From NCBI RefSeq assembly GCF_041821045.1, contig NZ_JBGUAW010000002.1, positions 62,001 to 126,000 of the forward strand: a stretch of 64,000 bases of DNA. The letters are read 5' to 3'. The position numbers and the translations under genes were made by a program. Positions 1 through 64,000 of the stretch are shown piece by piece. This stretch comes from Thiohalorhabdus sp. Cl-TMA (GTDB lineage Bacteria; Pseudomonadota; Gammaproteobacteria; Thiohalorhabdales; Thiohalorhabdaceae). Below the pieces are notes generated by a model. The model made no database searches, had not been told where the DNA came from, and was given only the letters and a program-made list of their open reading frames with translations. Every line of letters starts with the position of its first letter. The first letter of the stretch is position 1.

Positions 1-901
<901 letters not shown>

Positions 902-923
902 GGTGCTCCGTTGCTCCGTGGGG

Positions 924-1448
924 TCACGGTAGATAGATGCGGCGATCCTCGAAACCGGCTTGTTCCAGAGCCTCCACCGCCACCGGCACCTGGGCCGCCG
1001 GAAGGGTGATCACCAGGACGGTGCCGCCGTCGGTGATATGGGTCTGCCAGAAGGGGGCATCCTCCCTGGGCACGCCCAGCTCCTCCAGCTTGCGGGTCTG
1101 GTCGCCGTGGAACAGATCCAGGTAGAAACGGGCGAACCAGCCCCACACGGCGCCGATGGCCACCACCCCGGGGAGCCACATCCAATGGAACCCGGTGGTC
1201 CAGAGCAGTAGCCCCAGCGGCAGGGAATACAGGGCGCCACGTCGGGCCCAGTGCCAGGGCGAGGTGAGCCGGGTGAAGTGCTCCGGGGCCTGCTCGGCGT
1301 CTACGCCGCCGGGAAGCTGCTGGTGGAAGACCCGGATGTGCCGGCCCTCGATGCCGGCCTCGGTGAGGGCGGTAACGGCCCGTCCCGCCGTCTCCAGGTC
1401 TGCGGCGGTCAGGACCACGCGGTGGCTGAGCTCGCCGTGCTCGTTCAT
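924..1448 (-). CDS. hypothetical inner-membrane protein, 174 aa
   Basis: I do not recognise a named family. The first 60 or so residues are soluble ([19 protein letters not shown], then an [13 protein letters not shown] stretch that looks like one half of a small alpha/beta domain). Two hydrophobic helices follow around residues 68-105. A C-terminal segment ([20 protein letters not shown], then FEDRRIYL) mirrors the N-terminal half. This soluble-TM-TM-soluble layout resembles small membrane proteins that carry a split ferredoxin-like domain. The start overlaps the stop of the upstream nuclease by 4 nt (ATGA), so the two are probably translationally coupled. The malic enzyme follows 22 nt downstream. 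Function unknown. Confidence 0.75.
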
Positions 1449-2314
1449 CGCACCGACTCGATCTGGACGGGGTGGCGGAGACGGATCGAGGGCGTGCCGT
1501 CGTGCAGATGGATCCAGCCACGTACCACCATGATGCGCCTCTCCATATTGGCGGGCGCCTTGCCGGCGCCGGTGAAGGCGTCCCGGCTGTCCTTGCGCAG
1601 GATGGCGACGAAATCTTCCGCAAAGTGGAGATAGATGTATTTGCGGGCCGTTTCGACCCTGGCCACCCGGCCCCGGATCCGGTGGAAGGCATTGCGCAGG
1701 TCACGGGCGCGGGCGGCGGGCTGGACCCCGTAACGGGGTCGGGACCAGATGCCGCGTCCCGCCCGCCGGGCCTCGCGCTCGGCGGCGAAATAGCGCTCCA
1801 GCCGGGAGAGATTGGGCGGTTTGACCACGGCGTGGGCGTGGCCCCGACGCAGCAGCAGGGCATTGACGTTGGCGCCCCCCGCCGTGTGCACGTGGGCCAG
1901 GGTGCGGTCGTACTTGTCCTTTTTCTCCGGGCCCAGCTCCAGGCGCACCTTCTTTTCCGCCAGGAAACGGCGCAGGAAGCGCTGGGCCTCGGGACCGCCG
2001 GGCTCGGCCGGATCGTCGCGGTGCGCCACCTCGGGGGTGTTTATGCCGATGAGGCGGACCTTGGTGCCGTCGGCGAGGTGGATGGTGTCCCCGTCGGGAA
2101 TCCACTCCACGGCACGCCATTCGCCGCCGCCGGATTTCCGGGCCCGGCCTATGGGCTCGGCGCCCGGGGGCGGGCGGTCGCCGTAGTGCACGGTGCCCCG
2201 GTCATCCACCCAGCGATAGGCGGTGCCCTCCGCGGCAGCCGCTGAAGCGGCCGGGGGAAGGAGGCCCAGGACCAAAAAAAGGGCGCCCGCCGGCGCCCTT
2301 CTCGACATCCGCAT
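1445..2314 (-). CDS. secreted thermonuclease-family protein with DUF4124-like N-terminus
   Basis: Predicted periplasmic or secreted nuclease, 289 aa. A signal peptide (RRAPAGALFLVLGLLPP, then AASA) is followed by a DUF4124-like motif (YRWVDDRGTVHYGDRPP). The staphylococcal-nuclease fold comes next: DGDTIHLADG, then VRLIGINTPEV with the catalytic Arg and Glu, then YDRTLAHVH with the second catalytic Arg. The C-terminal 80 residues extend the domain. The first codons coincide with an intrinsic terminator hairpin that would end the rho-rpmE transcript, so this gene may be attenuated from upstream or need its own promoter. It heads the nuclease, membrane protein, malic enzyme run. Nuclease activity is inferred from motifs. 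Confidence 0.85.
   Translation of the reverse strand: MRMSRRAPAGALFLVLGLLPPAASAAAAEGTAYRWVDDRGTVHYGDRPPPGAEPIGRARKSGGGEWRAVEWIPDGDTIHLADGTKVRLIGINTPEVAHRDDPAEPGGPEAQRFLRRFLAEKKVRLELGPEKKDKYDRTLAHVHTAGGANVNALLLRRGHAHAVVKPPNLSRLERYFAAEREARRAGRGIWSRPRYGVQPAARARDLRNAFHRIRGRVARVETARKYIYLHFAEDFVAILRKDSRDAFTGAGKAPANMERRIMVVRGWIHLHDGTPSIRLRHPVQIESVR
2274..2298 (-). terminator. intrinsic terminator of rho-rpmE, inside the nuclease signal-peptide codons
   Basis: On the minus strand a 7-bp GC stem (GGGCGCC/GGCGCCC, 4-nt loop) is followed directly by seven T. It lies 35 nt past the rpmE stop and within the first 14 codons of the nuclease gene, where it encodes part of the n- and h-regions of the signal peptide. 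The structure is read directly; termination activity is inferred. Confidence 0.8.
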
Positions 2315-2332
2315 CCCGCCGGGAGTCGGCTG

Positions 2333-2542
2333 TCAGCTGCCGGCGCTCTGGCCGTACTTGCGGCGGAACTTCTCCACCCGGCCGGCGGTGTCCACGATCT
2401 TCTGCTGCCCGGTGAAGAAGGGGTGACAGGACGAGCACACGTCCACGTGGATATCGCCCACCGTGGTCCGGGTCTCGAAGCTGTGCCCGCAGGCGCAGCT
2501 CACCGTGGCGGTTTGGTATTCGGGATGGATCCCTTCCTTCAT
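2333..2542 (-). CDS. rpmE: 50S ribosomal protein L31, zinc-binding form
   Basis: Large-subunit ribosomal protein, 69 aa, the usual length. It opens [10 protein letters not shown] and keeps the four zinc-ligand cysteines of the C+ type (C16, C18, C36, C39), so it is the zinc-containing paralogue used under zinc sufficiency rather than the zinc-free YkgM type. It lies 75 nt downstream of rho on the same strand and is followed by a strong intrinsic terminator. This suggests co-transcription with rho. Confidence 0.97.
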
Positions 2543-2617
2543 CGCAGGGCCCTCGAAATGCTGGAAACGCCGTTGGAAAAGCTGGATAGCTTATAAGGGA
2601 TTGCGGTTTTTCGCAAG

Positions 2618-3874
2618 TCAGCGGTTCATGCTGGCGAAGAAATCCTCGTTGTCCTTGGTGGCCTTGAGCTTCTCCTGCAGGAATTCCATGGCCTCGTTGG
2701 AATCCATGGGGTGCAGCAGCTTGCGCAGGATCTGGGTCTTCTGCAGCTCCTCCTGGTTCATGAGGAGCTCCTCGCGGCGGGTGCCGGAGCGGTTGATGTT
2801 GATGGCCGGATACAGGCGCTTCTCGGACATCTTGCGGTCCAGGTGGAGCTCCAGGTTGCCGGTACCCTTGAACTCCTCGAAGATCACCTCGTCCATGCGC
2901 GAGCCCGTATCCACCAGCGCCGTGGCCATTATGGTCAGGCTGCCGCCCTCCTCGATGTTGCGGGCCGCGCCGAAGAAGCGCTTGGGCTTGTGCAGGGCGT
3001 TGGCGTCCACACCACCGGTGAGCACCTTGCCGGAGCTCGGCACCGTGGTGTTGTAGGCGCGGGCCAGACGGGTGATGGAGTCGAGCAGGATCACCACGTC
3101 GTTCTTGTGCTCCACCAGACGCTTGGCCTTCTCGATGACGATCTCCGCCACCTGGGTGTGGCGCTGGGCGGGCTCGTCGAAGGTGGAGGAGACCACCTCG
3201 CCGCGCACCGAGCGCTGCATCTCCGTCACCTCCTCGGGCCGCTCGTCGATGAGCAGCACGATGAGGTAGCACTCCGGGTTGTTGGCGGTGATGGAGTGGG
3301 CGATGGACTGCAGCATCATGGTCTTGCCCGCCTTGGGCGGGGAGACCAGGAGGCCGCGCTGCCCTTTGCCCACCGGCGCCACCAGGTCGATGATCCGCCC
3401 GGTCAGATCCTTCGGGTCGCTGTTCTCCACCTCCATGCGCAGCCGCTCGTCGGGAAACAGCGGCGTGAGGTTGTCGAGGAGCACCTTGTGCTTGGTGTTC
3501 TCCGGCGCCTCGAAGTTGATCTGCTCCACCTTGAGGAGGGCGAAGTAGCGCTCGCTGTCCTTGGGCGGGCGGATCTGGCCGGCCACCGTGTCGCCCACGC
3601 GCAGGTTGAAGCGCCGGATCTGACTCGGCGACACGTAGATGTCGTCGGGGCCCGCCTGATAGGAGGCGTCCGCCGCCCGCAGGAAGCCGAAGCCGTCAGA
3701 GAGGATCTCCAGGACCCCCTCGCCATAGATGTTCTCTCCCTGCTTGGCCCGGGCCTTGAGGATGTTGAAGATCAGGTCCTGCTTGCGCAGGCGGCCTACA
3801 CCTTCGATTCCCATTTCCTGGGCCAGCTCGTTGAGGTCGTAGGCGGTTTGTGCCTTTAGATCATTGAGGTTCAT
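2618..3874 (-). CDS. rho: transcription termination factor Rho
   Basis: Hexameric RNA-dependent ATPase that terminates transcription, 418 aa. The start is placed at 3874 ([20 protein letters not shown]), the conserved Rho N-terminus; the frame stays open 49 codons further upstream without family similarity. Visible features are the N-terminal helix bundle, the cold-shock-like RNA-binding fold ([15 protein letters not shown], then [13 protein letters not shown]), Walker A ([11 protein letters not shown]), Walker B ([16 protein letters not shown]), the Q-loop region and the C-terminal secondary RNA site. It is preceded by a long leader after trxA, as expected for autoregulated rho genes, and followed by rpmE. 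Confidence 0.98.
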
Positions 3875-4227
3875 GAGTGCGATTCGGTCCTGACTGCGTT
3901 TCCTGGGTAGCGAGGGGGTTTGGGTTGGCGAATCGGGAGTGATCTCAGCTAGGGCATGGCCGCACGCGGCGGCGGAGGAAGCGACGCATGGGTGGCGCCA
4001 CTTCAAGGTATGGTTCAACAATACGGCAACCCAGGGATTGGCGGAGACTCCTGGTGGCTCCGGTCAATCCCCGTAAGCCGGGTCGTCTTTCGCTTGCTGC
4101 TATCGGGGCCGCGGGTTGCGTGGCGAGCCGGTCCTGGCGCTGGCTACGTTGCCCTTCGGCCCCGGTTCCTGGATCCGGGTCGGGGGCCGGGCTCCGTTCC
4201 CGGAGGAGCGGAAGCCCAACGACGATC
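3875..4227 (-). other. 353-nt trxA-rho intergenic leader
   Basis: There is no convincing gene in this stretch. The rho frame extends 49 codons upstream of the conserved start but has no recognisable protein sequence. A possible stem (CGGCCCC at 4158-4164 with GGGGCCG at 4183-4189) lies downstream of trxA without a T-run. Long leaders before rho in gammaproteobacteria carry Rho-dependent autoregulation, and this stretch is a candidate for that role. The role is inferred from position only. Confidence 0.45.
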
Positions 4228-4551
4228 CTACAGGTTTTCCTCGACGAAGGCCTGCAGCTGGGCCTTGGACAGCGCGCCCACCTTGGTGGCCTCCACATTG
4301 CCGCCCTTGAACAGCATCAAGGTGGGGATCCCGCGCACGCCGTACTTGGGGGGCGTGTTGGGGTTCTCGTCGATATTCAGCTTGGCAACTTTCAGCTTGT
4401 CGGCGTACTCGTCCGATACCTCGTCGAGGATCGGCGCGGTCATCTTGCAGGGACCGCACCATTCGGCCCAATAATCCACCAGCACCGGCTTGTCAGAGTT
4501 CAGCACCTCCTGTTCGAAAGTGCCATCGGTGACATCCAGAGTCGAGCTCAT
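4228..4551 (-). CDS. trxA: thioredoxin 1
   Basis: Cytoplasmic disulfide reductase, 107 aa, full length. The active site WCGPC lies at residues 31-35 inside [13 protein letters not shown], the buried Asp is in the KPVLVDYW strand, and the cis-Pro motif is GIPTLMLF. No signal peptide is present. It lies upstream of rho on the same strand, the usual gammaproteobacterial order. A good Shine-Dalgarno (GGAGGAAGGG) lies just before the ATG at 4551. Confidence 0.98.
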
Positions 4552-4718
4552 CCCTTCCTCCTGCGCTGGACCGGACGTATAGGGATATTTAACCGTCCGA
4601 TCGCCGTTTCGGTAAAGGGGGCGCAGCCTGCCGCCGGCCCCCTATCGGGCCGCGGGGCTTGGTCAATGTAAGGGGGTCGCAGTCGGCGGTCAACCCTACC
4701 GGAATGGGTGGGCCCCTG

Positions 4719-5351
4719 TCATTCGCGGGACCTAGCCTCCACGGCTTCCTGGAGGTGCATGGCGTCTAGGATAGCATTTCCCCCTTGGACCGCCGTGAAG
4801 AAAACGAAGTTCGCGCGCCCCGCCCGGCCGCGCCGAACCAGGTACTCCGCGAGCCTGTCCAGGCTTTCCGGAGAATAGCGTCCGGGACCCCCGAGGCGGT
4901 AGTAGACGGCTCCCGGGGCACGCTCCCCCGGCCCGGGCCGGGCCTCCGTCAGGATCTCGGCGGTGCCGTCCAGGTGCAGGGTCCGGGGCCAGAAGGCGGC
5001 CGCCCGGGTCGGCGGCTTCTGCGGCCAGACCAGGACCGCCAGCTTGTCGCCCAAAGGCTCCAAGAGCCGCGCGAGGGGGGCCGGGTCCCGGCCGGCGGCC
5101 AGACGACGGCCCCACTCGCCCGTCAGGGAGAGGCTGAGGGTGGCGTCCTCGAGGGTCTCCTCGTCCCAGAAAGCCACCGTTTCCGCGTCCGGTGGCTCGG
5201 CGAGGGGCGGAATTTCCAGGGCATGGAACTGGGTGGTGTAGTACTCCAGCATCCAGTCTTCCGGTAGATCCTCCGGATAAAAGCCGCTGGCGTCCTCGGG
5301 GAGTACCCAGCCCCGTGTGCCGATATGAATGCCGCTTTCCCGCCGATCCAT
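4719..5351 (-). CDS. DUF72 (YecE-like) family protein
   Basis: A 210-aa soluble protein of the DUF72 family, which has a TIM-barrel-like fold and unknown biochemical role. The N-terminal signature IHIGTRGWVLPEDASGFYPEDL and the following YYTTQFHALEI match the usual IxIGtxGW, FYP and FxxVEi pattern. Positions that are usually NSTFY after VEI read PPLAEPP here. The protein is shorter than typical members (about 240-280 aa), so it is a divergent or trimmed version. The domain assignment is fairly secure; no function is proposed. Confidence 0.7.
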   Translation of the reverse strand: MDRRESGIHIGTRGWVLPEDASGFYPEDLPEDWMLEYYTTQFHALEIPPLAEPPDAETVAFWDEETLEDATLSLSLTGEWGRRLAAGRDPAPLARLLEPLGDKLAVLVWPQKPPTRAAAFWPRTLHLDGTAEILTEARPGPGERAPGAVYYRLGGPGRYSPESLDRLAEYLVRRGRAGRANFVFFTAVQGGNAILDAMHLQEAVEARSRE

Positions 5352-5498
5352 GCGGTCTCTTCTCTCCCGTACGCGGAATGGGTAAAGGAGTCATGCGCAC
5401 TTTGCTATAGTGATCTGTTCGGATTCTAGCAAGCGTCGCCCGGTCTGTACCGGATGGCGAAAGTGCTCCATTCTCCTGAAGCGCGGAGGTTTCTCCCG

Positions 5499-6023
5499 AT
5501 GAAAGCGCTGTTGAAGCGGCGGCACGGCGGCGACCCGGATGCGGGGCGGCGGGGGCTCCTGCGCGGGCTGGCGGGCACGGTTGGCGGCGGCCTCCTGGCC
5601 CTGAGCGGCACGCGCTCGGCCCCCGCCCAGCAGGACGATCTCGCCTTCCCCGGCGACGAGCCGGACGTGAAGGTACTCTACCAGCTCAATCACGCCGAGC
5701 CCGAGTACCAGCGGCATATCGTGCACAGTGCCTCCGTGGTGCTGAAGCACTATAATAACCATGTGGCCATCGTGCTCGAATGCTTCGGTCCGGGGATCCA
5801 CCTCCTGCTCAAGGAGCCGCAGCGGCCGGTGGATCCCGGGCTCCGCGAGCGGGTGCGCAGCCTCTCCGCCTACGGCGTCAAGTTCCACGCCTGCGGGGAG
5901 ACGCTCAAGGCGCTGGATCTCGGCAAGGAGGCCCTGATCGACGAGGCCGTCTACGTGGCCAGCGGCGTCGTCGATATGGTGGAGCTGCAGCGCAACAAGG
6001 GATACACCTACGTGGCCTGGTGA
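5499..6023 (+). CDS. Tat-exported DsrE-family protein
   Basis: DsrE/DsrF-like proteins are small sulfur-trafficking or sulfur-sensing folds. The start at 5499 is preferred over the in-frame ATG at 5454 because CGGAGG lies 9 nt upstream of it. The N-terminus carries a twin-arginine stretch (DAGRRGLLRGLAGTVGGG, then LLALSG), so the mature protein (about 130 aa) should be periplasmic and folded before export. The mature part shows DVKVLYQLNHAEPEYQRH, HNNHVAIVLECFGPGIHLL-like core strands and a Cys in GVKFHACGETLKAL, the usual place for the DsrE-family cysteine. A 53-residue membrane protein follows 19 nt downstream. It may act in periplasmic sulfur chemistry; this is inference. Confidence 0.75.
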   Translation: MKALLKRRHGGDPDAGRRGLLRGLAGTVGGGLLALSGTRSAPAQQDDLAFPGDEPDVKVLYQLNHAEPEYQRHIVHSASVVLKHYNNHVAIVLECFGPGIHLLLKEPQRPVDPGLRERVRSLSAYGVKFHACGETLKALDLGKEALIDEAVYVASGVVDMVELQRNKGYTYVAW

Positions 6024-6042
6024 GGCCGGGAGGAGTCGAGCC

Positions 6043-6204
6043 GTGGTGGGCAAGATCATACTGGCCGTGGGTGCCGTTTCCGTCGTGGCGGGCGGCGTGG
6101 GCGGTTTCCTGACCGGGTTCCAATCCCCCGTGTATGCGCTGGTCCCCGTGGGCCTGCTACTGCTCATGGTTGGTATGGTGCAGTCCCTGAACACCTCGGA
6201 CTGA
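6043..6204 (+). CDS. small two-helix membrane protein, 53 aa
   Basis: A short frame starts at GTG 6043 (a second GTG is at 6046) with GGGAGGAG 7 nt upstream and ends with TGA at 6202-6204. The translation begins VVGKIILAVGAVSVVAGG and has two hydrophobic segments separated by TGFQSPVYA, ending VQSLNTSD. This is a hairpin inner-membrane protein with no recognisable family. It sits 19 nt behind the Tat-exported DsrE protein and 22 nt before the GST-like gene, so it is probably part of that small operon. The strong ribosome-binding site and hydrophobic pattern support it being real. Confidence 0.6.
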   Translation: MVGKIILAVGAVSVVAGGVGGFLTGFQSPVYALVPVGLLLLMVGMVQSLNTSD

Positions 6205-6226
6205 AGCCGTCGCTGCGGAGGCCGCC

Positions 6227-6904
6227 ATGCCGACCCTCTACCACTACCCCTTCTGCCCGCCCGCCCAGCGGGTGCGTCTGGCGCTGGGCGCCAAGGGGGT
6301 GGAAGCCGAGCAGATCGCCCTGCCCTACACCGACCTGGAAACCCCCATCGAGCTGGCGGGGAAGAAGCAGCTTCCCGTCTATGTATCGGACTCGGGAGAA
6401 GCCCTGCTCGAATCGGAGACCATCCTCCGCCGTCTGGAGGAGGAGCGGCCCGAGCCGCCCCTGTTCGAGGATGCGGTAGGCCCGGCGGATTACGAAGCGC
6501 TCAAGCGCTGGATGGGGGAGCTGGAGGTCCTGGTGGATCGGCTGCGGGGGCCGACCCAGCTCGGCTACAGCGGTCTGGGCGATGACGAGGAGGCCGCCGA
6601 GTACTTCCGCCGCCAGGTGGAGCACCGCCACGGTGCCCGGCTGGAGGAGCTGGTGAACGCCCGCTACGCCGACTACCGGCAGTTCGAGGCCGCCGCGGAG
6701 CTGCGGCGCTTCGCCAACGTGCTGGCCAAGAGCCGCTTCTTCAGCGGTCGGTTGTCCGTGGCCGACCTCCACATCGTCAGTGAATGGGGGTTCCTGCGCT
6801 GGGTGGACGGCGTTTCGCCGCCACTGGACCTGCTCTACTACTTCGAGCGGGTGGAGGATGCCTGCGGGGTGAAGCTGGCGAGCGGCGAGGATGCGCTGTT
6901 TTGA
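6227..6904 (+). CDS. glutathione S-transferase / glutaredoxin-2-like protein
   Basis: A 225-aa thioredoxin-fold N-domain (LYHYPFCPPAQRVRLALGAKG, KKQLPVYV with the cis-Pro, ESETILRRLEEE as the glutathione-binding Glu-Ser loop) plus an all-helical C-domain. The layout is that of GrxB or GST proteins. The active site reads CPPA rather than CPYC, so only the nucleophilic cysteine remains. That points to monothiol or GST chemistry rather than dithiol reduction. It follows the DsrE and small membrane protein genes on the same strand, suggesting a shared thiol or redox context. Substrate unknown. Confidence 0.75.
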   Translation: MPTLYHYPFCPPAQRVRLALGAKGVEAEQIALPYTDLETPIELAGKKQLPVYVSDSGEALLESETILRRLEEERPEPPLFEDAVGPADYEALKRWMGELEVLVDRLRGPTQLGYSGLGDDEEAAEYFRRQVEHRHGARLEELVNARYADYRQFEAAAELRRFANVLAKSRFFSGRLSVADLHIVSEWGFLRWVDGVSPPLDLLYYFERVEDACGVKLASGEDALF

Positions 6905-6927
6905 GGACGGGAAAGACCAGAATGAAT

Positions 6928-7119
6928 CGCCAAGGACGCCAAGCGCGCTAAGGGAAACGGCAGGAGGCCTGAGTAGCGGCTTTCCGGGCGGGGGTTGGCC
7001 GGGGGGCGGCCGTACCTTCCGTACGGCCCCGTGTGCGCTCTTTACGCCGGATGGCCCGAGCCCCCGGGCTACCGAAACCTCGTCAGGCGGTTGGTTGGCT
7101 TTACTTGGCGTCCTTGGCG
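6928..7119. repeat. dispersed CGCCAAGG inverted repeat, copy A
   Basis: A 16-bp perfect inverted repeat: CGCCAAGGACGCCAAG at 6928-6943 and its reverse complement at 7104-7119, flanking about 160 bp. Each arm is itself a tandem of a CGCCAAGG-like unit. The interior holds a second perfect hairpin (GGCCGTAC at 7008-7015 with GTACGGCC at 7021-7028). It fills the convergent gap between the GST-like gene and the small minus-strand gene. Related copies are at about 12.9, 35.0, 47.8 and 53.4 kb. Confidence 0.75.
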
Positions 7120-7153
7120 GTTAACAGTAATGCCCTTCTCGCCGCAGGGCTGC

Positions 7154-7474
7154 TCAGACGCCTTTATGGAAGCGCATGCTGCCGGCGTCGGGATCCAGGT
7201 CCACCAGGTAGCCGTTGCCGTCGGCCTTGTCGTGGAGCTGCGCCAGCGGCTTGATGTGCTGGTGCTTTCCGGCCCCGAGCACCGCCTGTACCGGATAGAG
7301 CGCGGGCCGCTTCAGGTCGGGCTTCTCGTTCAGGGGGTCCAGATGCTGGGCCATGGCCACCAGATCCTGAACGGGCTCGCCCTCGAACCAGACCACCACC
7401 TCGTCGCCGTTATCCAGGGCGTCCGACAGCAGGTCCATCGCCGCTTCGCCCTGCCACTGGATATCGCGGGCCAT
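7154..7474 (-). CDS. hypothetical protein, 106 aa
   Basis: I do not recognise this protein. The start at 7474 (MARDIQWQGEAAMDLL) is chosen because GAGGAG lies 6-7 nt upstream; the frame opens 12 codons earlier at 7510 without a ribosome-binding site. It is soluble and acidic, with the motif DNGDEVVVWFEGEPVQDLVAM, then PALYPVQAVLGAGKHQHIKPL and a C-terminal NGYLVDLDPDAGSMRFHKG. The codon use is like its neighbours. It lies between repeat copy A and pilU on the minus strand. Function unknown. Confidence 0.6.
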   Translation of the reverse strand: MARDIQWQGEAAMDLLSDALDNGDEVVVWFEGEPVQDLVAMAQHLDPLNEKPDLKRPALYPVQAVLGAGKHQHIKPLAQLHDKADGNGYLVDLDPDAGSMRFHKGV

Positions 7475-7532
7475 ATCCGTCTCCTCGGGTTGTAGGGGTT
7501 CTCCGACCATACATAAGGACAGCGGGGGCGCT

Positions 7533-8684
7533 CTACAACCGCCGGGGGCCTTTGCCTCCGCGCCCCGCAGAGTCGTCGTCGAGCTGATAGTTCGTCTCCT
7601 CCGGTACGGATTCGCCCTTCTCGATCCGCGCCATCTTCACGGCGAGCCGGACGTCGTTGACGGAGTCGGCGTGCCCCTGGGCGTCCTCGGCGGTGATCTC
7701 GCCGCGGTTGTACAGGTCCAGCAGGGCCTGGTCGAAGGTCTGCATGCCCTCGTCCCGGGACTCCTCCATGGCCTGCTTGATTTCCCCGAATCGGCCCTGG
7801 GCGATGAGGTCTGCCACGGTGGGGGTATTGAGTAGGATCTCCACGGCCGCAACCCGCCCCCGGCCGTCGGCGCGCGGAATCAGGCGCTGGGAGATCACCG
7901 CCCGCAGGTTCAGGGACAGGTCCATGAGGGTCTGGTTGTAGCGATCCTCGGTGAAGAAGTTTACGATCCGCTCCATTGCCTGATTGGCGTTGTTGGCGTG
8001 GAGCGTGGAGATGGCGAGGTGGCCGGTGTCGGCGAAGGCGATGAGGTGCTCCATGACCCGGGCGTTGCGCACCTCGCCGATCAGGATCACATCCGGGGCC
8101 TGCCGCAGGGTGTTCTCCAGCGCGGACTCCCAGGACAGCGTGTCCATGCCGAGCTCGCGCTGGTTCACCAGGGACTTCTTGTGGCTGTGCACGTACTCGA
8201 TGGGATCTTCCACCGTAATGATATGATCCGCGCTCGTGCTGTTGCGGTGGTCGATCATGGCGGCCAGGGTCGTGGACTTTCCGGAGCCTGTGGCGCCCAC
8301 CACCAGCACCATGCCGCGCTGGGCATCGATGACTTCCCGCACCCGGGGGGGCAGGTGGAGCTCCTCGAAAGAGGGAATCACGTCGTAGATGCGCCGGATC
8401 ACGAGGCCCACGGTGCCCCGCTGCCGGAAGAGGTTGACGCGGAACCGTCCGAGCCCCGAATAAGACAGGGCCAGATTCAGCTCCAGGTCGCGCTCGAACT
8501 CCGCCTTCTGGCGCTCGTTGAGGATGGAGGCGGCGATCCGCTCCGTGTCCTCGGCCTTGACCGGGGTTTTGCCGACTCGGGCGAGCCGGCCATCCACTTT
8601 CATGGAGGGCGGGGTGCCGGTGCTGAGGTAAAGGTCCGAGCCCGCTTTATCCACCATGAACTTCAGTAACGCATTCAAATCCAT
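7533..8684 (-). CDS. pilU: type IV pilus retraction accessory ATPase PilU
   Basis: A PilT/PilU-type hexameric ATPase of twitching motility, 383 aa, acting at the inner-membrane base of the pilus. It opens MDLNALLKFMVDKAGSDLYL; Walker A is GATGSGKST at residues 130-138. It has the Asp box TVEDPIEYVHSHKKSLVNQRE, Walker B APDVILIGEVRN and a His box (TGHLAISTLHANNA). The length and the extended charged C-terminus fit PilU better than PilT (about 345 aa). No pilT is seen beside it. It is transcribed divergently from the L,D-transpeptidase. Confidence 0.88.
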   Translation of the reverse strand: MDLNALLKFMVDKAGSDLYLSTGTPPSMKVDGRLARVGKTPVKAEDTERIAASILNERQKAEFERDLELNLALSYSGLGRFRVNLFRQRGTVGLVIRRIYDVIPSFEELHLPPRVREVIDAQRGMVLVVGATGSGKSTTLAAMIDHRNSTSADHIITVEDPIEYVHSHKKSLVNQRELGMDTLSWESALENTLRQAPDVILIGEVRNARVMEHLIAFADTGHLAISTLHANNANQAMERIVNFFTEDRYNQTLMDLSLNLRAVISQRLIPRADGRGRVAAVEILLNTPTVADLIAQGRFGEIKQAMEESRDEGMQTFDQALLDLYNRGEITAEDAQGHADSVNDVRLAVKMARIEKGESVPEETNYQLDDDSAGRGGKGPRRL

Positions 8685-8752
8685 AAATAATTCGCCCCTG
8701 GGTGGCCGGGAGGTAGGCCGCGGTATCGCTGGCCCCTCGGCACGGTCCCTAA

Positions 8753-9601
8753 ATGACTATCACAGTGAAGCGGACCTGTGCAGGCTTCCTGAACGGGAAG
8801 GGAGAGACATTGTTGCGTGCCCATCGCCGGCTCCGGCGTCCAAGGGGATGGAAAGGGGGGCTGATTGCGATCGGGATTCTTTTGGCGGGCCTCGCCGTGG
8901 GTCCGGCCGTGGGCGGGGACTTGCGCGTGGAGGTCAATCTCCCCGCGTACATCCTTCGGCTCTACGACGGCGAAAAGCTGCTCATGGAGCGGCCGGTGAC
9001 TATCGGCGACCCTGAACACCCCACGCCGGCGGGACGCTGGGAGGTGGACAGGCTGATCTGGAATCCGGCGTGGATTCCGCCGCGCTCCATGCGTGAAACG
9101 GCGGGCAGCGAGCGCCGCCCGCCGGGGCCGGAGAACCCCATGGGGGCGGTGAAGATCCAGCTGGCGGGCCCCTACTATATCCACGGTACCCGTCGCCTGG
9201 GGCGGCTCGGGCGTGCCATGAGCCACGGCTGCGTACGGTTGGCCAACGGTACCGCCGTACGGCTGGCGGAGCGTCTCCAGCGGCACCTGCTGTCCCCGGA
9301 CCGGCGGGTGGAGATCCGGCGCCAACGCGAGGCGCATCCCGGCAGGCCTGTTCGGGTGCGGCTTCCGGAGCCGGTGCCCGTGGAGATCCGTTACCAGCCG
9401 CTGGTGCTGGACAAGACCGGCGGTGTGCTGTACCCGGATGTCTATGACCGAATCGGGGACGTTCGCTCCTATTTGCGCGAGGCCCTGGCGCGGGATCTGG
9501 ACGTCCCATCCGAGCGGTTGACCCTGGGGGGAGGGAGCCTGCTGGGACGGTTGGGGGATCAATGGAGCCGGCCCCTCCAGTTCGAGCTGGAAATCAACTA
9601 G
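8753..9601 (+). CDS. L,D-transpeptidase (YkuD domain), membrane-anchored or secreted
   Basis: Peptidoglycan or lipoprotein cross-linking enzyme of the periplasm. The catalytic signature is complete: HGT, then GRAMSHGCVRL with the catalytic Cys and His. An N-terminal hydrophobic segment (GLIAIGILLAGLAVGPAVGG) acts as signal or anchor. The ATG at 8753 has no ribosome-binding site. A TTG at 8810 or 8813, preceded by GGGAAGGGAGA, would give the more usual charged n-region (RAHRRLRRPRGWKGG), and I think it is the likelier start. About 40 nt separate it from the P-type ATPase gene, so the two are probably co-transcribed. Whether it makes 3-3 cross-links or attaches lipoprotein cannot be told. Confidence 0.85.
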   Translation: MTITVKRTCAGFLNGKGETLLRAHRRLRRPRGWKGGLIAIGILLAGLAVGPAVGGDLRVEVNLPAYILRLYDGEKLLMERPVTIGDPEHPTPAGRWEVDRLIWNPAWIPPRSMRETAGSERRPPGPENPMGAVKIQLAGPYYIHGTRRLGRLGRAMSHGCVRLANGTAVRLAERLQRHLLSPDRRVEIRRQREAHPGRPVRVRLPEPVPVEIRYQPLVLDKTGGVLYPDVYDRIGDVRSYLREALARDLDVPSERLTLGGGSLLGRLGDQWSRPLQFELEIN

Positions 9602-9640
9602 CGCGGGGTGGCCACGCACCCCGAGCAAGGAATAACCATC

Positions 9641-12316
9641 ATGGAAGCCATCGAGGAAGCCCGGACCCGGCACCGGCTGCCGGTTCGGGGCCTGACGCCC
9701 GGCGGGGAGCGTGTCGTGGAAGCGGTCATCGGGGCCCTGGACGGTGTCGCGGCGGTGGAAGTGGATGCCGCTTCGGAAAGTCTGGAGGTCTGGGTGGAGG
9801 GGGACTCCGGAGCGGTTCTGGCGGCAGTGGCGGACGCGGTGGCCGGTGCGGGCTGCACCCTCGAGGGCCATGAAGGGGAGGCCCCGGCGGCCGAGCTGCT
9901 GTTGCCGGTGCCCGGACTGGAGGGCGGCCGGGAGGCGGCCCGCCTCCGCGAGGTGCTCGGTGCCGAAACGGGCGTTATGGACGTGATGCTGGAGGGCGCG
10001 TCCGGACAGGTACGGATCCGCTACCTGTCCGGCTTGGTGGGGCCGGAGGCACTGGTGGTGGCCGTCGAGCAAGCGGGGTACGCGGTGCCGGTGGAGACCG
10101 GGCATTATCCGGTGCGCGACCTGCAATGCGGGACCTGCGTGGCCGGTTTGCGTGATGCGCTGCTCGATGTGCCGGGAGTTCTGGCCGCCCGAATAAACCC
10201 GGCCCTGGAGCAGGCGGACATCACCTATCTGCCGGGACGCACCGGATACGCCGATTTCCGCGATGCCGTGGCCCGTCGGGGCTTCCGGCTGATCCGCCCC
10301 GGGAGCGGAGCGGAGGAAGTCGAGCGCGAGGAGCGGGAACGGGGCCGGCGACAGGCGGATATCCGGCGGCGCCTGCTGACGGGGTCGGGGCTGCTTCTGC
10401 CCATCCTGCTGCTGGCCAACTGGTCGCGCCTGGGCTTGCAGGGGGCGCTGCCCCTGGACGCGGCGGTCAATCAAGCCCTGCAGCTGCTTTTCGTGCTGCC
10501 GCTGATCGCCTATGCGGGCGCTCCCGTCTATGCCGGGGCCTGGCGGGTGGCCCGGCGCGGCACCGCGGATGCCAACACACTGGCGGCCCTGGGCATAACG
10601 GCGGTCTCGTTCCTCAGCCTGGCGGTCCTGCTGGCCCCGGAGGGGCTTCATACCGGGAGAACGGCAGGGTTGCCGGCTTTTGACGCGGCCGGGGGTATGG
10701 TGGTCCTGCTCCTGCTGACGCGGTGGCTCGAGGGCTGCGCGCAGGGGCGCCTTCGCGAGGCCCTTCACCGGCTTGTCCGGCTCATTCCCGGGCGGGCCCG
10801 TGTGGTCCGCGGCGAGGGGGTGGCGGATATGGCGGTGGAAGAGGTGACCTCGGGGGACGTGGTGGTGGTCCGCCCGGGGGAGCCGGTGCCGGCGGACGGA
10901 CGCATCATCGAAGGGCGCTCCACCGTCGACGAGTCCATGATCACCGGCGCGGCGGCGCCGGTGGAGAAGGAGCCGGGCGCCCGGGTGGTCGGCGGCACCC
11001 TGAACCAGCACGGCACCTTCCGTTTCCGCGTCGAGGCAGCGAAGGGGCGCACGCTTCTGGCGCGCATGCTGGCGCAGCTGCGGCGTGTGCGGACATGCCA
11101 GCCGGCCTTCGCGGCCTGGGGGGAGCATATGGCCGCGAAGCTGGTGCCCGCCGTCCTTGGCGTCGCCGCGCTGGTGCTCGCGGTCTGGTGGGGGCTAGGG
11201 CCCGAGCCGGCCCTGGCCCTGTTCAACGCCGTGGCGGTGCTCATGGTGACCAGCCCCCGAGTCCTGGGGCTGGCGGCTTCTTCCTCGGTGGTGGTTGGCG
11301 CCGGCATCGGGGCGATGCAGGGGATCCTCGTCCGGTCCGCCAGGGCCCTGGAGCGCGCCCACCGGGTGGATACCGTGGTGCTCGGAAAGACCGGGGTCCT
11401 GACGCGGGGGCGGCCGGAAGTGGTGGAGGTGGTGGCGAGCCATCCCGAGGCCCACTGGCTCCCCGATGTGGCCGCCCTGGAGGAAGGCAGCGACCATGTG
11501 CTGGCCGAGGCGCTCCGGATGTATGCCCGCGAGCAGGGCTGCCAAGGAGGGCGCCCGGAGCGCTTCGAGGTCTGGCCGGGCCAGGGAGTGTTCGGGATCG
11601 TGAACGGCCGGATGGTAGTCTGCGGCAACGCCACCCTCGCCAGGGAGGTGGGCGTGGATGCCGATCCCCTGCAGGGGCGCGCCCGGGCACTGGAAGAGCA
11701 GGGTCGGACGGTGCTCTGGGTGGGCGTGGACGGGGACCTGATGGGTCTTGTGGCCGTTGGCGACCCCGTGCGGGAATCGGCGGTGGAGGCGGTGCGGGAG
11801 CTACGACGCGACGATAAGCAGGTGGTTCTGCTTACCGGGGGCAGTCCGCGCACCGCCCATGCCCTTGCCCGGCAGGTGGGGGTGGCGAAGGTGGTGGCCG
11901 GCGCCCTGCCGGAGCACAAGGCCGAAGAGATCCGCCGGCTCCGGGAACAGGGGCGGGAGGTGGCGGTGGTCGGAGAGGCCGTGAAGGATGCCCCGGCCCT
12001 GGCCCGGGCCGATATCGGCATCGCCCTGGGCGCTTACGCCGACGGCGCCTCGGCGGTGGGGGATATGGCCCTGCTGCGCGGCGATCTCCGGCTGGTTCGG
12101 CGGGCCCTGCGTCTCGCCCGGCTGACCGCGCGCAACGCGCGCCAGAACCTGGCCTGGGCGGCGGCCTACAACGGGGTCGGCATCCCCGTGGCCGCCGGAC
12201 TGCTGTATCCTTTCCTCGGCTGGACGCTGTCTCCGGTGGTGGCCACCGCCGCCATGGGGGCCGCGTCCCTGCTGGTGGCGATCAATGCCTTGCGGCTCCG
12301 GAGGGTGCGCCTTTGA
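9641..12316 (+). CDS. degenerate P1B-type (CopA-like) heavy-metal ATPase, probable pseudo-ATPase
   Basis: The start at 9641 ([18 protein letters not shown]) has AAGGA 9 nt upstream; length is 891 aa. Three HMA-like domains occupy about residues 10-230; only the third keeps a CxxC (CGTC, C163-C166). The fold then follows copper ATPases: membrane helices, actuator, core helices, P/N domains, last two helices ([22 protein letters not shown], keeping the copper-type YN). Every functional motif is changed: TGE loop is TGA (Ala437), CPC is SPR (538-540), DKTGT is GKTGV (Gly582 at the phosphorylated Asp), HP is HV, TGD is TGG (732-734), GDGxND is GEAVKD (778-783). There is no frameshift or stop. It cannot form the aspartyl-phosphate, so a transport role is unlikely. 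plsY overlaps its stop codon. Confidence 0.9.
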
Positions 12317-12936
12317 GTCCCGAAGTGATGTGGCTGACCGCGGCGGTGGCCTTTGCCGCGGCCTATGCCGTCGGCTCCCTGACCTCGGCGGTGGTGGTTT
12401 CCCGGGCGCTGGGTCTGCCCGATCCCCGCTTCGCCGGCTCCGGAAACCCCGGCGCCACCAACGTCCTGCGCCTGGGCGGCAAGCTGCCCGCGGCCCTGAC
12501 CCTGGCGGCCGATATCCTCAAGGGGACCGTCCCGGTAGCCGTGGCGATGATCTGGCTGAGCGGCTGGCCGCTGGCCCTCGTGGCCGCCGCCCCCTTCCTC
12601 GGACACCTGTTCCCCGCCTATTCCGGCTTCCGCAACGGCGGCAAGGGCGTGGCCACCGGACTCGGCGTCTACCTGGCCCTGGCGCCGGCGGTGGCTGGCT
12701 CCCTGGTAGCTACCTGGCTGACGGTGGCCGCCCTGACCCGGTACTCGTCGCTCTCTGCCCTGGCGGCGGCGGTCAGCGTGCCCCTGTGGAGCGCCTACTG
12801 GCACCCCGGCCACGGCCCGCTCATCGCTCTGGGCGTGGTGCTGGCCCTGCTCCTCGTCTACCGCCACAAGGGCAACATCACTCGTTTGGTCCGGGGCGAG
12901 GAGTCCCGCATCGGCGACAAGTCCAAAACCGCCTGA
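12313..12936 (+). CDS. plsY: glycerol-3-phosphate acyltransferase PlsY
   Basis: Inner-membrane enzyme that acylates glycerol-3-phosphate from acyl-phosphate, the first step of phospholipid synthesis. It has 207 aa and about five hydrophobic helices. Family motifs are visible: [14 protein letters not shown], the substrate loop [35 protein letters not shown], and the C-terminal [15 protein letters not shown]. The start is a TTG at 12313 overlapping the upstream stop (TTGA), with an in-frame ATG at 12328 as alternative. This indicates translational coupling to the pseudo-ATPase gene. Confidence 0.93.
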
Positions 12937-12944
12937 ACGACTTT

Positions 12945-13083
12945 GAACCGCCAAGGACGCCAAGAAAAGTCACAAGAAGAGTAAAAGGGCGCAAGGGGGT
13001 GCGGTCCGGCTCCAGCGTTCTTTACCCCTGCTTTTCTTCTGCACTGTTCGTCTTCTTGGTGCGCTTGGCGTACTTGGCGGTAA
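12945..13083. repeat. dispersed CGCCAAGG inverted repeat, copy B
   Basis: The left arm ACCGCCAAGGACGCCAAG (12947-12964) and right arm (13064-13081) are reverse complements with one mismatch in 18. Loosely related CAAGAAG/CTTCTTG stretches lie inside the arms. It fills the convergent gap between plsY and tsaD. The same unit occurs in copy A with a different interior. Confidence 0.72.
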
Positions 13084-13099
13084 GCCCGCCATTAGGAGG

Positions 13100-14125
13100 T
13101 CAGGTGGTAGGCGGATGCAGCTCGTCGAGGGGCCAGCGGGCCACGGCGGTGCGGTCCCAGCCGTCGCGCTCGCCGGCGACCAGCCGCAGGCCCCCGGCGT
13201 GGGCCACCATGGCGCCGTTGTCGGTGCAGAAATCGGGGCGCGGGAAGTGCAGGCCCACGCCCAGCTCCTCGGTGGCCGCCGCGAAGCGGGTGCGCAGGTG
13301 GGCGTTGGCGCCCACGCCGCCGGCTACCACCAGGCGATCCAGCCCCGCCTGCTCCAGGGCGCGCGCCGATTTGCGCCAGAGGACGTCTACCACCGCCTCC
13401 TGGAAGCTCGCGCAAAGGTCGGTCCGGAATCCCGGGTCCGGGTCGTCGCCCGCGGCCTTGGCGGCATTGAGTACGGCGGTCTTCAGGCCGGAGAAGCTGA
13501 AGTCGAGATTGGGCTTGTCCACCATGGGGCGCGGCAGGTCGAAGGCCGCCGCGTCGCCTCCCTCCGCGGCCCGGGCCACCGCCGGGCCGCCCGGGAAGCC
13601 GAGCTCCAGGAGCTTGGCGGTCTTGTCGAAGGCCTCGCCGGCGGCGTCATCCAGGCTCTGGCCCAGCAGGCGGTAGCGTCCCACCCCCGACACCTCGGCG
13701 AGCAGGGTATGGCCCCCGGAGACCAGCAGGGCCAGGAAGGGGAATTCCGGCGGCCGCTCCTCCAGGGCCGGTGCCAGCAGGTGGGCCTCCAGGTGATGGA
13801 TGCCCAGGAAGGGCAGCTCCCGGGCGAAGGCGATGGCCTTGCCGGCGGAAAGCCCCACCAGCAGCGCCCCCAGCAGCCCCGGTCCCGCGGTGGCGGTTAC
13901 CCCGTCCACGGCGTCCAGGTCGAGCCCGGCGTCCGCCAGGGTTCGCTCCACCAGGGGGATGGTGCGCCGGATATGGTCCCGCGAGGCCAGCTCCGGGACC
14001 ACGCCGCCGTAAGTGGCGTGGATCTCGGTTTGGGAGTGGAGGCGGTGGGCGAGCAGACCGGCTTCGCTGTCCCAGAGGGCGATGCCGGTTTCATCGCAGG
14101 AGGTTTCGATACCGAGAACGCGCAC
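13100..14125 (-). CDS. tsaD: tRNA N6-threonylcarbamoyladenosine synthase subunit TsaD
   Basis: Catalytic subunit that transfers threonylcarbamoyl to A37 of ANN-decoding tRNAs, 341 aa, cytoplasmic. It opens with MRVLGIETSCDETGIALWD and shows the ASKHA fold, with ATAGPGLLGALLVG, the metal-binding pair in HHLEAHLLAP, LVSGGHTLL, GEAFDKTAKLLELGFPGG and VVAGGVGANAHLR. It is divergent from rpsU, the widely conserved gammaproteobacterial arrangement, with a shared 177-bp promoter region. Confidence 0.98.
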   Translation of the reverse strand: MRVLGIETSCDETGIALWDSEAGLLAHRLHSQTEIHATYGGVVPELASRDHIRRTIPLVERTLADAGLDLDAVDGVTATAGPGLLGALLVGLSAGKAIAFARELPFLGIHHLEAHLLAPALEERPPEFPFLALLVSGGHTLLAEVSGVGRYRLLGQSLDDAAGEAFDKTAKLLELGFPGGPAVARAAEGGDAAAFDLPRPMVDKPNLDFSFSGLKTAVLNAAKAAGDDPDPGFRTDLCASFQEAVVDVLWRKSARALEQAGLDRLVVAGGVGANAHLRTRFAAATEELGVGLHFPRPDFCTDNGAMVAHAGGLRLVAGERDGWDRTAVARWPLDELHPPTT

Positions 14126-14227
14126 GGGGCCTCGCGCTTGGTTGCTGGCTGGGAGGCCTATTCTAGGCGCTCCGCCGCGCTACGGGAATATGCCGGCATA
14201 CCGCGTGCGGCGCCCTTTGCCGGAGGC

Positions 14228-14257
14228 TTGCAATGGGTTGCCTTACGAGCGTAGAAT
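14228..14257 (+). promoter_or_regulatory. putative sigma-70 promoter for rpsU operon
   Basis: TTGCAA at 14228-14233 and TAGAAT at 14252-14257 are separated by 18 bp. They lie about 46 bp before the rpsU start, in the tsaD-rpsU divergent region. Read directly; activity inferred. Confidence 0.55.
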
Positions 14258-14302
14258 AATCAGTTTTCCGGTGAAGTCGGCTAGCCACGAGGAGGGGTGT
14301 CT

Positions 14303-14536
14303 ATGACAGCCGTCAAGGTACGCGATAACGAGCCGTTCGAAGCCGCGCTCAAGCGCTTCCGCAAATCCTGCGAAAAGGCGGGCGTTATCTCCGAAGCTAG
14401 GCGCCGCGAGCGCTACGAGAAGCCCACCGAAGCCCGCAAGCGCAAGGAAGCCGCCGCCCGCAAGCGCCTGCTCAAGCGCCTTCGCCGGCAGCAGCGCCGC
14501 ATGGAGCGCAGCACCAGCGGCTGGCGTAACCGCTAG
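14303..14536 (+). CDS. rpsU: 30S ribosomal protein S21
   Basis: Small-subunit protein, 77 aa, very basic, needed for mRNA base-pairing at initiation. The ATG at 14303 is preferred over an in-frame GTG at 14297 because GAGGAGG lies 7 nt upstream. The sequence [20 protein letters not shown] and the Arg/Lys/Ala-rich helical tail ([16 protein letters not shown]) are typical. It is the first gene of the macromolecular synthesis operon. Confidence 0.97.
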
Positions 14537-14544
14537 GTTACGGC

Positions 14545-14991
14545 GTGACCCTGAAAGACCGGATCAACGATGATACCAAGGCCGCCATGCGGGCCAAGGA
14601 CAAGGCCCGTCTGGGGACTTTGCGCATGCTGAGCTCGGCTCTCAAGGACGCCGAGATCAAGCAGGGCGAGGAGCTCGCCGAGCCGGACCAGCTCGCGCTC
14701 ATCAACAAGCTGATCAAGCAGCGCCGGGACTCTGCCGAGCAGTACCGCGATGCCGGCCGCGAGGAGCAGGCCGCCGCGGAGGAAGCCGAGGCGGAGGTGC
14801 TCGCGGAGTACCTGCCTCCCGCCCTGAGCCAGGAGGAGGTGGACGCCGCAATCGACGAGGCCATCAGCGAGAGCGGCGCCAGCGGCCCACAGGATATGGG
14901 AAGCGTCATGGGCCGGCTCAAGGGCAAGCTGCAGGGCCGGGCGGACCTCGGTGCGGTGAGCCAGCGCGTCAAGGAGCGTTTGGGCTCCTGA
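14545..14991 (+). CDS. GatB/YqeY domain-containing protein
   Basis: A 148-aa helical protein of the YqeY family, related to the C-terminal tRNA-binding domain of GatB. It begins at GTG 14545, 8 nt after the rpsU stop (VTLKDRINDDTKAAMRAKDK). It then shows LGTLRMLSSALKDAEIKQG, DQLALINKLIKQRRDSAEQY and the C-terminal DMGSVMGRLKGKLQGRADLGAVSQRVKERL. Location between rpsU and dnaG is common in gammaproteobacteria. The biochemical role is unresolved in the family. Confidence 0.93.
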   Translation: MTLKDRINDDTKAAMRAKDKARLGTLRMLSSALKDAEIKQGEELAEPDQLALINKLIKQRRDSAEQYRDAGREEQAAAEEAEAEVLAEYLPPALSQEEVDAAIDEAISESGASGPQDMGSVMGRLKGKLQGRADLGAVSQRVKERLGS

Positions 14992-15271
14992 GCGGTCGAA
15001 AAAACGCGAGTGGACCTGTCTCCCCCGTGGATATTGAATTCCCGGGGGTGTGCTGTTGTTGGAGGACGGCTACGGGGCCGGGCCCGCGGGGCGGCGGCCG
15101 AGGAAGTGGCTACCCTTCTGTTCCGTACGGGCGCTCGCAAGCCCTCAAGCACCTGTAGAACGCGTCAAGGCTGCGGTGACTCAACTGATTTCCGACCGCG
15201 AGATACCCAGGCAGGCTGGCGATCCTCGCCTGCCCACGCTCCTGGGCCGGTATGCCTCCGGCGCCACCCCG
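14992..15271 (+). other. gap or uncertain 5' end before mutS2
   Basis: The mutS2 frame is open from a GTG at 15050, but family similarity starts only near 15272. Codon use in 15100-15230 is poor (several GTA, GCA, CCT, ATA, AGG), which suggests noncoding DNA. A 7-bp hairpin with an 11-nt loop (GGCAGGC/GCCTGCC) lies near 15210-15236 without a T-run. No other gene is seen. Confidence 0.4.
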
Positions 15272-17647
15272 CCGGATGATCCGCTGGAGACCGGCCGAAT
15301 CCGCCGCGTCCTCCGGGAACGGACCGCCAACCCGTACGGGTCGGAGCGGGCCGATTCCCTGGATCCGTTGCGCGATGCCGAGGCCGTGGCCGGACGGTTG
15401 GTCCTGGCCGCCGCGGTGGCCGAGGAAACGGCCGCGGGCAGGCCCCTGCCCCGTCTCGCCCTGCCGGATATCCGCTCCGCGCTGAAACGGGCCCGAATCG
15501 AGAACGCGGTGCTCGAGACCGATGACCTCGGCGCCGTCCATCATTTCCTGATCGCCGCCGCCGAGGTGGAAGCCTGCGCGGCGGAGGTCGAGAATCCCCT
15601 GCTCGCCGAATACCTGGGCGGCTTCTCCCGGCCGGAGGAGCTGGTCCGCCACCTGGACCGGATCATGGATCCGGCGGGCGGCATCCGGGACCAGGCGAGC
15701 CCCGAGCTGGCCGCCGCGCGGGCCGGGGTGCGCCAGGCCCGGGACCGGGTGCGCAGCCACCTCGAGCAGCGGGCGCAGAGCAATGCGCTTCGCCCCCTTC
15801 TCCAGGATACGCGGGTAACCCTGCGCCAGGGGCGCTACGTGCTGCCGGTCAAGGCCGAGAGCCAGGGCCGGGTCAAGGGCGTGGTGCATGCCGCCTCGGG
15901 CAGCGGGGAGACCGTGTTCATGGAGCCCCTGGACGCGGTGTCCCTGAACAATGCCCTGGAGCAGGCGGAGAATCAGGTGCTGCGCGAGGAGTATCAGGTG
16001 CGGGTGCTGGCCACCCGCGCCGTGGCGCGCGCCAGTGAGGAGCTGGAAGGCGCGGAGGGCTTCCTGGGCCTGCTGGATCTACTCCAGGCGGGCGAGCGCC
16101 TGCGCGCCGATCTGGGCGGCTCCGTGCCCGAGCTCTCGGGCGGTCCGGAATTCGACCTGGAAGCGGCGGCCCATCCCCTGCTGGTGCTGGAGCACGGTCG
16201 CGAGTCGGTGGTGGCCACCGATCTCGCCCTGGGCGGCGAGGCCCGCTGTCTGGTGGTGTCCGGGCCCAATACCGGCGGCAAGACCGTACTGCTCAAGACG
16301 GTGGGCCTCGCCCACTGGATGGCCTACTGCGGCCTGCCCATCGCCGCCAGCGGCCGCGTGGGCGCTTTCGCCGACCTCTGGGCCGTGATCGGCGACCAGC
16401 AGAGCCTGGCGGCGGACCTGTCCACCTTCTCCGCGCAGCTGGTGCGCTTGAAGGGGGTACTGGAGGGGGTGGACGAGCACCGGATGGTGCTCATCGACGA
16501 GCTGGGCTCGGGCACCAACCCCGGCGAGGGCAGCGCCCTGGGCGTGGCCGTCCTGGAACGGCTCCGCCGCGCCGGATCCGTGGCGCTGGTATCCACGCAC
16601 CTCGACCGGCTCAAGCACTATGCCGTGCGTCATCCCGGGGTGGTCAACGCCGCCCTGTCCTTTGACGTGGAGCATCTCGCCCCCACCTATCGGGTGGAAT
16701 GGGCCCAGGCCGGCCGCTCCCAGGCGCTCGAGATCGCCGAGCGCCTGGGCCTGCCGGGAGACTTGCTGCAGGAGGCGCGGGAGGCCCTTGGGGAGGAGAC
16801 CCAGGAGGTGGAGCGGCTGCTGGCGGAGCGGGACCGATTGCTGGCGGAGGCCACCGCGGAGCGTCAAGAGGCTACGGAGGCCCGCCGTCGCGGCGAGGCG
16901 GCGGAGCGGGAAGCCCGGAGCCTGCGGGAACGGCTGTCCGCGGAGCGCGAGGAGGCCTTCGGCAAGGTAGAAGCCCAGTGGAACCAGGCCCTGGAGTCGG
17001 CACGCGCGGAGGTGCGCGAGATCATCCGGCACCTCAAGGAGACCGGAAACACCGCGGCCGCCGACGAGGCGTTGGCGCGCCTGGACGCGGAGTTCCGTCG
17101 CCAGGCGCCGACGGAACAGGCGGAAGCCCCTGTTGTCGAACAGCCACTGAGGGTCAATGTTGGGGATCGGGGACGTCTCGCCCCGTTCCGACAGGCCGGC
17201 GAGGTGGTGGGTGTCGACCACGACCGGGGCGAGGTGGAGATGGACCTGGGCGGCAAGCGGGTGACCGGCAAGCTGGAGAACTTCCAGCGCACGCAGGCCG
17301 CCGAGCCCGAGGCCCCGGCCGCGGAGCCGGCGGCCCCTAGTGGCGGGGGAACAGGCCGCCGGGGGCCGTCACTGCCGGAGAGTACCCAGATCGACCTGCG
17401 CGGCAAGCGGCGGGACGAGGCTATGGCCGCGCTGCAGCATTTCCTGGACAACGCCTATGGTGCCGGACTCGGTCACGTTACCGTGCTGCATGGCAAGGGG
17501 ACGGGCGTGCTGTCCAAATCGGTCCAGGAGATGCTGACCGATGACGGCCGTGTGGCCCGGTTCGGTTTCGCCCGGCCGGAGGAAGGCGGGGCCGGCGTTA
17601 CCGAGGTGGAATTCAAGAAGGGCGGTTCCAGCGCCCGCTCCGGCTGA
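15050..17647 (+). CDS. mutS2: endonuclease MutS2-like ATPase with Smr domain
   Basis: MutS2 proteins bind branched DNA or collided ribosomes and carry a C-terminal Smr nuclease-like domain. The MutS core is visible: an N-terminal segment resembling the LEF, then YGxExxxxL pattern near residues 78-105, helices, Walker A (SGPNTGGKTVLLK), a signature and Walker B region (MVLIDELGSGTNPGEGSALG). A long coiled coil (about residues 570-690) follows, then a KOW-like segment. The Smr domain has IDLRGKRRDEAM and the HGKGTG motif. The first 70 or so residues from the GTG at 15050 have no similarity, so the true start may be nearer 15270. Its place between yqeY and dnaG is unusual. Confidence 0.9.
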   Translation: MLLLEDGYGAGPAGRRPRKWLPFCSVRALASPQAPVERVKAAVTQLISDREIPRQAGDPRLPTLLGRYASGATPPDDPLETGRIRRVLRERTANPYGSERADSLDPLRDAEAVAGRLVLAAAVAEETAAGRPLPRLALPDIRSALKRARIENAVLETDDLGAVHHFLIAAAEVEACAAEVENPLLAEYLGGFSRPEELVRHLDRIMDPAGGIRDQASPELAAARAGVRQARDRVRSHLEQRAQSNALRPLLQDTRVTLRQGRYVLPVKAESQGRVKGVVHAASGSGETVFMEPLDAVSLNNALEQAENQVLREEYQVRVLATRAVARASEELEGAEGFLGLLDLLQAGERLRADLGGSVPELSGGPEFDLEAAAHPLLVLEHGRESVVATDLALGGEARCLVVSGPNTGGKTVLLKTVGLAHWMAYCGLPIAASGRVGAFADLWAVIGDQQSLAADLSTFSAQLVRLKGVLEGVDEHRMVLIDELGSGTNPGEGSALGVAVLERLRRAGSVALVSTHLDRLKHYAVRHPGVVNAALSFDVEHLAPTYRVEWAQAGRSQALEIAERLGLPGDLLQEAREALGEETQEVERLLAERDRLLAEATAERQEATEARRRGEAAEREARSLRERLSAEREEAFGKVEAQWNQALESARAEVREIIRHLKETGNTAAADEALARLDAEFRRQAPTEQAEAPVVEQPLRVNVGDRGRLAPFRQAGEVVGVDHDRGEVEMDLGGKRVTGKLENFQRTQAAEPEAPAAEPAAPSGGGTGRRGPSLPESTQIDLRGKRRDEAMAALQHFLDNAYGAGLGHVTVLHGKGTGVLSKSVQEMLTDDGRVARFGFARPEEGGAGVTEVEFKKGGSSARSG

Positions 17648-17667
17648 CGGAGAAAAGAGGCCCTCCC

Positions 17668-19494
17668 ATGGGGCGAATTCCCCAATCATTCATCGATGAG
17701 CTCCTGGCCCGCGCCGATATTGTGGAGGTCGTCGATGAATGCGTTCCCCTGAAAAAGCAGGGGGGCAATTTCAAGGCCCGGTGCCCGTTCCACGAAGAGC
17801 GGACTCCATCGTTCAATGTAAACCCGGAACGCCAGATCTTCCACTGTTTCGGGTGCGGGGCGGGAGGGAACGTGCTCGGGTTCCTCATGGAGTACGAGCA
17901 TCTCCGCTTCCCCGAGGCGGTCCGGGAGCTGGCCGGTCGTTACGGTCTGGAGGTGCCCGAGGAGGCCGGTGGCGGCCGGGAGGACCGCGACACAGAGGGC
18001 CCGAGCCCGGCCTTCCTGGCCGAGGTCAACGAGAAGGCGGCCCGCTACTACGAATACCAGCTCCGCCACCACGAGCAGGCGGAGCAGGTGCAGAGCTATT
18101 TGCAGGAAAGGGGGATCAGCGGCGAAACCGCCGCCCGTTTCCGGCTCGGCTTCGCGCCGGCCGGATGGCGCAATCTGGCCGGGGCGCTGGGCCGGGACGC
18201 GGCGAACCGTGAGGCCCTGGAAGCGCTCGGCCTGGTGATCAATCGTAGCGGCTCGGTCTACGACCGTTTCCGCGAGCGGCTCATGTTCCCCATCCGCGAC
18301 CGCCGCGGGCGCGTGATCGCCTTCGGGGGCCGGGTGCTGGGGGACGGTGAGCCCAAATACCTGAACTCCCCGGAGGGGCCGCTCTTTCACAAGGGGCGGG
18401 AGCTGTACGGGCTGCACGAGGCGCGCCAGGCGCTGCGCCGGGAGCAGCGGGCCCTGGTGGTGGAAGGCTACATGGACGTGATCGCCCTGGCCCAGGCCGG
18501 AGTGGATCATGCCGTGGCTCCGTTGGGCACGGCGCTCACCGGCGACCAATTGCGTCTCCTGCTGCGTACGGTGCCCGAGGTGGTGTTCTGCTTCGACGGG
18601 GACGACGCGGGTCGGGATGCCGCGTGGCGCGCCCTGGAGACCGCGTTGCCCGAGGCCGGTCAGGGGCGCTTGGTACGATTCTTGTTTCTTCCCGAAGGGG
18701 AAGACCCCGACAGTTTGGTGCGCCGCGAGGGCGCGGCGGCCTTCCGAGAACGGCTGGACGCGGGCCTTCCGCTGTTCGAGTTCATGATCCAGGGCCTGAA
18801 GGAGCGCGTGGATCTGGATTACGCCGAAGGGCGCGATCGGCTGCTGGAATTGGCCGGTCCCTTCTACGGTCATATACGGGACGAGAAAGTACGCGATTTA
18901 CTGGTGCAGCGCCTGGATGGCATTGTCAAACTCGGCCAAAAACAAGTCATTCGTCATCTGCAGCGGAGCATGCCGCGAAATCGCGGGTCTAACGTAGCGG
19001 AGGGAGCCGATCAGGTACAGCGCTCCCTGGAATTCTTGCGGCGTCAACCGGTTACGCGGCGCGCCCTGCTGCTTTTGCTGTATGACCCCCATCAGCTGGC
19101 GGAGGACGTGCTGGCGGTGGCGGACGATCTGTCCCGGCACCGCTCGACAGGCATCCACCTGCTGCTCTCGGCGTCCGAGATCGTGCACGCGCATCCGGAG
19201 ATCTCCGTGGGAGCGCTGATCGAGCACATGCGTCAGATTCCCTACGGAGAGGCGCTGGCCCAGCTGGCCGGACAGGACCCCGGGGTGCCGCCCGAAGGCC
19301 GGCGGATGGAGCTGAAGGGATGCCTGCACAAGCTCCAGGTCCACGCCATCCAGGCGCGCCTGGACGCCCTGGAGGAGCAGGCTCGGGCTAGCTCCCTGTC
19401 CACCGAGGAGTGGAAGGAGTTCACCGACCTCAAACGTCAGAAGCAGGACCTGGAACGGATCGCCGCCCCGCAGCCGGGTCCGGCGACGCAATGA
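17668..19494 (+). CDS. dnaG: DNA primase
   Basis: Synthesises RNA primers at the replication fork, 608 aa. The zinc-ribbon ligands are C39, H42, C60 and C63 (ARCPFH, then [11 protein letters not shown]). The core includes [22 protein letters not shown] and [15 protein letters not shown]. The Toprim domain has [15 protein letters not shown] (catalytic Glu) and [11 protein letters not shown] (metal-binding acidic residues). The C-terminal 150 residues form the DnaB-interaction helical domain. It begins 20 nt after mutS2 and is followed by rpoD. Confidence 0.98.
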
Positions 19495-19630
19495 CGGACA
19501 CCGTCCCTGCCCTTCAGGCGCGGGCCGTCAAAGACCAACGGTCCGGGCGGGGAGCCGACCCGGACGAGCCCCAGTCGCAGCACCGGGACCCAAGAGCCTA
19601 TGTATCAGTTCAGCCAGGAGGGATTGCCGC

Positions 19631-21499
<1,869 letters not shown>

Positions 21500-21589
21500 T
21501 CTTCCGTCCGCGAGCTGGCGAACCCCGGTAATGGCCGGCGCGCTCCATTATGGCCGCGCCGGGCTCCGGGTACATTCATGGTTTTCTCC

Positions 21590-21666
21590 GGGCTCGTAGC
21601 TCAGTTGGTCAGAGCAGGGGACTCATAATCCCTTGGTCGTCGGTTCGAGTCCGACCGAGCCCACCA
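21590..21666 (+). tRNA. tRNA with CAU anticodon (Ile2 or elongator Met)
   Basis: A 77-nt cloverleaf including encoded CCA: acceptor GGGCTCG/CGAGCCC, D-arm GCTC/GAGC, anticodon stem GGGGA/TCCCT with loop CTCATAA, T-arm TCGGTTCGAGTCCGA. Anticodon is CAU. The anticodon arm and the following TTGGTCG resemble the lysidine-modified tRNA-Ile2 of gammaproteobacteria more than elongator tRNA-Met. It lacks initiator features. It lies directly downstream of rpoD. Confidence 0.95.
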
Positions 21667-21671
21667 GCACC

Positions 21672-21702
21672 AGGCCTCCCGCCAAAGCGGGAGGCCTTTT
21701 TT
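21672..21702 (+). terminator. intrinsic terminator after the tRNA
   Basis: A perfect 11-bp stem (AGGCCTCCCGC with GCGGGAGGCCT) with a CAAA loop, followed by six T. It ends the tRNA and probably the whole rpsU-rpoD transcription unit. Confidence 0.93.
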
Positions 21703-21805
21703 ATTTGGGGGTCATCCGGATGGTTAGGGTCCTCCCGGGCAGAAATACTGATCAGGGAGGTGCCTGACACCCAACCGGTAGCGATGTGTGAAAGGGGGAA
21801 ATTCG

Positions 21806-22063
21806 ATGGATGGACAGATCCGTATCGGCCAGCAGGGCCGCTTTGCCGTGGAGCGGGAAGACGGGCTGTTCGTCTGGATGGAAGTGCTGGAAAGGCAGGA
21901 ATTACAGTCGGGTGACGTCCTGCGCGGCTGTTTTGACAGCCCATGCGGTGAATTGCTGCTCAACCGTACCCGGGGGACCAAGCTGCTCGCCTTCATCCGC
22001 GGGGTCGGTCCTCGAATGCTCGCGGACCGGTTCGTCCGGGAGGCCTCTGCGGACATCTCCTGA
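21806..22063 (+). CDS. hypothetical protein, 85 aa
   Basis: I do not recognise this protein. The ATG at 21806 has AAAGGGGGA about 7 nt upstream. The sequence shows a beta-rich pattern (MDGQIRIGQQGRFAVERED, GLFVWMEVLERQ, SGDVLRGCFDSPCGELLLN, TRGTKLLAFIRGVGP) with two cysteines near residues 47 and 52. No signal peptide or membrane helix is seen. It lies between the tRNA terminator and the Mla-like operon, 115 nt before the permease gene. It resembles short RNA- or ligand-binding beta-barrel proteins only in pattern. Function unknown. Confidence 0.5.
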   Translation: MDGQIRIGQQGRFAVEREDGLFVWMEVLERQELQSGDVLRGCFDSPCGELLLNRTRGTKLLAFIRGVGPRMLADRFVREASADIS

Positions 22064-22178
22064 TCCGGGAGCGTCGTTCCGCTCCCCCGGCGCGGAAGGC
22101 GGGAGACGGAACAGAAGCCCGTCAAGGCATGTGCACAGAGAGCCCCGGACGGACCCCGTCCCCGCAGGGAGGCGACGC

Positions 22179-23318
22179 ATGGCAGGCGAGCCCCGGATCA
22201 GCCTGGAGCAGGGGGAGCGGCAGGCGATCATCCGGCTTTCCGGGAGCTGGGTGATTGATCACGCAGGGAACAGCGAGGAGACGGTGGACGGCACACTGGA
22301 CGCAGTGAAAAACGTCCAGCGGGTGGTGGTCCGGGGAGAGGGCATCGATGCCCTGGACACGGTCGGCGCCTGGCAGCTGAACGGGATGTACACCGCCCTG
22401 GCCGAACGGGGGATCGAGGTCGAGCAGGATGGCTTCCGCGCGGCCCATTCCCGCTTTATCGCCCGGATCGCCAAGGTGTCCGCCAGCGGCGAGCCGGCGG
22501 AGCCCCGGCGCCGGAATGGCATCCTAAAGCGCCTGGAGGGCCTGGGCCGGACTTGCGTGGGGGGGCTGCGCCATGCCGGCGAGTCCGCCGAATTCCTGGC
22601 CGGCGTGTTCATGACCACGCTCCGGATCCTCGTGCACCCCCGCAGGTTCCGGTTCGGTGCCGTGGTGGCCAACATGTACCGCGCGGGGGTCACGGCCATC
22701 CCCATCGTGGGCCTCATGGCCTTCCTGATCAGCATCGTGCTGTCCTACCAGGGTGTGGTCCAGCTGGAGCGCTTCGGCGCGGAGATCTACACCATCAATC
22801 TCACGGTGGTGTCCCTCCTGCGGGAGATGGGCGTACTGCTTACCGCCGTGGTGGTGGCCGGCCGGTCGGGAAGCGCCTTCGCCGCGGAGCTGGGGGTAAT
22901 GCGGCTCAACGGCGAGATCGACGCCATGGAGACCCTCGGGATGAGCCCCACGGAGGTGCTGGTGCTGCCGCGCATCCTCGCCCTGATGATCATGGTGCCC
23001 CTGCTCACCTTCCTTGCCGACCTGTTCGGCCTGGTGGGGACCGCCTTCAGCGCCCGCATGCTGGTGGAGCTTTCCCTGCCGCAGTTCCTGCATCAGGCCC
23101 GCTCCGCGCTGACCCCGGATTCTTTCTGGATGGGCATGATCAAGGCGCCGGTATTCGCCTTCATGATCGCCACCACCGCCACCTTCTGGGGGATCAAGGA
23201 GGCCGAATCCCCCGAGGAGGTGGGCCAGCAGGTGACCATCTCCGTGGTGCAGTCCATCTTCCTGGTCATCGTCGCGGACGCCGTGGTGTCCGTGGCGCTC
23301 TCCCGGGCCGGGATCTGA
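22179..23318 (+). CDS. MlaE-family ABC lipid transporter permease with STAS-like N-terminus
   Basis: Inner-membrane permease of an MCE-type lipid transport system, 379 aa. The ATG at 22179 has AGGGAGG 6 nt upstream. Residues 1-90 look like a STAS/MlaB-type domain (ISLEQGERQAIIRLSGSWVI, VVVRGEGIDALDTVGAWQL). The MlaE domain follows (IPIVGLMAFLISIVLSYQGV, LLREMGVLLTAVVVAGRSGSA, LGVMRLNGEIDAMETLGMSP) with about five membrane helices. Fusion of the STAS domain makes a separate mlaB unnecessary. It is the first gene of a four-gene operon and abuts the ATPase gene. Confidence 0.9.
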   Translation: MAGEPRISLEQGERQAIIRLSGSWVIDHAGNSEETVDGTLDAVKNVQRVVVRGEGIDALDTVGAWQLNGMYTALAERGIEVEQDGFRAAHSRFIARIAKVSASGEPAEPRRRNGILKRLEGLGRTCVGGLRHAGESAEFLAGVFMTTLRILVHPRRFRFGAVVANMYRAGVTAIPIVGLMAFLISIVLSYQGVVQLERFGAEIYTINLTVVSLLREMGVLLTAVVVAGRSGSAFAAELGVMRLNGEIDAMETLGMSPTEVLVLPRILALMIMVPLLTFLADLFGLVGTAFSARMLVELSLPQFLHQARSALTPDSFWMGMIKAPVFAFMIATTATFWGIKEAESPEEVGQQVTISVVQSIFLVIVADAVVSVALSRAGI

Positions 23319-24092
23319 ATGAAGGCGCCGGCCCCGGAGCCCATGGTCCGGGTAGAGGGGCTGGTGAACCGCTTCGGCAGTCAGATGGTCCACGACGCCG
23401 TGGATCTGGAGGTGCATCGCGGCGAGATCTTCGGTCTGGTCGGGGAGTCGGGGAGCGGCAAGAGCGTCCTGCTGCGCAGCCTGATCGGTCTGCAGCGGCC
23501 GGTTGGCGGCCGGATCCTGTTCCAGGGGCGTGATATCCGCGACCTTTCTCCGGCCCAGTGGCGAATGGTGCAGAAGGAGTGGGGAGTACTGTTTCAGCAG
23601 GGGGCGCTTTTCTCCGGGCTGACCGTCCTCGAGAACATCGAGCTTCCCATGCAGGAGCATTTCCGCCTTTCCGATGGTCTGCGACGGGCGCTGGCCAAGC
23701 TCCGCCTGCGGCTGGTGCGCTTGCCGGTGGAGCACGGCGAAAAATTCCCGGCGGACCTGTCCGGTGGCATGAACAAGCGGGCGGCGCTGGCCCGGGCCCT
23801 GGCCCTGGATCCCGAGATCCTGTTCCTGGACGAGCCCACTTCCGGACTCGATCCGATTTCCGCCAGCGCCCTCGACGAGCTGATCCGCGATCTGCGGGAC
23901 ACCTTCGGCCTGACGGTGGTTCTGACCACCCATGACCTCCACACCCTCGCCGAGATCTGTGACCGCTTGGCGGTGCTCGTGGACGGCAAGGCGATTACCG
24001 GGACCCTCGAGGAGATGCAGCGTCACCCGCATCCGTGGCTTCGCGCCTTCTTCCGCGGCGCACGGATGCAGTCGGTCCTGAACAGGCGCTAG
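23319..24092 (+). CDS. MlaF-type ABC transporter ATP-binding protein
   Basis: Cytoplasmic ATPase energising the lipid transporter, 257 aa. Walker A is GESGSGKSVLL, Q-loop VLFQQGALFSGLTVLEN, signature LSGGMNKRAALARALALDPE, Walker B ILFLDEPTSGLDPISA, H-loop TTHDLHT. The FQQGALF stretch and the GGMNKR signature are characteristic of MlaF/Mkl proteins. It starts immediately after the permease stop with no gap, and the MCE gene follows 5 nt downstream. Confidence 0.93.
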   Translation: MKAPAPEPMVRVEGLVNRFGSQMVHDAVDLEVHRGEIFGLVGESGSGKSVLLRSLIGLQRPVGGRILFQGRDIRDLSPAQWRMVQKEWGVLFQQGALFSGLTVLENIELPMQEHFRLSDGLRRALAKLRLRLVRLPVEHGEKFPADLSGGMNKRAALARALALDPEILFLDEPTSGLDPISASALDELIRDLRDTFGLTVVLTTHDLHTLAEICDRLAVLVDGKAITGTLEEMQRHPHPWLRAFFRGARMQSVLNRR

Positions 24093-24097
24093 GCACC

Positions 24098-25021
24098 ATG
24101 GAACGCGACGTACGCTATATAACGGTGGGTATCGTGGTGATCCTGACCGGGATCGGCTTTTTCCTGTTCCTGCTCTGGTTCTCCCAGAACCCGGAGGGCG
24201 AGGACTTCGAACAGTACAGCATCTATTTCCAGGGCAGCGTGGGGGGGCTCGATGCGGGAAGCGAGGTCCAGTATCAGGGGGTGGAGGTGGGGCGTGTGAT
24301 CGCCATCGAGGTACTGGAGGATCGGCCCCGGTTCATCCGGGTTCATATCCAGGTCTCGGCCAATACGCCGGTCAATCGGACCACCGTGGCCACGAGCCGG
24401 TCCGTGGGCTTCACCGGGCTCGCGTACGTGGGTCTGGAAACGCGCGAAGCCGATGCGCCGCCCCCGCGGAAGCCCCCCGGGGAGCGCTTCGCCGTGCTCG
24501 ATTCGCGTCCCTCGCGGCTGGAGCAGGTGTTCGAGGACCTGCCCAAGATTCTGAAGCGGATCGAGAACGTGGCCCGCAGGGCGGAACGGCTGCTGGGCAA
24601 GGACACGGAACGCCAGGTGCATGCCCTGCTGAAGGGCGCGAATCGACTCACGGAGAATCTCAACGGCCGCGTCCGGGAGCTCTCGGGCATCATGGACCGC
24701 ACCCGCGAGACCCTCGCCGGCGTGGACCGGACTTTGACCGGCACCCGGAAGACCATGCGCGCGGCGCGGCAGGTGCTGCCCGAGGCGGAGGCCGCCCTGG
24801 GCAATCTGCGCGCCCTGAGCGGACGCCTCGACCGCTTCCTGGCCCAGCACCGGGGCGACCTCGACCGGTTCACCAGCGAAGGCCTGGAGGAGCTGCGCCT
24901 GTTCCTGGAGGACGGCCGCGCGACCCTGAAGGAAGTGCGGGAGCTGAGCCGCCGGCTGAAGGAGAATCCCTCCCAGCTCATCTATCAGCCGGGCGCAGAA
25001 GGCGTGGAAATCCCCCAATGA
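24098..25021 (+). CDS. MCE-domain (MlaD-like) lipid-binding protein
   Basis: Membrane-anchored substrate-handling subunit, 307 aa. The ATG at 24098 begins MERDVRYITVG with one N-terminal helix (VGIVVILTGIGFFLFLLWF). The MCE domain follows (YSIYFQGSVGGLDAGSEVQYQGVEVGRV, with the GLxxGSxVxYxGVxVG pattern). Residues about 150-300 form long amphipathic helices, which probably build a tunnel or coiled coil toward the outer membrane. It overlaps the lipoprotein gene by 4 nt (ATGA). Confidence 0.92.
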   Translation: MERDVRYITVGIVVILTGIGFFLFLLWFSQNPEGEDFEQYSIYFQGSVGGLDAGSEVQYQGVEVGRVIAIEVLEDRPRFIRVHIQVSANTPVNRTTVATSRSVGFTGLAYVGLETREADAPPPRKPPGERFAVLDSRPSRLEQVFEDLPKILKRIENVARRAERLLGKDTERQVHALLKGANRLTENLNGRVRELSGIMDRTRETLAGVDRTLTGTRKTMRAARQVLPEAEAALGNLRALSGRLDRFLAQHRGDLDRFTSEGLEELRLFLEDGRATLKEVRELSRRLKENPSQLIYQPGAEGVEIPQ

Positions 25022-25659
25022 CGACTCGACTCCTGGCCCTCGTGGCGGTGCTGCTGGCGGCTCTGCCGCTCGGCGGCTGCATCTCCCTGTCCGCCCAGTC
25101 GGAGGACAAGGCGCCGAGCCTGTACCTGTTGAACGCCCTGCCGCCCCGCCAGTCCGGCGTGGAAAAGCCCGAAGGCCGGCCCACCTCCCTGGTGGTGGAG
25201 CTGCCCCAGGTGGCGCCCGGACTCGCCACGGACCGCATCGCGCTGATCCGCGGCGGGCAGCGGCTGGACTACTTCGCCAACGCGCGCTGGGCCCAGTCCC
25301 TGCCGGAGCTCCTGCAGGCCTTCTTCGCCGAGAGTCTGGAGCATCGGCTGCCCCGGGTACGGGTGGGCACCCCCACGGAGGTGTCGTCCGCCGATTACCG
25401 GTTGCAGGTGGCGGTGCGGGACTTCCAGGCGGTATACCGCAAGGGGCTGGAAACGGCCCCTGAGCTGCAGGTGACCCTGGTGGCCACCCTGAGCCGGCCC
25501 GGGAACGGGAAGACGCTGGTCCAGGTTCGGGAGGTTCGGGAGCGGAGGGCCTCGGCCAACCGTCTGGGGTCGGTGGTGGTGGGACTGGAGGAGCTGCTGG
25601 AGGACGCCTACACCGCGGTCCTGGATGCCCTGCGCCCGGAGATGGGCCCGCGGGGCTGA
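25018..25659 (+). CDS. ABC-type transport auxiliary lipoprotein (PqiC-like)
   Basis: A 213-aa outer-membrane lipoprotein candidate. The signal peptide ends in the lipobox LGGC (Cys20), followed by SLSAQSEDKAPSLYLLNAL. The domain pattern (LVVELPQVAPGLATDRIALIR, LDYFANARWAQSLPELLQAFF, YRLQVAVRDFQAVY) matches the DUF330/PqiC family that accompanies MCE transporters. It is the last gene of the operon, with a convergent gene starting 22 bp further on. No mlaC or mlaA was seen nearby, so PqiC-like docking is likelier than the classic MlaA-MlaC route. Confidence 0.88.
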   Translation: MTTRLLALVAVLLAALPLGGCISLSAQSEDKAPSLYLLNALPPRQSGVEKPEGRPTSLVVELPQVAPGLATDRIALIRGGQRLDYFANARWAQSLPELLQAFFAESLEHRLPRVRVGTPTEVSSADYRLQVAVRDFQAVYRKGLETAPELQVTLVATLSRPGNGKTLVQVREVRERRASANRLGSVVVGLEELLEDAYTAVLDALRPEMGPRG

Positions 25660-25681
25660 CCGGATGCGCCGGGCCGGCTCC

Positions 25682-26866
25682 TCAGGGGCGCGGCACGGCG
25701 ATCCGGATGTCGCGGACCAGGCCGATCCGCGGCGCTTCGCCCCGGAGGCCCCATACCACCGCCCCGGCGCCCCGCTCGCCGTCGAAATCCGTGAAGCGGA
25801 CCCGGTCCACCCGGGTCAGGCCCTCCAGGACCAGGGAGCCGGTATCGCGGAGCGTGGGGCCCCCGTCTCCCGGGCGTACCCGCAGGGCGGTCAGGCGGGG
25901 CTCCGCTTCCCCGGCGCCCACCAGCAGGTCGCTGACCCCGTCGCCGTCCAGGTCCGCCACCGCCAGCGCCCGGGGCGCCCGGCCTCCGGACAGGCGATAG
26001 GACTGGGTGATGGCGGGACGCGGATCCCCGTCGAAGAGGAAGAGGCGCCGCTCGCCGCGGTCCAGGACCACCGGCTCCCGGTCGCCGTCGCCGTCGAAGT
26101 CGCCCACGGCCAGCTCCGCGTCGAGCCGGCCGCCGGCGGGCGCCGTTCCGTAGGCGGCGGTATCGGTGGGGGAGAGTCTGCCGGCGCGGTTCTCCAGGAC
26201 GGTAACCCGGCGGTCCGCGCGGAGCACGACCAGGTCCGTATCGCCGTCGCCGTCCAGGTCCGCGGTCCGGGCGGCCCGGGCGGTGCCCTTCAGCCGGTGC
26301 TGGTGGCTCGCTCGGGGCTGGTCGCGGTCCGGTCCGCCGGGGAGCACCACGACGTTGTCCCCGCCCCGGAAGGTCTTGTAGAGGACCGCCAGATCCGCCA
26401 CGCCGTCCCCGGTGAAGTCGCCGCTCGCCAGGGCCCGGGGGTGGTCGGGCCGGGCCGTGCGCCCTAGGGTGGCGGGAAAGGTGGCGCGGGGGCCGCCGAA
26501 AAAGACCCGCACATCATTGCGGGAGCTGCCGCCGGGAATGCCCGCGAAATCGCAATGGCCGTCCGCATCCCAATCTCCGGTGGCCAGGTCGGCGAAGTCC
26601 CGCTGCAGGTTGAGCGGCTGCCGAAGCCTCCCGCCGTCGATGGCCAGTACGGTGGTGCGGCCCGCATCCTCGGGGCTGCGCCCGGTGGCCACGAAATCGG
26701 TGGCGCCGCTGCCGTTGAAATCGCAGTCCGCCACCCGTTCCGCTCCGTGGTTGAAGGCCCGGTAGGTGGCTCCGCCCGTTTCCAGGGCGGGACCCTGCGG
26801 TCCGGAGGCGCAAGCCGCCAGGAGGAGGCTCGCGGCGGTGGCCAGGCGGAGGTGCATCGCGGTCAT
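25682..26866 (-). CDS. FG-GAP/VCBS repeat beta-propeller lipoprotein
   Basis: Secreted lipoprotein, 394 aa, with lipobox LAAC at residues 16-19. At least six DxDxDGxxD-like calcium-loop motifs are spaced at about 50-60 residues (CDFNGSGATDF, GDWDADGHCDF, GDFTGDGVADL, ADLDGDGDTDL, GDFDGDGDREP, ADLDGDGVSDL). A degenerate seventh (TDFDGERGAGA) is near the end, consistent with a seven-bladed propeller. Such domains bind ligands or partners; nothing here shows which. The ATG has GAGGA 5 nt upstream. It is convergent with the Mla-like operon. Confidence 0.85.
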   Translation of the reverse strand: MTAMHLRLATAASLLLAACASGPQGPALETGGATYRAFNHGAERVADCDFNGSGATDFVATGRSPEDAGRTTVLAIDGGRLRQPLNLQRDFADLATGDWDADGHCDFAGIPGGSSRNDVRVFFGGPRATFPATLGRTARPDHPRALASGDFTGDGVADLAVLYKTFRGGDNVVVLPGGPDRDQPRASHQHRLKGTARAARTADLDGDGDTDLVVLRADRRVTVLENRAGRLSPTDTAAYGTAPAGGRLDAELAVGDFDGDGDREPVVLDRGERRLFLFDGDPRPAITQSYRLSGGRAPRALAVADLDGDGVSDLLVGAGEAEPRLTALRVRPGDGGPTLRDTGSLVLEGLTRVDRVRFTDFDGERGAGAVVWGLRGEAPRIGLVRDIRIAVPRP

Positions 26867-26936
26867 CGTTTTCCTCGGTGTTGGGAACGGCTCCCGGCGC
26901 CCCGCGCCGGGAAGGTTGGCAATCGGGCGGAGCCGG

Positions 26937-27485
26937 TCAGCCGCGGTCGCGGTTCCAGAGGGTTTCGGGGGCGCCGGTCCGGCGGTTGATGGCCCGGGCC
27001 AGGACGAAGAGGAGGTCGGAGAGCCGGTTGAGGTACCGGAGGGTGACCGCGGAGACGGGCTCCTCGATCGACAAGGTATACACGGCCCGCTCGGCCCGCC
27101 GGCAGACCGTTCGTGCCGCGTGGGCCTGGGCGCCGGCCCGGCCGCCGCCGGGCAGGATGAACTCCTTGAGCGGGCCCAGCTCGGCGTTGAGCTCGTCTAT
27201 GCGGGCTTCGAGCGCATCCACCTGCGCCTCGCGCAGGGCCTCGTGGCCGGGGACCACCAGCTCGGCGCCCAGGTCGAACAGGTCGTGCTGGAGGTCGCCG
27301 AGCAGTCGGGCGATGTCCTCCGGGAGGGGCTCGGCCGCGATCAGGCCCACCTGGCTGTTGAGCTCGTCCACGTCGCCGTAGGCCTCCAGGCGCGGGTGAT
27401 TCTTGGCCACGCGGGTCCCGTCGCCGAGGTCGCTGCTGCCCTCGTCGCCGGTACGGGTATAGATGCGGGAGAGCCGATGGCCCAT
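26937..27485 (-). CDS. corrinoid adenosyltransferase, PduO type
   Basis: ATP:cob(I)alamin adenosyltransferase, 182 aa, cytoplasmic, making adenosylcobalamin. The family N-terminus IYTRTGDEGSSDLGDGTRV is the ATP-binding loop. AYGDVDELNSQVGL, the FILPGGGRAGAQAHAARTVCRRAER segment and YLNRLSDLLFVLAR complete the fold. No cobalamin biosynthesis genes are near. A PstS-like gene lies 28 nt upstream on the same strand. Confidence 0.93.
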   Translation of the reverse strand: MGHRLSRIYTRTGDEGSSDLGDGTRVAKNHPRLEAYGDVDELNSQVGLIAAEPLPEDIARLLGDLQHDLFDLGAELVVPGHEALREAQVDALEARIDELNAELGPLKEFILPGGGRAGAQAHAARTVCRRAERAVYTLSIEEPVSAVTLRYLNRLSDLLFVLARAINRRTGAPETLWNRDRG

Positions 27486-27513
27486 TTTGATTGGCTCCTC
27501 GGAGGCTGCGTTG

Positions 27514-28386
27514 CTATTGCGGCGGCTCGATGTAGTCGCCGCCCCAGGGATTGTCCAGGTTGCGACCCATCTCCAGGTTCACGGTGCCCTGCTCGGCGAT
27601 GATGCGCTGTCCCTCGTCGGAGAGGGCGAAATCCAGAAACCGTTGTACCGCAGGCTCGGGATCCCGCGGTACGGTCAGGTACAGGGGCCGGTAGAGCGGG
27701 TAGTCGCCGTTGGCGATATTTTCGGCGGACGCGGCCTTGCCGTCCACTCCGATGATCTTCACGTCGCGCTTGCGGGCGCTGGATACGCCGGTGACGGCGA
27801 TGGCGTCGGGGACGTGCTCCACTGCCATTTCCAACGGTCCCGAGGACTTGCGCGCCAGGCCGCGGGCGAAATCGCCGGCGCCGGTGCTTTCCCGAAAGCC
27901 CAGCTCGCGGAAGGAATAGCCCACGCCGGAAAGGGGTAGGGAGCGGTAGCCGATGATGATGAACTTGTCGGGACCGCCCAGCTGCTTCCAGTTGGTGATC
28001 TCGCCGCGGAAGACCTTTTCCAGCTCTCCGCCGGAGAGGTCGTTCACGGGGTTGGAAGGGTGAACGATCACCACCAGCGCGTCCCAGGCCAGCTGCACCA
28101 TCCGCACGTCCTCGCGCTCGTCGTTGGCCAGCGCCGGTCGGCAGGAGCCGCCGAGGTCCAGCTCCCCCTCGTGCACGCCGCGGATGCCATAGGTGGCCCC
28201 GCCGCCCTGGATATGGATCCTGGTGCCGGTCTTTTCCTGGAAAGCGCCGGCCAGGGCCCGCATGAAGGCCTTCTTGGTGATGCCGCAGCCGCCCCACTCC
28301 AAGGTCTTGGCGGGCGCCGGGGAAACCGCCATAATCGCGGCGGATAGGATGAACAGCCCTAGGATCGGGCGCAGCAATGATTGCAT
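27514..28386 (-). CDS. PstS-like phosphate-binding periplasmic protein
   Basis: Periplasmic substrate-binding protein, 290 aa. The ATG at 28386 (MQSLLRPILGLFILSAAIMA) is chosen because GCGGAGG lies 7 nt upstream; the frame opens 22 codons earlier. After the signal peptide, LEWGGCGITKKAFMRALAGAF, GGGATYGIRGVHEGELDLGGSCR and IVHPSNPVNDLSGGELEKVF follow the PstS pattern. GEITNWKQLGG is the typical anion-site loop. No pstCAB is adjacent, so it may serve a distant transporter or act in signalling. Confidence 0.85.
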   Translation of the reverse strand: MQSLLRPILGLFILSAAIMAVSPAPAKTLEWGGCGITKKAFMRALAGAFQEKTGTRIHIQGGGATYGIRGVHEGELDLGGSCRPALANDEREDVRMVQLAWDALVVIVHPSNPVNDLSGGELEKVFRGEITNWKQLGGPDKFIIIGYRSLPLSGVGYSFRELGFRESTGAGDFARGLARKSSGPLEMAVEHVPDAIAVTGVSSARKRDVKIIGVDGKAASAENIANGDYPLYRPLYLTVPRDPEPAVQRFLDFALSDEGQRIIAEQGTVNLEMGRNLDNPWGGDYIEPPQ

Positions 28387-28561
28387 GACGGGGCCTCCGC
28401 TGGGGGTTCCCTCGTGGGCTTTCCCGTAAAGCCGAGTTGACGGTCGAGGCATTCTAGCAACTGGATCCCAGGTCGCCGAATGCCCAATACAATCAATGTC
28501 CCCGCGTCCCCGCCGGGGGCCGGCTTCTGATCATACTTAATGCAGTTGGAGGCGTTTCCCC

Positions 28562-29533
28562 ATGCCCGATTCCCCATCCGTCGAGGCGGTCCAGGAGCTT
28601 CTGGAAAAGCCCTTCATGGACCTGGTCTACGAGGCGCAGACCGTACACCGCCGGCACTTTCGGCCGGGGGCCGTGCAGGTCAGCAGCCTCCTGTCCGTGA
28701 AGACCGGCGGCTGTCCCGAGGATTGCGGTTATTGCTCCCAGGCCGCCCGCTATCATACGGGCACGGAGCGGGACGGGCTGATGGAGGTGGACCAGGTGCT
28801 GGAGCGGGCCCGCGCCGCCCGGGAGGCGGGTGCCACCCGGTTCTGCCTGAGCGCCGCGTGGCGGGGTCCCAAGGACAAGGATCTGGATCAGGTGGTGGAG
28901 ATGGTGAGCGCGGTGAAGGGCATGGGTATGGAGACCTGCGCCACCCTGGGCATGCTCCGGGACGGACAGGCGGAGCGTCTGGCGGAAGCCGGCCTCGACT
29001 ACTACAACCACAATCTGGATACCTCGCCGGATCATTACGACGAGGTGATCTCCACCCGCACCTACAGCGACCGGCTGGACACCCTGCAGAAGGTGCAGGA
29101 GGCCGGGATGAACGTCTGTTGCGGGGGCATCCTGGGACTCGGGGAGGAGCGCCCCGACCGGGCCGGTCTGATCGCCCAGCTCGCCGCCCTGGAGCCGCAG
29201 CCGCAGAGCGTGCCCATCAACAATCTGGTGCCGGTACCCGGGACGCCCATGGAGGACAACGAGCCGGTGGACGTGGTGGAGTTCATCCGCACCGTGGCCG
29301 CGGCGCGGATTTGTCTGCCCACCTCCTACATCCGCCTCGCTGCCGGGCGGCTCTCCATGAGCGAGGCGGAGCAGGCCTTGTGCTTCATGGCGGGGGCGAA
29401 CTCCATCTTCTACGGCGAGCAGCTCCTCACCACCCCCAATCCGAACGAGAACAGCGACCGCGCCCTCCTCGACAAGCTGGGCATGACCATCGAGGAAGCG
29501 GCCCAGGACTCGCGCGCCGAGTCGGAGGTCTGA
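28562..29533 (+). CDS. bioB: biotin synthase
   Basis: Radical-SAM enzyme inserting sulfur into dethiobiotin, 323 aa. The SAM cluster cysteines are C51, C55 and C58 in [12 protein letters not shown]. The auxiliary cluster region ([33 protein letters not shown]) and [13 protein letters not shown] are conserved. The ribosome-binding site is GGAGG 12 nt before the ATG. The remaining bio genes are not in the window. It is divergent from the PstS-like gene, and a TACAAT hexamer at 28488 may be part of its promoter. Confidence 0.97.
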
Positions 29534-29546
29534 GGCCCCGGCGCCG

Positions 29547-30176
29547 CTATCCGGCGCCTCGCCAGTCCTGGATGCGGGCCATGAGCGACGCCGTATCCAG
29601 GTCCCAGATGGGCTCCCCGGCATAGAGGCTCACCCGGCCGCTGCGCAGGTGCTGATACCAGGCACCGAGGAAATTGCGGTAGGTCTCGTTGACGTACCGG
29701 TCGTTGGCCGCCGCCTCCGGGCCCAGGTAGGCCGGCCCCGAGAGGCTGTCGCCGTGGGCGGCGAGCCGAGGATCCCCGGCCACGGGCTCGGCCTCGGGAT
29801 CGCGCAGCAGGAAGTTGCCGTCCATGTCCAGGCAGACCACGCGGCGCCCCTCGGAGGGGGCCTCGGCCAGGACCCGCTTCAGGGCTTCCCGGTCCGGTAC
29901 CCGCGCCGTTCCCTCCCGGTGGGCGATGGCGTGGATGCCGATCTCGCCCGGAGCGAACGGGCCGCGATCGGGCGCCGCTTCCCATGTAACGCGACCGCGC
30001 CAGTCCTTTTCCACATGGCCCGCCAGCCATCCCTTGGCCTCGGCGGAATCCTTCGTGGTGTAGTCCTCCCCGGCGAGCGGCTCGGCGAACCGGGCCTTGC
30101 GCCAGCTCCCGTCGCTTTGCAGGCGCCAGGTCCGGGTCCCGCTGGGGTTCAGGGCGTCGATGGAATATTTGGGCAT
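29547..30176 (-). CDS. hypothetical protein, 209 aa
   Basis: I do not recognise a family. The start at 30176 (MPKYSIDALNPSGTRTWRL) is preceded by AAGGAAGG on the minus strand. The protein is soluble, with W-rich segments (SDGSWRKARF, AEAKGWLAGHVEKDWRGRVTW), then GEIGIHAIAHREGT, RRVVCLDMDGNFLLRDP and a C-terminal YRNFLGAWYQHLRSGRVSLYAGEP. The end lies 13 bp from the convergent bioB stop. It is probably in one operon with the PP2C phosphatase and hemerythrin genes upstream (73-nt gap). Function unknown. Confidence 0.6.
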   Translation of the reverse strand: MPKYSIDALNPSGTRTWRLQSDGSWRKARFAEPLAGEDYTTKDSAEAKGWLAGHVEKDWRGRVTWEAAPDRGPFAPGEIGIHAIAHREGTARVPDREALKRVLAEAPSEGRRVVCLDMDGNFLLRDPEAEPVAGDPRLAAHGDSLSGPAYLGPEAAANDRYVNETYRNFLGAWYQHLRSGRVSLYAGEPIWDLDTASLMARIQDWRGAG

Positions 30177-30249
30177 GCCGGCCTTCCTTCCGTACTCTCC
30201 GGCGGCCGCCGGATCGCCCGGAGAGCCCCGGGCGGGCGCGGAGGCGCCC

Positions 30250-30948
30250 TCAGGGATGCCGCCGGATGACCACAACGGTGAGATTGTCCTGGAACGGATT
30301 GTCCGCGGCCAGGGCGGCATCCGCCAGGGCCCGGGCCGGATCCGCCGGAGGCATGTCGTCCAGCACTTCGGCGATCCGCTCCTCTCCCAGTGTATCGGTG
30401 AGGCCGTCGCTGCACAGCAGGAAGACCTCGGAGCCCGTTAAGGGGCCCTCCAGGCTGTCCGTCCGGGCCTGCTCCTCGAGACCGGCCGCCTGGGTGAGCA
30501 CGTGTCCATAGGGGTGGTTGCGGGCCTCTCCGGCGCTTATGCGGCCCTGCTCCACCCACTGCTGGACCAGGGTATGGTCCCGGGAAAGCCGCTCCAGACG
30601 CCCGTTGGACCAGCGGTACGCCCGGCTATCCCCGAGCCAGGACAGCTCCCAGCGGTCGGTGTGAAGCCGCAAAGCAACGAGCGTGGTACCCATGTCCGAG
30701 GCCCGGTGCCGCGCCTCCCGCCAGGTGGCGCGGTTGGCGGCGGCCACGGCGCCGGGCAGGTCTTCCCCCTCCAGAACGGCGTGCTTCAAGGCGCGCACGG
30801 CCGTGCGGCTCGCGACTTCGCCGTGGCTATGGCCTCCCATGCCGTCGGCCACCGCCCACAGGCGCAGGTCGGGGGCTTCCAGGAAGCTGTCCTCGTTGGT
30901 GCCGCGTAGTCCGATCTCGGATACCGCGGCGCTGATCCAGGGCTCCAT
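30250..30948 (-). CDS. PP2C-type (PPM) serine/threonine phosphatase
   Basis: Soluble metal-dependent protein phosphatase, 232 aa. The start is at ATG 30948 (MEPWISAAVSEIGLRGTNED). All PPM motifs are visible: RGTNEDSFL, VADGMGGHSHGEVAS (metal-binding Asp and Gly), GTTLVALRL, WLGDSRAYRW, LLCSDGLTDTL and the final FQDNLTVVVI. Small one-domain PP2Cs of this kind often partner Ser/Thr kinases or type VI secretion systems; neither is seen here. A hemerythrin gene ends 17 nt upstream in the same direction. Confidence 0.92.
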   Translation of the reverse strand: MEPWISAAVSEIGLRGTNEDSFLEAPDLRLWAVADGMGGHSHGEVASRTAVRALKHAVLEGEDLPGAVAAANRATWREARHRASDMGTTLVALRLHTDRWELSWLGDSRAYRWSNGRLERLSRDHTLVQQWVEQGRISAGEARNHPYGHVLTQAAGLEEQARTDSLEGPLTGSEVFLLCSDGLTDTLGEERIAEVLDDMPPADPARALADAALAADNPFQDNLTVVVIRRHP

Positions 30949-30965
30949 GATGCGCAGCCACCCGG

Positions 30966-31493
30966 CTAATGCTCGTCGCCGATCCGTTCCCGGTCCGGAC
31001 GGGGGGGAAGGGCCCGTTCCGCCGCCTCCGGGTCCAGGGCGTGGCCGATTCCGTGCTCCGCCTCGGCCAGCAAATCCGCATCCATTTCCGCTTCCAGCTC
31101 CGGGAGCCAGTGGCGCTCCTCGAAGCGGACGTGCGCATTGACGCACTGGCCGAGGCGGAGTGCTTCTTCCCAGGCGCTCTCGATGTCCGCTTGCCGGAGG
31201 CAGCGTCCCAGGCGCTGGGCTACCCGGTGAATGCCCACATGCTCCTGCAGTACCCGGGTCACCAGCGAATCCGTACCGGGACGGTGCCAGCGCCCAAGCA
31301 GCCCTTCCTCCTCGGCGCGGAAGTGCGGCACCAGCTCTACCTCCCAGAAGCGATGGGCGGCCTCCCCCACTACCCGCTTCTCGCCGGGATCGGGGGGCGG
31401 ATCCAGACGCTCCCACTGGCGTAGGGTCTTGGCGAATACCAGGGCGATGTGGTGCTGACGGCTCAGGGGCTGAAGCGGATCGCTGCGGTGCAT
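30966..31493 (-). CDS. hemerythrin domain protein
   Basis: A 175-aa four-helix hemerythrin-like protein that may bind a di-iron centre for O2 or NO sensing. Candidate ligands are the HH pair in SRQHHIALVF, HFRAEEEGLLG, a later EHVGIH segment and HVRFEERHWLPELE. The charged C-terminus is extended. It is followed 17 nt later by a PP2C phosphatase, suggesting a signalling pair. The pattern is the HHE-type rather than the classical bacteriohemerythrin. Confidence 0.8.
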   Translation of the reverse strand: MHRSDPLQPLSRQHHIALVFAKTLRQWERLDPPPDPGEKRVVGEAAHRFWEVELVPHFRAEEEGLLGRWHRPGTDSLVTRVLQEHVGIHRVAQRLGRCLRQADIESAWEEALRLGQCVNAHVRFEERHWLPELEAEMDADLLAEAEHGIGHALDPEAAERALPPRPDRERIGDEH

Positions 31494-31630
31494 GATGCTC
31501 CCCGTGGCAGGCGGTGGGCTCGGTTAGCGCCCTATCATCATTGACTCCAACAGGGCGCGCGGCAAGGATCGGGCGCCCGCGGAGTATGCCAAAATGCGGG
31601 TTCCCTTCCTCAATTCGTCCGGAGGCCTTC

Positions 31631-32425
31631 GTGGACCGCAAGACCCTGTACCGGCACAGTGACGCCGAGGGGACCATCGAGGTGGTCCAGGAGGGGGAAG
31701 CCCGGAGCCTTTACTTCGGCAGCCCGTCCAAGCAGAGCAGCGTCCGCCCGGACGCGCCCCACGCGCTGGTGCTGCCTTATACTCGGACCCTGACCGCGGC
31801 GCTCCTGTTCCGGCCCGATCCGCGGCGCATCCTGCTGGTGGGGCTGGGCGGCGGGGCCCTCGCCCATTTCTTCCTCCATTATTTTCCCCGGGCCTGGGTG
31901 GAGGCGGTGGAGAATCGCGCCCAGGTGGTGGCCGTGGCCCGCGATTTCTTTGCCCTCCCCCTGGAGGATCCGCGCCTGACCATCCACCTCCGCGACGCGG
32001 CATCCTTCCTCGCCGAGCCCGGCACCGCGCCCCGGCGGGGCTGGGACCTGATCGTGGCCGATGCCTACAACGCCGACGGGCCGGAGCAGGCGACCCTGCT
32101 CGCCGAATTCTACGAGCGCTGCTGGCTGGGGCTGCATCCGGAGGGGGTGCTCGCCGCCAACCTCTGGAGCAGCAACCGGCGACGGCTGCGCGGTACCCTG
32201 GGAGCCCTGGAGGAAGTCTACGGAGCGCCCGTTTACCGGCTCCAGGCCCGGGGACGGGCCAATGTCTCCGCCTTCGCCGGACGGGCCCCCCTGCCCGAGA
32301 ATCCCTGGCACGAGCTCACGGACCGCGCCGTCTTCCTCGAGGAGCGTATCGGCCTCGCCTACCGGCGTTATCTCACCGATCTGGCGCCCCATCGCCGGGG
32401 GTGGCTGGATTCCCTCCGGCCCTAG
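31631..32425 (+). CDS. spermidine-synthase-like (class I) methyltransferase-fold protein
   Basis: A 264-aa protein with the spermidine-synthase Rossmann core: RILLVGLGGGALAHFFLHY (SAM site), WVEAVENRAQVVAVARDFF (acidic residue at the end of beta-2) and WDLIVADAYNADGP. The GTG at 31631 is preferred because CGGAGG lies 5 nt upstream. The N-terminal beta-domain (TLYRHSDAEGTIEVVQEGEARSL) is short. The substrate residues of true polyamine synthases are not obvious, so it may be an orphan member. It is divergent from the hemerythrin gene. Confidence 0.75.
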   Translation: MDRKTLYRHSDAEGTIEVVQEGEARSLYFGSPSKQSSVRPDAPHALVLPYTRTLTAALLFRPDPRRILLVGLGGGALAHFFLHYFPRAWVEAVENRAQVVAVARDFFALPLEDPRLTIHLRDAASFLAEPGTAPRRGWDLIVADAYNADGPEQATLLAEFYERCWLGLHPEGVLAANLWSSNRRRLRGTLGALEEVYGAPVYRLQARGRANVSAFAGRAPLPENPWHELTDRAVFLEERIGLAYRRYLTDLAPHRRGWLDSLRP

Positions 32426-32667
32426 CCCAAGGATTCAGACTTATTGATGCAGACCCTGGGCTGGTGCTCCTGTGGTCGCCCTGGTCGGCAGCCGGCGTCG
32501 GGTCAGGATCTGAACCGGGTGACGGAGGCGGCTCTGCCCCTCATGGGGCTCATCGCCGGTGTGGAGGAGCACCGGCTCGAGCAGTCCGTGCGCCCGGAGT
32601 AGGGCATGCGCGCCTTCTTCGGGGCCGCCCGGCCGCGATCCCCGGCCGGGCCTGAGACCGGTCCGGC
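32426..32667. other. 242-bp gap, possible 51-aa frame
   Basis: The only frame worth noting is ATG 32447 to TAG 32602 on the plus strand (MQTLGWCSCGRPGRQPASG, ending EEHRLEQSVRPE). It has no proper ribosome-binding site and no recognisable domain. No clear terminator was found between the plus-strand methyltransferase-like gene and the convergent pepF. Confidence 0.25.
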
Positions 32668-34458
32668 TCAGCCGGTCAGGGTGCCCACCGAATCGGCCAG
32701 CCGCTCGGCGCGCGCCACCATGGAGTCCAGCACCGTCAGGCCGCGGTCCCAGAATCCGGGGTCGGAGAGGTCCAGGCCGAGCCGCCCCACCAGGGCCTCG
32801 GGGCTATCCGAGCCCCCGGCGGCGAGCAGCTCCATGTAGCGCGGCACGAAGTCCGCGCCCTGCTCCCGGTAGCTTTCGTAGAGAGCCAGCGTGAGCAGCT
32901 CGCCGAAGGCATAGGCGTAGACATAGCCCGGCACGTGCAGGAAGTGGGGGATGTAGGACCACCAGGCGCGGTAGTCCTCGGTGAGCACCACGCTGTCCCC
33001 GAACATGGGGCGCTGGGTCTCCATCCAGAGCGCGCCCAGACGCTCCGCGGACAGCTCGCCCTCCTCGCGGCGGGCGGTGTGCGCGGCGTGCTCGAAGCGA
33101 TTCATGGCCACCTGCCGGAACACGGTGGCGAACATCTCCTCCAGCTTGTTGCAAAGCAGCCCGAGTCGGGCCCGCTCGTCCCCCTCCTGCCCCATCAGGT
33201 GCTCGAAGGCCAGCATCTCGCCGAACACCGAGGCGGTCTCGGCGGTGGTGAGCGGTGTGTCGGCGTTGAAGAAGCCCTGTTCGCGCGCCAGGTACTGGTG
33301 GACGCCGTGACCCAGTTCGTGGGCCAGGGTCATGACATCCGAGGGCGTGCCGGTGAAGTTCACCAGCACGTAGGGATGGACGTCCGGTGTGGCGGGGTGG
33401 GAGAAGGCGCCGCCCTGCTTGCCGTCCACCACCGGGGCGTCGATCCAGCCGCGGGCGAAGAACTCCTCGGCGATCTCCCGCATCCGCGGCGAGAAGCCGC
33501 CGAAGGCGCCGAGCACCGTCTCCCGGGCCTCGTCCCAGGAAACCGTGCGCTGGGTGCCGGGCAGCGGCGCGTAGCGGTCGTAGTCGTGCAGGGTGTCGAG
33601 GCCGAGCAGTCGGGCCTTGAGCCGGTAATAGCGCGCCACCAGGTCGTAGCGGTCGGTGACCCGCCCCACCAGGGCCTCCACCATGGCGTCGGAGGCCTCG
33701 TTATCCAGGTTGCGCTCGGTGAGCCAATGCGGGTAGCCGCGCAGGCGGTCCTCGATGGACTTGTCGGAAAGCACGGTGTTGAAGACATGGGTGAGCAGGG
33801 GCAGCTGCGCTTGCAGCCCGGCGGTGAACCCCGCCGCTGCGGCCCGCCGGGTTTCCCGGTCCTCCCGTTTGAGGCGGGAGAGCACCTCCTCCTCGGAGAG
33901 CCGCTCGCCGTCCACCTCGAAGCGCAGCCGAGCGAAGGTCTCGTCGAACAACCGGTTCCAGGCGGAGCGGCTGGTGAGCTGCTTCTCCGCCAGGATCCGT
34001 TCCTCCGGCTCGGAGAGGCGGTAGGGCCGGTACTGGCGGGTGGTCTCCAGGAAGTGGCGGTAGCCGGCCAGGGATGCGTCGGTCAGTAGGGACGCGGCCC
34101 GTTCGTCGTCCACCCCCTGCCATTCGAGCTGGAAGAACAGCACCTGATTGCCGATGGCCGTGGCCCGCTCCTCCACCCGGGTGAGCAGCGCGCCCACCTC
34201 CGGGTCGTCGGTGCGGACGGTGTGCAATAGCTGGATGTAGACCGCCGGCCGGGCCAGCCGCTGCTCCAGGGCCTCAAGCCGGGCCACCGCCTCGGCCAGC
34301 TCCTCCGCGGCCAGCTCGGCGACCCGGCCGTGGTAGGTGGCGCGGAACGCCTCCGCCTCGGCCTCCGCAGCGTCCAGGTCCTGCTGGATAGCCGGATCGT
34401 CCGGCCCGGTGTAGAGATCGGAAAGGTCCCAGCGAACCGCATGCACGTCCGTGGTCAT
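32668..34458 (-). CDS. pepF: oligoendopeptidase F (M3 family)
   Basis: Cytoplasmic zinc metallopeptidase of the M3 family, 596 aa. The ATG at 34458 begins MTTDVHAVRWDLSDLYTGPD. The zinc site is HELGH at residues 380-384 with the third ligand in TTAETASVFGE (about E407). The upstream HPYVLVNFTGTPSDVMTLAH and the C-terminal VPGYVYAYAFGELLTLALYE are family hallmarks. It overlaps the stop of the DUF1841 gene by 4 nt (ATGA), so it is translationally coupled. Confidence 0.95.
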   Translation of the reverse strand: MTTDVHAVRWDLSDLYTGPDDPAIQQDLDAAEAEAEAFRATYHGRVAELAAEELAEAVARLEALEQRLARPAVYIQLLHTVRTDDPEVGALLTRVEERATAIGNQVLFFQLEWQGVDDERAASLLTDASLAGYRHFLETTRQYRPYRLSEPEERILAEKQLTSRSAWNRLFDETFARLRFEVDGERLSEEEVLSRLKREDRETRRAAAAGFTAGLQAQLPLLTHVFNTVLSDKSIEDRLRGYPHWLTERNLDNEASDAMVEALVGRVTDRYDLVARYYRLKARLLGLDTLHDYDRYAPLPGTQRTVSWDEARETVLGAFGGFSPRMREIAEEFFARGWIDAPVVDGKQGGAFSHPATPDVHPYVLVNFTGTPSDVMTLAHELGHGVHQYLAREQGFFNADTPLTTAETASVFGEMLAFEHLMGQEGDERARLGLLCNKLEEMFATVFRQVAMNRFEHAAHTARREEGELSAERLGALWMETQRPMFGDSVVLTEDYRAWWSYIPHFLHVPGYVYAYAFGELLTLALYESYREQGADFVPRYMELLAAGGSDSPEALVGRLGLDLSDPGFWDRGLTVLDSMVARAERLADSVGTLTG

Positions 34459-34907
34459 TGCGCGGGTCCTCCCTTGTCGCGGGCCAGGCGCTGGATGCAT
34501 TCCAGATAGCCCTGCTCGTCGGGCTGGCCGCCCGACCGCTGTGCCTCCCAGAGGGATCGGCCCAGGCATTCCATGATCTCGTGCTCCGCGGCATGGGTGT
34601 CCCCCATGCCGGCCGCCAGCCGCTGGTAGGCCTCCCGGATCCCCTGGGGCCGGTCCGTGCCCACCTGTTCGGCGATGGCGATGTGCATGCCCATGTGCAG
34701 GAAGGGATTGGTCTCGCCGCTCTCCGGGGTCCACTCGTAGTCGGCGTAGCCTTCGCGGTCGCCCACCACCCGGTGGTACTCGGGGTGGCGATGAAGCACG
34801 TCGATCACCAGCTGCTCGCCGGGCTCGAGGGGCTCGCCCTTGTGGAATTTCTCCCAGGAGCGGAAGAACACCTCGCGGGTCTCGGAACGGTCGTTGCCGA
34901 ATAGCAT
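34455..34907 (-). CDS. DUF1841 family protein
   Basis: A 150-aa soluble protein matching DUF1841: MLFGNDRSETREVFFRSWEKF, LEPGEQLVIDVLHRHPEYH, NPFLHMGMHIAIAEQV and HEIMECLGRSLWEAQRSG. The family is common in beta- and gammaproteobacteria and has no assigned function. It is coupled to pepF by a 4-nt overlap. A degenerate copy of the CGCCAAGG repeat lies between its start and nth. Confidence 0.85.
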   Translation of the reverse strand: MLFGNDRSETREVFFRSWEKFHKGEPLEPGEQLVIDVLHRHPEYHRVVGDREGYADYEWTPESGETNPFLHMGMHIAIAEQVGTDRPQGIREAYQRLAAGMGDTHAAEHEIMECLGRSLWEAQRSGGQPDEQGYLECIQRLARDKGGPAQ

Positions 34908-34989
34908 AGGGGGTCCTTGTTCGCGTTTCCGCGGGTCTAAAAAGGTCTTGGAGTATGAGAATCCGTGCCCGGGACCGAGGTTCCGAGGC

Positions 34990-35050
34990 TTTTTGGTCTT
35001 TTCCTTGGCGTGTGGTGGCGCTCTTGGTGGTTTGGCGTTGTGGTTTTGTC
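34990..35050. repeat. dispersed CGCCAAGG repeat, degenerate copy E
   Basis: On the plus strand CCTTGGCG (35003-35010) is followed by spaced variants (GGTGGCGCTCTTGGTGG, TTTGGCGTTG). On the minus strand these read as CGCCAA-type units like copies A to D. No clean second arm is present. It lies between the DUF1841 gene and nth. Confidence 0.45.
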
Positions 35051-35052
35051 GT

Positions 35053-35727
35053 TCACGAGGCCGCCGATTCGGCGTACTCCTCCTTCTCCGGCCACAGGCA
35101 CAGGTCGTACACCCGGCACTGCGCGCACTTGGGACGGCGGGCGGTGCAGGTATAGCGCCCGTGCAGGATCAGCCAATGGTGGGCGTGGCGCTTGTAGGCG
35201 GCCGGCAGAATGGCCTCCAGGGCCCGCTCGACGGCGGTGACGTTCTTGCCCGGGGCCAGGCCGGTGCGGTTGGAGACCCGGAATATGTGCGTGTCCACTG
35301 CGATGGTGGGATGGCCGAAGGCGGTATTGAGGATCACGTTGGCCGTCTTGCGGCCCACCCCCGGCAACCGTTCCAGGGCCGCCCGCTCCTCCGGCACCCC
35401 GCCGCCGTATTCCTCCACCAGGATGCGCGAGGCCTCCGCCAGATTCTTGGCCTTGTTGTTGAACAGGCCCAGGGTGCGGATATAGTCGCGGATGCCTTCC
35501 TCGCCCAGCGCGAGCATGGCCTCCGGGGTGCTGGCCACCGGGAACAGCTTCTCCGTGGCCTTGTTGACGCCCACGTCGGTGCTCTGGGCGGAGAGGCTCA
35601 CCGCCACCAGCAGCTCGAAGGGCGTGGAGTAATTGAGCTCGGTGGTGGGGGTGGGATCCGTTTCCGCAAGGCGGGCGATGAAGGCCTCGGCTTCCTCGGC
35701 GGTCATGGCGCGGGGGGCGTCGGACAT
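35053..35727 (-). CDS. nth: endonuclease III
   Basis: DNA glycosylase/AP lyase for oxidised pyrimidines, 224 aa. The ATG at 35727 begins MSDAPRAMTAEEAEAF; 35706 is an alternative start. The helix-hairpin-helix is LERLPGVGRKTANVILN with the catalytic Lys, and VDTHIFRVSNR carries the catalytic Asp. The 4Fe-4S ligands follow the C-x6-C-x2-C-x5-C spacing in CTARRPKCAQCRVYDLC. Confidence 0.96.
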   Translation of the reverse strand: MSDAPRAMTAEEAEAFIARLAETDPTPTTELNYSTPFELLVAVSLSAQSTDVGVNKATEKLFPVASTPEAMLALGEEGIRDYIRTLGLFNNKAKNLAEASRILVEEYGGGVPEERAALERLPGVGRKTANVILNTAFGHPTIAVDTHIFRVSNRTGLAPGKNVTAVERALEAILPAAYKRHAHHWLILHGRYTCTARRPKCAQCRVYDLCLWPEKEEYAESAAS

Positions 35728-35819
35728 GCGGTCGTATTCCGGTTGCTGTGCGGCTGGAGAGCCAGGGAAAAAGCGGGCGGCCCTGGGGCCGCCCGTGCGC
35801 GGTTTCCCGGGATGCCGCC

Positions 35820-36239
35820 TCAGGTATGGCGATACGCGGGGATGTCGTCGGTTTCCGCGCGTCCGCGCTCCGCCACCCGGCCGTCGAGCTCGGTCACCTT
35901 CTCCGCGTGGCGCCGGGCGAAATCCTCCTTGTCGGCATCGGACATGGCGAGATAGGCAGTCTTGCCGATGAAGTTGCCCAGGTCGGCGGCGCGCACTGCC
36001 CACTTGTGGCCGTGGAGGTGGAAGTCCTCGCCGTGGTGCTGGCCGTGCGGGTAGTGCTGGAAGGTGGGGCCGAAGGCGGCCTTGAGGCCGTTGTCCTTTT
36101 CCATCCGCTCCAGGATGAAATCGAACAGGAAGCGGTAATACGCCTCCTCCAGCTCCTCGTCGAAGCCGTGGTATTCGAAGAAGCTATGCATGGCATTGCG
36201 GTCAACGCGCTTCTCGAAAGGCAGCTCGTGTCCGCTCAT
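35820..36239 (-). CDS. hypothetical histidine-rich protein, 139 aa
   Basis: I do not recognise this protein. It is soluble and mostly helical (FEYHGFDEELEEAYYRFLFDFILERM) with a His-rich stretch at about residues 81-97 (FQHYPHGQHHGEDFHLHGHKW). That stretch could bind metal, but no ligand pattern is diagnostic. The C-terminal half has IGKTAYLAMSDADKEDFARRH. It is downstream of ptsH on the same strand after 130 nt. The ATG at 36239 has an AAGGAAAG-type ribosome-binding site. Confidence 0.65.
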   Translation of the reverse strand: MSGHELPFEKRVDRNAMHSFFEYHGFDEELEEAYYRFLFDFILERMEKDNGLKAAFGPTFQHYPHGQHHGEDFHLHGHKWAVRAADLGNFIGKTAYLAMSDADKEDFARRHAEKVTELDGRVAERGRAETDDIPAYRHT

Positions 36240-36369
36240 GGGTCTTTCCTTGTTGCTGGTTTGCCGCTGGTTACAAACCCGGTCATTCCGATATTTCGGG
36301 GCGAGACGTACCCGATGGGGCTGCCTTTATCAAGGGTTCCACCGGGCGACGTTTTCAGCCCTTTCTTAT

Positions 36370-36639
36370 TCATTCCCCCTCGCCGAACCGGTCCTCCACC
36401 AGCTCGGAGATGGCCTCGGCGGCGGCTTCCTCGTCCGGCCCCTCTACGGTCAGCTCGAGCTCCGTGCCACGGCTGGCCCCGAGCATCATGACCCCCATGA
36501 TGCTCTTGCCGGAGACCGTCTGGCCGTCGCGGCTCAGGTTGACCTCCGATTCGTAGGAGGAGGCCAGGGAGACCAGCTTGGAGGCCGCCCGCGCATGCAG
36601 GCCCAGCTTGTTTATGATATCGAGCTGGCGTTGGATCAT
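36370..36639 (-). CDS. ptsH: phosphocarrier protein HPr (NPr-like)
   Basis: Small phosphocarrier, 89 aa. The phosphorylatable His15 is in KLGLHARAAS, and Ser46 (target of HPr kinase) is in SGKSIMGVMML. Both sites are intact, consistent with the hprK gene upstream in the same run. It overlaps the EIIA gene by 4 nt (ATGA). No ptsI lies downstream, unlike most ptsH loci. Confidence 0.96.
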   Translation of the reverse strand: MIQRQLDIINKLGLHARAASKLVSLASSYESEVNLSRDGQTVSGKSIMGVMMLGASRGTELELTVEGPDEEAAAEAISELVEDRFGEGE

Positions 36640-37067
36640 GGACGCCCCGGCGGCGAGTACTGCAGCGATCGGCTGCGGCCGAGCACGATCCCTTCCCAGC
36701 CCCCCTCCAGGGCCTTCTGGACCTGCTCCTCCAGGGGGCGGGAGCGGTAGGTGAGCAGGCGGACCAGCATGGGTAGATTAACGCCCGCGATCACCTCCAC
36801 CCGGCCCGGGTCGAGGAAGTCCATTCCCAGGTTGGCGGGGGTGCCGCCGTACATGTCCGTGAGGATGATGGTGCCGTCCTCCGTGCGTACCTCGTCGAGC
36901 GCGGCGAGGATGCGCTCGCGGGCCTCCTCGTAGGGGGACTCCGGGCCGATGTCCACGCCGGCGAGGGCGGGCTCTTCACGGCCCATGATGTGCTGGGCGG
37001 CCCGGATCATCTCATGGGCAAGATACTGATGCGCGATTATCAGAATTCCAGCCATGGGCGGTGTCAT
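36636..37067 (-). CDS. PTS EIIA component, mannose (ManX) family
   Basis: A 143-aa EIIA domain. It starts at ATG 37067 (MTPPMAGILIIAHQYLAHEM), overlapping the rapZ stop by 4 nt (ATGA). The active His is H13 in the IIAHQ motif. TIILTDMYGGTPANLG and VEVIAGVNLPMLVRLLTYR are typical of the fold. No EIIB, EIIC or EIID of a mannose permease is encoded here, so the role is probably regulatory (phosphate acceptor from HPr). Confidence 0.92.
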   Translation of the reverse strand: MTPPMAGILIIAHQYLAHEMIRAAQHIMGREEPALAGVDIGPESPYEEARERILAALDEVRTEDGTIILTDMYGGTPANLGMDFLDPGRVEVIAGVNLPMLVRLLTYRSRPLEEQVQKALEGGWEGIVLGRSRSLQYSPPGRP

Positions 37068-37963
37068 TCGGTCGTAGCACCCGGTTGGCGTCCCACCGGC
37101 TGCGTGGCGCCCAGCTCCCGGTGGCGTACCAGCACATGGGGAGCCCGGTCGTCGAAGAGCTTGGCCAGCCGCTCCACCATGAACACGGAACGGTGGCGGC
37201 CTCCGGTACAGCCGATGGAGACGGTCAGATAACTGCGCGGCTCTTCCGCGTAGGAAGGCACCCAATCCGCCAGTATCCGGTGGATATCCGAGAGGCGGCG
37301 TTCGAGCTCGGGCTGGGCCTCCAGATAGTCGATGACCGCCTGGTCCTGACCCGTCAATTCGGCCAGTCCGGGCTCGTAATTCGGATTGGGTAGGAAGCGT
37401 ATGTCGAAAAGCAGGTCGCTGTCCATCGGTATGCCGTGCTTGAAGCCGAAGGACTGGAACAACAGGGTCAGCGGCCGGCCGCCCACCCCGCCGGAAGCGA
37501 AATCCTGCACCCGGCGCCGCAGGGTATGCACGGAAATGGCGCTGGTATCCAGGATGCAGTCCGCCGTTTCCGCCAGCGGCGCGAGGTGCCGGCGTTCCAG
37601 CTTAATGGCCTCCGGCAGGCTGTGACCGCCTTCCGCCAGGGGGTGGCGGCGGCGCGTCTCGCTGAAGCGCCGCAGCAGGCTGGCCTCATTGGCCTCCAAG
37701 AAAAGCCCGCGGATATCGAGGAAGGCTTCCTGCTCCAGCCGCTGCAGGGCCTGGGGCAGATCCTCCAGATGGGCGCGGGTGCGTACGTCCATGCCTACCG
37801 CCGCCTTGTTCACGGGCTGGGGGCCCGAGGCCAGGACCCGGGCCAGCTCGCAGAGCAGGTCCGGCGGCAGGTTGTCGACGCAATAATAGCCGGCATCCTC
37901 CAGGGCATGGATGGCGCTGGATTTTCCGGAGCCGGATATGCCGCTGACGACGATCAGTTCCAT
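37064..37963 (-). CDS. rapZ: RNase adapter protein RapZ (YvcJ family)
   Basis: A 299-aa nucleotide-binding protein. In enterobacteria it delivers small RNAs to RNase E and controls GlmS. The P-loop is [10 protein letters not shown] at residues 7-16, with [33 protein letters not shown]-like core motif and the C-terminal [19 protein letters not shown]. It overlaps the end of hprK by 10 nt. It is widely found in this position after hprK/ptsN. Confidence 0.95.
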   Translation of the reverse strand: [299 protein letters not shown]

Positions 37964-38925
37964 TCACCGCCCCGGTCGTCCTCGATAAGGCGCTTGCGCA
38001 GCCGCTCCCGGAAGTCCTTCTCCGGGTTGAACCCCGATGCCTTGTGAAAATAACTCTGCACGGCCACCTCCACCATCACCGCCAAGTTGCGCCCCGGGCT
38101 TACCGGAAGCACCACCCGGGGAATCTCCACGCCTAGGATCGACTGGGTGTCCTGCTCCTGCTGGAGCCGGTCGATCTGGGAGAGGTCGTCCCCCTGGACC
38201 CGCTTGAAGTGGATGATGAGACGCAGGCGCTTGCTGGCGACGATGGTGGCCGGGCCGAACAGCTGGCGGATGTTGAGAATGCCCAGCCCCCGGACCTCCA
38301 TATGGTCCCGGAGCAGCTCGGGGCTGCGTCCCACCAGCATGCCCGGGACCTCTGCGGCGAATTCGGGGGCGTCATCGGCAATGAGATGGTGCCCTCGGGT
38401 CAGGAGCTCAAGGGCCACCTCGCTCTTGCCCACGCCGCTCGGCCCGGTGAGCAGGGTGCCCAGGCCCATCACGTCCAGGAACACGCCGTGGACGGTGGTG
38501 CGGTCGGCGAGGACCCGGCTCAGGTAGTGGTGGAGGTGGTGCACCAGCTGTGGGCTGGAAAGGTGGGCGAGGAGGAGCGGCGTTTCGTGCTCCTCGGCCG
38601 CCGCCGCGAGCTCCTCGGGCAGATGCTGCTGGCCGCTGTCGCTCACCATCAGGGCGGACAGGCCCTTGGCGAACAGTCCCTCCAGGACCTCGGCGCGCCG
38701 TTCCGGATCCATCTTGTTCAGGAAGGTGATCTCTGCCCGTCCGAAGACCTGCAGGCGGTTGGGATAGACGAAGTCCAGCTGGCCGGCGAGGGCCAGGGAC
38801 GGCTTCTGAACCATTTCGGAGTCGATCTGGTGGCCGCCGGCGCCGCGGGCGGCCACCCATTCCAGGCCAAGGGTCTCGGCCTGGGCGTTGAAGACCTCTT
38901 CAACGGTTATGGTGGAAGCGCTCAC
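37954..38925 (-). CDS. hprK: HPr kinase/phosphorylase
   Basis: Phosphorylates and dephosphorylates HPr at Ser46, 323 aa. Walker A is GPSGVGKSEVALELL at residues 161-175, followed by HHLIADDAPEF and the signature MEVRGLGILNIRQLFG. VVLPVSPGRNLAVMVEVA and the C-terminal helix are conserved. The usual Asp-Asp pair after LIA is present. It overlaps ptsN and rapZ, so it is in one operon with its substrate ptsH three genes downstream. Confidence 0.95.
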   Translation of the reverse strand: MSASTITVEEVFNAQAETLGLEWVAARGAGGHQIDSEMVQKPSLALAGQLDFVYPNRLQVFGRAEITFLNKMDPERRAEVLEGLFAKGLSALMVSDSGQQHLPEELAAAAEEHETPLLLAHLSSPQLVHHLHHYLSRVLADRTTVHGVFLDVMGLGTLLTGPSGVGKSEVALELLTRGHHLIADDAPEFAAEVPGMLVGRSPELLRDHMEVRGLGILNIRQLFGPATIVASKRLRLIIHFKRVQGDDLSQIDRLQQEQDTQSILGVEIPRVVLPVSPGRNLAVMVEVAVQSYFHKASGFNPEKDFRERLRKRLIEDDRGGEWN

Positions 38926-39467
38926 GAACCCGCCAGTTCCTCGTCCTTGCCCACCAGCAGGTCGTACAGGTCGTTTCCGGAAGCCTCCAGCAGCCGATCC
39001 CGGAAGCCGCTGTCGTCGAGCATCCGGGCCAGACGGGAAAGCACCTGCAGATGCTGGTCGTTCTCCTCGTTGGGGACCAGCAGGGCGAATACCAGGGATA
39101 CCGGCTGATCGTCCAGGGCGTCGAAATCCGTGGGCTGCTCCAGCCGGGAAAAGGCGCCGATGGGCCGGTCCAGGTCCGACAGGCGCCCGTGGGGAAGGGC
39201 CACACCGTGGCCAACCGCCGTGGAGCCGAGCTGCTCCCGGCGCAACAGGGTCTGGAAGACCTCCCGCTCGTCCAGGTCGGGCCGGTCGGCGTGGAACTCC
39301 TCCGCAAGCTGGTCCAGCAGGCTCTTCTTGCTGGACGCGCTCAGGTCCGTCCGAACCCGGCCCGGGCTCAGGAGGTCGCGTACCCGGATGGGCTCCCGGG
39401 GCGCGCTCCCCCCGGAGCCGTCCGCCGCCGCGTTACTCGGTTGGTTCGGGGGGCTGTTCCTTGGCAT
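38922..39467 (-). CDS. ptsN: nitrogen-regulatory PTS EIIA (PtsN)
   Basis: A 181-aa EIIA-Ntr protein. The ATG at 39467 (MPRNSPPNQPSNAAADGSGG) overlaps hpf by 35 nt. The phospho-His is in VGHGVALPHGRL. The N-terminal LSPGRVRTDLSASSKKSLLDQL and the C-terminal EENDQHLQVLSRLARMLDD are family-typical. The first 25 residues are low-complexity; an internal start is possible. It sits between hpf and hprK, the standard rpoN-cluster order. Confidence 0.93.
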   Translation of the reverse strand: MPRNSPPNQPSNAAADGSGGSAPREPIRVRDLLSPGRVRTDLSASSKKSLLDQLAEEFHADRPDLDEREVFQTLLRREQLGSTAVGHGVALPHGRLSDLDRPIGAFSRLEQPTDFDALDDQPVSLVFALLVPNEENDQHLQVLSRLARMLDDSGFRDRLLEASGNDLYDLLVGKDEELAGS

Positions 39468-39777
39468 CGCGGGCTTCACGCTGGTGGTGGTCTTTGACTT
39501 TCCCTTGGTATCGGCGGGCCTGCCGGTCGATCTTGTCGGCCATCGCATCGATTGCCGCATACATGTCCTTGTCTTCCGCGTCGGCGTGCAGGGTGGCGCC
39601 GCTCGCGGTAAGTGTGATCTCCGCGGAATTGCGGAACTTCTCCACCGAGAGCACCACATGCGCCACCGTGACATGATCCATGTGGCGCTTCACCCGGTCC
39701 ACTTTCTCGCGAACGTACTCATGGAGGGAATCGGTGATCTCAATGTTTTGACCACTGACATCTAGCTGCATTTGCAA
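39433..39777 (-). CDS. hpf: ribosome hibernation promoting factor, short form
   Basis: A 114-aa HPF/YfiA-type protein that inactivates 70S ribosomes in stationary phase. MQMQLDVSGQNIEITDSLHEYV and KFRNSAEITLTASGATLHADAEDKDMYAAIDAMADKI-type core strands are visible. It lacks the long dimerisation domain, so it is a short HPF. The basic tail (HHQREARDAKEQ) is slightly extended. It lies 51 nt downstream of rpoN. Confidence 0.95.
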   Translation of the reverse strand: MQMQLDVSGQNIEITDSLHEYVREKVDRVKRHMDHVTVAHVVLSVEKFRNSAEITLTASGATLHADAEDKDMYAAIDAMADKIDRQARRYQGKVKDHHQREARDAKEQPPEPTE

Positions 39778-39828
39778 CCTCCGGCGTGGGCCGGGCTCAA
39801 AAAACGCCCAGGCGGGGAAAGCCCCGAT

Positions 39829-41301
39829 TCAGCGCCGCATCATGCGGCGCCGTTGGCTGGAGGAGGGGATCCCGAGCGCCTGCCGGTATTTCACCACCGT
39901 CCGGCGGGCCACCTGGAAGCCTTGCTCCTCGAGGATCTCGGCCAGCTTGGCGTCGCTGTAGGGCTTGCCGGGCTCCTCCTCGTCCACCAGGCGCTGGAGC
40001 ATGGCCCGGATCGCGGTGGCGGAGACCCCTTCGCCATCCGTGGTGCCCAGCTGGCTGGAGAAGAAATACTTGAGCTCGAAGACCCCTTGCGGGGTATGCA
40101 TATATTTCTGGGTGGTCACCCGGGAAACGGTGGATTCGTGCAGCTCCACGGCATCGGCGATGTCGCGCAGGACCATGGGACGCATGGCGGTGGGCCCGTG
40201 CTCCAGAAAGCCCTGCTGGCGCTCCACGATGGCCGTGGCCACCTTGAGCAGGGTCTCGTTGCGGCTCGCCAGGCTCTTGATGAACCAGCGCGCCTGTTGC
40301 AGGTGGTCGCGCACGTACTTTCGGGCTTCCTGGTCGGCACCGTTGCCGCGCACCAGGTCCGAATAGGCGGCATTGATGCGCAGGCGCGGAATGGCCTCGG
40401 CGTTCAGCTCCACGTGCCAGCGGCCGCCGCGGTGGTACACCAGGACGTCCGGCAGCACCGTGGGGGCCGCCTCGCCGCCGATCACCGAACCGGGCCGGGG
40501 GTTGAGGGTCCGGATCAGCGCCACGGCGGTGTCCAGCTCCTCCTCCTCCACGCCCACGGCCTTGCGGATGCCCTTGAGGTCGTGCTTGCCCAGGGCCTCC
40601 AGGTGGTGGCGGACCACCTCCCGGGCGGTGGCCAATCCGGGCGTATCCTTGTCCAGGAGGTCGAGCTGGGCCCCGAGGCATTCCGCCAGGTCCCGCGCGC
40701 CCACGCCCACCGGATCCAGATGCATGACCCAGACGTGCACGGCGTGGACGTCCTCCTCGGGCACCTCCAGGGCCTCGGCCACCTCGGCCAGGGTCGCGGT
40801 CTGATAGCCCTCGTCGCTGACCCCCGAGACCAGGGCCTCGGCGATGGCCCGGTCGCCCTCGGAGAGGGGAGCCATGTGGATCTGCCACAGCAGGTGGTCG
40901 CCGAGGGTCTCGGGCGCGGAGTTGCGCGCCTCGAACCCGGGCAGCTCATCCTCTTCGCCCGTACCGGAGCCGGAGCCGGAGAGGGCGGGGGAGTCGGGCG
41001 CCACGCCCGCGTCCCAGTCGGTGTCCACCGTATCCTCCGGGCCGTGGTCGCTGGTGGCCTTCTCGGGCTCGGACGTCCGGTCGGCCACCTCCAGCGAGGA
41101 GTAGGGCTCCGAATCGGCTTCGGCTTCGAATTCCTCTTCGTTTCCGGGAGTGACCTCCTCGAGAAGCGGGTTTTCTTCGAGCGTTTCGCGGATCTCCTGA
41201 TCCAGTTCGAGACGCGATAGCTGCAGCAAATGGATGGCCTGCCGCAGCTGCGGGGTCATCTTTAGCTGCTGGGAGACCTTTAGTTCGAGGGCTGGTTTCA
41301 T
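39829..41301 (-). CDS. rpoN: RNA polymerase sigma-54 factor RpoN
   Basis: Enhancer-dependent sigma factor, 490 aa. Region I has the Gln/Leu-rich LKVSQQLKMTPQLRQAIHLL. Region II is acidic (about residues 50-130). The core-binding domain follows, then the helix-turn-helix region (ESTVSRVTTQKYMHTPQGVF) and the RpoN box ARRTVVKYR near the C-terminus. It lies 3 nt after lptB, typical of proteobacteria. Confidence 0.98.
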   Translation of the reverse strand: MKPALELKVSQQLKMTPQLRQAIHLLQLSRLELDQEIRETLEENPLLEEVTPGNEEEFEAEADSEPYSSLEVADRTSEPEKATSDHGPEDTVDTDWDAGVAPDSPALSGSGSGTGEEDELPGFEARNSAPETLGDHLLWQIHMAPLSEGDRAIAEALVSGVSDEGYQTATLAEVAEALEVPEEDVHAVHVWVMHLDPVGVGARDLAECLGAQLDLLDKDTPGLATAREVVRHHLEALGKHDLKGIRKAVGVEEEELDTAVALIRTLNPRPGSVIGGEAAPTVLPDVLVYHRGGRWHVELNAEAIPRLRINAAYSDLVRGNGADQEARKYVRDHLQQARWFIKSLASRNETLLKVATAIVERQQGFLEHGPTAMRPMVLRDIADAVELHESTVSRVTTQKYMHTPQGVFELKYFFSSQLGTTDGEGVSATAIRAMLQRLVDEEEPGKPYSDAKLAEILEEQGFQVARRTVVKYRQALGIPSSSQRRRMMRR

Positions 41302-41304
41302 AAC

Positions 41305-42027
41305 CTACAAATGGAAGTGTTCACCCAGATAGACGCGCCTGACTCGTTCATCACCAATGATAGCGTCTGGTTGGCCGGACGTCAGCACGGTGCCTTCGGA
41401 AAGGATGTAGGCCCGGTGGCAGATACCGAGCGTTTCGCGGACGTTATGGTCCGTTATTAGGACGCCGATTCCCCGTTCCTCCAGTTGGTGGATGATGTGC
41501 TGTATATCCCGGACAGCGATGGGATCCACCCCGGCGAAGGGCTCGTCGAGGAGTATGAATTTGGGCTCGGTGGTGAGCGCCCGGGCGATCTCCACGCGCC
41601 GGCGCTCGCCGCCGGACAGGGACTGGCCCTTCTGGTGGCGGACATGCGCCACGCCCAGCTCCTGGAGCAGGTTCTCCAGGCGCTCCTCCATCTGCGCCCG
41701 TGTCAGGTTCAGGGTCTCCAGGATGGCCAGCAGGTTCTGCTCCACCGTCAAGCGGCGGAAGACCGAGGCCTCCTGGGGGAGATAGCCGATGCCGAGCCGG
41801 GCCCGCCGGTACATGGGCAGCTCGGTGATATCGTCGCCGTCCAGGGTAATGGCCCCGTCGTCCGGACGAACCAGACCGACGATCATGTAGAAGCTGGTGG
41901 TCTTGCCGGCCCCGTTGGGGCCGAGGAGACCCACGATCTCACCCGGGCGCAGGGACAGGTCAACACCCGAGACCACTGCCCGGCCTTTGTACTGCTTGGT
42001 CAGACTCGTGGCTTCGAGCTTATTCAT
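41305..42027 (-). CDS. lptB: LPS export ABC transporter ATP-binding protein LptB
   Basis: ATPase of the LptBFG extractor, 240 aa. The ATG at 42027 begins [19 protein letters not shown]. Walker A is [13 protein letters not shown], signature [20 protein letters not shown], Walker [18 protein letters not shown]-loop [11 protein letters not shown]. It overlaps lptA by 8 nt. lptF and lptG are not in the window. Confidence 0.97.
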
Positions 42028-42631
42028 CGGCCGGGGTGTCGTCTGGCTGGCTCGGTTGGTCGGAGGCGCCGGGCTGTTGCGGACCCGGCTCGCTGCCCGG
42101 CTGGAAGATCGCACGGGCCCTTCCCTGACCGTCCTCCTGGTCGCCGCTATAGACCTCCGTGCGCTGCTCGCCCATGAAGTAGCGGATGCGGGCCCCCTTC
42201 AGGGAATTGGGCCCTTCCTCCAGGAAGGCCTCGCCGATCAGCAGAACGGTTCGCTTGCGGGCGTCGTAGATGGCCTCCCGGGCCTCGCCGTGGCGCTCCC
42301 CCCGGTCCATGGTCACCGGGGCGCCGTAGGCGTGGACCGTGCGCAGGCCGCCCTCGCTGTAGTCCACCACCACCTTGCGGGCGTGCAGGACCATGTCGCC
42401 CTTGGTGGCCACCACGTTGCCGGTATAGACCGCCTGCTTCCGGGCGTCCCGGATGAGCATCTCGTCCGATTCCACCACCAGCGGGGGCTCCTGAGCCTGG
42501 CCGTCCCCGGACTGGCCGCCCTGCTGCGCGGGCGCCTCCTGGGCGGCGGCCGGCGCGGCGCAGAGGGTCAGCGGGAGCACGGCGAGGCCCAGGAGCGCGA
42601 ACAGCCGGCGGAGGCGCTCAGCCGGAGCCAC
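42020..42631 (-). CDS. lptA: LPS transport periplasmic protein LptA
   Basis: Periplasmic bridge protein carrying LPS, about 203 aa from a GTG at 42631 ([20 protein letters not shown] as signal peptide, cleavage after AAPAAAQ). This start gives a normal signal peptide, a GGAAG site 7 nt upstream and a 14-nt overlap with lptC. An ATG at 42667 would lengthen the n-region. The OstA/LptA beta-jellyroll is visible ([63 protein letters not shown]). The C-terminal tail is rich in Gln, Pro and Gly. Confidence 0.92.
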
Positions 42632-43211
42632 GCGGGATCTTCCAGAAGGTGGTATTGACCTGTTCATGAATCTCCACGCGCCGTTCGTCGGTCCATACGG
42701 TGGCGCCGATACCGTCGGCGGTTCCGAATTCCGCGGTAACCCGCACCGGATCGTTGGTCCTCGCCCGCTGTTCATCGGGGAAATAGTGCAGGGTCTTGGT
42801 GGTCATGCGATACCCCTCCGGATCCGTCACCCGGACATCGCCCTTCAGCGTGACCTGGTTGCTATCGTCCGCAACCCGCCCCGTTCGGGAGCGCACGGTC
42901 AGGGGCGGGCCGGAGGGCCTGCTCACTTCCAGGTGCACCGTCCGGAGCCGGGTGTAGCCGTGCTCCGGGAAATGGGCGGCATGGTCGGCGTTCAGCCACC
43001 ACTGGTCGCCGTCGGTGGCCCGCTGGCGCAGCCGCACCGACCAGGCCTCCACGTCCACCACGGGCCCCGCCTCCTCAACGGCGGCGGGGCCTTCCTCGCG
43101 GTCCTGCCAGAGCAGGGCCACCCCCAGGCCAACGGCCACCGCCACCGCCAGGGTCAGCAGGAAGGGCCGCCCCCCCGGAGGCCTTATCCGGCCGGTACGT
43201 GCGGCGGACAC
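42618..43211 (-). CDS. lptC: LPS export protein LptC
   Basis: Bitopic inner-membrane protein that passes LPS to LptA, 197 aa. It starts at GTG 43211, 2 nt after the kdsC stop. One N-terminal helix (PFLLTLAVAVAVGLGVALLW) is followed by the periplasmic jellyroll (WWLNADHAAHFPEHGYTRLR, DSNQVTLKGDVRVTDPEGYRM, ARTNDPVRVTAEFGTADGIG). The length and pattern match the DUF1239/LptC family. Confidence 0.92.
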   Translation of the reverse strand: MSAARTGRIRPPGGRPFLLTLAVAVAVGLGVALLWQDREEGPAAVEEAGPVVDVEAWSVRLRQRATDGDQWWLNADHAAHFPEHGYTRLRTVHLEVSRPSGPPLTVRSRTGRVADDSNQVTLKGDVRVTDPEGYRMTTKTLHYFPDEQRARTNDPVRVTAEFGTADGIGATVWTDERRVEIHEQVNTTFWKIPRGSG

Positions 43212-43213
43212 GG

Positions 43214-43771
43214 TCAGGAGCCGGGGGTCAGGTAGTCCGCCAGGATCCGCTCCTCGAGCCCCTTGGCCCGCAGGAGCCGGTCCGTGACCTCGCGGACGGC
43301 CCCGTGGCCGCCGGCGCTGTGGGTGCACCAGTGGGCCCGCCGGCGCACCAGGGAGTGGGCATTGGGCACCGTTACGGTCAGTCCCGCCTGGACCATGATG
43401 GGAAGGTCCACCACGTCGTCTCCCACCATGGCCACCGCGGCGGCCGCCACATTAACCTGCTCGAGGAGCGCCTGAAAGGCCGGCTCCTTGCGCCGGTATC
43501 CCTGGTAGACGTACGCGATGCCCAGCTCCTCGGCGCGCTTGGCCACCACCCCGGAGGTGCGCCCGGTGATGACCGCCACCGGAACGCCGTAGTGCTGCAG
43601 GAGCTTGATGCCATGGCCGTCGCGCACGTGGAACCGCTTCAGCTCCCGGCCGTCGTCGTCCATGAGGATGCCGCCGTCAGTGAGCACGCCGTCCACGTCC
43701 AGGACCAGCAGCTCCACCGCCGCGGCCCGGGCGTCCACCTCCGTGGGGCTGAGGGGGTGCAGGCCGCTCAT
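43214..43771 (-). CDS. kdsC: 3-deoxy-D-manno-octulosonate-8-phosphate phosphatase
   Basis: HAD-family phosphatase of Kdo biosynthesis, 185 aa, tetrameric in known members. Motif I is LDVDGVLTDGG (Asp25, Asp27), motif II AVITGRTSGVV, and motif III/IV has the Lys of YRRKEP and MVGDDVVDLPIM. It overlaps kdsD by 4 nt (ATGA). Confidence 0.95.
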   Translation of the reverse strand: MSGLHPLSPTEVDARAAAVELLVLDVDGVLTDGGILMDDDGRELKRFHVRDGHGIKLLQHYGVPVAVITGRTSGVVAKRAEELGIAYVYQGYRRKEPAFQALLEQVNVAAAAVAMVGDDVVDLPIMVQAGLTVTVPNAHSLVRRRAHWCTHSAGGHGAVREVTDRLLRAKGLEERILADYLTPGS

Positions 43772-44733
43772 ATTACGCCCGCCCGCAGGAAATCGTGCAT
43801 GTTCAGGGCGCCCACCACGCGATGCCCCTCGTCCACCACCAGCAGGCCGTTGATAGCCTTCTCCTCCATGAACTGCAGGCCGCGGGCGGCCAGCTCGTCC
43901 GGCCCGATGGTGAAGGGGCTCGGGGTCATGGCCTCGCCGGCGGTGGTGGCCAGGAGGTCCATCTCTTCATCGAGTGCGCGGCGCAGGTCGCCGTCGGTGA
44001 TCAGGCCCACCAGTCGGCCCTCGCCGTCCTCCACGGCGGTCATGCCCAGCCGCTTGGAGGTCATCTCCAGCAGGGCCTCGCGCATGGAGGCGCCGGTGCC
44101 CACCCGCGGGACGTCGTCGCCGGTGTGCATGAGGTCGCGGATGTGCAGCAGGAGTCGCTTGCCCAGGCTTCCCCCCGGATGGAAGCGGGCGAAATCCTCC
44201 GGGGTGAAGCCGCGCTCCTCCAGCAGCGCCACGGCCAGGGCGTCGCCCAGGGCCAGGGTTACCGTGGTGGAGGCGGTGGGCGCCAGATTCATGGGGCAGG
44301 CCTCCGTCTCCACGCTGATGTCCAGCACCGAATCCGCCCGGCTGCCCAGGGTCGAGTCGGCGCGGCCCACCATGGCCACGAGGGGCACCTTTAGGCGCTG
44401 CAGCAGCGGCAGCAGGGAGACCACCTCCTGGGTCTCCCCGGAGGAGGAGATGGCCACCACCACGTCCTGGCGGGTGACCATGCCGAGATCGCCGTGGCTG
44501 CCCTCCGCGGGGTGCATGAAGAAGGCGGGGGTGCCGGTGCTGGCCAGGGTGGCGGCGATCTTGCGGCCGATGAGGCCCGACTTGCCCATGCCCGTGACCA
44601 CCACCCGGCCGTGGGAGGCGAGGATCAGCTCCACCGCCCGCTCGAAGGCGCCGTCGAGGTTCTCCTCCGTGGCACGGATGGCGTCGGCCTCGATGGCGAG
44701 GGTGCGACGCGCGTTCTCAAGGGCTCGGCTCAT
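43768..44733 (-). CDS. kdsD: D-arabinose-5-phosphate isomerase KdsD/KpsF
   Basis: Converts ribulose-5-phosphate to arabinose-5-phosphate for Kdo synthesis, 321 aa. The SIS domain (VVVTGMGKSGLIGRKIAATLASTG, MHPAEGSHGDLGMV, AISSSGETQEVV) is followed by two CBS domains (about residues 205-320: DLMHTGDDVPRVGTG, LVGLITDGDLRRALDE, EKAINGLLVVDEGHRVVG). It is divergent from folB across a 71-bp gap. Confidence 0.96.
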   Translation of the reverse strand: MSRALENARRTLAIEADAIRATEENLDGAFERAVELILASHGRVVVTGMGKSGLIGRKIAATLASTGTPAFFMHPAEGSHGDLGMVTRQDVVVAISSSGETQEVVSLLPLLQRLKVPLVAMVGRADSTLGSRADSVLDISVETEACPMNLAPTASTTVTLALGDALAVALLEERGFTPEDFARFHPGGSLGKRLLLHIRDLMHTGDDVPRVGTGASMREALLEMTSKRLGMTAVEDGEGRLVGLITDGDLRRALDEEMDLLATTAGEAMTPSPFTIGPDELAARGLQFMEEKAINGLLVVDEGHRVVGALNMHDFLRAGVI

Positions 44734-44804
44734 GCATTACCACCTGTGCTTGCAGGGTCGGAATCCTGACCGTAGAGTGAGGACGGATCAAGACCGGTTT
44801 CGGG

Positions 44805-45167
44805 ATGCCCATGGATAAGGTTTTCGTTACCGATCTACGCGTCAGCGCGGTGATCGGTATTTTCGATTGGGAGCGGCGAATCCGCCAGACCCTGTCGGTG
44901 GATCTGGAGGTGGCCGTGGATTGCGCCGCCGCCGCGGCCACGGACCAGGTAACGGAGGCCGTGGACTACAAGGCCCTCTCCAAGCGCGTCTCCGCCGTGC
45001 TGGTGGAGGGCGAGTTCCAGCTGGTGGAAACGGCCGCGGAGCGCGTGGCCGAAACGGTGCTCGAGGAGTTCGGCGTCCCCTGGGTGCATCTGCGGCTGCA
45101 CAAGCCCGGGGCCCTGAGCGATGCCCGCGACGTCGGCGTGGAAGTGGAGCGCGGCCAATGCCCCTGA
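44805..45167 (+). CDS. folB: dihydroneopterin aldolase
   Basis: Folate-pathway aldolase, 120 aa. DKVFVTDLRVSAVIGIFDWE and VDYKALSKRVSAVLVEGEFQLVET carry the substrate-binding Glu and Tyr/Lys patterns of FolB. The C-terminus (LRLHKPGALSDARDVGVEVE) has the usual KP motif. Start codons at 44805 or 44811 are both possible. It is followed 16 nt later by folK. Confidence 0.95.
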   Translation: MPMDKVFVTDLRVSAVIGIFDWERRIRQTLSVDLEVAVDCAAAAATDQVTEAVDYKALSKRVSAVLVEGEFQLVETAAERVAETVLEEFGVPWVHLRLHKPGALSDARDVGVEVERGQCP

Positions 45168-45183
45168 ACCGGATCCAGGCCCC

Positions 45184-45699
45184 ATGACTATCGCCTATGT
45201 CGGCATCGGTAGCAACCTGGACCCGGAGGTCCACGTGCCCGCTGGCGTGGAGGCCCTGCGCACGGAATTCTCCGGGGTGGTCTGCTCGCCCGTTTACCGG
45301 ACCGAGCCCGTGGGCTTCGAGGGACCGCCCTTCCTGAATCTGGTGGCGCGGCTGGAGACCGAGCGCTCCCTGGAGGGGGTGCTGGAGCGCCTCCGCGCCG
45401 TCGAGGCGCGGTTCGGGCGGGAGCGCCCCGAGCCCGGCGAAGGCCCCAAGGAAAAGTCCTTCTCCAGTCGTACCCTGGACCTGGACCTGCTGCTCTACGG
45501 CGACCGCGTGACCCGGGAGCCGGTGGAGCTGCCCCGCCGCGACGTGGCCGAGTACCCCTTCGTCGCCAAGCCGCTGGCCGATCTGGATGCCCAGGGCCGG
45601 ATTCCGGGCGAGGAGCGGACCTTCGGCGCGCTCTGGGCGTCCTTCCCCGCGGAGGCCGAAGCCGGCATGCGGCGGGTGGAGCTGGACCTGCCCTGCTGA
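45184..45699 (+). CDS. folK: 2-amino-4-hydroxy-6-hydroxymethyldihydropteridine pyrophosphokinase
   Basis: Pyrophosphoryl transfer to hydroxymethyl-dihydropterin, 171 aa. It shows VGIGSNLDPE, SPVYRTEPVGFEGPPFLNLVARLET, FGRERP, and RTLDLDLLLYGDRVTREPVELPRRD with the ATP and magnesium-binding Asp pair. Coupled to folB. Confidence 0.95.
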   Translation: MTIAYVGIGSNLDPEVHVPAGVEALRTEFSGVVCSPVYRTEPVGFEGPPFLNLVARLETERSLEGVLERLRAVEARFGRERPEPGEGPKEKSFSSRTLDLDLLLYGDRVTREPVELPRRDVAEYPFVAKPLADLDAQGRIPGEERTFGALWASFPAEAEAGMRRVELDLPC

Positions 45700-45747
45700 G
45701 CCCGCTGCCGCCGCGAGGGAGCTACCCGGGCGGAGGCCGCTACCGGC

Positions 45748-46491
45748 TCAATACAGCAGCCGCCCGCCGTCGACGCTGAGCACCTGCCCGGTAACGTAGT
45801 CGGCGCGCGCCAGGTAGTGCACCGCCTCGGCCACGGGCTCCTCGCCGCCCGCCCGGCCCAGGGCCGTATGGCGCAGCAGCGCCTCCTTGTCGCTCTCGCT
45901 CTTGCCCGCGTCCGGCCACAGGGCCGCGCCCGGCGCCACGGCGTTGACGCGCACCCGCGGGCCCATCTCCTTGGCCAGGGCCCGGGTCAGCATCACCACG
46001 CCGGCCTTGGAGACGGAATAGACGGGGTGGTGCTCCAGGGGCCGCTCGGCGTGGACATCGGCCAGGTTGATGATCGCCCCGCCCCGGGCCTCCAGGTGCT
46101 CCTGGGCCGCCTGGGCCAGGAAGAAGGGCGCCTTGAGGTTGGTGTCCAGCAGCTCGTCCCAGGCGGGCTCGCTCGCCTCCTTCAGGGGCGTGGGATAGAA
46201 GCGGGCGGCGTTGTTCACCAGGATGTCCAGGCCGCCGAAGGCAGCCACCACCGCCTCCACCAGGGGGCCGAGGTTGGCGGTCTCCTCCAGGGCGCAGCCG
46301 AAGACGCGCGCCCTTCCCGGCCCCTGCGCCTCCAGCTCCTCCGCCAGGGCCTCCGCCGCGGCGCGGCTGCTGTGATAGTGGATGGCCACGTCCGCCCCGG
46401 CCGCGTGCAGGTGCCGGGCGGTGGCCCGGCCCAGGCGGTGGGCGGCCCCGGTGACCAGGGCCACATGACCGGCAAGATCGCCATCGGCCAT
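45748..46491 (-). CDS. short-chain dehydrogenase, pteridine-reductase-like
   Basis: NADPH-dependent SDR, 247 aa. The ATG at 46491 begins MADGDLAGHVALVTGAAHRLG. The TGAAHRLG cofactor loop, with a basic residue following Ala-Ala, is typical of pteridine reductases (FolM/PTR1). The catalytic YSVSKAG and DILVNNAARF are present, and the C-terminus ends YVTGQVLSVDGGRLLY. The convergent folB-folK genes support a role in dihydrofolate or dihydrobiopterin reduction. An ordinary ketoacyl-type SDR cannot be excluded. Confidence 0.8.
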   Translation of the reverse strand: MADGDLAGHVALVTGAAHRLGRATARHLHAAGADVAIHYHSSRAAAEALAEELEAQGPGRARVFGCALEETANLGPLVEAVVAAFGGLDILVNNAARFYPTPLKEASEPAWDELLDTNLKAPFFLAQAAQEHLEARGGAIINLADVHAERPLEHHPVYSVSKAGVVMLTRALAKEMGPRVRVNAVAPGAALWPDAGKSESDKEALLRHTALGRAGGEEPVAEAVHYLARADYVTGQVLSVDGGRLLY

Positions 46492-46617
46492 GGGGGGCTC
46501 CTTGCTGCGCGTTGACGGGCCGGGCGGTTCCCGAGGGACCCGAGGCCCCGTGGCTGCTAGTATAACGCCCTTCCCCGGTAGCCAAGCAGGGAACGCCCCT
46601 GCCCGTCGAGGATATCC

Positions 46618-47802
46618 ATGGAATTTACTGAATCCGCTCTCCCCGAGCCCAACGACGCGGAGCGCGAGCGGGCGGAGTCCGTCGCCGCCGTCCTGCGCGA
46701 CCGCATGGCCGCTAGCGGCGGCGCGATCCCCTTCGACCGGTTCATGCGCACGGCGCTCTACGAGCCCGGCCTGGGCTATTACGTGGGCGGACGCGAGCGC
46801 CTGGGCCGCGGAGGCGATTTCGTGACCGCCCCCGAGCTGACGCCCTTTTTCGGATACACGGTGGCGGGCCAGGTGGTGGACCTGCTGGCGCGCTGCGGTG
46901 GTGGCGACGTTCTGGAGGCTGGGGCCGGAAGCGGCGCCCTCGCCACGCAGCTCCTGGCGGAGCTGGAGCGCCTGGGCAACCTCCCGGAGCGCTACCGGAT
47001 CCTGGAGGTGAGTCCGGACCTGAAGGAACGCCAGCGCCGCACCCTGGAGCGCACCCTGCCCCACCTCATGGACCGGGTGGAGTGGCTGGAGGATTTCCCC
47101 GCCGAGGCCTGGCGTGGGGTGGTGGTGGCCAACGAGCTGCTGGACAGCCTGCCGGTGCACCGGGTGCGCATCACTGAGGAAGGCCTCAAGGAGCTCCACG
47201 TGGCTCCGAACGACTCGGGCGGCTTCCAGTGGCGGGAGGGCCCGGTGAGCGACCCACGCATCGCCGATGCGATCGGGAGCCTGGACGGTTTGCCGGCGGG
47301 CATGGAGACCGAGGTCAATCTGGAGGCGCCGGCCTGGACGGTGCAGGCGGCGGAGAGCCTGGAGCGGGGCGGCGTGCTGCTCATCGACTACGGTCACCCG
47401 GCCGCCGAGCTCTACAGCCCCGGGCGGGCCCGCGGAACCCTCATGTGCCATTTCCGCCACCGTGCCCACGATGATCCCTTCTACCTGCCGGGGGTCCAGG
47501 ACATCACCGCCCACGTGGATTTTTCCGCGGTGGCGGGCGCCTCCGCCGGCGCCGGTCTGGAGCTGGGGGGATTCGCCACCCAGGCCCAGTTCCTCATCAA
47601 TCTGGGGCTCACGCACCGTGTGGAGTCCTACCTCGGGGCGGGCGGCGTGAGCGACGAGGAACAGCTCCAGCTCGCCACCGCGCTCAAGCAGCTCACTCTG
47701 CCCCAGGGCATGGGCGAGTCCTTCAAGGCCCTGCTGCTGGTGCGCGGGGTGGAGGGGCCCTTTCCGGGCTTCCGCCAGGGCGACCGGGCCGGGGAGCTGT
47801 AG
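46618..47802 (+). CDS. SAM-dependent methyltransferase, MidA/NDUFAF7-like
   Basis: A 394-aa protein of the DUF185 (MidA) family, whose eukaryotic members methylate an arginine of a complex I subunit. IPFDRFMRTALYEPGLGYYVGG, DFVTAPELTPFFGYTVAGQ, DVLEAGAGSGALATQLL (SAM loop), GVVVANELLDSLPVHRV and HVDFSAVAGAS are highly conserved family motifs. It is divergent from the pteridine-reductase-like gene and followed by repeat copy C. The substrate in bacteria is unproven. Confidence 0.92.
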   Translation: MEFTESALPEPNDAERERAESVAAVLRDRMAASGGAIPFDRFMRTALYEPGLGYYVGGRERLGRGGDFVTAPELTPFFGYTVAGQVVDLLARCGGGDVLEAGAGSGALATQLLAELERLGNLPERYRILEVSPDLKERQRRTLERTLPHLMDRVEWLEDFPAEAWRGVVVANELLDSLPVHRVRITEEGLKELHVAPNDSGGFQWREGPVSDPRIADAIGSLDGLPAGMETEVNLEAPAWTVQAAESLERGGVLLIDYGHPAAELYSPGRARGTLMCHFRHRAHDDPFYLPGVQDITAHVDFSAVAGASAGAGLELGGFATQAQFLINLGLTHRVESYLGAGGVSDEEQLQLATALKQLTLPQGMGESFKALLLVRGVEGPFPGFRQGDRAGEL

Positions 47803-47811
47803 GAGAGAACA

Positions 47812-47990
47812 GAAACCGCCAAGATACGCCAAGGAAAAACGGCAGGATCAAACCCCTGAATAGGCAGCACCGGAAGTAAGGATAAGGGGGGAGGTGATTG
47901 GCCGCCCCTATTGAAAAGGTTGGCTGCTTTTCCCGTTAGGTTATCCGCTTTCCCTGGTTTCTTGGCTCCTTGGCGTTTTTTGCCGTCTTT
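47812..47990. repeat. dispersed CGCCAAGG repeat, copy C
   Basis: The left block (47814-47842) has ACCGCCAAG, then ACGCCAAGG and AAAAACGGC. The right block (47960-47985) has CTTGGCTCCTTGGCG followed by TTTTTTGCCG. The blocks are in opposite orientation but imperfect, enclosing about 115 bp. It lies between the MidA-like gene and uppP. Confidence 0.6.
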
Positions 47991-48008
47991 TGACGCAAAG
48001 GGGACTCC

Positions 48009-48803
48009 ATGACCTACCTCCAGGCCCTGGTGCTGGCGCTGCTCCAGGGCATCACCGAATGGCTGCCTATCTCCAGCTCCGCGCATCTGATCCTGTTTCC
48101 GGCCCTGGTGGGCTGGCCCGATCAGGGGCTGGGCTTCGACGTGGCGGTGCACGTGGGGTCGCTGGCGGCGGTGATGATCTACTTCCGCACGGATATCACC
48201 GCCATGGCGCGCGACTGGGGCCGGTCGGTGGTGACGCGGCGGTTGGAGGGCGAGGCCCGGCTGGCCTGGGCGGTGCTGCTCGCCACCATTCCGGTGGGTC
48301 TGGCGGGCCTGGCCTTCAAGGATGTGGTGGAGGGCGCCATGCGCGATCCCCACGTGCTGGCCTGGGCCCTGATCGGATTCGGCGTGCTGCTGTGGGCAGC
48401 GGATGCCCGGGGACGCCGGGTCCGCACCGAGCGCCAGCTCACCTGGAAGGACGTGGTGGTGATCGGCTTCGCCCAGGCCCTGGCGCTGATCCCCGGCACC
48501 TCCCGCTCCGGCATCACCATGACCGCCGGCCTGGCGGTGGGGTGGACCCGGGAGGCCAGCGCCCGTTTCTCCTTCCTGCTGGCCATCCCGGTGATCGTGC
48601 TGGCCGGCGGCCTCGACGTGGTGGATATCATCGAGGGCGAGGCTCGTCAGCCCCTTCCCCTGCTGGCCACCGGCTTCCTGGCCAGCGCCGTCTCCGCCTA
48701 CCTCTGCATCTGGGCCTTCCTGGCCTTCATCCGCCGCATCGGCATGGGCCCCTTCGTGCTCTACCGGATCGCCCTGGGGGGGCTGCTTCTGGCGGTGTTC
48801 TGA
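48009..48803 (+). CDS. uppP: undecaprenyl-diphosphatase UppP (BacA)
   Basis: Inner-membrane enzyme recycling undecaprenyl pyrophosphate for cell-wall synthesis, 264 aa with about seven to eight hydrophobic segments. The active-site motifs are LQGITEWLPISSSAHLIL and LALIPGTSRSGITMTAGLAVG. The C-terminal helices and length match the BacA family. Confidence 0.96.
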   Translation: MTYLQALVLALLQGITEWLPISSSAHLILFPALVGWPDQGLGFDVAVHVGSLAAVMIYFRTDITAMARDWGRSVVTRRLEGEARLAWAVLLATIPVGLAGLAFKDVVEGAMRDPHVLAWALIGFGVLLWAADARGRRVRTERQLTWKDVVVIGFAQALALIPGTSRSGITMTAGLAVGWTREASARFSFLLAIPVIVLAGGLDVVDIIEGEARQPLPLLATGFLASAVSAYLCIWAFLAFIRRIGMGPFVLYRIALGGLLLAVF

Positions 48804-48827
48804 AAAGGGCGAACCGCCGTGCTTCCC

Positions 48828-49601
48828 CTATTTCCCCTCCCCGGAACCTCCACCGAAGGCGTAGCTCACCGCCACCACGCCGCTGTAGACAGTGGCGCGG
48901 TCGACGATGGGGCTATCGGTGACAGGCTCGTCCAGCCAGCTGTGGCGCAGGTAGGTGAATGCCCCCCAGCGGCCGGTGAGACGGACCCGGGCCACCAGGG
49001 CCACGAAGGGGCTCCAGGCGTCCTGCCCGGAATAGGCCGGGCGTCCCGCCCGGGCTTCCCCGGGTCGGACCCCGTAGTAGTAGTCCACGAAGCGGTCGCT
49101 CGCCCATTCCACCCCAGCCCCGGGAGACAAGGTGAACCGGCGTCCGCCTAGGCGGTAGCCGAGCTGGGCGGAGGCCTCCTGCCCCTGGTGGCGGCCGAGC
49201 AGGTCCGTCACGCCCTGCACCTGCAACCGCCACCGCCCCAGCCGCCGGGTGAGCTCCAGCCCCGCCTCTGCCGTCTTCCGGCGGTCCGCCATGCCCTCCA
49301 GGGCCCGGCTGTCGCCCCCTTCATAGCTCTGGAAGCGGGGCTGGAGCACGGCCGCAAGGTTGAGCCTCCGGTCGCCCCAGAGGCGGTACCGGGCCTGGAT
49401 GCCCCGGAAGCTGAACCGCCCCAGGTTCACGTTGAGCAGGGGGACGGGCGTGAGGTTCCGGCGCACCCCTTCGTAGGGGGACGGAGAGGCCACCACCCCC
49501 GCCCCGATCATTACCGGGGGGCGCTTCGGCGGCGGCTGGGCGATGGAAATGCCCGGTGCGAGGAAGGCGAGCAGGGAAAGAAGGACCAGAAACGCGCTCA
49601 T
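48828..49601 (-). CDS. MipA/OmpV family outer-membrane protein
   Basis: A 257-aa beta-barrel candidate with signal peptide (FLVLLSLLAFLAPGISIAQP). The family pattern is seen in MIGAGVVASPSPYEGVRRNLTPVPLLNVNL, GIQARYRLWGDRRLNLAAVL and the C-terminal SGVVAVSYAFGG. The role may be scaffolding or porin-like. The start overlaps the stop of the exchanger gene (ATGA). It is the last gene of the minus-strand run. Confidence 0.82.
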   Translation of the reverse strand: MSAFLVLLSLLAFLAPGISIAQPPPKRPPVMIGAGVVASPSPYEGVRRNLTPVPLLNVNLGRFSFRGIQARYRLWGDRRLNLAAVLQPRFQSYEGGDSRALEGMADRRKTAEAGLELTRRLGRWRLQVQGVTDLLGRHQGQEASAQLGYRLGGRRFTLSPGAGVEWASDRFVDYYYGVRPGEARAGRPAYSGQDAWSPFVALVARVRLTGRWGAFTYLRHSWLDEPVTDSPIVDRATVYSGVVAVSYAFGGGSGEGK

Positions 49602-50962
49602 CCGCCGCCCCCCGAAGCGGTTCCGGAAGAGGTCCCGTAGGTGACGAGCACCAACAGCAGCAGGGCGACGATGGCGGTCATGATGGTGGTATCAAGCAGT
49701 CCCAACGTGTGGTCCTCCTCGAGGAGCTCCAAAAGTACGAAGAAGGTGGGGAACAGGAACAGCAGCAGAAAGGTGTTGGACAGGCCGAAGTCGAGCGGCA
49801 GGGCCGGATGGCCGACCCATCCCTGATAGATGGCGATGGCCAACAGCGTCAGGGGCAGCACCAGGAACATCACCTGGGTGATGCCGCCGAAGGCGTTGGC
49901 CAGGGCGATGCCATATTCGCCCTTGCGGTGGGCCTGCCAGAGAATCACGTATTCGCTCATACCCGCGAAACCGGCCAGGATCAGGGCGGTCAGGAGCGGA
50001 TTGAAGCGGAAATCCGTCATGGCTACCTCGGCGAAGGCGGCCACCCGCTCGCCGCCCAGGAAGGCACCGACCACCCCCACCAGCAACAGCCAGCCGATCA
50101 CCGGCAGGGTTCCGCGGCCCACGCCCCGGTAGGCCAGATCCCGCCGCCGGGCCACCTCGGTTTCCGAAAGGTCGAGGGCTTCCCGCACCGCCGTCTCCTC
50201 GCGCGCGTACTCCTCGAGCAGCTTGTAGACGTACACCCCGAAGACGCCCAGGAGTACTGCGGCCACGATGGCCAGATCCGCCGGGGCGAAGGCGGCCTTG
50301 GCGTGGCCGTTCACGCTCAGGCTCAGCATGACCAGCCCCAGGATCAGCCCCATCGCCGCCCCGGCCGTGAGCAGCTGGGCACCCGCCTCGGTGATGGGGC
50401 GCGGCATGAGGTACTTGCCCCGGGTGTCCTTGGGCAGGAAATAGGAATACAGGCTAAAGACCAGGGTGTTCAGGTAGATGGTGATCAGGGCCAGGGTGAA
50501 GGCGGCGGCCGGACTCACCGGAATCAGGAAACCGATTGCCGCGAGCTCGGGAATGGTGGACAGGATCTCGCTCACGGTTCCGGCCACGTAGTGGTCCCAT
50601 TCCAGGCGCGCGGCCAGGCGTTGCGTACCCACCACGAAGGCCTCGCAGGCTGACTGCAAGAGCAGTAGCCCGGCGGCCAGGGCACCGGCCGCGACGGCCC
50701 AGCGGGGCAGCGCCAGCCCGGCCAGGTCGCCGAAGTACAGGGCCCCCCACAGGGCGATGCCGAGGGCCATCCGCCGGGCCCAGCGGGGATAGGGCGGGCG
50801 CAGCGTCCCCGGGGGCAGGCCCAGATGGAAAATGGAGAGCCGGTCCGGGTCGATGCCGGCCTCCCGTAGCCGGTGCTCGGCGCGCGCAGAGGCGCCGGGC
50901 AGGCCCGCGGCGGCCCGGTCTCCCTTCGGGGGGTATTCCCGGTTGGAGGTTTCAGCGTCCAT
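49598..50962 (-). CDS. CaCA-superfamily-like cation exchanger, divergent
   Basis: A 454-aa polytopic membrane protein with about 11 helices. Two inverted alpha-repeat-like motifs are present. The first is YVAGTVSEILSTIPELAAIG (near residue 125), resembling the TxxExxxSxPEL motif. The second is AGFAGMSEYVILWQAHRKG, followed by ALANAFGGITQVMFLVLPL, resembling the second half of CAX proteins. The N-terminal 70 residues are cytoplasmic. Divergence from known exchangers is large, so cation and direction are unknown. It is coupled to MipA by ATGA and follows an unrecognised membrane protein gene. Confidence 0.7.
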   Translation of the reverse strand: MDAETSNREYPPKGDRAAAGLPGASARAEHRLREAGIDPDRLSIFHLGLPPGTLRPPYPRWARRMALGIALWGALYFGDLAGLALPRWAVAAGALAAGLLLLQSACEAFVVGTQRLAARLEWDHYVAGTVSEILSTIPELAAIGFLIPVSPAAAFTLALITIYLNTLVFSLYSYFLPKDTRGKYLMPRPITEAGAQLLTAGAAMGLILGLVMLSLSVNGHAKAAFAPADLAIVAAVLLGVFGVYVYKLLEEYAREETAVREALDLSETEVARRRDLAYRGVGRGTLPVIGWLLLVGVVGAFLGGERVAAFAEVAMTDFRFNPLLTALILAGFAGMSEYVILWQAHRKGEYGIALANAFGGITQVMFLVLPLTLLAIAIYQGWVGHPALPLDFGLSNTFLLLFLFPTFFVLLELLEEDHTLGLLDTTIMTAIVALLLLVLVTYGTSSGTASGGGG

Positions 50963-51055
50963 AGAGGTTCCGGATGGCGGGAAGGAAATGCCGAGTATGG
51001 AGTATGGCCCAGGGCCGGGAAGCCGTCATCCCTGTCCTTCCGGGCGGGCCCCGCA

Positions 51056-52204
51056 TCAGGTGGACTCCGATTGGGTCCTTTTCCGCTGGCGGTAGCCGAA
51101 GGCCGCCTGCCGCACGTTCTCCTCGTCCTCCAGGCCGGTGCCCAGGGCACCGCCGATGGTGGCCAGCGAGGTGGCCATCCAGGCCAGGGTGAAATAGTCG
51201 CCCCAGCCCACCGAGTAACCTTCCACCACCATCCGCATCGAGGACTGGAAGACCTCCCGAGGGACGAACATGGCGCCCGCCACCAGCAGAAGGCCGTACA
51301 GGGCAGCATAGGACATGACCGCCGCCGTGGACATGGTCAGCAGCGTGGCGGCGTTGTACAGCATGGTGAGCTCGCGGGTGCTCCGTCTGTAGCGGTCCCG
51401 CTCCCACAGGTTGTGCGCGATGATGGTCCAGACGGTGATGCCGCCCAGGGACAGCAGCATCAAGGCCAAAAGGCGGGTCCCGCCGAGGGTGGCGCTTACC
51501 TGGTACATACTGGTGAAGAACAGCACGTAGGCCCCGGTGGCAAAGGCCGCGGCGAACACGCCCCGGAAGCTCGGAAACAGGTTCCAGGGGGAGTTGTTCC
51601 GTACCATGCCGGGCAGGATCCGCAACAGCGCCGGCCATTTGGGGGAGGTGTACTCCACGTCGCCGCCGAAATCGGAGTCCCCGTGCTGGATCTGGGCATG
51701 CTGGCGGATGGGGGCTACCCGCTGGCTGAGCGGTCCCCGGTACAGCTGAAACGGGCGCCCCGGTCCGCTCCGTGGCGTTGCCGCGGATCCGGCATCCCGC
51801 TCGCGCTCCATGCCGTGGATGCCCCGGATGAGCTGCAGGGCCGTTTCCCGGGCGCGGGCATACAGGTGCAAGGCGCCCAGGGCAGGTAGGGAGAATCCCC
51901 CGGTTCCCTGTGCCTGGCTCTCGGTGGCCACCACCACCCGGCGGTCCCGCAGGATGGGCAGATCGGTGAGGAACAGGGCCAGATCCCATCCTTCCTCCTC
52001 TTTCCGCTTCCGGCATTGGGTGAGGAGGTCCGGGGCCTCGATGTCGCTCCCGGTGAGGGGGTCGGTGCGGACGGTCACCTCCCAGGAGACGTTCCCGTCC
52101 ACTTCCGAGCGGAGCAGCTCGGGTAATGCTTCCGCGAGCTTGCAGGCGAGCTTTTCGGAGAGCCCCGGAGCGGGAACCAGACCCAGGGTGAGATGGGCTG
52201 CCAT
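51056..52204 (-). CDS. unrecognised membrane protein with soluble N-domain, 382 aa
   Basis: I cannot name the family. Residues 1-180 are soluble, beginning MAAHLTLGLVPAPGLSEKLA, with VSWEVTVRTDPLTG, WDLALFLTDLPILRDRRVVVATES and LPALGALHLYARARETALQL; this looks like an alpha/beta domain. Residues about 200-360 hold four or five membrane helices (FAAAFATGAYVLFFTSMY, LLALMLLSLGGITVWTIIAHN, and others). The C-terminus is basic and Gln-rich. It precedes the exchanger gene by 93 nt on the same strand, so it may be its partner. Function unknown. Confidence 0.7.
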   Translation of the reverse strand: MAAHLTLGLVPAPGLSEKLACKLAEALPELLRSEVDGNVSWEVTVRTDPLTGSDIEAPDLLTQCRKRKEEEGWDLALFLTDLPILRDRRVVVATESQAQGTGGFSLPALGALHLYARARETALQLIRGIHGMERERDAGSAATPRSGPGRPFQLYRGPLSQRVAPIRQHAQIQHGDSDFGGDVEYTSPKWPALLRILPGMVRNNSPWNLFPSFRGVFAAAFATGAYVLFFTSMYQVSATLGGTRLLALMLLSLGGITVWTIIAHNLWERDRYRRSTRELTMLYNAATLLTMSTAAVMSYAALYGLLLVAGAMFVPREVFQSSMRMVVEGYSVGWGDYFTLAWMATSLATIGGALGTGLEDEENVRQAAFGYRQRKRTQSEST

Positions 52205-52347
52205 ATGGAATTCCCGGCGATTTCGGGTACGAAGCCCCCGAGCGGGGAGGATTCCCAGCCTGCGGCAGCATCCGGGCCCGGGTCACTTCGGGTGAGTCCG
52301 GGGACCGGCAAGGAATCTCCTGGGGCATGCGGGACGGCCGGCGGGGG

Positions 52348-52695
52348 CTAAGGGGCTACGGCGGCGGCGTTGACGGCCGAATAGCCATTGTGGTCGCAGG
52401 TTCCGGTGACATGCACGCGGACGGGCAGGTTGTCCTCCACCGACCTGAGCAGGATGCGGAAGATGTGCTCCGCTCCCGGCCCCGTGTGGTCGCGGAAGAA
52501 CCATTCTTTCTCGGAGCAGCCGGAGGGGTTCTCCTTCACCGGCAGCCGGAACAGGAACCGGCCGGCGGTGGTGGGGCGGAACTCCTGAACGTAGCCATAG
52601 TCCGTCCATCCGGCCTCGGCGCCCGCCGGCGCGGGCCGGATCAGCCCCGCCGTCAGCAGCAGGGCCGCGAGCAACAGCGGCCGGTCGCTGGTCAT
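52348..52695 (-). CDS. small secreted protein, 115 aa
   Basis: A signal peptide (PLLLAALLLTAGLIRPAPAGA) is followed by a mature part of about 90 residues (GWTDYGYVQEFRPTTAGRFL, then SGCSEKEWFFRDH, then VRVHVTGTCDHNGYSAVNAA). The two cysteines (after PSG and TGT) may form a disulfide, giving a small beta-rich domain. It overlaps the SCO1 gene by 4 nt. Function unknown; a role in copper or oxidase assembly is suggested only by context. Confidence 0.65.
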   Translation of the reverse strand: MTSDRPLLLAALLLTAGLIRPAPAGAEAGWTDYGYVQEFRPTTAGRFLFRLPVKENPSGCSEKEWFFRDHTGPGAEHIFRILLRSVEDNLPVRVHVTGTCDHNGYSAVNAAAVAP

Positions 52696-53333
52696 CGCCC
52701 CGCCACCTCCGTGCCCCCGCCGCTTTCCAACAAGTGCCGGAGATCGTGGGCCAGGGCCGGAGCCTCGTCGTCGGGGAGGGCCAGCAGTCTGGGGTAGCCG
52801 CGCCTGTCGAAGACGAACAGGCCGCTGCTGTGGGAGACGTCGTAACTGCCGTGGCGGTCGGGCTCGCCGTGGCCGTATGCGACCCGGTAGCGCTTGGCCA
52901 GGGCTTCCAGCCGGTCCTCGCTGCCGCGCAGCCCCACGAACCGGGGTCCGAAGGCGTTGACGTAGGAGCGCAGCACCTCCCGGGTGTCCCGGGCGGGGTC
53001 CACGGTGACGAACAGCACCCGCACCCGGTCGGCCCCTACGTCCAGCCGGTCGAGCGCCTGCCGCACGGTGGCCAGGGTGGCCGGACAGACGTCCGGGCAG
53101 TGCGTGAAGCCGAAATAGACCAGGGTCACCTTGCCCCGGAAATCGCTGCCGTGCACGGTCTCGCCGGTGTGGCTCGTCATGGTGAAGGCCAGGCGCGGCA
53201 TGAGCCCGGAGATGTCCTTGAGGCGCCAGGGGCCGTCGCCGCTGCAGCCGGTCAGCAGCAGGGCCGCCAGCAGGAGCCAGGCCGCTCCGCGCAGCCGAGG
53301 GAAAAGGGGGCCTTGGATGCGCGCCTTTTTCAC
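52692..53333 (-). CDS. SCO1/SenC-family lipoprotein
   Basis: A 213-aa membrane-tethered copper chaperone or thiol reductase for cytochrome oxidase CuA assembly. Lipobox LTGC at Cys30. Metal ligands are C79 and C83 (FTHCPDVCPATL) and H168 (YDVSHSSGLFV). The thioredoxin-like core HGSDFRGKVTLVYFGFTHCP is typical. It is close to the CtaG gene, supporting oxidase assembly. Confidence 0.92.
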   Translation of the reverse strand: MKKARIQGPLFPRLRGAAWLLLAALLLTGCSGDGPWRLKDISGLMPRLAFTMTSHTGETVHGSDFRGKVTLVYFGFTHCPDVCPATLATVRQALDRLDVGADRVRVLFVTVDPARDTREVLRSYVNAFGPRFVGLRGSEDRLEALAKRYRVAYGHGEPDRHGSYDVSHSSGLFVFDRRGYPRLLALPDDEAPALAHDLRHLLESGGGTEVAGR

Positions 53334-53350
53334 GGTTCAGCTCCTGGGAT

Positions 53351-53442
53351 CACCGCCAAGGACGCCAAGGAAAAAACGGCATTCATCCATACGCATAACC
53401 CCTCCGGCCTTTTTATCTGCGTTCGTCCGCGCCATCCGTGGA
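53351..53442. repeat. dispersed CGCCAAGG repeat copy D with a second repeat type
   Basis: ACCGCCAAGGACGCCAAGG followed by AAAAAACGGC spans 53352-53380, close to the left block of copy C. No inverted partner is seen; instead a block TTTTTATCTGCGTTCGTCC at about 53409-53428, then GCGCCATCCGTGGA, follows. That block resembles another class of short intergenic repeat. The gap lies between SCO1 and CtaG. Confidence 0.6.
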
Positions 53443-53496
53443 TGCGCTCCGTTCCTTTCCAGGCGTACCGCGCGTGCCCGGCGGTTCGGCGTGTAT

Positions 53497-54345
53497 TCAG
53501 GCTTCGGAGCCGGCGGCCTCCAGGTGCGCCTGGTTGTTCTCCCGCATCCACATGCGCAGCACGATCAGGCCCACCACCACGCTCATCATGGCCGCCGGAA
53601 TCCAGGTAAGGAGGCCGCCGATCTGCTGATCCAGCAGGGGCGAAATGGGCCAGGCCCGGCCACAGACCTCGTAGATGTCGAACAGCACGCCGTTGCTCAG
53701 ACTGATGTAGGCGCCGATGGCGATCTGGGGGAGCATGATGACCCACAGCATGATGATCCGCGTGCCGAAGCCCAATCCGCCGCGGGCCGGGGAGCGCGGG
53801 TCCACCGCCAGCCACCAGAACAGCAGGCCGTCCACCACCATGCTCCAGTTCATGGCCTTGTACAGGGGAACGCTCAGCATGGCGTCGAAATGGACCGGCG
53901 GATAGAGCCACAGGTAGATCAGGCCCACGAACAGCAGGGAGGCCGTAATGGGGTGCTGCACGGCGCCGTAAATCCGCCGGGTGATCGGATGGCGCCAGAA
54001 TCGGCGCAGGGCCTGCTTGAGCCGCCCTTCCGGCAGGCCCTCGCCCAGGATCTCGTGCGGCAGCGCCAGCACCATGAGCACCGGTCCCACGTGGTGCAGA
54101 ACCAGGTGCTGGCCCCGGTGGATCCAGAACATGTGCTGGGCGAGGTAGTCCAGCTGGGTCTGGAGCATGACGTAAGTGAGCCCCAGACCCAGGAAGAAGG
54201 ACGCGGCGCGCCAGAACCCGGTGCGCCCGCCCCGGCGCCGGCGGACGAGCATGCCGCGCAGGAACAGGGCGCCCGCCGTGACGGTGAGCGCCAGAACCGT
54301 TGGGGAGAATTCGTAGGGAGCCAGGAAGCCGACTACCGCGCTCAT
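53497..54345 (-). CDS. cytochrome c oxidase assembly protein CtaG (caa3 type)
   Basis: Inner-membrane protein with about seven helices, from the caa3_CtaG family that helps CuB insertion. The ATG at 54345 (MSAVVGFLAPYEFSPTVLAL) is taken; in-frame ATGs at 54384 and 54408 are alternatives. Motifs include FWIHRGQHLVLHHVGPVLMVLALP with the His-rich helix, YLWLYPPVHFDAML, and LGTRIIMLWVIMLPQIAIGAY-like segments. It is in the same minus-strand run as SCO1. The oxidase subunits are outside the window. Confidence 0.85.
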   Translation of the reverse strand: MSAVVGFLAPYEFSPTVLALTVTAGALFLRGMLVRRRRGGRTGFWRAASFFLGLGLTYVMLQTQLDYLAQHMFWIHRGQHLVLHHVGPVLMVLALPHEILGEGLPEGRLKQALRRFWRHPITRRIYGAVQHPITASLLFVGLIYLWLYPPVHFDAMLSVPLYKAMNWSMVVDGLLFWWLAVDPRSPARGGLGFGTRIIMLWVIMLPQIAIGAYISLSNGVLFDIYEVCGRAWPISPLLDQQIGGLLTWIPAAMMSVVVGLIVLRMWMRENNQAHLEAAGSEA

Positions 54346-54452
54346 GGTGCTAGGGATCCCGAAGCCGATGGCCGTTGCCAGCATGCCCCGCGGGCGCGCC
54401 GCGGGCAAGGGGCCCGATTCTGAGACCGGAGAGCCGGCGGGCGGATTCCCGC

Positions 54453-56822
54453 TCAGGCCGTGGTATCCGGCTCCCGGGCCGTCTCCACCCGGTTGCGGCC
54501 GCCGGTCTTGGCCCGGTATAGCGCATCATCCACGCGCTTGAGCAGGGTGGTCCAGGACTCGCCGACTCGGAATTCGGCCACGCCCAGGCTGATGGTGGCC
54601 GGGATACCCGGCAGCGTCTCCGTGTCGGCGATGGCGCGGCGGAGGTATTCCGCCAGCTCGGCGGCGCCCGGAAGCGGGGTGCCGGGAAGCAGGGCCAGGA
54701 ACTCCTCGCCGCCCCAGCGGGCCAGGATGTCCGTCTGGCGCAGGCGCTCCTGCACCGTATCCGCCACCTGGCAGAGGACCCGGTCGCCCACGGGGTGGCC
54801 GTGGGTGTCATTGACGCGCTTGAAGTGATCGATGTCGAACATCACCAGGGAGAAGGGGTTGGCATAGCGCTCGGCACGCTGGATCTCGTCGCTGAGCAGC
54901 GCCTCGAAATGATGGCGGTTGAACAGGCCGGTGAGGCGGTCGTGGGTGGCCTGGCGCTGGAGCTCCGACTCTAGCGCCTTGCGCTCGCTGATGTCGCGCA
55001 TGATGGTGGACAGCCGCTCCGCCTCGCCGTCCGGCCCGTAGTGGGCTACGATCACCTGGGACACGGGGATCTCCCGCCCCGCCGTGTCGAGCAGGGCCGT
55101 CTCGCCTTCCCAGTAGCCCTCGCGGATGGCGGTGGGGATGCCCGCCTCCTGGATACGGTGCAGCGCCCAGTCGGGGTGGATGTCGTCGCGGGGCGCTTCC
55201 TCCAGGGGGGTATTCGGGGAGAGCCCGAGCATGCGCCAGCCGCCCCGGTTGCGATATAGGGGGCGCCCTTCCAGATCGGAGGTGGCCACGAAGTCGGGGG
55301 TGGCCTCCAGGATCTGGATGAGCCGGTCGCGGGCCATCTCCGCTTCCTTGCGGGTAGTGATGTCCTCCATGGTCCCGTCGAAGTAGATGGTGCCGTCGGG
55401 ATCCCGGTGCCGATAGGCGGTCACCGCCGCCCAGATGGGCCGGCCCCGCAAGGAGCGCATCCGCACCTCCTCGCGCTGCACGGAGCCCTTTTCCAGGAGC
55501 TGCCGGCTGAAGAGCTCCCGTTCGGCGGGGTCCTGATAGAGGTCGGCCACGGGATGGCGGGCCAGCTCCTCGAGGGAGGAGGCGTCGAAGATCGCCACCA
55601 TGGCCGGGTTGAGCTCCAGGAAGCGGCCGTCCACGCCCGGCGTGTTGCGGAACACCCCCACGGGCAGGTTCCGGAAGACCTGGTGGTAGATCTCCAGCTG
55701 CCGGCGGGAGCGGTTCTCCTCGGTGACGTCGTGGATGATGGAGTACAGGTACTCCAGGCCGCCCACATGGATGGGGCCGGAGTGCACCTCCACGTCGCGT
55801 ACCTCGCCGCTCGCCAGGGCGTGCTGGACCTGCACCCGGAAATCGGGCTCCACGCGTACCCGCTGCAGATTGCGGCTGAGCTGGTCCGGCGGGAGGGTGT
55901 TGATCCGGCCCAGGGGCATGCCCCGCAGCTCCTCGATGGCGTAGCCGTAGAAACGGGCGGCGGCGTGGTTGGCGTCGGTAATGGTGCCCGATCCTTCGGG
56001 GGAGATGAGGAGCTTCACGGCCGGATGGTTCTGAAACATCTGCCGATAGAGGGACGTGCGCTCGTCCTGGGCGTCCAGCAGATCGTTGGTGGCTCGCGCC
56101 AGCGCCCCGAGCTCGTCGTCGGAGGCAACCGGCGCGTAGGGCTGTTGATTGCCGGCGCGGCGGTCTTCCAGTGTCCGATGGATGGCCCATACGGGCTGGA
56201 TGACCCGGTTCCGGAGTACCGCGTAGCCGATGATCGTGAGCAGGAGAATGGATCCGCCCAGGGCGAGCCCGGCGAACAGGGCGTGGGTTTTCTGCGCGGC
56301 AAGCTCCCCCCGGCTGTCCAGGGCCACGTAGACGGCCCCGGTGGATAACCGGGCCAGATCCATCTTCGGGCGGTGGATGTGCAGCGGTACCGCCGCCGTC
56401 AGGGAGCGGCCGCCGTCCCGCCAGCGGGAATGGGCGCCGCGCTCCAGCGCCGCCCGGATCTGGTCGCGGATTCGGCCGTCGGGGACCTCCCGCAGCGGAT
56501 GGCGCCACCAGGCCATTCGGGTGGCGGCGATCACCCGCAGCGGGTCGCCGGCGGCTACCACGATCTCCTCGATGTCCGGCTCAGCGCCCAGGGCGGTGAC
56601 GAACCGCTCCAGCTCCGACGTGGTCGGGCTGGACTCGCTGGCGTAGTTCACCGCGTCGGCGATCCGGATGGCCCAGCTGGCCATTTCCTCCTTGGCGTGG
56701 CTCTTGAACAGCGCATACAGCCCGAAGCCGCAGACCAGCGCCAGCACCAGCCCGGCCAGCAGGGTGGGGACCAGGAGCTTGAGGTGCAGCGAGCGTCGAT
56801 ACCACTGCCGCACGCCGGTCAT
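54453..56822 (-). CDS. membrane sensor diguanylate cyclase (HAMP-PAS-GGDEF)
   Basis: A 789-aa protein. The N-terminus has a membrane helix (LLVPTLLAGLVLALVCGFGLYAL), a periplasmic domain (about residues 40-185), a second helix (FAGLALGGSILLLTIIGYAVL) and a HAMP-like linker. Three PAS/PAC repeats span about residues 255-620 (each ending in a DIT or DIS-type segment). The GGDEF domain follows with catalytic WGGEEFLALL and an allosteric I-site RQTD five residues upstream. No EAL domain. It should make c-di-GMP and be product-inhibited. It overlaps the upstream substrate-binding lipoprotein gene by 4 nt, which may supply its periplasmic ligand. Confidence 0.93.
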   Translation of the reverse strand: MTGVRQWYRRSLHLKLLVPTLLAGLVLALVCGFGLYALFKSHAKEEMASWAIRIADAVNYASESSPTTSELERFVTALGAEPDIEEIVVAAGDPLRVIAATRMAWWRHPLREVPDGRIRDQIRAALERGAHSRWRDGGRSLTAAVPLHIHRPKMDLARLSTGAVYVALDSRGELAAQKTHALFAGLALGGSILLLTIIGYAVLRNRVIQPVWAIHRTLEDRRAGNQQPYAPVASDDELGALARATNDLLDAQDERTSLYRQMFQNHPAVKLLISPEGSGTITDANHAAARFYGYAIEELRGMPLGRINTLPPDQLSRNLQRVRVEPDFRVQVQHALASGEVRDVEVHSGPIHVGGLEYLYSIIHDVTEENRSRRQLEIYHQVFRNLPVGVFRNTPGVDGRFLELNPAMVAIFDASSLEELARHPVADLYQDPAERELFSRQLLEKGSVQREEVRMRSLRGRPIWAAVTAYRHRDPDGTIYFDGTMEDITTRKEAEMARDRLIQILEATPDFVATSDLEGRPLYRNRGGWRMLGLSPNTPLEEAPRDDIHPDWALHRIQEAGIPTAIREGYWEGETALLDTAGREIPVSQVIVAHYGPDGEAERLSTIMRDISERKALESELQRQATHDRLTGLFNRHHFEALLSDEIQRAERYANPFSLVMFDIDHFKRVNDTHGHPVGDRVLCQVADTVQERLRQTDILARWGGEEFLALLPGTPLPGAAELAEYLRRAIADTETLPGIPATISLGVAEFRVGESWTTLLKRVDDALYRAKTGGRNRVETAREPDTTA

Positions 56823-57835
56823 CGGTTCTCCGCCGCCCGCCGTATGATGCGGGCGTCGAGGAGGTTCGCCACCTCCGGGGTTTCTCCGTCGAGCTGGTGC
56901 GCGGCCCGCAGGATGGCCGCGGAGCGCGCCAGGTTGGTGGGAACCGGTCCGCCCGGCGCCCAGATTTCCTTTTGCTCCGCCAGGCCGAGGACTTCGAGGC
57001 CTTCCAGCAGGCGGCGCAGACCGGAGGGCGGCAGGCCCTCGCGGCGCGCCATGATGCCATGCGCCTCATCGGGGTGGGCTTCCGCATAGCGGAGGGCGCG
57101 CTGGAAGGTGCGCACCACGCGGACCAGGTCCTCCGGCCGGTTCTCCAGGATCCGGACATCGGTGATCAGAAGATCGAGGACCGTATGGGGGGCCTCCGCG
57201 GTGCTGAAAATGCTCCGCGAGCGGACCCGCTGCAGGATGTCCAGCGAGGCGGGCGGGTAGGTGACGGCGGCCTGGATGCGGTCCTTGGCCAGGGCCGCCG
57301 GCATCTCCGCTTGGGGCATAGGCACCCGCTCCACGGCCGAGAAGGGCAGGCCGTTCCGTTCCAGGGCAACGGCAAGCACCAGCAGGTCCAGGGAGGCGGG
57401 CTCCACCCCCACCCGCTTGCCTTCCAGGTCGCGCACCGACCGGATCGGCGCCCGGGCCAGGATCTCGTCCGCGCCCCGGGACCAGTTCACGGCATAGAAG
57501 GCCCGGGGCCGCCGTTCGGAGTGGTGGCTCATCAGGAGCAGCTCCACCACCGTGCCGCCCAGGACGTCGGTCTGGCCGCGCTCGAAGGCCCGTCGGCTGT
57601 CCCCGAGCGAGGTGAACTCCACCAGGTCCACCGCCACGCCCGCCTCCCGGAACCAGCCCTTCTGGGCGGCGAGATAGAGGTAATCATAGCCGGGCCAGGG
57701 ATTGATGCCTATGCGAAGGGGATCTTCGGCCTTCTGGCAGCCGCCGAGCACCACCAGCAGGAGCATGAGAAGCCACGGAGAGGCGCGCCTCGGATAGGCA
57801 CGGCGACCGGGAGGGAAGAGTGCGGCTGCGGGCAT
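56819..57835 (-). CDS. substrate-binding lipoprotein, NMT1/ThiY-like
   Basis: A 338-aa periplasmic binding protein. Lipobox LGGC near residue 33. The fold signature PLRIGINPWPGYDYLYLAAQKGWF is shared with SsuA, NrtA and ThiY-type proteins, followed by VDLVEFTSLGDSRRAFERGQTDVLGG and GKRVGVEPASLDLL. The ABC permease and ATPase genes are absent. The overlap with the diguanylate cyclase gene indicates a sensor pair rather than an importer. The ligand cannot be predicted. Confidence 0.87.
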   Translation of the reverse strand: MPAAALFPPGRRAYPRRASPWLLMLLLVVLGGCQKAEDPLRIGINPWPGYDYLYLAAQKGWFREAGVAVDLVEFTSLGDSRRAFERGQTDVLGGTVVELLLMSHHSERRPRAFYAVNWSRGADEILARAPIRSVRDLEGKRVGVEPASLDLLVLAVALERNGLPFSAVERVPMPQAEMPAALAKDRIQAAVTYPPASLDILQRVRSRSIFSTAEAPHTVLDLLITDVRILENRPEDLVRVVRTFQRALRYAEAHPDEAHGIMARREGLPPSGLRRLLEGLEVLGLAEQKEIWAPGGPVPTNLARSAAILRAAHQLDGETPEVANLLDARIIRRAAENR

Positions 57836-57912
57836 TCCGGGTGATCCTAACCATGCGGCGTCCCCCGGCGCCGCGCGGAGTCAAGGTTACCCAAACTATA
57901 GCAAAAGCGAAT

Positions 57913-57944
57913 CCGCAATGCGCAAAGGGGCGTGTGCATTGCGG
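57913..57944. other. 12-bp inverted repeat upstream of the binding-protein gene
   Basis: CCGCAATGCGCA (57913-57924) and TGTGCATTGCGG (57933-57944) pair over 12 bp with one wobble position and an 8-nt loop. On the minus strand a TATAGT hexamer follows at 57896-57901. The repeat overlaps the possible -35 region and could be an operator. Confidence 0.45.
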
Positions 57945-58012
57945 CACAGCGCCGAGCGAAGACCCGGGTCATGCGCTCCGGGTGCTTTGCCCGGAACCGC
58001 GGGCCCGGGGCC

Positions 58013-61000
58013 TCATGCCCCGCGGCCCGCCTCCATTACCCGGTCCATGCGCTTGCGCATGAAGGCGTAATACATAACCGGGATCACCACCAGCGTCAGC
58101 AGCGTGGAAGCGGCGATGCCGAACAGCAGCGAGATCGCCAGTCCCTGGAAGATGGGATCGAACAGGATCACGAAGGCGCCCACCATGGCCGCCGCGGCAG
58201 TGAGCACGATGGGCCGCAGGCGGACGGCGCCGGCTCGGATCACCGCCTCCTTGAAGTCCACCCCTTGGGCCGTCTCCTGGTTGATGAAGTCCACCAGCAG
58301 GATGGAGTTGCGGACGATGATGCCGCCCAGGGCGATCATGCCGATCATGGAGGTGGCGGTGAAGTGGGCCCCGAACAGGGCGTGTCCGGGCATCACCCCC
58401 ACCACCGTCAGCGGGATGGGCGCCATGATGATCACGGGCACCAGGTAGCTGCGGAACTGGCCGACGATGAGCAGATAGATCAGCACCAGGCCCACCGCGT
58501 AGGCGGCGCCCATGTCGCGGAAGGTCTCATAGGTGACCTGCGCCTCGCCGTCCCACTTGAGGGCGTATTTGTACTCCTGCTCCGGCTGCTGGGTGAACAG
58601 CTGCGGGATGGTGTAGCCCTGGTCGATGGGCTCCTCCTGCAGGCTCTTCCAGATGTAGTAGAGCCCGTAGAGGGGGCTGTCGTTGGGTCGGGCCTTGTCG
58701 CCCGTGACGTAGACCACCGGCTTCAGGTTCTTGTGGTAGATGGTCTGGTCGCGGGTGGTCTCCACCGGAGTCACCAGCTCCGCCAGCGGCACCAGCCGAC
58801 CCTCGCGGGACTGCACGCGCATCTCCAGAAGGGACTCGATGCGCGCCTTGTCCTTCTGCGGCAGCTCGGCGCGGATCAGCAGGGGGTACTTCTGGTCGTC
58901 GCGGTGCAGCGCCGAGATGTCCTCGCCTTTCAGGGCCATGTGGATGGCCTGGACGATGCGCTGTTCGGAGACGCCGGCGCGCGCCGCCTTCTCCTTGTCC
59001 ACCACCAGGCGCAGCTTCTTCGCCTTGGCCTCCACGGTGGTATCCACGTCGGTGACCGTCTCCACCTGCTTGAAGCGCTCCTTGACCTGCTTCGCCACGT
59101 CGAGCTGGCCCTCGTAAGAGGGGCCATAGATCTCGGCCACCAGGGGAGCGAGCACCGGCGGTCCCGGCGGCACCTCGACGATCTTCACGTTGGCGCCGTA
59201 CTTGTTTCCGATCTTGTGCAGCGTATCGCGGATCTCCAGGGCGATCTCGTGGCTGGAGCGCTCGCGGTGCTCCTTGTGGGCCAGGTTTACCTGGATATCC
59301 GCCATGTGCGGTGCCTCGCGCAGGTAGTACTGCCGGACGAGGCCGTTGAAGTTGATGGGTGAGTGGACGCCCACGTACTCTTGATAATCGGTGACCTCGG
59401 GCACCGTGGAGAGGTGCCTGCCCAGCTCCTGGGCCACTTGCGCGGTGGCCTCCAGGGCCGTGCCCTCCGGCATGTCCACCACCACCTGAAGCTCCGACTT
59501 GTTGTCGAAGGGCAGCATCTTGAGGGTCACCAGCTTGAAATAGGCCAGCGACATGGCTGCCCCCATGAGCACCAGCACCACGCCGAACATGGCCCAGCGC
59601 TTGCCGCGGCTGTCGAAGAACGGCGTCAGGAACCAGCGGTAGAAGCGGAAGGTCCAGCCCTCGCCCCCCGACTGCTCGGCTCCCTGGTCCTCCGCGTGGT
59701 GCCCCGCCGGGGATCCCTCGCCCCCGCCACTGCGCTTGAGCAGCAGGTAGGCCATCCACGGCGTGATGATGAACGCCACCAGCAGGGAGAAGAACATGGC
59801 GAAGGAAGCGTTGATGGGGATGGGGCTCATGTAGGGACCCATCAGCCCGGTGACGAACGCCATGGGCAGCAGGGCGGCGATGACGGTGAAGGTGGCCAGG
59901 ATGGTGGGGTTGCCCACCTCGTCCACGGCGAATGGGGTGGCGGTTTCCAGCGACCGCTCGCCGAGCATGTGGTGTCGGTGGATGTTCTCCACCACCACGA
60001 TGGCGTCGTCCACCAGGATGCCGATGGAGAAGATCAGGGCGAACAGCGACACCCGGTTGATGGTGAAGCCCCACATGTAGGAGGCGAACAGGGTCAGGCC
60101 CAGCGTGATGGGAATGACCACCAGCACCACCAAGCCCTCCTTGCGGCCCAGGGCCAGGCCGATGAACACCACCACCGAGATGGTGGCCAGGGCCAGGTGG
60201 AACAGCAGCTCGTTGGCCTTGTGATTGGCGGTGTAGCCGTAGTCCCGGGTGACCGTGTACCGGACGTTCTCGGGGACGATGTGGCCGTTGATCTCCTCGA
60301 AGCGGTTCACCACCGCGTCGGCCACCTCCACGGCGTTGGTGCCCTTCTTCTTGGCCACCGCCACGGTGACTGCCGGGCTGCGGGTGCCGGGCTCCAGACC
60401 TTTCTGCGCGCCGGCGGGTCCGGCCCCCATCCAGACGTACTGCTCCGGGTCCTCGGGCCCCTCGGAAACCCCGGCCACGTCCTTCAGATAGACGGGGGCC
60501 TGCTCGTGCACCCCCACCACGAGGTTGCGCACCTCGTCCACGGTGGACAGAAAGGTCCCCGTCTGCACCAGAACGGAGTCGTTGTTCCGGGTGAGCTGGC
60601 CCGAAGGCAGCGAGCTGTTGGAGACCAGGAGGGCCTCGCGGATGGCCCCCGGGCTGACACCGAACTCCGCCATCTTGTCGGGCGCCAGCTGGATCCGGAC
60701 GCTGTGGTCCGGACCGCCGATGGTGTAGACGTCGGCGGTGTTCTCCACCTTCTTGAGCTCCGCCTCCACGGTGTGGGCCACTTGGCGCAGCTCGTAGGCG
60801 GTGTACTTGTCGGAGAACAGGGTCAGGCTCACCACCGGCACGTCGTTGATGCTCTTGGGCTTGACGATGGGCTCGCCCACGCCAACGGCGCGTGGGATCC
60901 AGTCGCGGTTGGCCATCACCTGGTTGTAGGTGTCCACCAGGGCCTCGGTGCGCTCCGTGCCCACCTCGAAGCGCACGGTGACGATGGCCATGCCCGGCCG

Positions 61001-61276
61001 CGAGGCGGAGTAGACGTACTCCGCCCCCTTGATCTCGGAGATGACCTGCTCCGCAGGCGTGGCCACCAGGGATTCCACCTCCTCCGCGGAGGCGCCGGGG
61101 AAGGGGATGAAGATGTCCACGAGGGGCACCTTGATCTGCGGCTCCTCCTCGCGCGGTGTCAGGACCACCGCCAGCGCCCCCGCCAGCAGGGCGATGACGC
61201 CCAGCAGGGGCGTGATGCGGGCCCGCATGAACGCGTTCGCGATCCGTCCGGCGATCCCGTAGTTGTGCTCGGCCAT
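58013..61276 (-). CDS. RND efflux transporter permease
   Basis: Inner-membrane proton-driven pump, 1087 aa, AcrB/CzcA fold. The N-terminus starts MAEHNYGIAGRIANAF. Periplasmic docking and pore domains alternate with 12 helices. Helix 4 carries the proton-relay pair in FSIGILVDDAIVVVENIHRH. PGASAEEVESLVATPAEQVISEI and the C-terminal GIIVRNSILLVDFINQE are standard. It is a HAE-1-like member, but the substrate class (hydrophobic compound or metal) cannot be fixed. Adaptor and outer-membrane genes lie upstream in the same direction. Confidence 0.93.
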   Translation of the reverse strand: MAEHNYGIAGRIANAFMRARITPLLGVIALLAGALAVVLTPREEEPQIKVPLVDIFIPFPGASAEEVESLVATPAEQVISEIKGAEYVYSASRPGMAIVTVRFEVGTERTEALVDTYNQVMANRDWIPRAVGVGEPIVKPKSINDVPVVSLTLFSDKYTAYELRQVAHTVEAELKKVENTADVYTIGGPDHSVRIQLAPDKMAEFGVSPGAIREALLVSNSSLPSGQLTRNNDSVLVQTGTFLSTVDEVRNLVVGVHEQAPVYLKDVAGVSEGPEDPEQYVWMGAGPAGAQKGLEPGTRSPAVTVAVAKKKGTNAVEVADAVVNRFEEINGHIVPENVRYTVTRDYGYTANHKANELLFHLALATISVVVFIGLALGRKEGLVVLVVIPITLGLTLFASYMWGFTINRVSLFALIFSIGILVDDAIVVVENIHRHHMLGERSLETATPFAVDEVGNPTILATFTVIAALLPMAFVTGLMGPYMSPIPINASFAMFFSLLVAFIITPWMAYLLLKRSGGGEGSPAGHHAEDQGAEQSGGEGWTFRFYRWFLTPFFDSRGKRWAMFGVVLVLMGAAMSLAYFKLVTLKMLPFDNKSELQVVVDMPEGTALEATAQVAQELGRHLSTVPEVTDYQEYVGVHSPINFNGLVRQYYLREAPHMADIQVNLAHKEHRERSSHEIALEIRDTLHKIGNKYGANVKIVEVPPGPPVLAPLVAEIYGPSYEGQLDVAKQVKERFKQVETVTDVDTTVEAKAKKLRLVVDKEKAARAGVSEQRIVQAIHMALKGEDISALHRDDQKYPLLIRAELPQKDKARIESLLEMRVQSREGRLVPLAELVTPVETTRDQTIYHKNLKPVVYVTGDKARPNDSPLYGLYYIWKSLQEEPIDQGYTIPQLFTQQPEQEYKYALKWDGEAQVTYETFRDMGAAYAVGLVLIYLLIVGQFRSYLVPVIIMAPIPLTVVGVMPGHALFGAHFTATSMIGMIALGGIIVRNSILLVDFINQETAQGVDFKEAVIRAGAVRLRPIVLTAAAAMVGAFVILFDPIFQGLAISLLFGIAASTLLTLVVIPVMYYAFMRKRMDRVMEAGRGA

Positions 61277-61345
61277 GGCTCTTCCTTGGCTCCGTGGCTG
61301 CCCGTTGCGGCCCGTTCCGGGGCCGGGGGGTGCGTGGGGGTCCGG

Positions 61346-62407
61346 CTAGTGGGAGGCGCCCGAATCGCCGCCGGAGGCGGCGGGCTGCTGCTCCTTCAGG
61401 TAGCGCAGCGCCCGGTTCGGCTCCAGGGCGACGCGCTCGCCGGGACGCAGGCCGGCGAGCACCTCGCGGCCCTTGTCGGTGCGCTCGCCCAGCTCCACCA
61501 GGCGGAACGCCACCCGCCCGTCCTCCACCACGTAGACGCCGGTGATCTCCGTGCGGTGAACGACGGCCCGGTCGGGGACCACCAGGGCCTCGTAGCTGCC
61601 GAGCAGGAACTCCGCCCGGCCGAACATCCCGGCGGACACGGAGGCGCCCTTCGGGAGCCGCAGACGCACCTGGAAGGTATGGGTCTGCGGGTCTCCCTGG
61701 GGCACCACGGTGACCCGCTCCACCGGAAGCCGCTTGCCGAGGGCGGGGATCCAGGCGCGGGCCTCGCCGTCGCCCATGAGCTCCGGGATACGGCTCTCCT
61801 GGACCCGGGCGGTGAGGCGCAGGCGTCGCGGGTCGAGCACGGTCACAAGCGGCGCTCCCGGCTGGGCCAGCTCGCCCTCCTCGATATGGGTAGCCATCAT
61901 GACGCCGTCCACCGGCGCCTTGATGGTGGTCTTGTCGAGCTGGATGCGCAGCTTGCGGATCTCCGCCCGCGCCTGTCCGCGCTGGGCCTCGGCGCTGTCC
62001 AGGGCGGCGGTGGCCTTGTCCAGCTGCTGTTCGGAGGCGGAATTCTGCTCGTAAAGGTTCTGGATCCGCTGGAAGTTCTGGCGTGCTTCCTTTACCCGCG
62101 CCTCGGCGGCCCGCAGGGCGGCCTGGGCCACCGCCAGCTGGGCCTGCAGGGCCGAATCGTCCAGCCGCACCAGGGTATCCCCCTTGGCCACGGAGTCGCC
62201 CACCTCGTAGGGCATGGCTTCCACCTGTCCGCTCACCTCCGCGGAGATCCGCGAGGTGAGCCGCGACTCCACGGTGCCCGGGGCGCTGCGGATGCGGTCC
62301 AGCGCGCTGGGCTCCACCACCAGGGTCTCGAAGGGCATCTCCGCCGCGGCGGTGGACGCCGTCCCGAGAAGGGCGGTCGCGGCCAGAAGAACGGCCATCC
62401 TTTTCAT
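61346..62407 (-). CDS. RND efflux periplasmic adaptor
   Basis: Membrane-fusion protein, 353 aa. The ATG at 62407 (MKRMAVLLAATALLGTASTA) gives a signal peptide without a lipobox Cys. The barrel-sandwich half-motifs are present (AEVSGQVEAMPYEVGDSVAKGDTLVRLD and IKAPVDGVMMATHIEEGELA) around an alpha-helical hairpin (about residues 85-145). A beta-barrel domain follows. It lies 69 nt before the permease gene and 37 nt after the TolC-like gene. Confidence 0.93.
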   Translation of the reverse strand: MKRMAVLLAATALLGTASTAAAEMPFETLVVEPSALDRIRSAPGTVESRLTSRISAEVSGQVEAMPYEVGDSVAKGDTLVRLDDSALQAQLAVAQAALRAAEARVKEARQNFQRIQNLYEQNSASEQQLDKATAALDSAEAQRGQARAEIRKLRIQLDKTTIKAPVDGVMMATHIEEGELAQPGAPLVTVLDPRRLRLTARVQESRIPELMGDGEARAWIPALGKRLPVERVTVVPQGDPQTHTFQVRLRLPKGASVSAGMFGRAEFLLGSYEALVVPDRAVVHRTEITGVYVVEDGRVAFRLVELGERTDKGREVLAGLRPGERVALEPNRALRYLKEQQPAASGGDSGASH

Positions 62408-62444
62408 GCGGTGCTCCTGTGGGTTGGGATCGTCGCCGACCGGG

Positions 62445-63800
62445 TCAGCCGCTGTTCCGGGAGAGCCGGTCCAGCACGGGGGTCTGGCCCACTGCCTTCT
62501 GCAGCCGCGCATGGCTCAGGCGCAGGTCGTACAGCGCCTCTACCTGCCGTGCCCGGGCCTGATGGCGGGCCAGCTGGGCGTCGAGCACCTCGACGATGGT
62601 CGCGGCCCCCTGCCGGTATCGGTTGGTGTTGGTGCGCAGGCTCTCGCGGGCGCTCTCCACGGCGTGCCGGACGGTTTCCAGCCGGCGGCGGGCCGTCTCC
62701 AGATTGAGCTTGGCGCGCCGCACCTCGAGCCGGACCTTGCGCTGGGTGTCCGTGAGCTGGGCATGGGTGGCGAAGCGCTCCGCCTCGGCGGCCTGGCGGG
62801 TGGCCACCCGGCCGCCGCCGAAGAGGCGCCAGTCCATGCGGATCCCGGCCAGCCAGCTCTGATCGGCGCCACTGTCGCGATGATCCTCCAGCCGCGCCTC
62901 CAGGTTCAGGTGGGGCAGCAAGGCGGCCTGGGCCTCCGTCACCCGGGCCCGGGCGGCAGCCAGCCGCGCCTCGGTGGCGGTGATGGCCGGTCGCTCCGCC
63001 AGCGCCTTGCGGATCAGGGACCGCAAATCCGGCGTCGCCGGGGGCAGCTCCGCCCCCAGGTCCTGCTGAAGGCGCACGGGCGCGTCAAGGCCGCGTCCCA
63101 GCTGCTCGTTGAGGGTGCTCTTGGCCAGCGCCAGGCCGTTCTTGCGCGCCAGCAGCCGCTCCTCCAGCTCGCTGACCCGGGTACGCGCCTGGAGCATGTC
63201 GGAGCGCAGGGCCGAGCCCGTCTCGAAGCGGTCCTCGGCGATACGGAGGTGCTCGCGGGCGGCTTCCAGCGCCTCGCGCGTCACCCGGACCTGCGCCCGC
63301 GCCAGCTGTACCTGCAGGAAGGCGCGCGTGGCCCCGAGGGCCACGTTCAGCCGCGTCTGGTTGAACTGCTCGCCCGCGGCCTCGCGGCTGGAGCGCGCCT
63401 GGGTCACCCGGGCACTGGTGGCCCCGCCCTGATAGAGGGGCTGGCGCAGCACCAGGGCGGTGGCGAAGTCGGTGGTGGTGTCCGGATCGTTGAGCGTGCC
63501 GGGCCGGAAATCCTGGCTGGTAACCTCCGCCTGGTTCAGCTTGGCGATGAAGGCCTGCGCCGGATTGTCCGTGGCCCGGGCGCCCACCTGCAGGTCCACC
63601 TGGGGCAGGTAGCCGCTGCGGGCCGCGTCCACCCGGTGCCCGGCCGCCTTCATCCGATAGCGGCTGGCGGAGACCTGGTTATTGTTCTCCAGGGCCTGGC
63701 GCACCGCTTCCTCCAGCCCGATAGCCCCAGCAGTGCCCGGGACGAGGAGGACGGCGAAGGCAGTAACCGGCAGGATGCGGGAGAGGGTGCGCGCGTTCAT
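62445..63800 (-). CDS. TolC-family outer-membrane efflux protein
   Basis: Outer-membrane channel of the tripartite pump, 451 aa. The ATG at 63800 gives the signal peptide MNARTLSRILPVTAFAVLLV. Two OEP repeats follow (IGLEEAVRQALENNNQV, helices; then a second half with RPAITATEARLAAARARVTEAQAAL). No good ribosome-binding site lies before 63800. An in-frame ATG at 63836 (MDSNIRIWLFNKMNARTLS) is a possible alternative. First gene of the operon. Confidence 0.92.
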   Translation of the reverse strand: MNARTLSRILPVTAFAVLLVPGTAGAIGLEEAVRQALENNNQVSASRYRMKAAGHRVDAARSGYLPQVDLQVGARATDNPAQAFIAKLNQAEVTSQDFRPGTLNDPDTTTDFATALVLRQPLYQGGATSARVTQARSSREAAGEQFNQTRLNVALGATRAFLQVQLARAQVRVTREALEAAREHLRIAEDRFETGSALRSDMLQARTRVSELEERLLARKNGLALAKSTLNEQLGRGLDAPVRLQQDLGAELPPATPDLRSLIRKALAERPAITATEARLAAARARVTEAQAALLPHLNLEARLEDHRDSGADQSWLAGIRMDWRLFGGGRVATRQAAEAERFATHAQLTDTQRKVRLEVRRAKLNLETARRRLETVRHAVESARESLRTNTNRYRQGAATIVEVLDAQLARHQARARQVEALYDLRLSHARLQKAVGQTPVLDRLSRNSG

Positions 63801-64000
63801 TTTATTAAATAACCATATTCTAATATTTGAGTCCATAAATAAATCCGAGCGCTCGGCCCGGATCCTCCGGTTCGTCAGGACGTCGCTTCCTATCCGCATG
63901 GGCTTCTCCTCTGCGGCCAGGAGCGGGAGGGGAAGGGCCACCTCCCGGTGACCCGGCGTAGCCGGGTCCTTCCAGGTTCGAGCTACATGTGGTCATCCTC
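63801..64000 (-). promoter_or_regulatory. upstream region of the RND operon, AT-rich promoter and palindromes
   Basis: An AT-rich stretch at 63801-63840 stands out from the GC-rich surroundings and contains candidate -10 elements on the minus strand (TATGGT, TTAGAAT). A perfect palindrome CCGAGCGCTCGG lies at 63845-63856, and a hairpin GACCCGGC/GCCGGGTC at 63950-63968 without a T-run. No gene is seen in the remainder. The palindrome is a possible repressor site for the efflux operon; inferred. Confidence 0.45.

Follow-up and report, generated by a model that had tools for sequence, protein, structure and literature searches.

A CopA-derived P-type ATPase gene with an intact reading frame and altered catalytic motifs in Thiohalorhabdus sp. 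Cl-TMA: a plausible retained pseudoenzyme

The genome of Thiohalorhabdus sp. Cl-TMA (3.74 Mb) contains, at positions 9641–12316 (+) of the window (the whole stretch of 64,000 nucleotides analysed here), a gene for a P1B-1 (CopA-like) ATPase in which all six named catalytic and metal-site motifs are altered and the reading frame is unbroken. The phosphorylated Asp, which is among the lost residues, is the defining feature of P-type ATPases. Our analysis confirms this observation, first made in an earlier note, and the interpretation offered there, that the protein has been kept for a role other than transport, is plausible. If the gene is under selection, it would encode an intact bacterial P-type pseudoenzyme, undescribed as far as our literature search reached, and it would mean that evolution can retain a P-type scaffold to handle metal passively; as a relic only, it still illustrates how an operon neighbour may hold a dead frame open.

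The open frame spans 9608–12316 (+) and comprises 902 codons counted from a GTG at 9608, from which all residue numbers below are counted. The ATG at 9641 is predicted to be the likelier start, because it is preceded by AAGGA (9627–9631), and it gives a product of 891 aa, without a single stop or frameshift in these 891 codons. An open frame alone is little proof in this DNA, since long stop-free frames are common at 69% GC: the window has seven of more than 800 codons. One antisense open frame of 817 aa (8675–11128, minus strand), which overlaps the ATPase gene and the transpeptidase gene upstream of it, illustrates how cheap they are at this GC content. What counts beyond openness is that homology to CopA continues without a break from one end of the ATPase frame to the other. 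The GC content of its three codon positions (0.81/0.51/0.85) and its codon usage are similar to those of the neighbouring genes. Matches to the Pfam domains E1-E2_ATPase, Hydrolase and HMA are all above their cut-offs, as are those to NCBIfam TIGR01525 (467 bits, cut-off 346) and to TIGR01511 (420.2 bits, cut-off 397), the family that points to P1B-1 descent. A quick tree nests the protein among CopAs and joins it as sister (97% SH-aLRT) to 28 canonical CopAs that have two HMA domains and come from a different class of the phylum. Its terminal branch measures 1.79 changes per site (median 0.27), a length that makes the placement uncertain. Judged from the family matches and the tree, the gene descends from P1B-1 pumps. 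The unbroken frame of about 890 codons, the CopA-like fold from the HMA domains to the last helix and the CopA derivation claimed in the earlier note are thus borne out.

The AlphaFold2 model (mean pLDDT 71, built from 11 sequences) comprises three HMA-like domains, eight long helices and the A, P and N domains, and CopA, ATP7B and HMA4 match its fold best; the model is weak evidence alone, because it leans on canonical relatives. CopA is also the best match among solved structures, both by sequence and by fold: the Legionella (PDB 3RFU/4BBJ) and Archaeoglobus CopAs share domain order and fold with the ATPase, at 38–39% core identity. The HMA1-like domain (9683–9877, +) has a degenerate metal loop (GLTPGGE) and is modelled with low confidence in the pattern beta-alpha-beta-beta-alpha-beta. 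The HMA2-like domain (9890–10093, +) has lost its CxxC (GLEGGRE, as compared with GMSCASC in the sister clade) and is otherwise of normal similarity. An N-terminal CxxC is therefore retained in HMA3 only (C174-G-T-C177, 10127–10138, +), the other two HMA domains having lost theirs. The mean hydropathy of the transmembrane (TM) columns is 1.66, compared with 1.70 in the references, and of the TM columns that normally lack charge only two are charged here, R551 being one.

Alignment against 42, and then 66, homologues defines the motif changes, all on the plus strand: TGE to TGA in the actuator domain (E448A, 10943–10951), CPC to SPR at the TM4 metal site (C549S and C551R, 11252–11260), DKTGT to GKTGV at the phosphorylation site (D593G and T597V, 11384–11398), SEHP to SDHV in the N domain (P631V, with H630 kept, 11489–11500), TGD to TGG at the hinge (residues 743–745, D745G, 11834–11842), and GDGxND to GEAVKD (residues 789–794, D790E, G791A and N793K, with the final Asp kept, 11972–11989). 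DKTGT is intact in all full-length homologues checked in either set. The phospho-Asp, the TGE Glu, CPC, TGD and GDGxND that characterize P1B-1 ATPases are thus all missing or altered. The claim that every catalytic motif is substituted holds for all six motifs named, with two reservations. First, many adjacent residues survive (K594, T595, G596, H630, T743, G744, K771, D794, Y854, N855 and M883). Second, the change of HP to HV is not diagnostic alone, because it is shared by a CopA homologue that is intact in other respects (L038 from genome G009, branch length 1.44); HP is not absolutely conserved among CopA homologues. Some structural invariants have been lost as well, e.g. G479K, G810Y and P558S.

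A map onto Legionella CopA and its copper-ligand positions puts A322 in the place of M148, S549 and R551 in those of the CPC cysteines, and E506 in that of D337, while E205 (E375), Y688-N689 (Y854-N855) and M717 (M883) are all kept. The TM5 YN and the TM6 Met/Ser ligands are accordingly present (Y854, N855, M883 and S887), apart from S886A. The soft copper ligands are therefore mostly lost and the other ligands mostly kept. The P-type cycle depends on four residues: the nucleophile Asp, the Glu of TGE, the hinge Asp and the leading Asp of GDGxND. All four are replaced, as the earlier note had claimed for the residues required by P-type chemistry, and by these established criteria the protein is, as a strong inference, catalytically dead.

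Relatives with the same losses were sought widely. None was found among 56 relatives, 369 genomes of the class and 398 of the phylum, nor in plasmids, viral contigs or a GTDB contig scan that used only six 8-residue patterns. There is accordingly no family of orthologues sharing the substitutions, which the earlier note had named as a result that would refute it, yet this outcome is indecisive, because the order is sampled by three species (three genomes) only. To look for a wider family, a degenerate pattern that allows G, A or V at the Asp position was run on the 398 phylum genomes; its sole P-type match was the ATPase studied here, and the other three matches were not P-type ATPases. The sister-clade CopAs from the other class (L062-L090), which reach up to 43% identity, have two HMA domains rather than three, and DKTGT and CPC are intact in 29/29 checked. 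Origin from a plasmid or other mobile element was rejected: all plasmid matches were below 60% identity, with none above about 41% among the 15 matches listed, and no relative was found in viral contigs.

The literature likewise offers no counterpart: our search for P-type ATPase pseudoenzymes, or for bacterial CopAs with all motifs altered, found none, in agreement with the earlier note, which knew of no described family of this kind. In a survey of 9,634 P-type ATPases from UniProt, DKTGT was kept in 99.77%, and the 22 proteins without an intact motif all carried single point changes (PMC3896382), whereas here six motifs are altered together. Human TMEM94/ERMA has a P-type-like architecture of A, P and N domains without TGES and has been argued not to cycle, a status that is itself contested (PMC12134183); unlike the protein described here it is eukaryotic, has ten TM helices and keeps a proposed phosphorylation Asp (D417), and it is not close kin.

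We compared the losses with those expected under neutral decay. Among columns with 97% conservation or more across 66 canonical CopAs, 8/14 catalytic or metal-site invariants are lost, against 18/86 others; with the 42-reference set the counts are 8/15 and 17/95 (Fisher p=0.005), an enrichment that is inflated by the choice of the locus, which was made on account of its broken motifs. Two paralogues from the same genome, imperfect controls because they belong to other subfamilies, have lost 0/14 and 20/86 (L006) and 1/14 and 15/86 (L002), and the long-branch CopA L038 has lost 1/14 and 8/86; fold constraint in the ATPase is by this comparison relaxed, though not absent. Neutral evolution was then simulated from 36 GC-rich homologues, with frameshift counts that rest on assumed indel-to-substitution ratios of 0.03–0.10. 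When it is run up to 18/86 structural losses, the simulation yields about 5 stops together with 7–25 frameshifts (P of neither at most 8e-5). With the stopping point set instead at the excess over L038 (8/86), about 2 stops and 3–10 frameshifts arise (P of neither 0.0004–0.02). At least eight catalytic losses arise with P 0.01–0.03 at the former stopping point and below 0.002 at the latter, which corresponds to a short dead phase. The non-catalytic replacements are milder than neutral (p=0.03–0.11). Measured against the resemblance of functional outgroup CopAs to the sister clade, a baseline that is noisy for the N-terminal domains, the drop in similarity is largest in TM3-4 (z -4.3), followed by the A domain (-2.9), the late P domain (-2.7) and TM5-6 (-2.0); it is slight and not significant in the N domain, and HMA2, HMA3, the first TM helices and the early P domain show none, which argues against uniform erosion. 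Simple neutral decay, with nothing to protect the frame, is a poor fit. The proposal of the earlier note, that the gene was selected for a non-catalytic role and did not simply decay, is thus the better-fitting hypothesis, supported by the intact frame and the simulations, although no relative with the same losses was found in the searches above.

We therefore consider it close to an even call that a copper-pump gene became a pseudoenzyme kept for a passive role at the membrane (copper binding, buffering or scaffolding) exerted through HMA3, and the uneven pattern of losses appears to favour such retention. A CopA-type gene would have come to lie between plsY and the L,D-transpeptidase gene, either by entering this site or by arising there, and would later have turned into a pseudoenzyme. 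A canonical CopA and a CPH-type CopB-like pump are encoded near each other on another contig of the same genome (C3), answering the earlier note's question whether a normal CopA exists elsewhere, and their presence would have left the copy at the plsY locus free to change. With all four residues that the P-type cycle needs replaced, a phosphoenzyme could be neither formed nor broken down, and with SPR in place of CPC the passage of copper through TM4 would be blocked. The protein still has its fold with eight TM helices, residues of the nucleotide pocket (H630, GxG) and HMA3 with its intact CxxC, the obvious candidate for the working part. Copper is reported to inhibit L,D-transpeptidases (PMC6593411, PMC9302775), which suggests a link to the adjoining gene: the ATPase could shield that enzyme or report copper status for it. 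Both the role and the link are speculative, and the other CopA loci give the link no comparative support, since no transpeptidase was found near those fetched, most of which had only 1–2 kb of flanking sequence. The more specific version, in which a CopA scaffold has been selected to bind or sense copper at the membrane, or to act there as a scaffold, in concert with cell-wall synthesis through the L,D-transpeptidase and lipid synthesis through PlsY, we regard as rather unlikely.

The locus itself provides the most serious rival to retention. Upstream of the ATPase gene lies a co-directional gene for a YkuD-type L,D-transpeptidase with an intact SHGCVR motif (8753–9601, +), and downstream lies plsY (12313–12936, +), the start codon of which overlaps the ATPase stop (TTGA). 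The ribosome site of plsY (GGAGGG, 12300–12305) is inside the ATPase gene, and no promoter-like site was found between the two genes. PlsY is generally essential. In this apparent operon the ATPase gene could be a relic under relaxed selection, with frame breaks that cut plsY expression purged while amino-acid changes drift, a reading that carries appreciable if minority weight. In one genus-mate (G002) the order is pilU, transpeptidase, plsY, tsaD, and here too the preceding gene, in this case that of the transpeptidase, overlaps plsY. Several findings against retention fit such a relic: no orthologue was found in any of the searches above, the branch length and the structural losses indicate relaxed fold constraint, and the losses lean towards GC-rich codons, D>G, E>A and C>R being those that GC-biased drift would produce. 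The loss of the metal loops of HMA1 and HMA2 also speaks against retention. No orthologue close enough for a dN/dS comparison was found, and at about 40% protein identity between the ATPase and its relatives synonymous sites are saturated. Protection through plsY accounts for the open frame but leaves the unevenness of the losses unexplained: a relic should erode evenly, whereas the catalytic residues are hit far more than other residues, the domains diverge unequally, TM hydropathy is intact and the replacements are relatively mild.

That the gene is instead a recent pseudogene, a divergent functional CopA that has newly died and in which frame breaks have yet to accumulate, is improbable. 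It is a singleton at the species level, both genus-mates (G001 and G002) lack it at the syntenic site, and some of the roughly 0.23% of catalogued P-type ATPases with an altered DKTGT are probably non-functional (PMC3896382); the eight catalytic or metal-site losses, however, are spread over every domain and some need two nucleotide changes, and in the time required for them the simulations predict stops and frameshifts, which are absent. In G001 (L058 4379-6417) the gap between pilU and plsY holds neither the transpeptidase gene nor an ATPase remnant; a transpeptidase copy is detectable in G000 and G002 and nowhere in the G001 genome, so that G001 cannot date the insertion. Sequencing error is an implausible source of so many separate in-frame changes. 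Least probable by far is an active transporter with altered chemistry and other acceptor residues, for which the retained nucleotide-pocket and P-domain residues (K594, T595, H630, K771 and D794) could speak, since the protein retains neither the nucleophile Asp nor the Glu of TGE, the hinge Asp or the first Mg-coordinating Asp, an Arg occupies the TM4 site, and we know of no P-type ATPase that works without these four residues.

Two other frames in the window deserve mention. A frame of 694 aa at 45748–47832 (-) matches a short-chain dehydrogenase/enoyl reductase domain in its last third only; its N-terminal 450 residues have no Pfam match and may be frame read-through. Farther downstream of plsY, between tsaD and dnaG/rpoD, a MutS2-like protein with MutS domain V and an Smr domain is encoded at 15050–17647 (+).
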